Below, piece by piece: positions 1-30,883 of a stretch of 30,883 nucleotides of DNA. Both the position numbers and the translations under genes were made by a program. Below the pieces are notes generated by a model. That model saw only the letters and a program-made list of their open reading frames with translations, had not been told where the DNA came from and did no database searches. Numbering within the stretch: position 1 is the first letter of the stretch; the number at the start of each line of letters is the position of its first letter. Origin of the DNA: a virus. Location: positions 1-30,883 of IMG/VR virus record IMGVR_UViG_3300030118_003397. One strand, written 5' to 3'.

Positions 1-772
1 CGCCTGTACGGGTGTTCCTAAAACCGAATGACGTACCCTGCCAAGATGTAGGCACACCAGTAGTTTCATTATTAGCACTCTGTAGTGTGATTGGTTTGTC
101 GGCAGATATCAGTTTGTTTTCGTAGTCTGACGCACTAAGAGTAAGCGTCCCACCAGCCGAACTGATTGTGCCAAGAGACGATCCGTCAGCAGAAACAGTG
201 GTGCTGTCTTCAAATGCCATGACCTTGACATTTGGATTACCTGTGTCTGTAGGAACGAAATACTCAGCGTTAAACGCACCGCCTAGTTCAGGGTTACCTC
301 TTGCAGAGACACCAGTGACAGAAACGTCTACATCGGTTGTTGTAGTGACAGATCCAATACTACTGGTTGCAGATACACCAGTGACAGAAACGTCTGCTTC
401 GCCATCGACAGTCGCCGCTCCCACATCACCGGTCGCGGATACACCATCAACAGAGACATCCACATCGCTTGTTGTGGTAACAGATCCAACACCACCGGTC
501 GCGGATACACCAGTGACAGAGACATCTTGTTCAAAAAAGACAGTTACTGATCCAACACCACCGGTCGCGGATACACCGGTAACAGATACACTAACTGAAG
601 TTGTTGTGGTTACTGAACCTACACTGGCGGTTGCTCCAGTGCTAATACCAGCAACTTGGCCCCAAGCAGACTCATTCCAGCCGCCCGCTCCCCAGCCCTC
701 AAAGACAGCGACATCATCAATGTCCTGCCAGCCGCCTTGACCCCAATTGCCTTCGCCCCAACCGTTAGACAC
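1..772 (-). CDS. Repetitive tail-fibre-like structural protein (3' end beyond window)
   Basis: The reading frame starts at a GTG (772-770) preceded by AAGGAG eight bases upstream and stays open to the left edge, so about 257 residues are visible and the C-terminus is missing. The N-terminus is rich in Gly and Trp (NGWGEGNWGQGGW). Residues of about 55-165 consist of roughly 23-residue repeats with the core VSVTGVSATGGVGSVT, predicted as beta strands, followed by a non-repetitive beta-rich part. Such repeats are common in fibre or surface proteins of marine phages. It is the last visible gene of the leftward virion block, as expected for a fibre or head-appendage protein. The role is inferred; no receptor-binding domain can be identified in this part. 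Confidence 0.75.
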   Translation of the reverse strand, partial: MSNGWGEGNWGQGGWQDIDDVAVFEGWGAGGWNESAWGQVAGISTGATASVGSVTTTTSVSVSVTGVSATGGVGSVTVFFEQDVSVTGVSATGGVGSVTTTSDVDVSVDGVSATGDVGAATVDGEADVSVTGVSATSSIGSVTTTTDVDVSVTGVSARGNPELGGAFNAEYFVPTDTGNPNVKVMAFEDSTTVSADGSSLGTISSAGGTLTLSASDYENKLISADKPITLQSANNETTGVPTSWQGTSFGFRNTRTG

Positions 773-796
773 TTTAGGGTCTCCTTAACAACGCGG

Positions 797-1285
797 TTAG
801 GCGATTCTGATTATTGCGTTACTCGCATTGGCTGTTGGGAAAACAACTGTAAAGTCGCCAGCACTAGCGGCCTTGTCTCCACCAAAATCCAAAACACAAA
901 CCGCTGGATCATTATTAGCGTAACCCCCGCCGGTAGTGCCGTCATCATTGTAAATTACAGCACCACGTACAGCAGAAATGGTTACAGTCGAAAATACAAG
1001 ATCTGTAAAATCAGTAATCGCAGTTGAACTGTCGAGCGAAGGGTTAACGCGAGTAAGTGCACTCCCTCCCGCACTATAATTTGTACCAGAAATCTCATTA
1101 TTCGTAACATATTTTGCTACGCTACCGTCCATCGTACTACCAGAACCGCCCATATCTGAGGGAACTGCACTATTATCAAACAGAGCTAGTTTGAAAGCAC
1201 TGCCACCACTGTTTAAAAAATTATGTTTTGCTTCGAGCAGTTCTTTTTTAAAAGTATTGCACAAAGCATTTCCACTAAAGGCCAT
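797..1285 (-). CDS. Phage structural-type protein, unknown function
   Basis: A 162-residue protein beginning MAFSGNALCNTFKKEL. It has an amphipathic N-terminus followed by small-residue, Thr/Ser/Val-rich segments typical of beta-rich virion proteins. Its ATG shares one base with the stop of the gene upstream (TAATG), and AGGAG lies just ahead, so it is probably translationally coupled. Comparable proteins occur beside fibre genes of marine phages (from memory). A tail or head appendage protein is likely from position and composition. No catalytic motif is visible. Confidence 0.75.
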   Translation of the reverse strand: MAFSGNALCNTFKKELLEAKHNFLNSGGSAFKLALFDNSAVPSDMGGSGSTMDGSVAKYVTNNEISGTNYSAGGSALTRVNPSLDSSTAITDFTDLVFSTVTISAVRGAVIYNDDGTTGGGYANNDPAVCVLDFGGDKAASAGDFTVVFPTANASNAIIRIA

Positions 1286-1575
1286 TACAGTCTCCTTATA
1301 TATTCAGCTAGTTTGTCGTGACCAGCGTCTCTGATTGCATTATACACAGTCGTCCGATCTGAACGAATCGCCTGTTTCATATAGTGCGCGATAAACCTTT
1401 CAAGGCTATGTCTGAAAGCCCTAGCTTGATCACGAACTTCTGGTGTTGCACTGTCAGCAACACTAATTATTTTATCCGCACAAAGAGAAGCAAGTTCCTC
1501 TGGTGTGTGTCCTCGATTATTCGTAGTAACTATTTGAACCGGAGGTATTGCTCCCATTCCCATGCCATTTATCAT
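1285..1575 (-). CDS. Small helical phage protein, unknown function
   Basis: A 96-residue protein with a short Met/Gly/Pro-rich start (MINGMGMGAIPPVQ) followed by a predicted all-helical region of about residues 24-96. It lies between the second adaptor-like protein and a structural-type protein, with four-base and one-base overlaps, so it belongs to the same leftward transcript. The helical part could be a virion accessory or assembly factor, but nothing in the sequence proves that. There are no membrane segments and no cysteine motifs. Confidence 0.75.
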   Translation of the reverse strand: MINGMGMGAIPPVQIVTTNNRGHTPEELASLCADKIISVADSATPEVRDQARAFRHSLERFIAHYMKQAIRSDRTTVYNAIRDAGHDKLAEYIRRL

Positions 1576-2222
1576 TGCAACTTCCTAACTACTTTACCTA
1601 CACGATACTCTTGTGTGACTTCTTTAGCCTCTCCCAAAACTTTAAGTGTAGCTATTGCCTCAACTAACCTAGCATTATAGTTTTGTAGGATGTCAGCCTC
1701 TCCCTTCATAAAAGTGTATGCCTCGTAGAGAGAACCATACAAAAGAGCAAGCTCTGCATTCTCAGAAAGCCAGGTGGTTCCTGATTCTGCTCCTGCCGTT
1801 AGGCTTGTTGGCCTATAATAGTAGTGTAACTCAACAGCAAGAGCACTAGCTGGTGTCGGTGCAATAATAAAGTTGCTCACGTCAAACACTGCATAATATC
1901 TAGGATTGCCTGTAGTCGCTGGATTAGGTGTAAATTCTTGTAGAAAGTTAACATCTTTAAACTGTAGGAAGTTCTTATTACTACTACTGTCTGTAAACGA
2001 CAAAGAAAACGGTGCTAAAAAATCAGAAGGTATGCTTAAAAACTGATTAGACGAAGTAAAACTGGCTGTCACATTCTTGCGAAACAACGACAGTTGAACA
2101 CTTTTAAGTATGCGTTCTTCAGCCGCTCGAATAAACAAAGGAAGGTTACTAACGAACGTTGTCTCTGTGTTCTCAGTGTAGTCTTGTATTGCAGTTTTAA
2201 GCGTTGCGAAAGTAAAACTCAT
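1572..2222 (-). CDS. Head-tail adaptor-like protein (connector/tail-tube type)
   Basis: A 216-residue protein. The helical N-terminus (ATLKTAIQDYTENTE, then LPLFIRAAEERILK) followed by a beta domain with the pattern LHYYYRPTSL and a C-terminal helix matches the general build of podoviral head-tail adaptor proteins (P22 gp4 / T7 gp11 type). This assignment comes from fold pattern, not from catalytic residues. Its start overlaps the stop of the preceding gene by ATGA. A second adaptor-like protein sits 300 bases upstream in the operon, so the pair may form successive rings below the portal. Confidence 0.65.
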   Translation of the reverse strand: MSFTFATLKTAIQDYTENTETTFVSNLPLFIRAAEERILKSVQLSLFRKNVTASFTSSNQFLSIPSDFLAPFSLSFTDSSSNKNFLQFKDVNFLQEFTPNPATTGNPRYYAVFDVSNFIIAPTPASALAVELHYYYRPTSLTAGAESGTTWLSENAELALLYGSLYEAYTFMKGEADILQNYNARLVEAIATLKVLGEAKEVTQEYRVGKVVRKLQ

Positions 2223-2518
2223 GTCGTCACCGTAACCTCACCCACTTTGCCAAATAGTACTAACCGCTCTGTGGGCAGTCCAACTGAATCAGTGAGCAGA
2301 AAAACAGATACAGTTTCTGTCTGATCAGGTCTTGGGTCTCGAACAGCTTGTGGATCAGATACGTTGTTAGGTGCCTCTAGTTGTGGATGTTTAGGTTCAT
2401 ATTCATCTGGCCCAACAATCAAGCCTGTCCATTCTTTACGCATTTCACGAAGACGATAGCGAAACCCAGACCTGTCTGAGATACCGTATGTCTTTCTTGC
2501 AGAAGCGTATCTAGCCAT
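2219..2518 (-). CDS. Small virion-module protein, unknown function
   Basis: A 99-residue protein. The N-terminal half has conserved-looking segments (YGISDRSGFRYRLREM, EWTGLIVGPDEYEPKHPQL) that I associate with small proteins of marine phages located between adaptor genes. The C-terminal half is a short beta-rich stretch (VSVFLLTDSVGLPTERLV). It lies one base after the P22 gp4-like gene and overlaps the next gene by four bases, so it is translated as part of the head-tail joining cluster. Function unknown. Confidence 0.75.
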   Translation of the reverse strand: MARYASARKTYGISDRSGFRYRLREMRKEWTGLIVGPDEYEPKHPQLEAPNNVSDPQAVRDPRPDQTETVSVFLLTDSVGLPTERLVLFGKVGEVTVTT

Positions 2519-2519
2519 A

Positions 2520-3197
2520 TCAGAACCTTATGTACTGAATGTCTGGTTGTAGTTTTAAAGAAACACGATCCTCGTCTTCGTCTGCCGCACGTTGGAACTC
2601 TTCTTCGTACACCACCTTCAACAACTGCACTCTTTCTGGAGCTCGTTTCAAGGCAAGATAGTAAGCCAGACCAGCAACCATGCAAGGTAGAAAACGATAC
2701 GGCAAATCTGTTGTGTTAACCAAGGTGTCGGCATCTTCTATCCTAGTGATGTAGTAATACACAAGTATGTCAGAACTGTTTTCTGGCGTAGGCCAAAGGG
2801 TGATCTCAGGACTAATCTGACGATTGAAGTAAAACTGTGAGGGTCTTCCCGTGGTTGTTTTAACAGGAATGTTTAAAAACTCGCTACGACTTATGCGATC
2901 AACACTGAAGTCCGTACCACTGCGACGAATAGCAACCTCAAGAATGTCACTCATTGGAGAAGCTAGACCATTGCTAGAAGTGTAAGCAGCCGTACCTGAT
3001 GTCAGAGTTAAAGTGCCTTGACGAACTGTCCATAGGTTTACCCCACGGTTCGCCCACTCCGAGAACATGATGTTTAATGATCGACGTGCAGTTTTAGCGT
3101 CATAGCCTGTTCGTAACTCAAGCCCACATCTTTCGTAGGCTTCTTCAATTACATCTGCAACGTCAAGATCAAAGTCTGTTGATCCTGAAGTTGCCAT
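2520..3197 (-). CDS. P22 gp4-like head-tail adaptor protein
   Basis: A 225-residue protein. Residues of about 11-60 form the helical part (DVIEEAYERCGLE ... SLNIMFSEWANRGVNLW) and the remainder has the adaptor pattern with GRPSQFYFNR, ISPEITLWPTPENS and LVYYYITRIEDAD. This order of segments is characteristic of the P22 tail accessory factor gp4 family, which forms a ring under the portal and completes DNA packaging. It begins directly after the stop of the KAKGG-repeat gene. Assignment rests on family pattern recognition; ring formation is known for the family and not visible here. Confidence 0.75.
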   Translation of the reverse strand: MATSGSTDFDLDVADVIEEAYERCGLELRTGYDAKTARRSLNIMFSEWANRGVNLWTVRQGTLTLTSGTAAYTSSNGLASPMSDILEVAIRRSGTDFSVDRISRSEFLNIPVKTTTGRPSQFYFNRQISPEITLWPTPENSSDILVYYYITRIEDADTLVNTTDLPYRFLPCMVAGLAYYLALKRAPERVQLLKVVYEEEFQRAADEDEDRVSLKLQPDIQYIRF

Positions 3198-3440
3198 TTA
3201 CCGCTTCCGTCTGACCATACCGCCTTTGGCTTTCTTGATCATTCCACCCTTGGCTTTCTTGATCATTCCACCCTTGGCTTTCTTGACCATAGATCCTTTA
3301 GAACGTCTGACAACACCACCGTTCATCTTCTTGATCATTCCACCCTTGGCTTTCTTGATCATTCCACCCTTAGCTTTCTTGATCATTCCACCCTTGGCTT
3401 TCTTCATCATGCCGCCTTTGGCTTTTTTGCGACCTGGCAT
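3198..3440 (-). CDS. KKAKGG octapeptide-repeat basic protein
   Basis: An 80-residue protein made almost entirely of nine copies of an eight-residue unit, consensus M-I-K-K-A-K-G-G. Units 5 and 6 are degenerate (MIKKMNGG, VVRRSKGS), and the protein ends MVRRKR. The DNA shows a matching 24-base tandem repeat at about 3220-3430. The protein has no acidic residues and no hydrophobic core, so it is probably unfolded and nucleic-acid-binding, resembling a histone tail. An AAGGAG ribosome site lies nine bases ahead of the ATG. It sits in the head-gene cluster just upstream of the gp4-like adaptor, which suggests a packaged or assembly role. Function is inferred only. Confidence 0.75.
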   Translation of the reverse strand: MPGRKKAKGGMMKKAKGGMIKKAKGGMIKKAKGGMIKKMNGGVVRRSKGSMVKKAKGGMIKKAKGGMIKKAKGGMVRRKR

Positions 3441-3457
3441 CTTACGTTACTCCTTAC

Positions 3458-3730
3458 TTACAGTTTTTTGGTCTTTCGGCTTGTCTTTCGCTTTGTTCGC
3501 ACCTTTGCTTTAGGTGTATTAGCGACTACAGTTTTACCTTTCGCTCCTGCTTTTTTCTTTTTTCGAGCGGTTGCTGCACGTTCGGAACGTGAAAGACTCC
3601 TGGCTTTTCCCGCTGGTAAACAACGGTCAGGGTTCTTCTTGTCTTTGCTTGTGCCACAGGGACCTTTGATCTTTCCATCTGTTCCGATCCGCACCCAGTT
3701 TTGTTTGAGCCATTTTTTTAACTCGCCCAT
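3458..3730 (-). CDS. DUF5872-like basic protein
   Basis: A 90-residue protein. The N-terminus (GELKKWLKQNWVRI, then GPCGTSKDKKNPDRCLP, then KARSLSRSERAA) matches my memory of the DUF5872 family found in cyanophages and large eukaryotic viruses: a Trp-rich start, a CG motif, an RC-LP motif and a basic helix. The C-terminal third is Lys/Arg/Thr only. I prefer the ATG at 3730, with AAGGG a few bases upstream, over the GTG just before it. The two cysteines could bind metal, though a single pair is weak support. It lies immediately downstream of the SET-domain gene and is a possible lysine-rich substrate of it (hypothesis). Confidence 0.7.
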   Translation of the reverse strand: MGELKKWLKQNWVRIGTDGKIKGPCGTSKDKKNPDRCLPAGKARSLSRSERAATARKKKKAGAKGKTVVANTPKAKVRTKRKTSRKTKKL

Positions 3731-3744
3731 CACATGCCCTTATG

Positions 3745-4065
3745 TCACACGTCGTAGTCTAACACTATCTCTTCACCCTCTTCTATTTTGCGTAGGGTTA
3801 CTAAGTTATAGACTTTATAGTCATCCCAATCTTGAGACAACGCTAAATAACAGTTTGGCTCCTCTGAGTGGTTGATAAAACCACCCAAAGGAGTCCGTAT
3901 GTACCCAGCAATCATAGGCACCTTAATGTGTGTGCTACCTAAATCAAACGCTTCTTCTATGCGTTGCGTAGCAAAAATACCTAACCCATCTATTTCACTT
4001 TCCCCAACCGTTACTTCGTCGGGCAGGGGTTTGTAATAGAACCTGTCGTATCTAAGCCTTGCCAA
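3745..4065 (-). CDS. Minimal SET-domain protein (putative lysine methyltransferase)
   Basis: A protein of about 106 residues consisting of a bare SET domain, which transfers methyl groups from S-adenosylmethionine to protein lysines. Visible motifs: the glycine-rich start DGLGIFATQRI (about 26-36), NHSEEPNC (about 65-72, cofactor site and pseudoknot) and GEEIVLDYDV (97-106) with the expected catalytic tyrosine (about 104). There are no pre-SET or post-SET parts. The size is close to the 119-residue vSET of chlorella virus PBCV-1, which methylates host histone H3. I chose the TTG at 4065 because AGGAG lies five bases upstream; a GTG at 4092 gives nine more residues but no ribosome site. The gene overlaps the one upstream and is flanked on both sides by lysine-rich proteins, its likeliest substrates (inference). 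Confidence 0.8.
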   Translation of the reverse strand: MARLRYDRFYYKPLPDEVTVGESEIDGLGIFATQRIEEAFDLGSTHIKVPMIAGYIRTPLGGFINHSEEPNCYLALSQDWDDYKVYNLVTLRKIEEGEEIVLDYDV

Positions 4066-4342
4066 ACTGTCTCCTGATTGCTTCTTTGCCACGTTTGGCT
4101 ATTCTAGCTTGTTCTTGCTTACCGGCTACCTTTGCTCTTTGCTCCATGACAGTCAGTATCTGTATCTTTCTAGCAAATGGTTTCTTAACCTTTTTAACCT
4201 TTGCTACCGTATCTCTGGCATCTTGAACAGTGGCATACTTTATCCTAACGGTATCTTTTGGGTTCTCGTCAGTATACAAACGTCTGCCAGAGCCCTTGGG
4301 TTTTTTACCTGTTCCTTTTACCGGATCTTTTTTTCTTGCCAC
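4052..4342 (-). CDS. Conserved basic phage protein, unknown function
   Basis: A 96-residue protein with a basic start (MARKKDPVKGTGKKPKGSGR), a short folded-looking segment (RRLYTDENPKDTVRIKYATV, then VQDARDTVAKVKK) and a long basic helix (FARKIQILTVMEQRAKVAG). Similar proteins occur in marine cyanophages and pelagic phages by my recollection, without known function. The start is a GTG inside the end of a 47-residue gene. The mix of helix and Lys/Arg suggests nucleic-acid binding, perhaps inside the capsid. Confidence 0.7.
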   Translation of the reverse strand: MARKKDPVKGTGKKPKGSGRRLYTDENPKDTVRIKYATVQDARDTVAKVKKVKKPFARKIQILTVMEQRAKVAGKQEQARIAKRGKEAIRRQFGKA

Positions 4343-4448
4343 TGATCACACTCTGCAATGTTCTAGCTTGTCCAGCATGTGTCTTTGATGCTTTCTTCAA
4401 AGCACTAATGACTTTCTTTACTTTACTTTTGGCACGTTTAGCAACCAT
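4305..4448 (-). CDS. Tiny lysine-rich protein, 47 residues
   Basis: Reading the minus strand from the ATG at 4448 gives 47 residues beginning MVAKRAKSKVKKVISALKKA and ending KKKRSGKRNR. The first 35 residues can form an amphipathic basic helix. AGGA lies about seven bases ahead. The end overlaps the next gene by 38 bases. Its composition matches the neighbouring small basic proteins, and without it a hole of over 100 bases would remain in an otherwise gap-free operon, which supports it as a gene. Confidence 0.5.
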   Translation of the reverse strand: MVAKRAKSKVKKVISALKKASKTHAGQARTLQSVISGKKKRSGKRNR

Positions 4449-4456
4449 CTTATGTC

Positions 4457-4744
4457 CTACACACTAACCGTTTTCTTTTTTCGATTAGGCATAACCGCTC
4501 CACATCCGGTAGCTACGAAGCCACCGTTACTCATACGTCTAACTGATGTCTCTATCAAACCGCCATCTTTTCTGCCTTTGCGTTTACCGCCTTTGGCTTT
4601 CTTGGCATAGTTAGGATCTTTACAGTATTTAGATGCGGCGAGGTTTGCATAAGCAGAGGGATATGTATCAAAGGTTCTCTTCGCCCATGCTTTTCCCTCT
4701 GGACAAATCTTACCGCCCTTTTTCTTCTTAGCTTTTTTTGCCAC
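4457..4744 (-). CDS. Lys/Gly-rich small protein with YPSAYANLAAS motif
   Basis: A 95-residue protein from a GTG at 4744, with GGGGAGA upstream; an upstream start at 4798 is less likely. It has a basic start (AKKAKKKKGGKICPEGKAW), a central helical motif (TFDTYPSAYANLAASKYC), a KKAKGG unit like that of the repeat protein, and a C-terminus with GGFVATGCGAVMPNRKKKT. Similar motifs recur in small proteins of marine phages. Four scattered cysteines do not form an obvious metal site. It overlaps the gene upstream by 17 bases. Possibly DNA-binding and packaged; function unknown. Confidence 0.7.
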   Translation of the reverse strand: MAKKAKKKKGGKICPEGKAWAKRTFDTYPSAYANLAASKYCKDPNYAKKAKGGKRKGRKDGGLIETSVRRMSNGGFVATGCGAVMPNRKKKTVSV

Positions 4745-4868
4745 GTTTCTTTCTCCCCGCACAGTAGGCTCTTTCGGAAAAACCTTTTGGTCTGGCACAA
4801 TTTACAGACCGCTTTCTTTTAGCACTCCACTTTTTCTTTTGCGGAGGCTTTGAAATCTGTTTGGACAT
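4728..4868 (-). CDS. Tiny basic protein with NCARPKGFSERAYC motif
   Basis: A 46-residue protein starting at the ATG at 4868 (MSKQISKPPQKKKW). It is mostly Lys/Arg with two cysteines in NCARPKGFSERAYCAGRKK, a pattern I have seen in small proteins of marine phages. Longer in-frame starts exist up to 4943, but they run through the end of the membrane-protein gene upstream and lack a ribosome site. It is part of the chain of overlapping basic-protein genes. Function unknown. Confidence 0.55.
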   Translation of the reverse strand: MSKQISKPPQKKKWSAKRKRSVNCARPKGFSERAYCAGRKKRGKKS

Positions 4869-4888
4869 ACTGCTACGTCCCATAGCCA

Positions 4889-5068
4889 TTAGACTAGTTG
4901 CTCCGCTACCGCTGCCGCAACTATTAACACGGCTAATCCCCACAAGCGTTTGTCTAATTTGTCCAAGGTTATTCTTTGTTCTTGCAACTGTTCTTCGATG
5001 CGTTCATAACGCATGTTGCACTCTGCGCCATGTTGCTCAAGCTTTGCTAAGACTTCTTCTGCTTTCAC
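4889..5068 (-). CDS. Small membrane protein with coiled-coil start (XhlA-like build)
   Basis: Reading from the GTG at 5068 gives 59 residues: a charged helix (MKAEEVLAKLEQHGAECNMR, then YERIEEQLQEQRITLDKLDK) followed by one C-terminal membrane segment (LWGLAVLIVAAAVAEQLV). This heptad-plus-anchor build is shared by many phage proteins of the haemolysin XhlA type, often associated with lysis or membrane anchoring. GGAG lies eight bases upstream, within the end of the previous gene, whose TAA ends two bases before. It is the only membrane protein in the basic-protein cluster. Confidence 0.65.
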   Translation of the reverse strand: MKAEEVLAKLEQHGAECNMRYERIEEQLQEQRITLDKLDKRLWGLAVLIVAAAVAEQLV

Positions 5069-5069
5069 G

Positions 5070-5354
5070 TTAGCATCTCCATCTTCTTCGAGCCTGTCGC
5101 AAACGGCTATTAGGATCTTTTGCTGCTTTTGGAAACTTCTTCATCTGACCTGCGGATCGGGCGCAGAAAGACTTCCTTCTAGCTTTTTCTTTTGCTGTTA
5201 AGTTTTTCTTTTTAGTGACAGCAGTTTTAAGCTTACTACCAGGATTATCACGTCGGTATTTAGCAACCCCCGCCTTGGTCATACCCGCACCGGCTTTAGT
5301 CGGACGAAAATACTTCTTCGTCTTAGGGGGCTGCTTATCTCGTTTTCTAGCCAC
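5070..5354 (-). CDS. DUF6321-like basic protein
   Basis: A 94-residue protein. The segment GAGMTKAGVAKYRRDNPGSK followed by LKTAVT and then RRKSFCARSAGQMKK resembles the DUF6321 family as I remember it (Gly-Met/Leu-Ser/Thr, PGS-LK, RRKSF-AR). The whole protein is strongly basic (KRDKQPPKTKKYFRP at the start, RLRQARRRWRC at the end). It starts at a GTG that shares one base with the stop of the gene upstream (TAGTG). It is another candidate nucleic-acid-binding virion protein. The DUF name is a recollection and should be tested by a profile search. Confidence 0.65.
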   Translation of the reverse strand: MARKRDKQPPKTKKYFRPTKAGAGMTKAGVAKYRRDNPGSKLKTAVTKKKNLTAKEKARRKSFCARSAGQMKKFPKAAKDPNSRLRQARRRWRC

Positions 5355-5626
5355 TAGCCAAAGAAACCAGTTACGGAATCAATAGCAGTTAACGTAACGT
5401 GACACTCGCTATCAAAAATTATCCCATGATCAGGGATAGTTATCTGATTATCATCTGTGGTGTGAAACACCATAGACAATAGAGTTGCCCCACTGCTCCC
5501 GTTTTTAAAAACGATTGCTGGAGAACCGCTAGAAGACGTTTTGACGTAAAAGGATTTCAGCCTATTCCTGCCACCAAGCAACGTTCCCGTGGCTGTGGCA
5601 GTCTTAGCTGTAATTGCACTAGCCAT
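5354..5626 (-). CDS. Small beta-rich structural-type protein
   Basis: A 90-residue protein with alternating hydrophobic and polar residues typical of a beta sandwich (LKSFYVKTSSSGSPAIVFKN, then ATLLSMVFHTTDDNQITIP). It carries no strong charge bias, unlike its basic neighbours. GGGG lies about seven bases ahead of the ATG. It sits between a KAAPK-type peptide gene and the basic cluster. A capsid surface or decoration role is plausible by size and fold pattern, without direct proof. Confidence 0.7.
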   Translation of the reverse strand: MASAITAKTATATGTLLGGRNRLKSFYVKTSSSGSPAIVFKNGSSGATLLSMVFHTTDDNQITIPDHGIIFDSECHVTLTAIDSVTGFFG

Positions 5627-5629
5627 AGA

Positions 5630-5728
5630 TTACCCCTTTTTCTTCTTGGGAGCGGGCTGTTTAGGAGCCGCCTTTTTAGGAGCGGCCTTCTTTCCTGTGT
5701 TCAGCACCTTACTGTTTAAGTTGCCCAT
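5630..5728 (-). CDS. 32-residue Lys/Ala/Pro peptide
   Basis: The minus strand from the ATG at 5728 reads MGNLNSKVLNTGKKAAPKKA, then APKQPAPKKKKG and a TAA. GAGGTG lies about five bases before the ATG, a good ribosome site. The AAPKK/PAPKK pattern is like histone H1 tails or bacterial AlgP/HU-tail repeats and is probably unfolded and DNA- or RNA-binding. It fits exactly between its neighbours without large overlaps, which supports it despite its size. Confidence 0.55.
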   Translation of the reverse strand: MGNLNSKVLNTGKKAAPKKAAPKQPAPKKKKG

Positions 5729-5738
5729 GACTCACCTC

Positions 5739-6221
5739 TTACGATACTGCCGCAGAGAACGGAGTAGCTTCTGAACCTGTCGCCGCACCTCTTGTGACCA
5801 CTGAGTAAACATTTGACGCAACGTCTTGGATCTCAACCGTGCCACCAAGTATTCCTCCGGTTGTGGTACCGTTCAAAGTAATGGTGTCTGATGTGGCTTC
5901 TGTCTCAAAAATAGACGCAGAAGCATCAGAATCATTAGCCACGATAGCTACACCGGCCATGGTGTCATTAGCGTTAGCGACCTGAATCTTATAACTGTTG
6001 GATGTGACAGTCGTCTTTACAAAAAACTTGTAAACATTTCCGGTGCCCGAAGCAGCTGGAAGTGTGACTGTAGCTCCAGAGGCTATATCAAACACCATTG
6101 TCCGACCTGCGTGTGATGCAGAAGTCAGAGTAACGTTTGCGGTTACACTTACAAGAGAGCCTGAGCCTGATATAAATCCAGCCGTAGATGTAACTGGACC
6201 TGAAAAAGTAGTTGATGCCAT
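5739..6221 (-). CDS. Virion surface or decoration-type protein
   Basis: A 160-residue protein, Ser/Thr/Gly/Val-rich and almost devoid of Lys and Arg. It has a repetitive beta pattern (VSVTANVTLTSASHAGRTMV, VYKFFVKTTVTSNSYKI) seen in many phage head-fibre or decoration proteins. AGGAC precedes the ATG. It is the first gene after the terminator that follows the major capsid gene, so it may have its own promoter. Its acidic to neutral composition contrasts with the basic proteins downstream. Confidence 0.7.
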   Translation of the reverse strand: MASTTFSGPVTSTAGFISGSGSLVSVTANVTLTSASHAGRTMVFDIASGATVTLPAASGTGNVYKFFVKTTVTSNSYKIQVANANDTMAGVAIVANDSDASASIFETEATSDTITLNGTTTGGILGGTVEIQDVASNVYSVVTRGAATGSEATPFSAAVS

Positions 6222-6318
6222 TGCGATGTCCTCACATGCGAGTTTAGTGCGTCCGTCTGCATGTCGTCTGCTAGGTCAGTCCGACGCACCCGTTTCCTAG
6301 ATTACGAAAAGTATACCC

Positions 6319-6349
6319 ATAAAAGAAAGGGGTGCATAGAGCACCCCTT
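6319..6349 (-). terminator. Rho-independent terminator after the major capsid gene
   Basis: AAGGGGTGC (6327-6335) and GCACCCCTT (6341-6349) form a perfect 9-bp stem with a five-base loop. On the minus strand it is followed by a run reading TTTTCTTTTA. It lies 38 bases after the capsid stop and would reduce expression of the genes further left relative to capsid. Confidence 0.85.
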
Positions 6350-6351
6350 GA

Positions 6352-6375
6352 ATTGAGATTTGAGGGAATCTCAAT
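6352..6375 (-). repeat. Second perfect hairpin directly before the terminator
   Basis: ATTGAGATT and AATCTCAAT form a 9-bp stem with a six-base loop, two bases from the terminator stem and 12 bases after the capsid stop. It lacks a T run of its own. It could protect the 3' end of capsid mRNA or assist termination. Confidence 0.7.
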
Positions 6376-6386
6376 GAGCATTATCA

Positions 6387-7298
6387 TTAAGCACCAGTTG
6401 TGCCGAAAACGCAACGTGGATCGGAGAATCCGAAACTGTAACGTTCCCTAGCCTTAAAGCGCATATTGCCCGTGTCAAAGTCTGCTTCCATTTGAGTGTT
6501 CAATGGAGAACGCTCAAAGTGCAGGAATCCACGAGGTGTGTCAGTCAGGATGAAGAATGCATCTGTGTCCACAAGGAAGTCGTTAACGGCATAGCCGCTA
6601 GGCAACATACCCATAGACCGGATAGCATTTACATCGTTATCTGCCGTTCCTACGCGGAGGTTAGACACCATCAGTCGCTCTGCAACAAACTGTAACTGAC
6701 GTGGGATGATCAACTTGGTTCCACGAAGGGCGATCCTAAGACCACGCTCATCGACAAAACCTGCGATAGAGATCAACGCATCTTCCAGAGAAGTTTCGTT
6801 AAGATCCGCATCAGTTGATGGACGGTTAGCAAAAGTGCCACCGTTTGTCAGCGGGTGTGATGTAGAGCACAGTGATACACCGTCTCCACCAGCAGATGCT
6901 CCAGCAGTGAAGGCGTTGTTCAGAACGTCTGCTGCTTTTACTTGCTTGGTGTGTGCCATTGAACGAGCCAAGGCACGAGTGTAACGAGAGCCCAGACGAT
7001 CATAAAGATTGTCCTCAATAGCTTCTTCTGTGATAGAAAAAGCCAAGGCCACTGTCTCGTGGTTGTAACGTGCAGTGAATGCTTCGTTTGCGTTATCAAA
7101 ACTAATGGCAGAGCCCTCAGTTTTAGTAGGTGCCGCACCGAAACCAGACAACATTACTTCCTCTTCAAACGCTCGGTCTGAAGACTCTGTAGTGTAGATC
7201 TCTGCGTGTTGGTTTTCGTACCTGCCATACTCCATGCCGAAAAGGGCATTGAGTCCTGGCTCCAGTTCTTTCGCTAGTTGTGCGCGAGAAATTGCCAT
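6387..7298 (-). CDS. Major capsid protein (HK97-type fold expected)
   Basis: A 303-residue protein lying after scaffold and decoration-type genes, the usual place of the major capsid gene. The sequence pattern (FGMEYGRYENQHAEIYTTES, then AFEEEVMLSGFG near the start; ITEEAIEDNLYDRLGSRYTR; LIIPRQLQFVAERLM; FLHFERSPLNTQMEADFDTG; RERYSFGFSDPRCVFGTTGA at the end) is that of Mu gpT/HK97-like capsid subunits, which form the icosahedral shell. AAGGGG is placed well ahead of the ATG. A terminator follows directly, suggesting it ends a highly expressed transcript. No delta domain or protease is visible; scaffolding is provided by a separate gene. Confidence 0.85.
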   Translation of the reverse strand: MAISRAQLAKELEPGLNALFGMEYGRYENQHAEIYTTESSDRAFEEEVMLSGFGAAPTKTEGSAISFDNANEAFTARYNHETVALAFSITEEAIEDNLYDRLGSRYTRALARSMAHTKQVKAADVLNNAFTAGASAGGDGVSLCSTSHPLTNGGTFANRPSTDADLNETSLEDALISIAGFVDERGLRIALRGTKLIIPRQLQFVAERLMVSNLRVGTADNDVNAIRSMGMLPSGYAVNDFLVDTDAFFILTDTPRGFLHFERSPLNTQMEADFDTGNMRFKARERYSFGFSDPRCVFGTTGA

Positions 7299-7310
7299 TT
7301 CTTAATCCCC

Positions 7311-7964
7311 TTATACGCCAGTTGTACTTGGTGTGCCCTGAGCGATAGAACCGGTCGGAGCATTAAAGTGATTGTTAATACGAACAATCAGTGGAATACC
7401 AGCAGCACTAAAATCGCTATTTTCTGGATCATCTAAGATGCCCATGATACGAAGTATGTCTGATGCTGTTGTTCCTACAGCATTCAAATCTGCCGTAGCA
7501 GACGAAATGCCTGTAGTGCTGGATCCACTGTTTCCATCTGCAAGCTGAATGTTTGAGAAGACAGCGGTACGAAGCTCTGCTTCTGTATCGTTACCACTTT
7601 GTACATTCGATGTTGCGATTGTAAACAGTTGGGATGGGTTGTCGTACAGGAAGGCTTTTACAGGGAAGTTTGAATCTGCTCCCGCTGAAGCCGAACCTGG
7701 CCAAGTGTTGGAAAAGACCGTTTTCCCATCTGAGGACCGAACGTACTCGCATCCGTTGAAAACACCAACAATAGACACTGTGCCACCTGCTGCTGCTTGG
7801 AGGTTATCAATCACTCCCGCTGCAAGAGGTATGACAGGCTGTCCCTGATAAAGGGCGTTGGTATTGTCAGAGGCAATGCGGTACTCCGTTGTACCAGTGG
7901 AAGCCGGTGCTGATCCCAGCATGCCATACGGCCTTAGACCGAAGGCTCCATTTGTATTTGCCAT
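7311..7964 (-). CDS. Capsid decoration / head-stabilising-type protein
   Basis: A 217-residue protein starting MANTNGAFGLRPYGMLGSAP, a start found in proteins encoded beside the capsid of many tailed phages. The body is Ala/Gly/Ser/Thr-rich with beta-barrel-like segments (TEYRIASDNTNALYQGQPVI, VSIVGVFNGCEYV, SNFPVKAFLYDNPSQLFTI). It lies immediately upstream of the major capsid gene and shares its transcript, which fits a decoration or cement protein. The exact role is inferred from context. Confidence 0.75.
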   Translation of the reverse strand: MANTNGAFGLRPYGMLGSAPASTGTTEYRIASDNTNALYQGQPVIPLAAGVIDNLQAAAGGTVSIVGVFNGCEYVRSSDGKTVFSNTWPGSASAGADSNFPVKAFLYDNPSQLFTIATSNVQSGNDTEAELRTAVFSNIQLADGNSGSSTTGISSATADLNAVGTTASDILRIMGILDDPENSDFSAAGIPLIVRINNHFNAPTGSIAQGTPSTTGV

Positions 7965-7987
7965 TTTCAGTTACCTTTTAAGTTATC

Positions 7988-8461
7988 TTAATCGGTATCA
8001 GAATTTCTTCCTCCACCGAAACTTACCCTGCTCTGCCTTTCGTTATGAATCGGCATTGAAGGGTGCTGTTCTTTCATTAGGTCCTGGTCTACAGCCGTCA
8101 TCTGGTCGCGGGTTCGGCCCCCGAAATACTCGTTTCTTTCTTTTGCTGTCTCCGCTGGAAGTCTACAAAGCATTAAGCCACCTTGACCTATGACTCCCGC
8201 GTGTTTGCCCTCATCAATAACTGGATATTGATACCCTGGATACTCTTCGGCTCTAACCGGTTCCCATCCCTCTCGAAAACGAGAGTGAACGTTCATGGCA
8301 TCGTCCTCGCCTCTAACAGAGGTTCTAATCCAACGGTGTACATACCCATCAGGGGCAGGTGGTGCTTCCAACCTACTTGGTGGTGCCCACGGTTTTCTGC
8401 GCTCTTCAGTTGAGCGATCCTTTGCCGCACGAGATGTGCGCTTTTCTCTAGTCTCTGCCAT
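7988..8461 (-). CDS. Head-module protein, unknown function
   Basis: A 157-residue protein with a charged start (ETREKRTSRAAKDRSTEERR) and a conserved-looking block (APPSRLEAPPAPDGYVHRWI, then RTSVRGEDDAMNVHSRFREG) that I associate with proteins between scaffold and capsid genes of marine podoviruses. Its ATG follows the scaffold stop by one base, with AGGGAG upstream. It probably takes part in head assembly; no enzyme motif is visible. Confidence 0.75.
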   Translation of the reverse strand: MAETREKRTSRAAKDRSTEERRKPWAPPSRLEAPPAPDGYVHRWIRTSVRGEDDAMNVHSRFREGWEPVRAEEYPGYQYPVIDEGKHAGVIGQGGLMLCRLPAETAKERNEYFGGRTRDQMTAVDQDLMKEQHPSMPIHNERQSRVSFGGGRNSDTD

Positions 8462-8462
8462 G

Positions 8463-9368
8463 TTAATTCTCCCTAGCCATTAGTCGTGCTTTCTCTTTGG
8501 CATATTGTTCCAAAGTGACATTTAATTTTTTTGCTGTCTCAACCTCTGACGGAGTTAACTTAACTGAGCTGCGCCCTGATGGTTTGCGGGAAGCTGAAGT
8601 ATCAGCAGGAGCGACCTTTGTACTTCTCCCGGGTGGACTAAAGTAATCAGGAAATGAATCCCGCATTCTTTTGTCAATCTCACTATAGTACTCATCCGAA
8701 GTAGCGTCAAACCCTTCATAATTAATTAACACTTGGCTGATATGCATTGCTTCATCAGTCATGCGTTTGTCATCACCAAAATATTCATTTTTTTGTGCCC
8801 ATGCGACGGCTTTTGGATCAGGTTGTGGTTGAGGTTGTGGTTCAGGTTCAGGTTGAGGTTGAGGTTGTTGCGCTTGTTCTTCTTGCCTTTTAACCCCTAG
8901 ACGATGACGCTCTTGATCGATCGATATTCTGGATAAGGCTTGTTGCGCTTCAAACATACGATCAACATCACCCTCATCATGCGCTTGTTTGTATGCTTGT
9001 TTAGCAAGATTGACATCATTTTCTAAACGTTGACCAAACTCTGACAAGTGCGCTTCCTGAGAAGAGGCCATTTGTTTTCTTAGTTTTTCATTTTCTTCTC
9101 TTAGTTTCTTAGCCAGTTCAATCGCTTCCTGACCGTCTCTTTCAGCACGTCTATACTTTTCAGTAAGTTTGTTGATCCTTTTCTTGACACCTTTTGAATA
9201 GTTATCAAGTTCCTCATCGGATTCAGGTTCAGGTTCGGATTCAGGTTCAGGCTGCGCTACTGAAACAGGCTGTTCAGCCGTCTCCTGTTCTTGATCAGGC
9301 TCTATTTGAACCTCGATTTCTTCAGATTGTGAGGTCTCTTCTGTTTGCTTAATATCTTCATCAGACAT
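8463..9368 (-). CDS. Capsid scaffolding protein
   Basis: A 301-residue protein with an acidic, Gln/Glu-rich disordered N-terminus, a long predicted coiled coil (about residues 60-150, KKRINKLTEKYRRAERDGQE onward), a Pro-Gln-Glu repeat (PQPQPEPEPQPQPQPD) and a basic C-terminus (VKLTPSEVETAKKLNVTLEQ). This is the typical layout of phage scaffolding proteins, whose basic C-terminal helix binds capsid subunits. I chose the ATG at 9368, eight bases after AGAGG, rather than one three codons earlier. It overlaps the GroES-like gene by eight bases and precedes the head and capsid genes. The PQPEP part is encoded by a hexamer-like DNA repeat near 8820-8870. Confidence 0.85.
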   Translation of the reverse strand: MSDEDIKQTEETSQSEEIEVQIEPDQEQETAEQPVSVAQPEPESEPEPESDEELDNYSKGVKKRINKLTEKYRRAERDGQEAIELAKKLREENEKLRKQMASSQEAHLSEFGQRLENDVNLAKQAYKQAHDEGDVDRMFEAQQALSRISIDQERHRLGVKRQEEQAQQPQPQPEPEPQPQPQPDPKAVAWAQKNEYFGDDKRMTDEAMHISQVLINYEGFDATSDEYYSEIDKRMRDSFPDYFSPPGRSTKVAPADTSASRKPSGRSSVKLTPSEVETAKKLNVTLEQYAKEKARLMAREN

Positions 9369-9702
9369 TGTTAACATCCTCTGGGTCGTTAATTACTGCA
9401 ATAACTTCATCGTCATTGATGATACGTAGCTCTCTTTCTTCTTTGTCTCGAAAACGAGCACCGGCATATCGTCCAATACAAACCCAGTCACCCTCACTGC
9501 ACCAAGCCTGATTACCGAACTTAGATGAATCTTTATACGCTAGCGGCCCTATCTTAATTACTTTAGCAACAACGGTTCCAACTGCTTCTTTTTTACGAAC
9601 GTCTTCAGGCAGAACAATTCCACCTTGCGTTGTTTTTTTACCTTCGTAGGGACGTACTAATATTCTCCAACCGGTCGGTCGGGGAAATGGAATGTCAGTC
9701 AT
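9361..9702 (-). CDS. GroES-like co-chaperonin (Cpn10 family)
   Basis: A 113-residue protein with the GroES pattern: start TGWRILVRPYE, a mobile-loop-like segment KKTTQGGIVLPEDVRKKEA (GroES has GGIVL at this site), the beta-barrel core GTVVAKVIKIGP, GDWVCIGRYAGARF and the end IINDDEVIAVI. GroES forms the seven-membered lid of GroEL. Phage versions such as T4 gp31 are needed for capsid protein folding. Compared with bacterial GroES (about 95 residues), the barrel carries an insertion (LAYKDSSKFGNQAWCSEGDW). Its position directly before the scaffold gene supports a role in capsid folding with the host GroEL. The start at 9702 is favoured by AAAAGG upstream; 9711 is possible. Confidence 0.85.
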   Translation of the reverse strand: MTDIPFPRPTGWRILVRPYEGKKTTQGGIVLPEDVRKKEAVGTVVAKVIKIGPLAYKDSSKFGNQAWCSEGDWVCIGRYAGARFRDKEERELRIINDDEVIAVINDPEDVNNV

Positions 9703-9889
9703 TATCTTCATACCTTTTCAGCAGGGTTCTCATTTCTTGTCGGACAAAACAGACACCCTGAATCTCTCCTGTCACGCTGCGGTAGTCTTCCATTGACTGA
9801 ACACCACCGTTTGCCAAAAACTCTTTTAGATCCTCTTCACGATCATCCAGCACTTTATACAGTGCAGTTGCAAATTGCACAATATCCAT
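9695..9889 (-). CDS. Small helical head-module protein
   Basis: A 64-residue, mostly helical and acidic protein (MDIVQFATALYKVLDDREED; GGVQSMEDYRSVTGEIQGV; EMRTLLKRYED). Its start shares one base with the preceding stop (TGATG), and its end overlaps the GroES-like gene by eight bases. Similar small proteins stand before scaffold genes in other marine phages by memory. Function unknown. Confidence 0.75.
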   Translation of the reverse strand: MDIVQFATALYKVLDDREEDLKEFLANGGVQSMEDYRSVTGEIQGVCFVRQEMRTLLKRYEDND

Positions 9890-10575
9890 CAGTCTTCTAT
9901 GCCGTCAGAATACAAATTATCAAAGGTTATGTTCGGATCGGTGTAACTAGAGTGGCCCTCTGCTGAGTGCGTGTACTGACTTGGTTTGAAATCAGGGGCA
10001 CCTTCGCCTGTATCCCAAAGTGCAGGTGATGTTGCCCTGACTCTGTTGTTTGGCAAAGCAATAATGTTGCCTTCCCAAGGACCCTCAGTTAGATACAAGA
10101 CATGACTTTGTTTGTGTTGATCTGGCGCATCGGCAATCTCATACTCAGTGTAATCCACTGTGAACATATACCGTGCTTCATAGAACTCGTGATTAACCTT
10201 GGCAATCCAAGGGCTTGAACTGACTCGATCTAAGACGATGACTTCATGGTGTCTAGACTCACAGTCCCATGGCTGACAGATATAGTCTTCCATGCGTTCA
10301 GGCCATTCGTCGCTTTCTGTTTCTACATCAGCAACCAGTGCTTGTATGGGCATTCGTGCCCACATCGCACCACCATGACGATTCTCATCACTATCTTCTA
10401 AGTGTCTTTCCTGGCCTGTAAATACAACCTGGAAACTCAGCGACCTGTCTGGGATCGTATTAACTGCGATGGCTAGAGCATGGAGATATTCCCCGTGGTA
10501 GTCATCGTGATTGCAAGTAAACTCTTTCCGCACCCAGCATTTAAAATACGGGATGTTGCTAATCAGATATGACAT
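9889..10575 (-). CDS. Conserved-type phage protein, unknown function
   Basis: A 228-residue protein beginning MSYLISNIPYFKCWVRKEFT. It is rich in aromatic residues, His and acidic residues, with segments such as HGEYLHALAIAVNTIPDRSL, GAMWARMPIQALV and EGPWEGNIIALPNNRVRA that suggest a compact globular fold. No membrane segment, signal peptide or known catalytic motif was recognised. It lies in the middle of the portal-to-scaffold interval with one-base overlaps on both sides, so a virion or assembly role is likely but unproven. Confidence 0.8.
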   Translation of the reverse strand: MSYLISNIPYFKCWVRKEFTCNHDDYHGEYLHALAIAVNTIPDRSLSFQVVFTGQERHLEDSDENRHGGAMWARMPIQALVADVETESDEWPERMEDYICQPWDCESRHHEVIVLDRVSSSPWIAKVNHEFYEARYMFTVDYTEYEIADAPDQHKQSHVLYLTEGPWEGNIIALPNNRVRATSPALWDTGEGAPDFKPSQYTHSAEGHSSYTDPNITFDNLYSDGIED

Positions 10576-10916
10576 TAATAATTTCCGCTAAATCTTGTTC
10601 CTTTAACCTGTGCTTTTTCTGACTCTGCGCCACCGTCCATAATTAATACGGCTGCTTTTACCACTTTACCGTCTTTAAACTTTAGCTTTTCTTTTCTCGC
10701 TGTGATCACATCACGCTGAGTAACCTCATCAAATGGCTCTGCGACTGCTGCAAGCTTTTCTTTTTTACTCTTCACACTACCTCCCAGAGCTTTTCGCTCA
10801 ACATCATCAATAACACCTTTGTTTTTTGACGCATAAAATACAGCCTCACCTTCTTCGGCACCGTATTGCTTCTTCATGGCCTTCATAATCTTTTTACCTT
10901 TTTTATTTAAAGGCAT
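10575..10916 (-). CDS. Small basic phage protein with YGAEEGEAVFYASKNKG motif
   Basis: A 113-residue protein with a basic helical N-terminus (MPLNKKGKKIMKAMKKQYGA, then EEGEAVFYASKNKG) that recurs in proteins of marine phages, followed by a mixed-charge region and a C-terminus GTRFSGNY. The VFYASKNKG motif looks like a binding helix-loop. It starts four bases after the holin-like gene and ends in a TAATG coupling with the next gene. Function unknown; nucleic-acid or capsid binding are possibilities. Confidence 0.75.
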   Translation of the reverse strand: MPLNKKGKKIMKAMKKQYGAEEGEAVFYASKNKGVIDDVERKALGGSVKSKKEKLAAVAEPFDEVTQRDVITARKEKLKFKDGKVVKAAVLIMDGGAESEKAQVKGTRFSGNY

Positions 10917-10919
10917 GAT

Positions 10920-11288
10920 TTACTTTTCCTTTTTCTTCTGAAAAGACTCTATGCAGCCTCCTCCGAAATAAAAACCCAAGATTAGAAGCATGGCGTAGTT
11001 GATTTGAAACTGCTCCATCACTTGGGACACAGAGGAAGGATCGCCCTTTCCGGTCAGTGTCATAGCGAGGACTATGATGAAACACGATACATAAGTCAAA
11101 CCGAACATCAACGCGAGGTACCGCTGGGCTACCTTGAATGGAGCGTATGAGTTCATCAAGGCTACCTTGGCTTGTGTTTTAGCTTCAATCGACTCAGTTT
11201 CAGAAGTATGCATGTCATCAATCAAGTCCATGCCTTTCTTAATGACAGTCTCACTGCCCAGTATTTTTCCTAATGCACCTAATATCAT
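10920..11288 (-). CDS. Holin-like protein (GTA_holin_3TM type)
   Basis: A 122-residue protein with an N-terminal amphipathic part and the signature ESIEAKTQAKVALMNSYAPF followed by KVAQRYLALMFG. I recognise this as the GTA_holin_3TM family first seen in gene transfer agents and many alphaproteobacterial phages. Membrane segments are at about 60-80 (YLALMFGLTYVSCFIIVLAM) and 95-113 (YAMLLILGFYFGGGCI), with a basic tail ending KKKEK. Holins open the inner membrane at lysis. An EF-hand membrane protein directly upstream forms a coupled pair (ATGA). No endolysin gene was recognised in the window. Confidence 0.75.
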   Translation of the reverse strand: MILGALGKILGSETVIKKGMDLIDDMHTSETESIEAKTQAKVALMNSYAPFKVAQRYLALMFGLTYVSCFIIVLAMTLTGKGDPSSVSQVMEQFQINYAMLLILGFYFGGGCIESFQKKKEK

Positions 11289-11599
11289 TTTCTACTCATC
11301 CATGCTGTTGTTCCCATGTATGCACCTACAATACCCGCGCCCGATATATAAAAAAGATTACTAATGTCTGACAAAGCTTGCACTCGCTCTATCGGTACAA
11401 AGAACATTGCGGCTGTAAACGCGCCCATAGCAATTAATGTAAATCTTGCCATACGCAGTTGCGCTAAATTTTTGCGTAATGCGGTTTCGGTTTCTTTGAT
11501 GGCCTTAACGTGAGATAGCTCTTCATCACTTACGATGCCGTCTCCGTCTTCATCGTATTCATTATAGATAGATTCTCTCTGAAGTTTTTTCTGAGCCAC
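11285..11599 (-). CDS. EF-hand membrane protein beside the holin
   Basis: A 104-residue protein with one canonical 12-residue EF-hand loop (DEDGDGIVSDEE, residues 16-27; ligands D16, D18, D20 and E27), then a helix and two membrane segments (FTLIAMGAFTAAMFFVP at about 54-70; FYISGAGIVGAYMGTTAW at about 84-101). EF-hands bind calcium. Similar proteins next to GTA-type holins are frequent in marine phages. The GTG start shares a base with the upstream stop (TAGTG). A calcium-sensitive partner of the holin is plausible but inferred. Confidence 0.8.
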   Translation of the reverse strand: MAQKKLQRESIYNEYDEDGDGIVSDEELSHVKAIKETETALRKNLAQLRMARFTLIAMGAFTAAMFFVPIERVQALSDISNLFYISGAGIVGAYMGTTAWMSRK

Positions 11600-11787
11600 T
11601 AGGACATCTCTCCCTGAATCTGGTTAGTGGGTACGCACACCACATTGTAGTTTACAAACGGCTTACCAATCTTTTGAACCATCTGTTCTCCTGCGTACAG
11701 GCACTCTATGTGCGTGGAATGTATCTCAAGAATCCTAAAATAAAATGTCATGTCTGCAACAAAGATTCCCATCAACACCCAAGACAT
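11599..11787 (-). CDS. Small membrane-anchored protein
   Basis: A 62-residue protein starting at the ATG at 11787 (MSWVLMGIFVADMTFYFRIL), with one N-terminal hydrophobic segment followed by a polar Cys-containing tail (THIECLYAGEQMVQKIGKPF). A longer frame to 11850 overlaps the upstream gene and has a worse start. AAGGGAAGG sits directly before the start, coupled as TGATG. The build (short anchor, soluble tail) could be a lysis accessory or spanin-like protein, but no lipobox is present. Confidence 0.65.
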   Translation of the reverse strand: MSWVLMGIFVADMTFYFRILEIHSTHIECLYAGEQMVQKIGKPFVNYNVVCVPTNQIQGEMS

Positions 11788-12236
11788 CACCTTCCCTTCA
11801 TAGCAATGATAGCAAGTAGGAGCCAAATGCCACCAGCGACGACCAAGCAACCAGCAAGAACAGCAGCAGTATAGATAAGTCCGTCCTTAATGGCTTTTTT
11901 GCGAGCCAGTTTTTTAAGCCTTTCACGCTCCGCCGCCTTCCTCTTCATCTCTTTCCGGTTGCGAATGAATGTCTGGTAATCGTCCCAAAGGCCGGGTCGC
12001 CCCGCGTAAATAAATAATTGTTTTATTTCATATTCTTTCTTTTTTATGTTTTCTAAGGCCCAAAACGCCTCCATTGATCCTTGCTCGGATTCTTTTTCTA
12101 ACTCATCGTGGGCATCGGCTAACTGAGTCAGTTGCTTTCCCATCTGACCAACAGATGTGACATGACCGGCAAGCTCCTTGATACCATTGATCGCCTGATT
12201 CGCAAGCTCGATGGCGGCAATGGCCTCAAAAATCAC
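11787..12236 (-). CDS. Helical protein with C-terminal membrane anchor
   Basis: A 149-residue protein. Residues 1-115 are predicted helical and partly coiled-coil (AIAAIELANQAINGIKELAG; QLADAHDELEKESEQ), ending in a very basic stretch (RKEMKRKAAERERLKKLARK). Residues of about 118-146 form one strong membrane segment (GLIYTAAVLAGCLVVAGGIW). The GTG start has AGGAG eight bases upstream, inside the end of the portal gene. It stands between portal and lysis-type genes; an internal virion or lysis accessory protein is possible. Confidence 0.75.
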   Translation of the reverse strand: MIFEAIAAIELANQAINGIKELAGHVTSVGQMGKQLTQLADAHDELEKESEQGSMEAFWALENIKKKEYEIKQLFIYAGRPGLWDDYQTFIRNRKEMKRKAAERERLKKLARKKAIKDGLIYTAAVLAGCLVVAGGIWLLLAIIAMKGR

Positions 12237-12240
12237 AGCA

Positions 12241-14643
12241 CTATCTCCTGTTCTGCTGTGCCTGAATCCTTGTAAGGTTTACTTCAGCACGTTGATCTGC
12301 GATATCCTCTTGTAGCTCTAATCGAGCAGAGTCCGTAGCGGCACGTTGCTGTAATTTTTCTCTTTCGAGTTGCAGGTTACTAGCATCTAACTGAGCACGA
12401 CGCTCAGACTCTGCCGCCCGAATCGCAAGTTCTTTTTGTCGTATATCGACTAAAGGATCTTGCTTTTCACCCTGTTGTGGTTGAAGGCTTTGTAGGAAGT
12501 CTGTGACTAACTGAGCCTCTATCTGAGCTACTCGTGATTCCGTTTGCTCTACCGGAATAGGTGGAGCTATCTGAGCAAGCTCTGGATCCATGTTTGCCAT
12601 AGCATTCTCAATCTCTTGCTGTGCAATCATTCTGGATTTAAATGCTATGTGTTCCATACAGTGTGATATCAACATCCCAAACACACTTGGCGATGCCTGA
12701 ACCAAAGGCGTAACCAGTAAAGCAACGTGTGTTGCCATGTGTGCATCGTGATCTTGTTCAGGAAAAACCGTCAATAATTGACCTGCCAAGGCCCTGGCAT
12801 TTTCAATACTAGGATCGGTTGGTTGTGGTTCTGGAGCGGGCGGTAGTATTTCGTCAATGTTCTGCACCTCTAAAGCTTGATACATTCTTTTGTACGCCGC
12901 CTGTAGATTGTGCAGTTGTGGGTTAGATTGTGCTAATTGAAGTTGTGTTTGTGCCAGCGTTATACGCTGTGCCATTGAAAAAATATTGGGGTCAGAGACC
13001 GGAAGAACATCAACACGGTCATCAAAATCAGACTGCTTGATTCCTGCATCAACACCTGTCGCGTATGGATACGACGGTGGCATGTTGTCACGAATCAGTC
13101 GGGCAAGAATCCTAAACTCTGTTTTCTGTGCGTAATGCAACCGCTTGTGTATAGCCGACATGACTTTCATGCCACGCTCAAGCAATGCAACAGTGGTTCC
13201 AACCGGCTGTTGTTGCGAACTTGGTGATCCTGTTTGTTGATCTGCTATCGAAACAAACCGACGGCCAGACTCAATCAAAACACCCAGCAACTGCGCCAAC
13301 GTGCCAGAGGGCTCTTTGTACGGTAGCGGTATAATACTGTTTCTTATATCACCGCCAGGTGCATCGATATCTCGAAACTCGCCCGGTGCTATTGGCTCAT
13401 CGTCATTACGAACTCTGATACCACGGGCTTTGAAACCTGACGGCAGGTTCGCTAGTGTACCGGCATCGATCAGTTGTCTCAGTATTGAAGTGGCTGCTTT
13501 ACCCAAACCTCCAATCATGTGAATCAGACCAAAGCCATAGAAACCAAGACCGGGCAAGAACTTGTAGTGAACGAAGTACGACACCTTCTGTTTTAGTGCG
13601 TCGTTCTCCTCGTAGTTCCTGCGTATCGCTAGAACTTCTCCGCTACCCTGATCGAGCGTGACGATATAAGGTAGCTTGATTCCTGTGGGTTCCCCCATCT
13701 TATTAACGTCTTCAAAGCCCTCGATATCAAGATTGACGTGCATCTCAAGCACTGTATAAAGATCTTCCGTAGCACTTTTTTCAACGCCATCTAGCTCGTT
13801 TACTTTCGATTTGACCGGGTCAGAATCTGCCTCATAGTCAGCCGAAATATCAATATCTCTGTAGAAACCAGCAACCTGTAACTTACGAATTTCATTTTCG
13901 TCCATGCGAAGAACGTGTGTAATACGCGACGCAGTCGCAAGATCACTAGCCGCATAAGAAACGACCAAGTCCTCTGCTGGTATGAATTTAGAAACGGGTC
14001 GTTGTTTTGCTTCATCAAAGTAAACCTTCTTAAACGTTGAACCTGATAAAGGTAGATAGAACAACATCTGATCGGTATCTGGATCGAACTCTTCCATGAC
14101 CTCCATCAGCATGTAGTTCATAAAATCTTTGACGCGAACAGCTTGTGCTTCTTTCTCTGGATCCGCTGTGCCCAATACGTTTGTGCGTACCGGCCCGCCA
14201 GCGGGTAATAATTCTTTGTATGCCTGTGCCTGAAACTGTGTTACTGACTCTGCGATGATCGGGTGCGTGACTCCTGACGCTCCTTGAAAGGGCTGTGTCC
14301 GCTCCTCATACTGGACTCCCAAGAGGTCGAGTCCTTTTGTATATCCCTCTTCCCACTCTGATCTTGAGTCTTGGTCACTTTCGTATTGCTCTCTGAGCTC
14401 GGACGAAAGCTCACCCAAGATAGTATCGTCAAGAGCTTCTGCCAAATTTGCATTGTGATCGTACTCCTGCACCTGAGTCATCATCTGTTCTTGTATCGCT
14501 TGAACGATGGCACCCTCTGGTCCTTCTATAATCTCTGCTCCACCAGCAAAGTCCTCGACCTGTGGTACTTCAACTTCGACACCAGCCACTGCTTCTAATG
14601 CAGGATCGACCATCGCGTTCATTTGATTGGGAGGTACAGACAT
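12241..14643 (-). CDS. Portal protein
   Basis: An 800-residue protein immediately downstream of the terminase large subunit and coupled to it (TGATG), the usual position of the portal. The N-terminal part is acidic, followed by GVTHPIIAESVTQFQAQAYK and LLPAGGPVRTNVLGTADPEK, a wing region and a stem-clip pattern (VHYKFLPGLGFYGFGLIHMI). There is a long Gln/Ala/Glu-rich helical C-terminus (about 700-800), like the barrel of P22-type portals. The size is close to the 725 residues of P22 gp1. Twelve copies would form the channel for DNA entry and exit. The order of segments fits podovirus-like heads, consistent with the gp4-like adaptor. Confidence 0.85.
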   Translation of the reverse strand: MSVPPNQMNAMVDPALEAVAGVEVEVPQVEDFAGGAEIIEGPEGAIVQAIQEQMMTQVQEYDHNANLAEALDDTILGELSSELREQYESDQDSRSEWEEGYTKGLDLLGVQYEERTQPFQGASGVTHPIIAESVTQFQAQAYKELLPAGGPVRTNVLGTADPEKEAQAVRVKDFMNYMLMEVMEEFDPDTDQMLFYLPLSGSTFKKVYFDEAKQRPVSKFIPAEDLVVSYAASDLATASRITHVLRMDENEIRKLQVAGFYRDIDISADYEADSDPVKSKVNELDGVEKSATEDLYTVLEMHVNLDIEGFEDVNKMGEPTGIKLPYIVTLDQGSGEVLAIRRNYEENDALKQKVSYFVHYKFLPGLGFYGFGLIHMIGGLGKAATSILRQLIDAGTLANLPSGFKARGIRVRNDDEPIAPGEFRDIDAPGGDIRNSIIPLPYKEPSGTLAQLLGVLIESGRRFVSIADQQTGSPSSQQQPVGTTVALLERGMKVMSAIHKRLHYAQKTEFRILARLIRDNMPPSYPYATGVDAGIKQSDFDDRVDVLPVSDPNIFSMAQRITLAQTQLQLAQSNPQLHNLQAAYKRMYQALEVQNIDEILPPAPEPQPTDPSIENARALAGQLLTVFPEQDHDAHMATHVALLVTPLVQASPSVFGMLISHCMEHIAFKSRMIAQQEIENAMANMDPELAQIAPPIPVEQTESRVAQIEAQLVTDFLQSLQPQQGEKQDPLVDIRQKELAIRAAESERRAQLDASNLQLEREKLQQRAATDSARLELQEDIADQRAEVNLTRIQAQQNRR

Positions 14644-16109
14644 CAGTAATACTCTCTATTCCTTGGCACGTACATATCTTCCTCTTCGTCCCCCTCCAGT
14701 GAGATGAACCCACCTTGACGAAAACGAATCAGAGCCATAGTCATACTGTCTACGAAGTCATCATGGTCGCCATTAGGAAAGGCAGCACATTCTTCAATCA
14801 CTTCGTCTGCAAACTTCTTTTCTGGAGCCCAAACCATTCCAGCTTCAAAGATTGGTGCAACGGTGTGCATTCGGGTCACTTTATCACGACCTTTGGCAGG
14901 AGTATAATTTAACACGGGTATGCCTGTTCTGCGTAATTCGTCGGTCAGCGGGGTACCAGTTGCCTTGGCCTCGATAATAACCATGTCAGGTTCCCAATAA
15001 TCATACTCTTCTAAAGCCACCTCTTTTAATTCTGGAAAGTTATATCGGCCTCGTCGGGCATCAAGCAGGATGATATGGTCTGCTCCCCCCTCTTCTGGTT
15101 GAAATACGCCCCACGTCGTGATTGCTGAATAATCCGCTGTCTCCTTTTTCGAGAACGCTGTATCATACGATTGCATGATGTATTTGACCGGCGGTACATC
15201 TTCCTTCTCCCATGTTTGCCACCACTCACGTTTGACGATTGCACCCTCTGTGGCGGTAGGTTGCTGTTGCCATTGTGCATTCCACTTGGCAACAGGCAGT
15301 GCGGCCTTGACTTTTAACAAGTCATCCTTGTTCCAGAACTCAGGCCACAGTGGTTTGTCCGACGGCATGATTGCAGGGAACTCCACAACCTCCCATTCGT
15401 CAGACATTACGTCGTTGGCCTGGGCTTTCATTAGTTTTCCGGTGAGATCCTTCGTCCCCCACCGCGTCATTACGAGAATAATCGCGCCACCCGGCTGTAA
15501 ACGTTGGCGAGGGCCTGACGTATACCACTCATAAGCGTTGTCAAACGCTCCTTCACTAAGGGCATCTTGTTCCGAATGAGGGTCGTCAATGATAAACAAG
15601 TCCGCACCGCGACCAGTGACCGCTGCACCGACTCCAGCAGCAAAATACTCGCCCCCTGCTTCTGTACCCCAGCGTCCTGCTGCTTTGTCGTCCGCTTTGA
15701 GCTTCGTTTCTGGGAAGATTTCATAATATGCCTCCGTTTCTATTAGATTACGGACCTTACGACCAAATCTGACCGCTAATTCCGTGTTATGCGTTGCTTG
15801 AATGATCTTTAATTTAGGATTTCGCCCCAAAAACCACGCTGGCATGAGGTAAGAAGCGAATTCTGACTTGGAATGACGGGGCGGCATGTTCACAATCAGC
15901 CGTTTTAACTCCCCAGTTGCTATTTTTTCTAGTTTTTCCGCGATTACACGGTGATGTCTGCCCTCTATGAAGTTCTCATAGACGTGATGTACGAAAGGCA
16001 TGAAGTGATTTTGCGCTTTTTCGCGGGTTGCTATCCTGACTTCGGCCTGTTTGAGGGCCAAAATCTCTTTTAGCACCTCATCAGGCAAAGATTCTAGGGT
16101 CGAAGACAT
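14643..16109 (-). CDS. terL: Terminase large subunit (ATPase and nuclease)
   Basis: A 488-residue protein. The ATPase domain has a Walker A variant MPPRHSKSEF (about 75-84), Walker B LFIIDDPHSE (about 171-180) and the coupling motif VMTRWGTKDL (about 213-222). The RNase H-like nuclease has acidic residues at SYDTAFS (Asp about 315), IIEAKATG (Glu about 380) and DHDDFVDSM near the C-terminus. This is the motor that packages DNA into the prohead through the portal and cuts it. The start is the ATG at 16109 sharing a base with the upstream stop; a TTG one codon earlier is possible. Unusually, the small subunit lies about 7 kb away, beyond the early genes. Confidence 0.95.
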   Translation of the reverse strand: MSSTLESLPDEVLKEILALKQAEVRIATREKAQNHFMPFVHHVYENFIEGRHHRVIAEKLEKIATGELKRLIVNMPPRHSKSEFASYLMPAWFLGRNPKLKIIQATHNTELAVRFGRKVRNLIETEAYYEIFPETKLKADDKAAGRWGTEAGGEYFAAGVGAAVTGRGADLFIIDDPHSEQDALSEGAFDNAYEWYTSGPRQRLQPGGAIILVMTRWGTKDLTGKLMKAQANDVMSDEWEVVEFPAIMPSDKPLWPEFWNKDDLLKVKAALPVAKWNAQWQQQPTATEGAIVKREWWQTWEKEDVPPVKYIMQSYDTAFSKKETADYSAITTWGVFQPEEGGADHIILLDARRGRYNFPELKEVALEEYDYWEPDMVIIEAKATGTPLTDELRRTGIPVLNYTPAKGRDKVTRMHTVAPIFEAGMVWAPEKKFADEVIEECAAFPNGDHDDFVDSMTMALIRFRQGGFISLEGDEEEDMYVPRNREYY

Positions 16110-17248
16110 CAACTACGACGCAATGAGCTCAGACCATACGCTGGAGAGAACTGTTGCGGGGCCCGAAAGCTTGGTTGCAACGATACCGGAGCCAAAGTCG
16201 GCAGTCCTGTGTAGGAATATTGCACAGGATCGCGCGGTTGGTAGTTAGCTCCTGTAACAAAAGGTGTCTGCGCGACCGGTTCTTGGGGAGCAGTCATGGC
16301 ACTTTCAGGAATTAGAGGTGGAATAACCGTTTGAGGTTGATTATCGCCTCTCGATTCTCTGTCCTCTTCCTCACGCTGTCTTTGCATCCTAAAAAGATCA
16401 CCAGCCGCCTCTTCTTGGCCCTTGATATCAAACAATCCAACAGAAGAGGGAGTATATACTCTGTTTTCCTGTGGGTTATACACCCCTGTTATCTGACCTT
16501 GGTCATTTGTTTGTAATTGATTACCCGCAAGATTCGCCTGACGAGCAAATTCTTTGTCTCTATTACTAAAATCTTCAATAATAGTTCTAGCTAATCCAAG
16601 CGGCTGTAATAAATTACGAAGACCTACTTCTGCTTCTCCAGGGATCGGTCTTCCTTCTTCTACCGCTTTCCTAATCTCTTCCTGTCTTTCTCTTTCTTTG
16701 TCTTGAACATCAGGTGGCAAGAACTCAGAAAAATCACCAACGTCGCCTCCATCAAAATCAACAGGTGAATCAGGAGCAAAGGTTTCTGGATAATCGTAAA
16801 TAAAATCGGTAGTCGCAGGTCTTACTTCTGTTCTAGGGCCAAATCGAGCTTTAGTCTGATCGGGTTGTTTTAAAAACTGATCTCGAGTAAGAGCATTAGG
16901 ATAACGTGGACCTGTATCAAACCGAGCTTTGTTTTGCGCTAATGCTTTGTTTTGCGCTAATTGTGCAACTCGGTCTATGCTTGCGGCTTCAATGGCTCCT
17001 TGAACTGCCGCACGGTCCGCTAACGCTTGCCTCTGTTGTCTATTGGTCGTTATATCTCGGTCGCCAGTTGCTCGTTGCGCTCGAGCAAAAGACTCATCAT
17101 CACTAAGATCGCGGCCCCTTTCTCTTGCTTCTCTTGCGGCTTTTTCTACCTGAGATTCATAAGCCGGTCTAGTGTCTCCTGAAAGTCTGACTGTATCGTC
17201 AAAGTCACCAGCAGAACCGCCACCTGTACCTTCTGGATCGCCACTCAT
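16109..17248 (-). CDS. Large disordered protein between HlyC-like and terminase genes
   Basis: A 379-residue protein with a Gly/Asp-rich start, a charged region rich in Arg, Gln, Asp and Glu (ERQEEIRKAVEEGRPIPGEA), one more ordered stretch (VGLRNLLQPLGLARTIIEDF), repeats of ALAQNKA, and a Pro/Gln-rich C-terminus (FRAPQQFSPAYGLSSLRRS). It has few hydrophobic residues overall, so it is probably mostly unfolded. ATGA and TGATG overlaps tie it to both neighbours. It could be an ejected virion protein or a scaffold-like factor. I do not recognise a family. Confidence 0.75.
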   Translation of the reverse strand: MSGDPEGTGGGSAGDFDDTVRLSGDTRPAYESQVEKAAREARERGRDLSDDESFARAQRATGDRDITTNRQQRQALADRAAVQGAIEAASIDRVAQLAQNKALAQNKARFDTGPRYPNALTRDQFLKQPDQTKARFGPRTEVRPATTDFIYDYPETFAPDSPVDFDGGDVGDFSEFLPPDVQDKERERQEEIRKAVEEGRPIPGEAEVGLRNLLQPLGLARTIIEDFSNRDKEFARQANLAGNQLQTNDQGQITGVYNPQENRVYTPSSVGLFDIKGQEEAAGDLFRMQRQREEEDRESRGDNQPQTVIPPLIPESAMTAPQEPVAQTPFVTGANYQPRDPVQYSYTGLPTLAPVSLQPSFRAPQQFSPAYGLSSLRRS

Positions 17249-17670
17249 ATCCGTATACTTCCTATATGATTTCTAAGACCCCGGTATATCCTAGCCTTCA
17301 TCCCAGGACCATACCTCTTATTATGCCAGTTCCGCATCACCCGTATAATATGAATACAGTTTCCAAACGGAGCAGCAAAATCTATATACCATAGAGTACC
17401 ATCTTCTCCTTCAAAATCTATCGGTTGCAGTCTCCTGCTCCGAGTCAGGTAACCCTCCTCCGCTTCAGGAGATAAAAACGCATGCGTACTAAATCCAATC
17501 GGATTGGCTAAATCATCATAAGCAACCAACAACTTACCATGGTCCTTGGGCGCAAGAATCAATCTCTCAATATCACGGTCATTGTAAAAACGGTGCGTGT
17601 CCGACTGCGCCATCAAAAACAAAGTGTTCTCCACTAACGGTGCACCTGGAAGGTTCAAATGAATTTGCAT
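17245..17670 (-). CDS. HlyC-like toxin-activating lysine acyltransferase
   Basis: A 141-residue protein from the ATG at 17670. It follows the HlyC pattern: FLMAQSDTHRFYNDRDIERL (candidate catalytic His about 29), LVAYDDLANPIGFSTHAFLS, then SPEAEEGYLTRSRRLQPIDF and DGTLWYIDFAAPFGNCIHII (candidate catalytic Asp). HlyC-type enzymes move fatty acyl groups from acyl-carrier protein to internal lysines of RTX toxins; the usual length is about 170 residues. No RTX toxin or its nonapeptide repeats is seen in the window, so the target must be different or elsewhere. It is the first gene of the leftward virion block. The open frame continues up to 17859, but the upstream part runs into the control region. 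The ribosome site is weak. Confidence 0.75.
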   Translation of the reverse strand: MQIHLNLPGAPLVENTLFLMAQSDTHRFYNDRDIERLILAPKDHGKLLVAYDDLANPIGFSTHAFLSPEAEEGYLTRSRRLQPIDFEGEDGTLWYIDFAAPFGNCIHIIRVMRNWHNKRYGPGMKARIYRGLRNHIGSIRI

Positions 17671-17982
17671 GGTGATTTTTTCTCGGACCAAGGGACTCCG
17701 ACGTGAGTCTACACGACTTTTAAGGGTGGGGGTCGGAACAAAATTCTCGGTCAATGAAATTATTGAAGCAGCCGCATATAGCAGCCATACACAAGCACCG
17801 CCCGCCTCTAGGGGTGACCCCGTCCGAAACGCCACCCGCCACCGTCCGAAACGCCCCAAGTAACCGGCCTTTTTTACACGATATTAGACTAATGTCTAAT
17901 ACATTAATTTACATTAGTCTATAGTATATCAAGTGTAGTTGGCGGGGACTACAAAAAACCCCACACAATAGAGGACGCTATC
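17671..17982. other. Divergent control region, no gene supported
   Basis: This stretch separates the leftward virion block from the rightward early block. The part near 17671-17860 continues the open frame of the HlyC-like gene, but it has no convincing start or protein-like composition. The AT-rich part (17870-17945) carries an inverted repeat and promoter-like words on both strands. GAGGA precedes the early gene at 17983. Confidence 0.6.
17885..17921. promoter_or_regulatory. 11-bp inverted repeat in the divergent promoter region (operator candidate)
   Basis: TAGACTAATGT (17885-17895) and ACATTAGTCTA (17911-17921) are perfect inverted copies 15 bases apart. Just to the right, read on the minus strand, ACACTTGATAT followed by TAGACTAATGTAA is shared, with a two-base spacing change, by the promoter region near 23941-23972 on the plus strand. 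The site could bind a dimeric phage regulator controlling both directions. Confidence 0.6.
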
Positions 17983-18261
17983 ATGTTTGATAAGCAAATA
18001 ATCAAAGAGGCCGTAGGCCGTCGCTTTTTCTCAGTCACTTTCATCAAGAAAGATAATTCACTCCGTAAGATGGTCTGCGTATTACCATCAGCCGACCGAT
18101 TCTTTTCGGGCGGTGAATTACGCGGTAATCGTGAGCGGTTACTGTCAGTAGTTGACATTGACCTACTTCGTAAGGGTGAAGACCCCAAAAAAGCATGGCG
18201 GTCAATCAATCTTGACACCATCGTTGAATTCAACTTCATGGGCCGTAATTGGGTTAACTAA
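17983..18261 (+). CDS. SH3-like beta-barrel protein (WYL_2 / Sm-like type)
   Basis: A 92-residue protein with the pattern GRRFFSVTFIKKDNSLRKMV, a GG-containing middle and a late SINLDTIVEFNFMG. This matches small phage proteins annotated as SH3 beta-barrel fold or WYL_2. The family is thought to bind nucleic acid or regulate transcription, but biochemical proof is scarce. It is the first rightward gene after the divergent control region, preceded by GAGGA, so it is probably expressed immediately early. The CGGGGG hairpin follows its stop closely. Confidence 0.75.
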   Translation: MFDKQIIKEAVGRRFFSVTFIKKDNSLRKMVCVLPSADRFFSGGELRGNRERLLSVVDIDLLRKGEDPKKAWRSINLDTIVEFNFMGRNWVN

Positions 18262-18267
18262 GGGAGA

Positions 18268-18296
18268 CGGGGGGCGGCAACGTCCCCCGATTTTAA
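18268..18296 (+). terminator. GC hairpin with T-rich tail between first and second early genes
   Basis: CGGGGG (18268-18273) pairs with CCCCCG (18284-18289) around the loop GCGGCAACGT, followed by ATTTTAAG and then directly an ATG at 18298. GGGAG lies just before the hairpin. It is similar in layout to the hairpin at 19394-19419. Confidence 0.65.
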
Positions 18297-18297
18297 G

Positions 18298-18549
18298 ATG
18301 ACAGAATATATCGGAACATGCACATATTGGGATAATGACGAGAACGAGTTTGAATTGTCGGTGCGGTTTGAGTTTGAGCAGGACATTGAAGACGGTCACG
18401 TCAGAGCGGAACATTGGGAGTTATTAAACATTGAAGACTATTTCAATGCCCAACAATTAACACTCGACATCTCAGAGGGGTCTGCCGCTTGGGTATTTGC
18501 CGAAGATGTTCTACACGAAATCGACAAAGAAGAAGTAGCTTACTACTAA
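18298..18549 (+). CDS. Small acidic early protein, unknown function
   Basis: An 83-residue acidic protein (TCTYWDNDENEFELSVRFEF; DISEGSAAWVFAEDVLHEID) with alternating beta-type residues near the start. There is no usual ribosome site directly before the ATG. Instead GGGAG lies on the far side of a stable hairpin that ends eight bases upstream. No family recognised; it may be a host-takeover protein, by position only. Confidence 0.7.
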   Translation: MTEYIGTCTYWDNDENEFELSVRFEFEQDIEDGHVRAEHWELLNIEDYFNAQQLTLDISEGSAAWVFAEDVLHEIDKEEVAYY

Positions 18550-18590
18550 CAACAACCGGAGGGGCTATGCCCCTCCATTGGAGGACACAA
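18546..18590 (+). repeat. Intercistronic hairpin repeat, copy 1
   Basis: A segment starting CTAACAACAACC, then the perfect stem GGAGGGGC / GCCCCTCC with loop TAT (18558-18576), then TTGGAGGACACAA and an ATG. A nearly identical segment lies at 18864-18907. The 8-bp stem lacks a long T tract, so it is more likely an RNA stability, processing or translation element than a strong terminator. Confidence 0.8.
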
Positions 18591-18863
18591 ATGGAATGGA
18601 TTAAATGTTCAGATCGTATGCCTACCAATACGAACCAAGGTTATTTGGTTGTGATTAAGAACCATCCAAATGATACAAATCCAAGCGTTTCAGGTGAGTA
18701 CTTCCTATCAGAAGATTACGAAGATAACGAGCATGGAGAAGTAGAACACAATGGGTTTTGTTGGTGTTACGAGGATTATTGCAATAACACTTGCACCGTT
18801 GGGGAAAACGACGCTAGTGAAGTCACGCATTGGATGCCGTACCCAGAACCACCAACCAACTAA
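18591..18863 (+). CDS. DUF551-type protein
   Basis: A 90-residue protein beginning MEWIKCSDRMPTNTNQGYLV and ending THWMPYPEPP. The start W-I---DRMP and end HWMP-P-PP are the signature of DUF551, a short domain frequent in phages and prophages with unknown role. The middle has a Cys/Trp-rich stretch (GFCWCYEDYCNNTC). The start is set by GGAGGACACAA directly before the ATG. It is flanked by the two copies of the hairpin repeat. Confidence 0.85.
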   Translation: MEWIKCSDRMPTNTNQGYLVVIKNHPNDTNPSVSGEYFLSEDYEDNEHGEVEHNGFCWCYEDYCNNTCTVGENDASEVTHWMPYPEPPTN

Positions 18864-18907
18864 CTAACAACAACCGGAGGGGCATAGCCCCTCCTTTGGA
18901 GGACACA
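18864..18907 (+). repeat. Intercistronic hairpin repeat, copy 2
   Basis: It starts at the last base of the DUF551 stop codon region and reads CTAACAACAACC, then GGAGGGGC / GCCCCTCC with loop ATA (18876-18894), then TTTGGAGGACACA and an ATG. It differs from copy 1 mainly in the loop, which is the reverse complement of the first (ATA for TAT), and one base after the stem. Confidence 0.8.
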
Positions 18908-19087
18908 ATGAAAACTTTCTCAATCGCTTTCCTAATCTTCGCAGGACTAATCATGGTTCTTGGTGGAGTCGGATACATCGAGGATAATCCCGTGACGATC
19001 TTACACACACTGATCGGTTTCGGTCTGTCACTGGCGGGGATCGCGCTCTGGATTCTAGGTCTGCTGCTTAGTTCTAGTAGACTATAA
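18908..19087 (+). CDS. Small two-segment membrane protein
   Basis: A 59-residue protein. Segments IAFLIFAGLIMVLGGVGYI and GFGLSLAGIALWILGLLLSS are clear membrane helices with a short polar loop (EDNPVTILHT). GGAGGACACA precedes the ATG. It is the only membrane protein in this early block; superinfection exclusion or membrane takeover are common roles of such early phage proteins, but nothing specific supports one. Confidence 0.75.
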   Translation: MKTFSIAFLIFAGLIMVLGGVGYIEDNPVTILHTLIGFGLSLAGIALWILGLLLSSSRL

Positions 19088-19097
19088 AACCCAGGTT

Positions 19098-19126
19098 GTA
19101 GTGTAGTGTCATGCACACTACACTAC
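19098..19126 (+). terminator. Perfect 12-bp hairpin after the membrane-protein gene
   Basis: GTAGTGTAGTGT (19098-19109) and ACACTACACTAC (19115-19126) enclose the loop CATGC. The arms are themselves built from a repeated GTAGT/GTGT word. It is followed by ATTCTCATTC, which is not a strong T tract, so an operator or RNA-stability role is as likely as termination. Confidence 0.6.
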
Positions 19127-19154
19127 ATTCTCATTCACTAAGGAGGACACCACA

Positions 19155-19385
19155 ATGAATGACCAGTACAGAAAGCCTAATGTCTTTTTATCAGACCAAG
19201 ACATCATCGCATTACAGAACATCATCCATAACGGATGCCATGTCGAGTATGTAGACGTGGTCGGTCATGCTGACATCAGAATGCCTATCGTACATGCTGA
19301 TTCGGAAGAATGGAGCGCGCGGCTGCAAGGCATACTCTTGAGACTAGATGAAGGTCTTGAGCACGTAGACACCATTCACGAATAA
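19155..19385 (+). CDS. Small early protein, unknown function
   Basis: A 76-residue acidic protein (FLSDQDIIALQNIIHNG; HADSEEWSARLQGILLRLDE) with predicted helix-strand-helix. A strong AAGGAGGACACCACA stands before the ATG. No family recognised. It ends just before a terminator hairpin. Confidence 0.7.
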   Translation: MNDQYRKPNVFLSDQDIIALQNIIHNGCHVEYVDVVGHADIRMPIVHADSEEWSARLQGILLRLDEGLEHVDTIHE

Positions 19386-19393
19386 CTGGGAGG

Positions 19394-19419
19394 CGGGGCT
19401 GGCAACAGCCCCGATTTTT
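19394..19419 (+). terminator. Rho-independent terminator directly before an ATG
   Basis: CGGGGCT (19394-19400) and AGCCCCG (19407-19413) pair around GGCAAC, followed by ATTTTTT and immediately an ATG at 19421. GGGAGG lies at the foot of the stem on the 5' side. Confidence 0.75.
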
Positions 19420-19420
19420 T

Positions 19421-19624
19421 ATGCAGATATATCTAATCAAAGTAAACGGCCAGACGTGCGATGTCGGCTTCATCCACGAGTCTGACGATCCTCAAACTGG
19501 GCTGGCTGCCGAAGACGTTATCGCTTTAGAAGATGTCGGGTTATTGCCCAGTGAAGTAGGAATCATTGACCATGACCTACCCAAGGGTATGCTCCTAGAG
19601 TCGCAAGGTCGCAGAGTAAAATAA
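19421..19624 (+). CDS. Small early protein translated behind a hairpin, unknown function
   Basis: A 67-residue protein (MQIYLIKVNGQTCDVGFIHE; EDVGLLPSEVGIIDHDLPKG). It has no ribosome site between the terminator-like hairpin and the ATG; the nearest GGGAGG lies before the hairpin, the same arrangement as at 18298. The protein is acidic with beta-type residues at the start. No family recognised. It is a moderate call because of the unusual start. Confidence 0.6.
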   Translation: MQIYLIKVNGQTCDVGFIHESDDPQTGLAAEDVIALEDVGLLPSEVGIIDHDLPKGMLLESQGRRVK

Positions 19625-19627
19625 AAC

Positions 19628-19658
19628 TTGTGTACTCTTGTGTTTTATGTGGTACACT
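19628..19658 (+). promoter_or_regulatory. Early promoter candidate
   Basis: TACACT (19653-19658) with a preceding TGG makes an extended -10. TTGTGT lies 19 bases upstream, a weak -35. The downstream sequence TACACTTTACTTGTCTTAAA and the following GGAGGACAAA closely match those at 20986-21017. Confidence 0.5.
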
Positions 19659-19688
19659 TTACTTGTCTTAAAACGGAGGACAAAAGAT

Positions 19689-19973
19689 ATGAGTAATCCA
19701 TTTGGTAAAACCCGCGACGCTGAGAAGCCTTATGCAATCTATAAAGGTGCTAATGGTTTTGAATGGCGTATCCTGAAAACCTACAAGAAGCCTGATAATG
19801 AAGATAAAGACCCCTATGCGCGGTGGTTCACATCAGCTACGTCTTATCTCATGCCTGAGGGTGAGTACGAATACGGTGACGTATACCGTGCTGACATTCT
19901 TGATCACGGACGGCTAGTGTACGCAGAGCCTGAGTGGAAAGAACGGTTTAATCTTTTCGGAGATTTGGCATAA
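19689..19973 (+). CDS. Conserved phage protein with SNPFGKTR start
   Basis: A 94-residue protein (MSNPFGKTRDAEKPYAIYKG; FEWRILKTYKKP; YARWFTSATSYL; YEYGDVYRADI). Proteins with this start and the W-R-LKTY and YARWF motifs are widespread in phages of many hosts, including mycobacteriophages, by my memory; no function is known. The start is fixed by CGGAGGACAAAAGAT ahead of the ATG and a promoter-like sequence upstream. Confidence 0.8.
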   Translation: MSNPFGKTRDAEKPYAIYKGANGFEWRILKTYKKPDNEDKDPYARWFTSATSYLMPEGEYEYGDVYRADILDHGRLVYAEPEWKERFNLFGDLA

Positions 19974-19978
19974 TAACG

Positions 19979-20001
19979 GAGGGGCATTCGCCCCTCTTTT
20001 T
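19979..20001 (+). terminator. GC hairpin with T5 tail
   Basis: GAGGGGC (19979-19985) and GCCCCTC (19990-19996) with loop ATTC, followed by TTTTT, then the GGAGGACTAAAA of the next gene. It belongs to the same family as the hairpins at 18558 and 18876. Confidence 0.75.
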
Positions 20002-20013
20002 GGAGGACTAAAA

Positions 20014-20310
20014 ATGGAACAAGCAACAGACAGAGAAATAGGTGGCTCACACTTGCAGGGCTACACTACCTCTACCTTTCAAAACATCATCGACAAACTA
20101 GGTAAGCCACACTCTCAGGGTGACGCTTACAAGACGGACGCTGAGTGGGCTTTCAAGTTTGAAGATGGAACGGTTGCCACGCTTTACAATTGGAAAAATG
20201 GCAAAAACTATTGCGGTGCTAATGGTCTCAACCTTGAGGACATCACTGAGTGGAACATCGGTGGCTTTAGCCCTGATGCAGTTTATAAGATTGAGGAGGC
20301 TTTGAAATGA
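20014..20310 (+). CDS. Conserved early phage protein (FEDGTVATLYNWK motif)
   Basis: A 98-residue protein with TEWNIGGFS near the end and WAFKFEDGTVATLYNWKNGK in the middle. This pair of motifs is found in small phage proteins across many groups; I know no function. The Trp/Tyr-rich core suggests a small beta fold. It ends with an ATGA overlap into the DUF3085 gene, so the two are probably made together. Confidence 0.8.
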   Translation: MEQATDREIGGSHLQGYTTSTFQNIIDKLGKPHSQGDAYKTDAEWAFKFEDGTVATLYNWKNGKNYCGANGLNLEDITEWNIGGFSPDAVYKIEEALK

Positions 20311-20684
20311 CAATGCTAACCTTTAAGAGTAAAGAGTTTCCACGCATGTTGGAGTTTATGCGTAACCATGACCGTAAGATTCCCTACGGTGAAAACACCA
20401 AAGACTTTGGTTTGCACCTCGTCAAGGATGACGGTATCTATCTAATGGCTGGAACCGTCCAAGCTGATTGGATGGAACACCTCAAGAAGTGTCACGTTAT
20501 CTACGCTCAAGGTTTCTCACCGAAGACCAAAGACCTTTGGGAAAAATGTCGTGACGCTGTAGGGGGTGACGATTTCGTTGAATGGATACCGCTCAATAAC
20601 AAGATGGTTAACGTGCTTGCTAGAAGCGGACACATGAAAATAAGACTCACACCAAAAGAAGTTCAGATAAACGTTTACGGATAA
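20307..20684 (+). CDS. DUF3085-like protein
   Basis: A 125-residue protein. The segments VKDDGIYLMAGTVQ, CHVIYAQGFSPKTKDLWE and AVGGDDFVEWIPLN reproduce the pattern I remember for DUF3085, a domain of plasmids and phages with unknown function. It starts four bases before the end of the preceding gene and is the last gene before a strong terminator. Confidence 0.75.
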   Translation: MTMLTFKSKEFPRMLEFMRNHDRKIPYGENTKDFGLHLVKDDGIYLMAGTVQADWMEHLKKCHVIYAQGFSPKTKDLWEKCRDAVGGDDFVEWIPLNNKMVNVLARSGHMKIRLTPKEVQINVYG

Positions 20685-20702
20685 CAGTGTCCTCTGTTAT
20701 GT

Positions 20703-20728
20703 GCCCCACTTCGGTGGGGCTTTTTTTT
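20703..20728 (+). terminator. Strong rho-independent terminator with TTCG loop
   Basis: GCCCCAC (20703-20709) and GTGGGGC (20714-20720) with the very stable TTCG tetraloop, followed by eight T. A near copy lies at 22691-22713. Confidence 0.92.
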
Positions 20729-20802
20729 GCCAACTGGTACGGATCGATCCATTAAATGGCAACGAACTACTGCACCAGTGAACATTTCACACCATATATT
20801 AT

Positions 20803-20884
20803 CGCAGAACCGCAAGACTCGCAGAGCCCGCAGGAGCGCAGACTTTCTATATGAACCCGCGCAGGAGCGCAGACTTTCTATATG
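20803..20884 (+). repeat. CGCA-type repeats, including a 25-base direct repeat
   Basis: Units CGCAGAAC, CGCAAGACT, CGCAGAGCC, CGCAGGAG and CGCAGACT follow one another. The segment from CGCAGGAG to CTATATG (20829-20853) is repeated exactly at 20860-20884. Related units occur at 21624-21652, 22608-22648 and 22741-22755. Confidence 0.75.
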
Positions 20885-20964
20885 TGACAAGAAGCAGGCA
20901 GCTGCGGCTGCAGCTGCGGTTTAGTTAACGACATCCTGGCGAACGGTCAGCTAGAAAAAAGTTA

Positions 20965-20991
20965 CCACTACACTAGTTTATGTGTTACACT
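20965..20991 (+). promoter_or_regulatory. Early promoter candidate
   Basis: The box ACTACACTAGTTT (20967-20979) is shared exactly with the promoter at 21655-21682. It is followed by TGTTACACT, an extended -10 (TACACT 20986-20991). The -35 region is poor. GGAGGACAAA and the ATG at 21020 follow. Confidence 0.55.
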
Positions 20992-21019
20992 TTATGTGTC
21001 TTAAATTGGAGGACAAATA

Positions 21020-21202
21020 ATGGATATTAAAAAAGAGTTGGAAAAAATATCGGGTCTGTTAGCAGATGCCCGTAACAAACTAGACGAGGTTGGTTCTGAA
21101 TTGGACGGCGAAGTTGAAAATCTTGACTATGACGTGACTGATTGGACTAACAGTATTGAGAATGTCGAAACTGAAATTGATACCTATTTGGAGGACAAAT
21201 AA
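21020..21202 (+). CDS. Small coiled-coil early protein
   Basis: A 60-residue acidic protein with heptad-like spacing throughout (IKKELEKISGLLADARNKLD; IENVETEIDTYLED). GGAGGACAAATA precedes the ATG. Its stop shares a base with the next start (TAATG), and the sequence around that stop, GGAGGACAAATAATGGA, repeats its own start region. It may be a small oligomeric inhibitor or adaptor; no family recognised. Confidence 0.75.
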   Translation: MDIKKELEKISGLLADARNKLDEVGSELDGEVENLDYDVTDWTNSIENVETEIDTYLEDK

Positions 21203-21522
21203 TGGAACAGTATACATATGCTTGTGACGGTGGCGCACTAGCCATCAGAACAGAGTCTGCAAAGTTTTTTTATAACAACGGTTATGGTGATGGTGAACAT
21301 GATGTGTTCGTCACCAACGGCATGGAGTTCACTGAAACTCGCGGGCTTACTTTCGTTGACAGTTTTGTGGTCTTTGAAGGTAAAACTGTTGAAGTATTGA
21401 ACTACGATTGTGGCGAAACGGCTTGGATGAAAGTTAACGCAGTATGCACACTAGATGAAGGACATTGGTTTGTATATAGCGATAACGGTACGATGTATTT
21501 AATTAAGGCTAATCCTACGTAA
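21202..21522 (+). CDS. Early protein of unknown function
   Basis: A 106-residue protein, acidic, with many aromatic residues and beta-type alternation (KFFYNNGYGDGEHDVFVTNG; LTFVDSFVVFEGKTVEVLNY). It is translationally coupled to the preceding gene (TAATG, GGAGGACAAA). No membrane segment or known motif. Confidence 0.75.
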   Translation: MEQYTYACDGGALAIRTESAKFFYNNGYGDGEHDVFVTNGMEFTETRGLTFVDSFVVFEGKTVEVLNYDCGETAWMKVNAVCTLDEGHWFVYSDNGTMYLIKANPT

Positions 21523-21536
21523 TACATGGAACAACG

Positions 21537-21553
21537 TGGGGCGTAATGCCCCA
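21537..21553 (+). repeat. GC hairpin after the gene ending at 21522
   Basis: TGGGGC (21537-21542) and GCCCCA (21548-21553) around GTAAT, followed by TTCTTT. It is one more member of the early-region hairpin family. Confidence 0.65.
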
Positions 21554-21575
21554 TTCTTTCTGCAGCAATGCAACG

Positions 21576-21603
21576 AAAGCCCAGGCAATGCCCGGGCTTT
21601 TTC
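21576..21603 (+). terminator. Rho-independent terminator
   Basis: AAAGCCC (21576-21582) pairs with GGGCTTT (21594-21600), extended inside by GGC/GCC around AAT with one mismatch, and is followed by further T residues. Confidence 0.8.
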
Positions 21604-21623
21604 ATATCTCGAAAACATCGGAT

Positions 21624-21652
21624 CGCAAGACGCAGGACCGCAGGACCGCAGA
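21624..21652 (+). repeat. CGCAGGAC tandem units
   Basis: CGCAAGA, CGCAGGAC, CGCAGGAC and CGCAGAG follow each other with a 7-8-base period, ending directly at the -35 of the next promoter. Confidence 0.7.
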
Positions 21653-21654
21653 GT

Positions 21655-21682
21655 TTGACTACACTAGTTTTTGTGATATAAT
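21655..21682 (+). promoter_or_regulatory. Near-consensus sigma70-type promoter
   Basis: TTGACT (21655-21660), a spacer of 16 bases containing ACTAGTTTTTGTG, and TATAAT (21677-21682) preceded by TGA (extended -10). It drives the GP88-like gene at 21713. Confidence 0.85.
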
Positions 21683-21712
21683 ACATTTAGTTTTATTTGG
21701 AGGACTAAAACA

Positions 21713-22315
21713 ATGAAATCTAAAATACTTTCACACCCGTCGAAGATGCCTTGTCCGGCTATATCGCTAGACGCTCGAGCATGCAAAACAGGATCAAAAC
21801 TCGCAGAGATTGAGGGCACAGTGTGCCACGATTGTTATGCGCTCAAGGGTTTTTACCGCATGCCCAACACTAGAAACGCCATGCAGAGACGTATGGATTT
21901 TATGACCAGTTTAGAATTCGTGCCGAAGATGGTTGAGGAGTTGCGCCAGTTTTGCACCAACGGATATTTCCGCTGGTTCGATTCTGGCGACGTGCAAAGC
22001 GTACAAATGGCAACCAATATCTTGGAAGTTTGCCGACAGACTCCAGAGATCAAACATTGGATACCGTCCAAAGAACCTGCCATTTGGAAAGATGCTCTCG
22101 CGCACACCGAACAGCCTGATAATGTTGTTGTCCGCATGAGCGCGACCAAAATCGATTCTGCTGCATCTAATAAATGGGCGCATACTTCTACCGTTCATAA
22201 GGATCGAGACCCATTCGGCCAAGCTTGTCCCGCTAGTTCACAAGGAAACAAGTGTCTCGATTGCCGAAGCTGTTGGGATGCGAACGTGGCGAATGTTTCC
22301 TACAGCTTTCACTGA
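21713..22315 (+). CDS. GP88-like cysteine-rich phage protein
   Basis: A 200-residue protein with the pattern KMPCPAISLDARACKTGSKL, EGTVCHDCYALKGFYRMPN, GYFRWFDSGDVQSVQMATNI, KHWIPSKEPA and the C-terminal QACPASSQGNKCLDCRSCWD. This is the family I know as gene product 88, first named in mycobacteriophages. Its conserved cysteines (about eight) suggest a metal or iron-sulfur cluster. Function is unknown; the layout reminds one of radical-SAM-like proteins, but a CxxxCxxC motif is not present. It has its own near-consensus promoter and a GGAGGACTAAAACA ribosome site, so it is probably well expressed. Confidence 0.85.
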   Translation: MKSKILSHPSKMPCPAISLDARACKTGSKLAEIEGTVCHDCYALKGFYRMPNTRNAMQRRMDFMTSLEFVPKMVEELRQFCTNGYFRWFDSGDVQSVQMATNILEVCRQTPEIKHWIPSKEPAIWKDALAHTEQPDNVVVRMSATKIDSAASNKWAHTSTVHKDRDPFGQACPASSQGNKCLDCRSCWDANVANVSYSFH

Positions 22316-22326
22316 GGAATTACGCG

Positions 22327-22545
22327 ATGAACATGTTACACAAAACACCGGCACAAAATATGAATACTATTTGGAATGCCTTGCACGAATATCGGGAGAG
22401 ATGCATTCCAGAACATGATCCTATTTTCCCAGAGCATGATCACATTTACGATAAAGAATGGGATTCCATATGCGATGCTATGTGGGAAGTATGCGAAGCT
22501 TTAGGCTTACCCACCGGAGCCGATGCCGAGGAATGGCTGGACTAA
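22327..22545 (+). CDS. Small acidic His/Trp-rich protein
   Basis: A 72-residue protein (NTIWNALHEYRERCIPEHDP; PEHDHIYDKEWDSICDAMWE; EALGLPTGADAEEWLD), helical and acidic. GAGGA lies eight bases ahead of the ATG. It is in the same transcript as the GP88-like gene. The HDP/HDH residues could bind metal, but the pattern is not a known motif. Confidence 0.7.
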   Translation: MNMLHKTPAQNMNTIWNALHEYRERCIPEHDPIFPEHDHIYDKEWDSICDAMWEVCEALGLPTGADAEEWLD

Positions 22546-22554
22546 TCCAACCAT

Positions 22555-22571
22555 GGGGGACAATGTCCCCC
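22555..22571 (+). repeat. GC hairpin after the gene ending at 22545
   Basis: GGGGGAC (22555-22561) and GTCCCCC (22565-22571) with the three-base loop AAT. No T tract follows. Confidence 0.7.
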
Positions 22572-22607
22572 ACCCTGGGACTCTGCTGCGAAGATCATAT
22601 ACAAGGG

Positions 22608-22648
22608 CGCAGGGTCGCAAGACTTGACACGCAGGGTCGCAGGACGCA
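22608..22648 (+). repeat. CGCAGGGT units
   Basis: CGCAGGGT, CGCAAGACTTGACA, CGCAGGGT, CGCAGGA and CGCAAAA. It is the same family as at 20803 and 21624. A further pair, CGCAGGGTCGCAGGG, lies at 22741-22755 inside the end of the nuclease gene. Confidence 0.7.
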
Positions 22649-22690
22649 AAATTACTACCAGTTTCTTAGTCCTCCAATACTAAGAGCAAG

Positions 22691-22713
22691 CCCCACTTCG
22701 GTGGGGTTTTTTT
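22691..22713. terminator. Terminator between converging transcripts
   Basis: CCCCAC (22691-22696), TTCG, GTGGGG (22701-22706), then seven T on the plus strand. It nearly repeats the terminator at 20703-20728. Because the nuclease gene converges from the right and ends at 22712, it may act in both directions. Confidence 0.85.
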
Positions 22714-23146
22714 ATAGGGCAAATGCTTGATTAGAAAGGGCGCAGGGTCGCAGGGTTTTGTCCGTTCGATCCCAGATTACTTGAAACACAGAATCAATGT
22801 CCTCGAGCCTATCCCCTTCAGTATGGAACACCCCATCAGAGGCCAAGGTTCTCGCCTCATGGCTCTCAAATAAATATAGGCTACCCGTCCCTTGGTGCTT
22901 GGCTAAGATAAAAGAGAGGCCTCCTGCGTGACTGTGAGAGGTATGCCAAGCGATTTGCTGTGGACTTAATTTCACTTTATTACTTTTGATTACCTTTAGT
23001 TCTATCCAAAACGATATTGATTCCCACACGATATAAAGATCAGGCATCCCTGCTGAGACTCTGTTCTCCAACCTCCAAGCGTAACAATTCCTTGGTAGTC
23101 TCTTGCGAATCGCTGTCCAAAAATTCGCTTCCGGCCCTCGTGACAT
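22712..23146 (-). CDS. VRR-NUC-type nuclease
   Basis: A 144-residue protein starting MSRGPEANFWTAIRKRLPRN. The PD-(D/E)XK core is visible: LENRVSAGMPDLYIV (the VSAGMPD motif with Asp about 36), FWIELKV (Glu49 and Lys51) and LSPQQIAWHTSH, followed by GGLSFILAKHQGTGSLYLFE. VRR-NUC proteins are small nucleases, often linked to recombination or Holliday-junction processing; phage versions often stand beside terminase genes. I prefer the ATG at 23146 (GGGAG upstream) to 23173. The gene overlaps the terminase small subunit by 107 bases in another frame. Its last residues are encoded by CGCAGGGT repeat units. Confidence 0.85.
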   Translation of the reverse strand: MSRGPEANFWTAIRKRLPRNCYAWRLENRVSAGMPDLYIVWESISFWIELKVIKSNKVKLSPQQIAWHTSHSHAGGLSFILAKHQGTGSLYLFESHEARTLASDGVFHTEGDRLEDIDSVFQVIWDRTDKTLRPCALSNQAFAL

Positions 23147-23609
23147 CTTTGAATTCTCCCTCAATGAATGCATGCGGATATCTTTTCTGAAGATCAGCTA
23201 GTCGTCCTATGATTTCCTCTCTCGTCATATCATCTATTCGGTTGACTGTTTCTCTTCTGTCGATTGTCAATCCACCCAACGCGGATCGAATTTTTTCTGC
23301 ATTGATTGCCGCTGAATACTGACCAACGTCCTCCGCACCTTTTGACAACTCAGATAGTCTTTTCATTTGACCAATCAAAGTCACTCCGTACTGGCGTTCT
23401 CTTTCCTCCCTTAACTCTTTTATGTGGTCTACTACGTGAGGGTAATCCTTTCCATTTAACAAAACAGAGGCTGTTTTCGGAGCCACATTCACAGAAAATC
23501 CTGCCTTCCTCGCACACTCTGCATTTGAATAGATACCCTCAACAATCAGTTTACAAAACTCTCTCTGACGATTTGTCAGCTTGCGTTCTGTCGTAACACT
23601 CTTCGACAT
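23040..23609 (-). CDS. terS: Terminase small subunit
   Basis: A 189-residue protein with an N-terminal helix-turn-helix region (LTNRQREFCKLIVEGIYSNA, then ECARKAGFSVNVAPKTASVL) followed by NGKDYPHVVDHIKELREERE and GQYSAAINAEKIRSALGGLT. This is the typical pattern of Terminase_2-type small subunits, which bind the packaging site and feed DNA to the large subunit. AAGGAAAGG precedes the ATG. The last 35 residues or so overlap the nuclease gene. The separation from the large subunit by about 7 kb of oppositely oriented early genes is unusual. Confidence 0.85.
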   Translation of the reverse strand: MSKSVTTERKLTNRQREFCKLIVEGIYSNAECARKAGFSVNVAPKTASVLLNGKDYPHVVDHIKELREERERQYGVTLIGQMKRLSELSKGAEDVGQYSAAINAEKIRSALGGLTIDRRETVNRIDDMTREEIIGRLADLQKRYPHAFIEGEFKDVTRAGSEFLDSDSQETTKELLRLEVGEQSLSRDA

Positions 23610-23739
23610 ACCTTTCCTTATAAGGGTTTACTAGCGATTTAATGATACAAACCTGGTTCATTTCGGTCAAAAAACCAACCGTTTTGTTGCATAAATTTTG
23701 GACAGTGATTTTAAAACCATGGTCATTGAGCCAAGAAAC

Positions 23740-23914
23740 GTTACGGATGTTACGAAAATCAATCAAAACGTTACGAGTTGAATTTTTTTTTCTCCAATAT
23801 TTTCAGTCATTTATTTTAATCCGTAACGTCCGTAACGCTCGTAACGCCTCATTTCAAAAAAAAAAATAAATTTTTTCTCCATCTCGCTGACAGACCTTTT
23901 ATACAAATGTTACG
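23740..23914. repeat. GTTACG repeat cluster (iteron or operator candidate)
   Basis: GTTACG occurs on the plus strand at 23740-23745, 23749-23754, 23770-23775 and 23909-23914, and on the minus strand at 23822-23827, 23831-23836 and 23840-23845, the last three with an exact nine-base period. An eighth copy lies at 23592-23597 (minus) inside the terminase small subunit start. A/T runs (about 23781-23792 and 23855-23876) lie within the cluster. Confidence 0.75.
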
Positions 23915-23943
23915 AGTGCCGTGGACATAGTACACAGAAACAC

Positions 23944-23972
23944 TTGATATGTTTTTTAGACTAGTGTAATGT
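23944..23972 (+). promoter_or_regulatory. Sigma70-type promoter for the 24-27 kb genes
   Basis: TTGATA (23944-23949), a 17-base spacer containing TAGACTAGTG, and TAATGT (23967-23972). The words ACACTTGATAT and TAGACTARTGT are shared with the divergent control region near 17890-17935 on the opposite strand. GGAGGACGAGTA and the ATG at 24005 follow. Confidence 0.7.
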
Positions 23973-24004
23973 CACTACTTCATTAATCATTTGGAGGACG
24001 AGTA

Positions 24005-24397
24005 ATGGTAAACCAAACCCAAGCCCCTAGGTACAGAGTTGAAGTGTCTGTCTGTGTATCATCAGCGGAGCCATCAAGAGAACTGAACTGGCCTGTTGAC
24101 ACGATGGGCGAAGCCAAGGCTTTCATCGAAGGTTACAAGGAGGCCGATAGATCTCACATTGTGAGTTCGCTTACATATTCATTTAAGGTCATAGAAATCA
24201 GGGACGTTGTCGCTGTTGTTTCTATTCATACGAAATCTGACGGTGATCGTGATGTCTGTTCACACACCTCAGAGGAAGAAGCAGTTAAACACTTGGAATA
24301 TCTCAAGTCAGAATGTGGGTTATTCAACGATGACCTTGACGATTATGATTGGCATTACGTAACCATAAAAACGGAGCATGAGGTAGAGATCAAATGA
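24005..24397 (+). CDS. Early protein of unknown function, 130 residues
   Basis: The protein has a beta-rich N-terminus (YRVEVSVCVSSAEPSRELNW), a helix with EAKAFIEGYKEADRSH, and an acidic C-terminus (LFNDDLDDYDWHYVTIKTEH). It starts with a good GGAGGACGAGTA site and overlaps the next gene by ATGA. No family recognised. Confidence 0.75.
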   Translation: MVNQTQAPRYRVEVSVCVSSAEPSRELNWPVDTMGEAKAFIEGYKEADRSHIVSSLTYSFKVIEIRDVVAVVSIHTKSDGDRDVCSHTSEEEAVKHLEYLKSECGLFNDDLDDYDWHYVTIKTEHEVEIK

Positions 24398-24645
24398 TTA
24401 AGAGAATGAAAGCGATCCACACTGAAGAGATTGATCATGTGGATTATCAGCATAAGTTGGAAAAGTCGTATGAGATTTACTACGAAGCAGACGAAGAGAC
24501 CGGAGCCGTTCTGAACATTACTGAGATCATTGAACTGCCACGTCAGACTTTTGACGAGGTCAAATATGACTCACTGCTTTGGCAACATCTTGTTAAGACT
24601 TTTGAGCCAGATGGTTTTGAAAAAGAAGAGGAACAAGAACTGTGA
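24394..24645 (+). CDS. Small acidic protein, unknown function
   Basis: An 83-residue protein (MIKRMKAIHTEEIDHVDYQH; GAVLNITEIIELPRQTFDEV), ending in an acidic tail (EKEEEQEL). Four-base and one-base overlaps join it to its neighbours. Nothing identifies a function. Confidence 0.7.
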   Translation: MIKRMKAIHTEEIDHVDYQHKLEKSYEIYYEADEETGAVLNITEIIELPRQTFDEVKYDSLLWQHLVKTFEPDGFEKEEEQEL

Positions 24646-24884
24646 TGTACGTCAGAGAATTTTGCTTTAACCCACGGCTACATGAAAGCATCACCTCGCA
24701 TGTCAGAGAGAACACACTGACGCATGACATGCGATTTGACGAGGCTTTATCCATCATTGAAAAACTGAAGGAAAAGTCAAACGAGGAATTGGGCGCGATG
24801 GTACGCGAATGGTTGGAGCATCCAGACGTTCAGAACTACCCACGCGATTTCACTGAGTGTGTTAACGAGGTCACCATCGAATGA
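24645..24884 (+). CDS. Small helical protein, unknown function
   Basis: A 79-residue protein (MYVREFCFNPRLHESITSHV; FDEALSIIEKLKEKSNEELG). The ATG at 24645 shares a base with the upstream stop; a GTG one codon earlier is possible. The central helix is amphipathic. It overlaps the next small gene by ATGA. Confidence 0.7.
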   Translation: MYVREFCFNPRLHESITSHVRENTLTHDMRFDEALSIIEKLKEKSNEELGAMVREWLEHPDVQNYPRDFTECVNEVTIE

Positions 24885-24997
24885 CCTTTTTTGATACGGC
24901 CACGTACTACCTGATCATGTCCATGGTCGGGTGGTCACTGGTCATCGTACAGATCACGTTTGTGATTTGGTTCTATAAAAGTTGGAGGAAGAAATGA
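24881..24997 (+). CDS. 38-residue membrane peptide
   Basis: It reads MTFFDTATYYLIMSMVGWSL, then VIVQITFVIWFYKSWRKK and a TGA. It is one membrane helix with a basic end, so the C-terminus should lie in the cytoplasm. It is tightly coupled on both sides (ATGA overlaps), which supports it as a gene despite its size. Confidence 0.65.
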   Translation: MTFFDTATYYLIMSMVGWSLVIVQITFVIWFYKSWRKK

Positions 24998-25170
24998 GAG
25001 AAACAATAGAGAAAATTGATAAAGCGTATCAGGGTTTTTTAACTCAACGCGGTCTCCCGCAAATGTGTGCCTACGAATTAATATCTGAGGATTTTTACGA
25101 CGATTACGAACGGCTCGTGATCACCAAGTTTATCGAACTGTATGAAGCGATTGATTCAGAGAAGAAGTGA
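24994..25170 (+). CDS. Small acidic helical protein
   Basis: A 58-residue protein (MRETIEKIDKAYQGFLTQRG; EDFYDDYERLVITKFIELYE). GGAGG lies five bases before the ATG; a TTG start at 24982 is less likely. It precedes the DNA methyltransferase and shares a base with its ATG (TGATG). Confidence 0.7.
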   Translation: MRETIEKIDKAYQGFLTQRGLPQMCAYELISEDFYDDYERLVITKFIELYEAIDSEKK

Positions 25171-26288
25171 TGAGATACGCAACAGTCTGCTCAGGCGTTG
25201 AAGCCTGTTCCGTGGCGTGGGAGCCATTGGGTTGGCAACCAGTTTTCTTTTCTGAGATCGAGGACTTCCCATCGGAGGTTCTCAGCACACATTATCCAAG
25301 CGTCCCCAACCACGGGGACATGACAAACTTTGAGGAGTGGGGTTATGAAAAAGGCTCAATTGATGTTATTTGCGGAGGAACACCTTGTCAGTCTTTCTCC
25401 GTCGCAGGATTGCGAAAAGGACTCAGCGACGACAGAGGCAATCTTGCGCTCACGTTTTGCAGAATGGTTGATCAGTTGCGACCCAAATACTTCATCTGGG
25501 AAAACGTTGCCGGTTGTCTGTCATCCAATGGAGGACGGGACTTTGGTTCCATCACAGGGGCGATGGCAGAATTCGGGTATTCATTCGGATGGCGTGTGTT
25601 TGACGCACAACACTTCGGAGTCCCCCAAAGAAGGCGTAGAGTCTTTCTTGTTGGATGTTTTACAGGACAGCCAGAGCACGTCCGACAAATATTGTTTGAG
25701 CCAGAAGGCGGCAGAAGGAATTCTGCGGAGAGCCAAGAGACGGGGCAAGACTTTGCCCGAAACACTAGAGACGGCACTGAGGTCTTTGATTTCCAACGAA
25801 TTGGTCAGTACGGAACCAAGGGCGTAGGATCGACTTGCATGGCGCGGGACTATAAGGACTCAAAAGACTTGGTCGTTTACGAATACCACGGTCACGATTC
25901 CAGAGTCAAAGAGCTAGGTCAGACGTGTCAGACCGTCACATCGAGATGGGGCACAGGTGGCAACAATGTGCCATTGGTCTCGTTCAGTTCAAACATGTCT
26001 TACCCTGACATGCTCGAGAACGTAGCACCAACGGTCAAGGTTGGTGGCAGTGGGTGCAGTAATCCTCCTGCCGTTGCAACAGAAAAACTGGTGCGTCGGT
26101 TGACACCGATTGAAGTCGAACGGTTACAAGGTTTTCCAGACGATTACACAAATATTCCGTGGCGCGGTAAGACCGCACCGGATAGCCGTCGCTATAAGGC
26201 GATGGGAAATAGCATGGCTGTTCCGGTCATGCGTTGGTTAGGTCAGCGCATTGCTGACCTTGAGGAGGGTAACGATGAAAAAGTTTGA
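25170..26288 (+). CDS. C5-cytosine DNA methyltransferase
   Basis: A 372-residue protein with the ordered motifs of the Dcm family: I (ATVCSGVEACSVAWEPLGW; a Val-Glu replaces the usual Gly-Gly area), IV GGTPCQSFSVAG (catalytic Cys73), VI ENVAGC (111-116) and VIII QRRRRVFLVG (153-162). The target-recognition region contains TSRWGTGGNNVPLV, and the C-terminal motifs are RRLTPIEVERLQGFP and YKAMGNSMAVPV. It methylates carbon 5 of cytosine in a short DNA site. No restriction enzyme is seen nearby, so it is probably an orphan enzyme protecting phage DNA. The start is the ATG at 25170, coupled to the preceding stop. It lies amid tiny early genes. Confidence 0.92.
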   Translation: MRYATVCSGVEACSVAWEPLGWQPVFFSEIEDFPSEVLSTHYPSVPNHGDMTNFEEWGYEKGSIDVICGGTPCQSFSVAGLRKGLSDDRGNLALTFCRMVDQLRPKYFIWENVAGCLSSNGGRDFGSITGAMAEFGYSFGWRVFDAQHFGVPQRRRRVFLVGCFTGQPEHVRQILFEPEGGRRNSAESQETGQDFARNTRDGTEVFDFQRIGQYGTKGVGSTCMARDYKDSKDLVVYEYHGHDSRVKELGQTCQTVTSRWGTGGNNVPLVSFSSNMSYPDMLENVAPTVKVGGSGCSNPPAVATEKLVRRLTPIEVERLQGFPDDYTNIPWRGKTAPDSRRYKAMGNSMAVPVMRWLGQRIADLEEGNDEKV

Positions 26289-26430
26289 AATCCATTTTCA
26301 TAATGAAGTTGAGCATGAGTCAATTGAAGAGTGCATTGATACGTTTAAGCAATATCTTGCCAAGTGTGTTGATACGGGGGACATTTCTGTATTTCAGTTT
26401 TATGAGTTAAAGGAGGGTAACAATGAGTGA
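26275..26430 (+). CDS. 51-residue acidic protein, unknown function
   Basis: Reading from the ATG at 26275 (MKKFEIHFHNEVEHESIEEC, then IDTFKQYLAKCVDTGDISVF and a short tail). GAGGAGGG precedes it, inside the end of the methyltransferase gene, which it overlaps by 14 bases. It also overlaps the following gene by eight bases. The nearly identical AGGAGGGTAAC ribosome sites at 26263 and 26410 suggest a duplicated leader. Confidence 0.65.
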   Translation: MKKFEIHFHNEVEHESIEECIDTFKQYLAKCVDTGDISVFQFYELKEGNNE

Positions 26431-26608
26431 GCAATACAACGTCATGTTTGATTTAGGGTTCAGCATTGTGGCGAACGATGAGCGTGGCGAAACGCTACGA
26501 CCATCTGAGATTCGTTTTGCAATTATTGAACGTGCGATGAGCATACCTGATAACGAGATACAGGAGGCTATTGGCTTCTGTGATTCTTATAGTCTTGAGG
26601 AGGAGTGA
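26423..26608 (+). CDS. Small acidic protein, unknown function
   Basis: A 61-residue protein (MSEQYNVMFDLGFSIVANDE; EIRFAIIERAMSIPDNEIQE). Its AAGGAGGGTAACA ribosome site is strong. The sequence looks like a small strand-helix domain. It shares a base with the next start. Confidence 0.7.
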   Translation: MSEQYNVMFDLGFSIVANDERGETLRPSEIRFAIIERAMSIPDNEIQEAIGFCDSYSLEEE

Positions 26609-26811
26609 TGAAGGTCTACTGTGTCCACGACAGGCTGACTCAACTCAAGCACTACTGGCCCAAGCTGAAGGATGCGTATCAGCACAGAAACTTGGATCCA
26701 GAATACAGAGATGTGGAGATAATCGAGTACAACTATCAACACCAAGTAGCAGACTTGCTACAACAAGCCTATGAGAGAGGGAGAGAAGATGAGCAAAACA
26801 AACAACAGTGA
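26608..26811 (+). CDS. Small protein, unknown function
   Basis: A 67-residue protein (MKVYCVHDRLTQLKHYWPKL; EYRDVEIIEYNYQHQVADLL), with a C-terminal basic-acidic helix. The ATG at 26608 follows GAGGAG and is coupled as TGATG. It overlaps the next gene by 23 bases. Confidence 0.7.
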   Translation: MKVYCVHDRLTQLKHYWPKLKDAYQHRNLDPEYRDVEIIEYNYQHQVADLLQQAYERGREDEQNKQQ

Positions 26812-27100
26812 ATTTTTGTGGCACGTTAGCACGTTGTCTGCAATTGCAGGTCCCATCGAAGCCATGTTCGAGGACGGTGTGGGGGTATCCTGGGCAACCG
26901 AAGTCGGAGGCGATTGGTGGCTGCGACTGTTTAAAAAGGACGGAGAGTACCTGATTCATATGGACGACCGTTATGGGGATCGCATTAAGATGATGACGGT
27001 CGCAGGGTACGCAATGCATTTTTCTGGGGACGACTTACAGTACACGATTTCTAATTGGGACGAGTTTGTCGAAGGCTTGGAAGAAAGGGTGTCACATTAA
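26789..27100 (+). CDS. Trp-rich protein, unknown function
   Basis: A 103-residue protein (SEFLWHVSTLSAIAGPIEAM; SWATEVGGDWWLRLFKKDGE; GDDLQYTISNWDEFVEGLEE). It has beta-type alternation with several Trp residues. GGGAGAGAAG stands just ahead of the ATG. No family recognised. Confidence 0.7.
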   Translation: MSKTNNSEFLWHVSTLSAIAGPIEAMFEDGVGVSWATEVGGDWWLRLFKKDGEYLIHMDDRYGDRIKMMTVAGYAMHFSGDDLQYTISNWDEFVEGLEERVSH

Positions 27101-27128
27101 AAAAGTGGCGCGTTAAGAGGGAACAACA

Positions 27129-27302
27129 ATGAGCAAGATGAGTGATTGGGTGCTCGAGCTTGAGATGGACAAGGTTCATCTGACAAGAGAGCAGTTTGCT
27201 GCCAAACACGGACACATGTTTGTGTACATTTACGATGAACAATTTGGTGTTGTACCACAACCTTGTGTAAAATATTCAGAAGAGACTAAAGGAGAAAATT
27301 AA
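27129..27302 (+). CDS. 57-residue protein, unknown function
   Basis: It begins MSKMSDWVLELEMDKVHLTR and continues EQFAAKHGHMFVYIYDEQFG. The ribosome site is AGAGGGAACAACA. It ends in a TAATG coupling with the ribbon-helix-helix gene; a toxin/antitoxin-like pair is conceivable from size and order but is not supported by any motif. Confidence 0.65.
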   Translation: MSKMSDWVLELEMDKVHLTREQFAAKHGHMFVYIYDEQFGVVPQPCVKYSEETKGEN

Positions 27303-27481
27303 TGCCTAAGAAAACACAGAAACCTACGTTCGACAGGACGCAATTCACGACTATTTCCATACCGAATGACGTGTATGCTAAGTTAAAAGAGATGGCTCAA
27401 GCAGAGGATCGTAAGATCAGCCGTCAGGTAACTAGGTATATACTTCAGGCGTATGAAGAAAGAAGCACAACCACCGCATGA
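27302..27481 (+). CDS. Ribbon-helix-helix (Arc/CopG-like) DNA-binding protein
   Basis: A 59-residue protein. FTTISIPNDVYAKLKEMAQA gives the strand followed by helix 1, and EDRKISRQVTRYILQAYEER gives helix 2, the layout of dimeric Arc/CopG regulators, in which the beta strand reads the DNA groove. AAAGGAG precedes it, coupled by TAATG. It is the clearest transcription-regulator candidate in the window, and the inverted repeat at 17885-17921 could be its operator (hypothesis). Confidence 0.75.
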   Translation: MPKKTQKPTFDRTQFTTISIPNDVYAKLKEMAQAEDRKISRQVTRYILQAYEERSTTTA

Positions 27482-27683
27482 GCCAGATCATAATCGATCT
27501 GGCAAAGAAAGCAGGGATAGCCTACCTTCCTCAGATAGAAGAGATCGGAGGGAGGGGCTTCTTTGCAAACATGGAAGAATTAACTCAATTTGCCAAACTT
27601 GTCGGAGAGATCTCCAGAAAGCACGAGCGGAACAAGTTAAGAGGCTCAACTGGATGAACCAACTGTGGGAGGGTGAGGACTAG
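27453..27683 (+). CDS. Possible overlapping small zinc-ribbon-like protein
   Basis: A 76-residue frame from the ATG at 27453. The second half has LLCKHGRINSICQTCRRDL, a C-x-H-x6-C-x2-C arrangement like small metal-binding proteins, then a helical end (QVKRLNWMNQLWEGED). It almost completely overlaps the 59-residue gene at 27478-27657 in another frame. The first half looks random, so the true start may be internal. Either frame or both may be real. Confidence 0.4.
   Translation: MKKEAQPPHEPDHNRSGKESRDSLPSSDRRDRREGLLCKHGRINSICQTCRRDLQKARAEQVKRLNWMNQLWEGED
27478..27657 (+). CDS. Small phage protein with LAKKAGI / FAKLVGEISRKHER pattern
   Basis: A 59-residue protein (MSQIIIDLAKKAGIAYLPQI; MEELTQFAKLVGEISRKHER). 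The pattern of an N-terminal LA-AGI helix and a C-terminal F-LV-E--R helix occurs in many tiny phage proteins of unknown function. It overlaps the ribbon-helix-helix gene by ATGA and shares nearly its whole length with another frame that encodes a possible zinc-binding protein. Confidence 0.65.
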   Translation: MSQIIIDLAKKAGIAYLPQIEEIGGRGFFANMEELTQFAKLVGEISRKHERNKLRGSTG

Positions 27684-27906
27684 CCCAAGAACACATACTC
27701 TTCTTTTCTCTGAAGTCCGTCACCTTAATCTGACGACGCTTACCGTCTCTTTTACTACCAATTAAATCAAGCAGCAGGGCCTTGCACACTTGCTGATTGA
27801 GACCCGTAATCTTTTCCATACCAACAAGTGTGCTATCTAGGGGGGCTTGGCCCATGGAGTAGTTGTAAGCCAGTTCTAAGACTTGCTTGGTGTTATTTTC
27901 AGCCAC
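27646..27906 (-). CDS. Small protein downstream of the helicase, unknown function
   Basis: An 86-residue protein. The N-terminal part (MAENNTKQVLELAYNYSMGQ; EKITGLNQQVCKALLLDLIG) is helical, followed by a basic stretch (SKRDGKRRQIKVTDFREKK). The GTG at 27906 lies inside the helicase end, with GAGGA about ten bases upstream. It converges with the rightward genes and overlaps them by 38 bases tail to tail. The last residues look degenerate. A helicase partner is possible by position. Confidence 0.6.
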   Translation of the reverse strand: MAENNTKQVLELAYNYSMGQAPLDSTLVGMEKITGLNQQVCKALLLDLIGSKRDGKRRQIKVTDFREKKSMCSWASPHPPTVGSSS

Positions 27907-29354
27907 TGTCGAGCTTCCTCTTTCAGGACTTTCGCGCCAAGGTCTATCTTGTTACGAAGAGCCTTGACGATAGTTTCATCAATCGTGTCATTCGTGATCA
28001 GGTCAATGTAGGTTACAGGATTCTTTTGCCCGATACGATGACAGCGATCCTCCGATTGGATCCGTGTTTCCAGATTGAAGTCATTCGCATAGTAGATCAC
28101 GGTGTTCGCTTCAGTCAGTGTCAAACCATACCCTGCTGTCTGTGGATTACCAATGAAGAACCGTAGTCTCGAATCAGGGTCTTGGAACTCAGTCACAATG
28201 TCCTGACGCTCAGAGTCTGGCGTGTCACCATAGTAGCAAGCCACTTGATTGGGGAACTTGTTGTTCAAAGCTTCGCGTAGTTTTTGAATGTCGTTCCTGA
28301 ACCGTGACCAGATCAGTACCTTACCTTCAGTCTCGTCAATGATATCCAGCACAGCTTGGATACGTTTGGTATCCACCTGAACCAAGTCACCGTTGTCCGT
28401 GGTCAGGTGTCCTGACAACACCTGCTGCAGCCGAAGCATCTGTGTCATTATATTCTGAGCCGTGATCAGTTCTCCGTTGTCCAACATGGTCAGAGCCTCG
28501 TGTCTGATTTCGTTGTACATTTTAAGTTGCTGTTCGGTCATCGACACGTAGCGCATGGTGTAGGATTTGTCGGGCAAATCAAGACAATCCTTTTTCAACA
28601 CTCTGAAACTAAACTGGTTGACCTTGTGTGACAGTTCCTCAAGATTTCGGAAGCCAACAATCTCTTGGAAGGTATGCGACCCCATACTGCGACGGTGTAA
28701 AATTGCAAAATGGTTTTGGTAAGCGTAGTAACTCTCAAAGCCAAGAAGACTTGGAGCGAGGAACTCTGCTTGCGAATACAAGTCCATGGGTGAGCGGGTA
28801 ACGGGCGATCCGGTCAACGCTCTGCGATACTTGAACTCGTGTGCAATCTTCAACAGAGCCTTGGTTCGTTTCGCCTGGTGGTTTTTGATCGTGGTGCTTT
28901 CGTCAATCACAATCATACCTTTGCTACCAAACCGTTGAGCCAACCACTTACCTGCTGCTTGACCCTTGGCAGTGGAGAACGCTTCAACGTTCATCACGAA
29001 GATTGTGAGCCCGTCAAAGTCATCTTTGACTGACTGCATTTCTTCTTTCTGCTTTTTGTTTGCACCAGACACCCAACGAATTGTTCGGTACGGAATGTCT
29101 TCGGGTAGATGTTCGGGTATTTCTTTTGTCACCCAGTTGCGGTACACACCCTTGGGTGCGATGATCAGTGCAAAGTTGCACTTGTCTTCGACTGCCAACG
29201 TTCCAAGGTTATCGAGCAGTGTTTTACTTTTGCCCGTACCCATTTCCATGAAGAAGGCAAACGCGGTACGATCACCTGCCTTTTCCATTGCATCTTTCTG
29301 ATGCTTGTATGGCTTGGTCTTGAAGATATATTTTCTTTTTTTCTTGACAGACAT
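27876..29354 (-). CDS. SNF2-family DNA-dependent ATPase / helicase
   Basis: A 492-residue protein with superfamily 2 motifs: the Q-like start YKHQKDAMEK (about 16-25), Walker A MEMGTGKSKT (36-45), Walker B VIDEST (149-154), motif III ALTGSPV (about 179-185), WSRF in motif IV, ATP-linked motif V (AGYGLTLTEANTVIYY) and motif VI SEDRCHRIGQ. The last element and DLITNDTIDETIVKAL are the hallmark of SNF2 proteins. Phage members probably remodel or unwind DNA during replication or recombination. GGAGG precedes the ATG. It is read opposite to the genes around it. Confidence 0.92.
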   Translation of the reverse strand: MSVKKKRKYIFKTKPYKHQKDAMEKAGDRTAFAFFMEMGTGKSKTLLDNLGTLAVEDKCNFALIIAPKGVYRNWVTKEIPEHLPEDIPYRTIRWVSGANKKQKEEMQSVKDDFDGLTIFVMNVEAFSTAKGQAAGKWLAQRFGSKGMIVIDESTTIKNHQAKRTKALLKIAHEFKYRRALTGSPVTRSPMDLYSQAEFLAPSLLGFESYYAYQNHFAILHRRSMGSHTFQEIVGFRNLEELSHKVNQFSFRVLKKDCLDLPDKSYTMRYVSMTEQQLKMYNEIRHEALTMLDNGELITAQNIMTQMLRLQQVLSGHLTTDNGDLVQVDTKRIQAVLDIIDETEGKVLIWSRFRNDIQKLREALNNKFPNQVACYYGDTPDSERQDIVTEFQDPDSRLRFFIGNPQTAGYGLTLTEANTVIYYANDFNLETRIQSEDRCHRIGQKNPVTYIDLITNDTIDETIVKALRNKIDLGAKVLKEEARQWLKITPSKS

Positions 29355-29448
29355 TTTTCCTCCAGCTACTGTCTACTGTGTCAAATACAGTAACATATGT
29401 TTTGATACATGCAAACTCATAACCGAAACCTGAAGAGGAGAAACTGTA
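29355..29448. promoter_or_regulatory. Divergent intergenic region between helicase and next rightward gene
   Basis: Ninety-four bases, AT-rich, must hold promoters for both directions. A short inverted pair, CTACTGT / ACAGTA (near 29373 and 29387), stands near the helicase start. GAAGAGGAG is the ribosome site for the gene at 29449. No promoter matches consensus well enough to place it. Confidence 0.4.
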
Positions 29449-30024
29449 ATGGATGAGTTTTTTGAAGGCTTGATGGAGGACAAAAATCCATTAGGCGAGG
29501 TCGATGAAGAAAAACTTCGAGAGCTATCAAAAAAAGTTCAAGAAGTTTGGGACGTTAACACTGAGATAGATAAACTTGAATCACAAGTTAAGTTTTTAAA
29601 ACAGCAAAGGAATCGAATCACACAAGACGAAATACCGGCTCTCATGGATGAGGCAAATATGTTAATGGGACGGTTCTCAGTTGGAGAATCTGATGACCAA
29701 GTAGAACTGTCACTCAAGCCATTTGTGTCTGGGAAAATTCCAGAAGCAAATCGAGAGAAGGCGTATCAATGGTTACGTGATAATAACTTTGATTCGATTA
29801 TTAAGAACGATATCACTCTATCTTTTCAAAAACATCAAGATGCAACAGCACAAAACTTGATGTTGGAATTAGAAGAGAAGGGCTATCACCCTGAATTCCG
29901 AACACATATCCACGCTCAAACATACAAAGGATTCATTCGTGAATGCCAAGAAAAGGGTATTGGGATCGATTTAGATTTGTTCGGAGCTTTTGTTGGCCGA
30001 GTCGCTGAGATTAAGAGGAAATAA
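29449..30024 (+). CDS. Phage protein with N-terminal coiled coil, probable replication-module member
   Basis: A 191-residue protein. Residues of about 22-65 form a heptad-type coiled coil (LRELSKKVQEVWDVNTEIDK, then LESQVKFLKQQRNRITQDEI). The remainder is a mixed fold with KAYQWLRDNNFDSIIKND and a C-terminus GIGIDLDLFGAFVGRVAEIK. Proteins with this C-terminal motif occur in marine phages between helicase and DNA polymerase genes by my recollection. It is in the same transcript as the following gene (two bases apart). No catalytic motif is visible; I take it as an accessory replication protein with low certainty. Confidence 0.75.
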   Translation: MDEFFEGLMEDKNPLGEVDEEKLRELSKKVQEVWDVNTEIDKLESQVKFLKQQRNRITQDEIPALMDEANMLMGRFSVGESDDQVELSLKPFVSGKIPEANREKAYQWLRDNNFDSIIKNDITLSFQKHQDATAQNLMLELEEKGYHPEFRTHIHAQTYKGFIRECQEKGIGIDLDLFGAFVGRVAEIKRK

Positions 30025-30026
30025 AA

Positions 30027-30883
30027 ATGAGTAAAGAAGTAGCAAATACAAAAGAAGCATTGCCAGTGGTGTCCACGGTGTTTGATCAACTTATCGAGGA
30101 AGAAGATCTAGGTCTAGACTTCAAGATAGACGAGTTAAAAATACCGTACATAGGTCAAGTGCAAATGGCCAGTAAATGTTTAATCAAGAAAAACGAAAGA
30201 TACATTGAAGGCATAGAGCTTGGTGACATTTACAACAATATTACTGGACAATTTTGGAAAGGTGACGAGGGAATCAAATTCGTTGTCTGTGCTCGAGAGC
30301 GTGTATATTTGGTAAAAAACACATCACCAGAAGGTGGAACATTAGAGCAGCTACCAGAAACTGACGAGCGTGTCAGAAAATTAAAAAGCATGGGACCTAG
30401 GGGTGGCAATCAAATGCCATTGACTGAGGAGACAGAGTTATGCAAGACAGATCGTTTCTACGTTTTGATATTAGATGAAAGCGGTGCTCGTATCCCAGGG
30501 CTTTTAGAGTGTAGTAAGTCAAAACTGGCCGCCTCTGAGCAAACGATGAGTATCATGGCTAATTTAGCAAAGCACAAACGTGAGTGGACAGATGAAGAAA
30601 TTTCGTTTGCCAAGAAACATGGTAAGAAAATTGACAAAGGTCAAAAGCTCACACCAGCGATGTGGACATCTGTCTGGCATTACACATCTGTAGAAGCAGT
30701 AAATAAAGACGGACGACCATATCAAAACTACAAAGTAAAATTCGATAGTCATATCCACATAACAGAGGAAAATACAGGACTTCTTAATGAGATTAAAGAG
30801 TTTGCATCCTCTGTGGTTTCTGGAGATGTTTCTTTAGCTGAAGATAATCCGACTGAAGATTCTTTACGAGAAGAGCCTGAGCA
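30027..30883 (+). CDS. Phage protein of unknown function, probable DNA-replication module (cut at right edge)
   Basis: The frame is open from the ATG at 30027 to the window end, 285 residues so far. The segments IPYIGQVQMASKCLIKKNER, YIEGIELGDIYNNITGQFWK and IKFVVCARERVYLV form a pattern I know from phage proteins next to replication genes, sometimes discussed as single-stranded-DNA-binding-like, but I cannot confirm this. An acidic tail begins at the end (SLAEDNPTEDSLREEPE), a feature also of SSB proteins. GAGGAAATAAAA precedes the ATG. Confidence 0.7.
   Translation, partial: MSKEVANTKEALPVVSTVFDQLIEEEDLGLDFKIDELKIPYIGQVQMASKCLIKKNERYIEGIELGDIYNNITGQFWKGDEGIKFVVCARERVYLVKNTSPEGGTLEQLPETDERVRKLKSMGPRGGNQMPLTEETELCKTDRFYVLILDESGARIPGLLECSKSKLAASEQTMSIMANLAKHKREWTDEEISFAKKHGKKIDKGQKLTPAMWTSVWHYTSVEAVNKDGRPYQNYKVKFDSHIHITEENTGLLNEIKEFASSVVSGDVSLAEDNPTEDSLREEPE

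Follow-up and report, generated by a model that had tools for sequence, protein, structure and literature searches.

Covarying GC hairpins between the small genes of an aquatic phage include candidate split ribosome sites

Results

Analyzed here is a 30,883-base IMG/VR virus record (the window), which encodes a terminase large subunit (TerL), a portal protein, and a helicase. Its source is an aquatic podovirus-like phage from a little-known aquatic phage family. The named proteins closest to its TerL (60 to 63%) come from phage 023Pt_psg01, Pelagibacter phage HTVC027P, and lake phage DSL-LC04, and these relatives point to Pseudomonadota phages; the authors who described DSL-LC04 assign it Pseudomonadota hosts (PMC10611076). 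When positions 15000 to 25000 were searched against the phage collection at the near-DNA level, nothing matched. The comparisons below draw on 15 close relatives, in which the junctions are covered mostly at about 80 to 95% identity, and on a sister lineage that stands at 77 to 80% from the window lineage in TerL, 62% in the portal protein, and mostly 63 to 71% in TerS. The hairpins lie in a run of small genes whose content varies from phage to phage, in the window as in its relatives; that these are early genes would follow from their position and small size.

Between positions 17870 and 22600 there are seven perfect stems that are 7 bp or longer and have at least 6 GC pairs (18558-18576, 18876-18894, 19394-19413, 19979-19996, 20703-20720, 21537-21553, and 22554-22572), whereas 100 dinucleotide shuffles gave a mean of 0.08 and never more than 1. 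Another stem, at 18268-18289, comprises 9 bp, one of them a G-U pair. All stems of the array are intergenic, and in the window lineage 38 of 43 distinct hairpins begin 2 to 11 nt past a stop codon, a count that omits hairpins more than 40 nt from any stop. Loops of 4 nt in the lineage are mainly of the GNRA and UNCG types, which are especially stable as RNA and which here lie on the + strand. No Rfam family reached its gathering score against positions 17800 to 22800.

A prior sequence-only reading had described a uniform family of short perfect GC stems placed at nearly all junctions, mostly lacking a T tract and directly preceding a ribosome site. The stems exist well beyond chance expectation, but their stem and loop sequences vary by junction, and none occurs at the overlapping junctions 20307-20310 and 21202 or at 19624-19689 and 22315-22327. 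They are of three kinds: gene-end hairpins (class A), hairpins with the layout of a split ribosome site (class B), and terminators (class C). The sequence-only reading had merged ordinary terminators into its family and overlooked the clearest subclass, in which the hairpin stands between the Shine-Dalgarno sequence (SD) and the AUG.

The class C elements at 20703-20720 (+ strand; GCCCCAC-ttcg-GTGGGGC followed by T8) and 22690-22707 (+ strand; TTCG loop and a T run) consist of a GC stem and then a T-tract, as expected of intrinsic terminators, and a stem near 21580 has the same composition. By U-tract score, 20703 and 22690 ranked as strong and 19394 and 19979 as moderate, while values were near zero at 18268 and negative at 18558 and 18876, and 22554 had no U-tract to score; alleles of one junction had similar terminator scores. 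Rather than being mostly missing, U-tracts are graded, from nil at 22554 through weak at 18268, 18558, and 18876 to the strong tracts at 20703 and 22690. A promoter-like block follows the terminator at 20703 and the one at about 21580. Such blocks follow some stems only, and most class A and class B junctions have none.

The gene-end hairpins, all on the + strand, lie at 18558-18576 (GGAGGGGC-tat-GCCCCTCC, 8 nt past the stop and before TTGGAGGACA), 18876-18894 (GGAGGGGC-ata-GCCCCTCC, 12 nt past the stop and before TTTGGAGGACA), 19979-19996 (GAGGGGC-attc-GCCCCTC, then TTTTT and GGAGGAC, with a moderate terminator score), and 22554-22572 (TGGGGGAC-aat-GTCCCCCA, with no T-tract), so that all four fall 5 to 12 nt past a stop codon. 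A short stem at 21537-21553 on the same strand (TGGGGC-gtaat-GCCCCA) lies 14 nt past a stop. Placement directly before a ribosome site is confined to 18558, 18876, and 19979, which precede a GGAGGAC site and whose U-tracts range from nil to moderate; at 18268 and 19394 no SD follows the stem. The GC stem plus T-tract of a terminator was not found at 18558, 18876, or 22554, where two or three T or none follow, while all alleles of 19979 are followed by T runs. The four hairpins at 18558, 18876, 19979, and 22554 most likely shield the upstream reading frame at its 3' end or define that end; they would hold back 3' exonucleases and, if a T run comes next, terminate part of the transcripts. At 7 to 9 bp, the stems seem shorter than a classical RNase III site, and processing of the hairpins by that enzyme was judged unlikely on this ground.

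Class B has a different anatomy. The element at 18262-18300 (+ strand) follows a TAA stop and comprises GGGAGA, a hairpin at 18268-18289 (CGGGGGGCG-gcaa-CGTCCCCCG), the spacer ATTTTAAG, and the ATG at 18298; the element at 19387-19423 (+ strand) comprises TGGGAGG, a hairpin at 19394-19413 (CGGGGCTG-gcaa-CAGCCCCG), the spacer ATTTTTT, and the ATG at 19421. In both, the SD lies upstream of the hairpin and the ATG 7 to 8 nt past the stem, and no SD-like sequence was found between stem and ATG. Across the window lineage, the distance from SD to AUG is 27 to 31 nt unfolded and 7 to 9 nt folded (31 or 29 to 9 and 27 to 7). In isolated folds the SD is partly paired at both elements, with an unpaired probability of 0.37 to 0.70 for the 18268 alleles and of 0.02 to 0.19 for the two 19394 alleles. 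The ATTTTTT tail at 19394 also earns a modest terminator score (d +14).

Behind the first element lies an 83-aa open reading frame (ORF) (18298-18549, + strand) with no family match. It is under purifying selection among relatives (dS 0.54 and dN 0.07 in one comparison and 0.70 and 0.03 in another), and several alleles have no internal Met, so the real gene most likely starts at 18298. For the 67-aa ORF behind the second element (19421-19624, + strand), the sole relative found was a contig, L014, at 95%, and comparison of these two near-identical sequences gives a weak indication that it is a real gene from that start. L007, L009, and L028 retain the 18268 hairpin even though the gene that follows is preceded by a separate SD of its own, further downstream; the hairpin is therefore not solely a split ribosome site, and its stem probably serves another purpose as well.

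Twenty-five distinct versions of class B were found in the family of the window's phage and the sister lineage, and in 25 of 25 the ATG lies 7 to 9 nt past the stem, which is followed directly by A in all but one. The element precedes several small genes, and in the sister lineage the small ORFs are different ones; the ORF families behind it were judged by eye to be mutually unrelated. Two sister-lineage families are under purifying selection (e.g., dS 1.26 and dN 0.14; dS 1.01 and dN 0.04), and such selection holds for those class B ORFs tested in both lineages. A simple gene caller placed the start in L001, and some starts in the sister lineage, inside the stem.

Database scans delimit this distribution. 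A strict class B scan of 453 kb returned class B junctions only, plus one chance match, and a looser geometric scan of 481 kb from the family recovered 25 distinct versions, versus 2 unlike matches in 648 kb of controls. The pattern GGAGGC N14-22 GATTTTTTATG, which requires no stem, matched 41 viral loci: all 11 in the phage family had stems of 8 to 9 bp and an ORF 60 aa or longer, and the other 30 had stems of at most 4 bp. The pattern of SD, CGGGG..CCCCG, and ATTTT was present in 49 viral stretches, with the sister lineage among those outside the window lineage; six matching stretches (L049, L062, L066, L068, L070, and L083) carry one unrelated repeated sequence with no ATG at the class B distance. 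Run against bacterial and archaeal genomes (257 Gb), this pattern matched 9 times, never with the stem-and-ATG layout. More distant relatives (L016-L024, L035, L036, L038, and L043-L045) lack a dense hairpin array and gave no match to the R1 model.

The covariation that the sequence-only reading had named as its own check is present. The 18268 stem occurs as CGGGGAGTG/CACTCCCCG, CGGGGCTG/CAGCCCCG, CGGGGGCA/TGCCCCCG, and CGGGGGACG/CGTCCCCCG between nearly constant flanks. Among 11 distinct sequences of this class, in a model-based alignment, which was built on the structure and is therefore biased in its favor, pairing was 100%, both sides had changed in 4 of 9 pairs, and none of 500 shuffles reached the score. 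When the partner was slid by 1 to 3 columns as a control, pairing fell to 40 to 55%, and the same stem changes are visible by eye in a MAFFT alignment. Across the 25 distinct class B sequences in the model alignment, all were paired, and 27 cells had changed on both sides versus 7.7 in shuffles, although these cells are non-independent events because the sequences within each lineage are related. The 22554 stem also covaries among relatives; covariation at 19979 is weak, with both sides changed in one pair. Because stem sequence varies across relatives while pairing stays, the hairpins act as RNA. The idea of RNA elements that would set protein amounts is borne out to that extent, though not as one array of one element.

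Gene turnover between the stems is high when the window is set beside its relatives. A 90-aa DUF551-like gene (18591-18863, + strand) is flanked in the window by the two near-identical hairpin-plus-SD copies at 18558 and 18876 and is absent from L014, which has a single copy, a chimera of the left half of one window copy and the right half of the other. The chimera speaks for recombination at these copies as the route by which the gene was exchanged or lost, in either direction, and the hairpin-plus-SD units would appear to border exchangeable small-gene cassettes.

Discussion

In our best reading, which we consider probable, split ribosome sites (class B) and gene-end hairpins (class A) together mark exchangeable small-gene cassettes. 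At 18268 and 19394, the SD, a hairpin of 8 to 9 bp with a GNRA loop, a short U-rich spacer, and the AUG would form one ribosome site, folding of which would loop out about 20 nt and bring the SD to 7 to 9 nt from the AUG. At 18558, 18876, 19979, and 22554, the hairpin would guard or define the upstream 3' end and would terminate weakly if a U-tract comes next, although attenuation would fit the class A data as well; 20703 and 22690 are true terminators. Anatomy, covariation, coding selection, spacing, and gene turnover can be read directly from the sequences, and the case for the structure and arrangement of the hairpins is strong. Against a split-site function of class B stand the 18268 hairpins kept before genes that have another SD, the partial pairing of the SD in isolated folds, and the modest terminator score of the 19394 tail. 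We hold this function with moderate confidence, and translation through the folded site, like 3'-end protection and partial termination, is what we infer from these patterns.

The closest precedent lies in phage T4, for which a review describes split ribosome sites at two genes (PMC3014915). At genes 25 and 38, these split ("accommodated") sites (Nivinskas 1999; Malys & Nivinskas 2009; reviewed in PMC3014915) shorten the SD-AUG distance on folding from 27 to 11 nt and from 22 to 5 nt, respectively, and are backed by reporter, mutational, and probing results (PMC3014915). The likeness is twofold: a hairpin closes a long SD-AUG gap (22 and 27 nt in T4; 27 to 31 nt here) to 5 to 11 nt (7 to 9 nt here), and the hairpin is conserved among near relatives. 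Both 18268 and 19394 have an SD upstream only, a folded spacing within the working range, and a conserved structure, and a real downstream gene is found in the 18298 family and in two families of the sister lineage. The present elements differ in belonging to another phage group, in serving several small genes rather than single ones, in being known from sequence alone, and in sharing one layout, GGAGR-CGGGG..CCCCG-ATTTT..ATG, with stem variants, directly after the upstream stop.

Two other phage systems place repeats between small genes. In T4-type phages, promoter-early stem-loop (PeSL) cassettes (Arbiol 2010; Comeau 2014; as described in the citing papers PMC4503421 and PMC3950731) have a proposed role in small-gene cassette exchange and are the nearest parallel to the cassettes here. 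The likeness, shared with a similar motif in archaeal HGTV-1, lies in repeated stem-loops between small, rapidly exchanged genes and in the succession of terminator and promoter-like block at 20703 and about 21580. Most class A and class B junctions here, however, do not pair a stem-loop with an early promoter; in addition, the class B stem is tied to a ribosome site, and stems are kept by compensatory change. In cluster K mycobacteriophages, the start-associated sequences (SAS/ESAS) are 17-bp imperfect repeats that contain an SD core and stand immediately ahead of the starts of many small genes. Roughly half of them have an inverted repeat upstream, and the authors saw little support for RNA pairing (PMC3203893), whereas pairing here is kept by covariation. 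The 13-bp SAS sequence GGGATAGGAGCCC matched the whole window once, with 2 mismatches, at 30484, outside the hairpin region (chance 0.43).

Among other explanations, the hairpins could all be 3'-exonuclease barriers or processing sites that stabilize upstream frames, the SD positions at 18268 and 19394 being a by-product. The regular placement shortly past stop codons, the GNRA and UNCG loops, the conservation of 22554 despite its missing T run, and the retention of the 18268 stem ahead of genes that carry a separate SD all agree with this explanation, but it leaves unaccounted for a constant class B SD and a constant 7 to 9 nt to the ATG in two lineages and before several genes, and we regard it as somewhat unlikely. 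Unlikely, too, is an array made up wholly of intrinsic terminators or attenuators of graded strength, which would step expression down along the operon and make the class B SD incidental. Such an array would fit the grading of scores by junction with agreement among alleles, the strong terminators at 20703 and 22690, the class B tails of ATTTT to ATTTTTT, and the T runs at every 19979 allele. Likeness to intrinsic terminators is nevertheless limited to 20703, 22690, and the stem near 21580, whereas 18558, 18876, and 22554 are almost without a T run and relatives retain their stems; the A that follows the stem in 24 of 25 class B versions weakens the U-tract, yet the ATG stays 7 to 9 nt away; and the class B ORFs would be left without a usable ribosome site.

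That the stems are DNA-level recombination sites or operators aiding cassette exchange, in a PeSL-like role, is improbable: high gene turnover, the L014 chimera, and the PeSL parallel speak for it, but both arms change together at orthologous junctions, as expected of RNA pairing and not of a recognized DNA sequence (the ground on which an operator or DNA-binding reading of class B was rejected), the RNA tetraloops lie on one strand only, and repeats can recombine without this being their function. Least probable is a class A switch in which a ribosome at the upstream stop melts the stem and the freed CCUCC hides the downstream GGAGG, a model dropped after constrained folding because SD access fell at 19979 in the window (0.64 to 0.15) and in L001 and L004 (0.69 to 0.02) but hardly in L003 (0.78 to 0.72), 18558 was closed in both states, and the SD is further away in the L005 and L010 alleles.

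An extension of the split-site reading, which we put forward tentatively and think unlikely, is a standard, portable, terminator-like element in which the SD is followed by a GC hairpin whose loop is very stable, a U-run, and the AUG, and which would attenuate transcription and also build the next start in read-through mRNA. If this dual use were true, one element would set two layers of expression and travel with gene cassettes. The 25 natural versions, with pairing and spacing kept, amount to a natural experiment on how initiation is tuned by RNA structure that separates the SD from the AUG. Class B starts can be misplaced by gene finders that insist on an SD near the AUG. For the phage family itself, the arrangement would mean that small-gene cassettes are exchanged at structured RNA borders.

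Additional elements in the window and its relatives

Three promoter-like blocks recur in the window (19625-19690, 20955-21020 and 21655-21715), each ending in the ribosome site GGAGGAC and a start codon; the block at 21655 reads TTGACT-16-TATAAT. Another recurring element is the short repeat GCAGG[AG]NCGCAG, of which the window carries six copies, all on the plus strand (20830, 20861, 21632, 21640, 22631 and 22742). Most of these lie within spacers, with a terminator on one side and a promoter-like block on the other, and related tracts were seen in the sister contigs.

A 13-bp inverted repeat, TGTAGTGTAGTGT-catgc-ACACTACACTACA, follows a stop codon at 19097-19127 and lacks a T run; it is retained in the relatives L003, L005 and L014, with a change on one side only. 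Hairpins whose loop holds the TAA stop of the upstream gene were found in L004 (2118-2132), L007 (3274-3300), L010 (1094-1120) and L014 (7367-7382), L007 and L010 sharing one such hairpin, which lies 3' of one gene family at differing positions. A small gene at 22327-22545 sits exactly in the interval from the stop at 22315 to the gene-end hairpin at 22554; it is present in the window and L004 and seemingly also in L002, L003 and L013, and the other relatives lack it.

The viral locus L065 holds, on its reverse strand at 3776-3795, a split-site layout with another stem (GAGGAGC-GGCGCCCA-gcaa-TGGGCGCC-TTTTGATT-ATG), which adjoins a class B element (the predicted split ribosome site) of the usual form and is followed downstream by a 70-aa ORF.

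Follow-up and report, generated by a model that had tools for sequence, protein, structure and literature searches.

Facing arrays of short repeats beside terS in marine tailed phages, a likely replication origin whose words co-vary with the primase

Eight copies of the hexamer GTTACG within 323 bases, gathered around the start of a terminase small subunit gene, raise the question of which process this DNA serves and which protein reads it. The earlier note, drawn from the letters alone, had offered an iteron-type replication origin, a regulator-binding array or a packaging start site as possible answers. The cluster lies in the IMG/VR virus record IMGVR_UViG_3300030118_003397, which was analyzed over its full length of 30,883 bases (the window). 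The window's large terminase subunit (TerL) shows 60–63% identity to its counterparts in phage 023Pt_psg01, Pelagibacter phage HTVC027P and phage DSL-LC04, and 57% to the one in HTVC023P. As the genomes of these four phages measure 58–62 kb, the record is probably a fragment. That the gene beside the array encodes the terminase small subunit (TerS), as the earlier note had it, is borne out by a match to PHROG 51, while the score against Pfam Terminase_2 (24.3 bits) stays slightly under the cut-off of 26.1. The window additionally holds a 24-bp tandem repeat of about nine copies (3212–3429), 66- and 132-bp repeats (309–624) and, in the early region, a C-5 cytosine DNA methylase gene (25167–26288). 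The features of the array region are the following.

23040–23609, minus strand: terS, terminase small subunit, adjoining the array (PHROG 51, E 1.2e-11).
23592–23597, minus strand: GTTACG within the terS reading frame (codons 5–6), probably outside the array.
23740–23775, plus strand: block R, GTTACG at 23740, 23749 and 23770 (spacing 9 and 21), pointing to the spacer; same distances from terS in the relatives L004 and L005.
23776–23821, no strand: AT-rich spacer of 46 bp between the blocks with a T-run at 23783–23791; candidate unwinding region.
23822–23845, minus strand: block F, three GTTACG words in exact nine-base steps (23822, 23831, 23840), pointing to the spacer.
23856–23876, no strand: A-run (23856–23866) and T-run (23871–23876) beside block F; a similar tract is present in many of the relatives inspected and absent in L015.
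23909–23914, plus strand: outlying GTTACG word, matched at equal distance in close relatives; in others, one or two words stand at a similar position.

All eight copies were found where they had been described (23592, 23822, 23831 and 23840 on the minus strand; 23740, 23749, 23770 and 23909 on the plus strand), and the exact nine-base steps as well as the A/T runs in and beside the cluster were recovered too. The position of the first copy inside terS reduces the intergenic array to seven words. Over the whole window GTTACG occurs 22 times, with 10.25 occurrences expected (sd 3.17), a number that none of 100 shuffles reached. Eight copies in 323 bases form the densest cluster among all 6-mers of the window with at least three different letters; when 100 first-order Markov sequences of equal length were examined for their densest 6-mer cluster, it held seven copies in one sequence and at most six in the rest. 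The cluster of seven words plus the in-frame copy is thus real and non-random. An exact 6-mer scan found a facing direct/inverted array at this single place in the window. As in iteron origins, several short direct repeats here adjoin AT-rich DNA outside the coding sequence. Searches for Rfam families and tRNAs found none, and the GC skew yielded no consistent origin signal.

A search with TerS provided relatives, of which 80 were taken, namely the best 80 of at least 585. The spacing, which the earlier note had expected to be conserved if the array has a function, is kept: L004 and L005 carry GTTACG words at the window's own distances, and L007 and L010–L012 nearly so. A strict finder detected facing arrays of ~9-bp words in 65 of the 71 relatives whose sequence extends far enough upstream of terS. 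It detected none in 129 windows drawn at random from these loci and none in 71 shuffled sequences. Four of the six misses show an array by eye (L015, L017, L077 and L079, the latter identical to L386), the remaining two being L019 and L058. The array lies directly upstream of terS in the relatives inspected, and in seven long contigs the exact word was found nowhere else in tandem. The exact 6-mer scan, covering up to 50 kb per record, detected no facing array in HTVC023P, HTVC027P, 023Pt_psg01 and DSL-LC04. The cultured pelagiphage HTVC023P (L085) carries CTAGGAAA repeats, mostly in one orientation, upstream of its terS (11300–11890).

More distant relatives share the layout and differ in the word, with 21 words being distributed over 60 phage contigs. 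This change of words is also seen between phages that are otherwise very similar. Four loci with identical TerS proteins use GTCAACA (L068), GTTCTCA (L069 and L070) and GTAAACA (L076), and two loci with a near-identical TerS use GTACTCA (L077, in which one site deviates from its own word) and GTCCTCA (L083). Among these six loci the flanks near terS are nearly identical, and the spacer and the terS side remain constant while the words of both blocks switch together. The copies within one phage hence mostly change in concert, even between phages with identical TerS. Some arrays are mixed: the two blocks of L345 read GTTACAA and GGGACAA, and L215 combines GTCTTAA with GTCTGAA. L327 and L041 mix similar words in the way L345 does. 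Mixed arrays of the L345 type either reflect a primase that tolerates both words or were caught in transition. Beside the array, a comparison of L068 (1420–2162) with L076 (6882–7616) revealed an extra insert of ~700 bp in one of them at ~98% identity elsewhere in the aligned part, and clustered changes in the 244-aa gene next to the array.

Which protein reads the variable bases? As identical TerS proteins occur with different words, also in L052 and L057 (GTAAACA) vs L056 (GACTCA), TerS does not read them (the TerS readings of L055, L058 and L072 were unreadable, that of L013 was readable in part only). Several other genes were considered and rejected. The 244-aa first early gene of L076 has full-length matches in five loci only, L076 included. 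The 230-aa gene downstream of terS shows few differences, differs between two loci with the same word and is without a match in the window. The gene upstream of terL (window 16109–17248; L076 11853–13430) is highly variable among relatives with a common end SLRRS being kept, and the window gene has no PHROG or Pfam family at E 0.01; the 525-aa gene in this place is hypervariable and of low complexity, and our guess is that it is structural. Genes adjacent to the array that vary as well are the 244-aa gene, which is not present in all phages, and the ORFs at 2710 and 3373 of the contig G002.

The primase stands out in comparisons of close relatives. Between G012 (L146, GTAAACA) and G003 (L131, GTACTCA), the SNF2, DUF7307, 264-aa and helicase proteins are 98–100% identical (helicase 99%; 97% between G002 and G009), the VRR-NUC-like protein and the primase 96% and TerS 93%, so that this pair alone would not exclude TerS. 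When G012, G003 and G013 are compared, the VRR-NUC-like protein shows a few differences that cluster close to its C-terminus. The 19 differences between the two primases are unevenly placed, with seven at residues 9–55, none at 56–382 and twelve at 383–485. The primases of L134 and L136 are likewise 99.7% identical over residues 1–390 and 88.9% over residues 391–507, with identical TerS proteins.

The primases of two relatives, L090 (=G012) and L101 (=G005), were scanned against Pfam and contain an AEP-TOTE domain (PF22548; 55.3 and 73.2 bits vs a cut-off of 27). This domain and a sub-threshold PriCT_1 were the only matches, and no helicase was recognised in the same protein. The window itself contains the beginning of the corresponding gene cluster.

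29449–30024, plus strand: DUF7307 / Pam3 gp33-like gene, start of the replication cluster, 99% identical to the homologue in G005.
30027–30883, plus strand: start of the gene that directly precedes the primase in G005, cut by the contig end; residues 1–285 of 290 align and are 100% identical.

In G005 (L007) this preceding gene ends at 14060 and the primase frame starts at 14123. As the contig end cuts the gene in the window, the window's own primase lies just outside, and all statements on the primase rest on relatives. Those relatives that share the window's word and have a complete primase (L204, L214 and L222) carry R, G and W at residues 470, 480 and 478.

Covariation between words and proteins was analyzed with the word written as G T x1 x2 x3 x4 A and with the primase numbering of L146 (=G012). 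The starting set consisted of 55 loci that carried both terS and primase. Removal of L341, in which no array was visible, and of L250, whose primase breaks off at 158 residues, and addition of seven G contigs gave 60 contigs, some of them nearly identical; L418, L213 and L298 were dropped for their incomplete tails, leaving 57 complete tails. Some of the words were read by eye, at a time when the residue pattern had already been noticed, since the automatic finder returned nothing for L327, L321, L386, L298 and L341 and gave shifted or deviating words elsewhere. Each mixed array (L313, L315, L240, L327, L345, L215 and others) was represented by a single word, and for the position tests TGACTCA was treated as GTACTCA. 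Kinship confounded plain mutual information, with other columns scoring equally high by z, and tests were therefore run within clades. The covariation set comprised 331 pairs of related primases (residues 1–390 at least 60% identical) and 507 columns.

Two primase residues track two bases of the word. Residue 470 co-varies with x3 (phi 0.80) and residue 480 with x1 (phi 0.69), the next best of the 507 columns reaching 0.32 in both cases, and none of 300 within-clade word shuffles attained either value. The best columns of the control proteins were clearly lower. For x1 and x3, respectively, TerS reached 0.43 and 0.31 (55 of the 60 contigs with TerS), the VRR-NUC-like protein 0.37 and 0.44, SNF2 0.33 and 0.32, DUF7307 0.36 and 0.31, and the ATP-binding protein 0.38 and 0.31. 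With best values of 0.31–0.44, the latter four proteins were dismissed as readers.

In a nonredundant set of 44 phages, residue 470 is N/Q in 16 of the 18 with x3=T, K/R/H in 16 of the 18 with x3=C, A/S in six of the seven with x3=A and T in the single phage with x3=G. Residue 480 is T/S in 20 of the 23 phages with x1=A and in two of the 21 with other x1 bases. Residue 478 is R in all 19 phages with x4=C and W in 24 of the 25 with x4=A/G. The pairing of N/Q with A and of K/R/H with G on the opposite strand agrees with the common chemistry of protein-DNA contacts. When single phages were left out, x3 was predicted from residue 470 in 43 of 49 cases, as against 28 by the nearest neighbour and 21 by the commonest base. 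The exact x1 base was predicted from residue 480 in 27 of 49 cases, which equals the commonest base (27 of 49), with A and not-A being well separated. For x2, residue 470 gave a phi of 0.44 in the pair test and fell outside the top four in the within-clade test, where three of 300 shuffles reached the top, and no primase column appears as a convincing reader. For x4, the primase residues 140 and 294 score above 478 and one TerS column reaches 0.60; the association of x4 with residue 478 is confounded with clade.

The rules taken from the 44-phage counts were subsequently fixed in a script and applied to further phages, whose words were then read by eye. Of 73 new loci, nine contained terS and six distinct phages had a readable array. 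L549 had none, the first block of L508 was mixed, and L528 is close to G008, which had contributed to the rules; L488, L490 and L491, with the same tail and the same upstream DNA, were counted once. The word of L488, GATACAA, lacks the usual GT start and was entered as GTTACAA in the leave-one-out test. The rules held in six of six phages for x3, in six of six for A or not-A at x1 and in the five of five that they covered for x4.

The three residues fall into the C-terminal tail of the primase, which AlphaFold2 predicted to be a winged helix for L146 (pLDDT 85.4, pTM 0.73). The predicted elements are helices at 13–26, 53–62 and 70–79 and strands at 83–90 and 96–105 of the tail, corresponding to a helical core and a two-stranded wing, and the prediction for the L214 tail has similar elements (pLDDT 73.1). 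Subtraction of 382 places residue 470 at index 88 in the first predicted wing strand and residues 478 and 480 at 96 and 98 in the second, so that in this model 470 and 480 should lie opposite one another in the hairpin. The primase tail of DSL-LC04 is related, with a shorter wing and no counterpart of residue 470. The tail gave no meaningful Pfam match, no Foldseek match at E ≤ 0.001 and no sequence match to PDB structures at E 1. Its structural matches, all with Z values of at most 7.0, which can mean merely a common arrangement, include TcpK with oriT DNA and the SCCmec Cch helicase; many others are DNA-binding regulators, which we take to be winged-helix proteins. Among the loci searched, with primase-motif hits set aside, no ORF other than a primase carries such a tail, the six left being primases cut by contig ends.

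Altogether, we consider it likely that the array is the replication origin of these marine tailed phages, with iterons that are bound by the phage's own, co-evolving AEP-TOTE primase through its C-terminal winged helix. Of the functions initially put forward, the iteron-type origin is thus the one that gained support, the words co-varying with the tail of the phage's replication primase. The two blocks of ~9-bp iterons, facing each other over the AT-rich spacer, would constitute the origin. The winged helix would contact the words by its beta-hairpin wing, where residue 470 would set x3, residue 480 x1 and residue 478 perhaps x4. In the order of recruitment that we infer, the bound primase would thereby be placed at the spacer, where unwinding may take place, and the helicase and PolA would then start replication there. 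Both are annotated near the primase in relatives, the helicase as a separate gene. A further-reaching reading, which we regard as possible and put forward tentatively, is that of a near-programmable origin. Two to three residues on one primase beta-hairpin would specify the ~9-bp word (at x3 N/Q for T, K/R/H for C and A/S for A; at x1 T/S for A; at x4 R for C). The phages of the lineage would move quickly between mutually exclusive words with their genomes nearly unchanged, and the driving force could be rivals, satellites or nucleases that exploit or target a given word.

The other explanations are disfavoured above all by the identical TerS proteins that go with different words and by the phages with two-word blocks (L345 and L215). 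A pac or cos packaging start bound by the neighbouring TerS would fit the constant position of the array directly upstream of terS, and the likely DNA-binding helix of TerS does differ between phages. Against this stand the identical TerS proteins, both in the L068/L069/L070/L076 set and in L052 and L057 vs L056, and the best TerS columns, which track x1 and x3 much worse than primase residues 480 and 470. Recognition by the cognate TerS, expected at such a site, is thereby contradicted for the variable bases only. We consider the packaging site suggested by the earlier note very unlikely, though TerS may contact the invariant bases.

It appears unlikely as well that the array acts primarily as an operator, at which the primase tail or another regulator would bind the words and control two divergent transcription units, even though it may do so in a second role. 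The array indeed sits between divergently read genes, and initiators of iteron replicons often autoregulate too. Promoter-like sites, however, are not in excess: the early promoter that the earlier note had placed here comes down to one sigma-70-like site on the minus strand in 23500–24100, with 1.5 expected by chance. The reader indicated by the covariation is moreover the primase, whose known role is replication, which would argue against a mainly regulatory site. A hairpin of RNA or single-stranded DNA would let the words co-vary since its arms must pair. Blocks F and R can pair, and the window's stretch folds better as single-stranded DNA than most shuffles (z -2.23; six of 200 as good). 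The blocks of L345 and L215 differ, however, and pairing requires neither the agreement of direct copies within a block nor primase residues that track the word, which makes a hairpin highly improbable as the cause.

If the likely reading of the array as an origin is true, the start of replication would be located for a widespread and mostly uncultured group of marine phages, and origin recognition would be the task of a primase, not of a helicase or separate initiator. The numerous natural pairs of word and primase could then serve directly for working out a protein-DNA recognition code at an origin of replication, and the fast change of origins between near-identical phages would become testable. 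More generally, a repeat array beside terS should not be called a packaging site from its position alone.

Among the papers listed from the open-licence literature, as judged from titles and the beginnings of abstracts, no description of such an array or code was found, and a term search of the HTVC023P-type paper did not find “origin of replication” (PMC9599517). Related principles are nevertheless established in other systems. For the Rep protein of SaPIs and Cch2 of SCCmec, a C-terminal DNA-binding domain of the replication protein is reported to recognise short origin repeats (PMC7581432). The phages studied here would share the use of such a domain as reader, and SCCmec Cch (5dgk, residues 436–553) matched the primase tail weakly (Z 5.8 and 6.4). 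The reader in SaPI and SCC elements is, however, the initiator helicase, whereas here it would be the primase, with the helicase being encoded by a separate gene in the relatives. In PLEs, origin and initiator RepA co-vary among close relatives in a repeated “specificity swapping”, and a phage nuclease is reported to mimic RepA and cut the origin (PMC8263062). PLEs rely on a RepA_N initiator and three semi-palindromic iterons of ~30 bp, unlike the ~9-bp words and the AEP primase in our case. In geminiviruses, each Rep is reported to recognise its own short iterons, which vary even among closely related viruses (PMC12548392). The phages here would parallel this, with short words that change between near relatives and would be read by the phage's own replication protein. 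Geminiviruses are single-stranded circular DNA viruses, unlike the phage here, and their replication protein differs from the phage primase.

A counterpart for the putative reading domain is TcpK, a winged helix that places its beta-wing into the major groove to read the nine-nucleotide tandem repeats of the pCW3 oriT (PMC6137059). TcpK (5vfx) and the primase tail match weakly (Z 6.8 and 6.9), at values too low to tell kinship from a common arrangement, and TcpK is a free-standing conjugation protein at a transfer origin, whereas the domain described here is the tail of a primase. Among AEP primases of mobile elements, to which the phage primase also belongs, the C-terminal winged helices of PolpTN2 and PrimQH have been suggested as origin readers (PMC5862659), and for the NrS-1 PrimPol specific primase recognition sequences are reported, with recognition being assigned to the helix bundle domain (PMC8718748). 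Different from these, the primase analyzed here has an AEP-TOTE domain, and the evidence consists of residue-level covariation together with the switching of words between near-identical phages. Covariation of origin and initiator as well as origin reading by a C-terminal domain are thus already known elsewhere.
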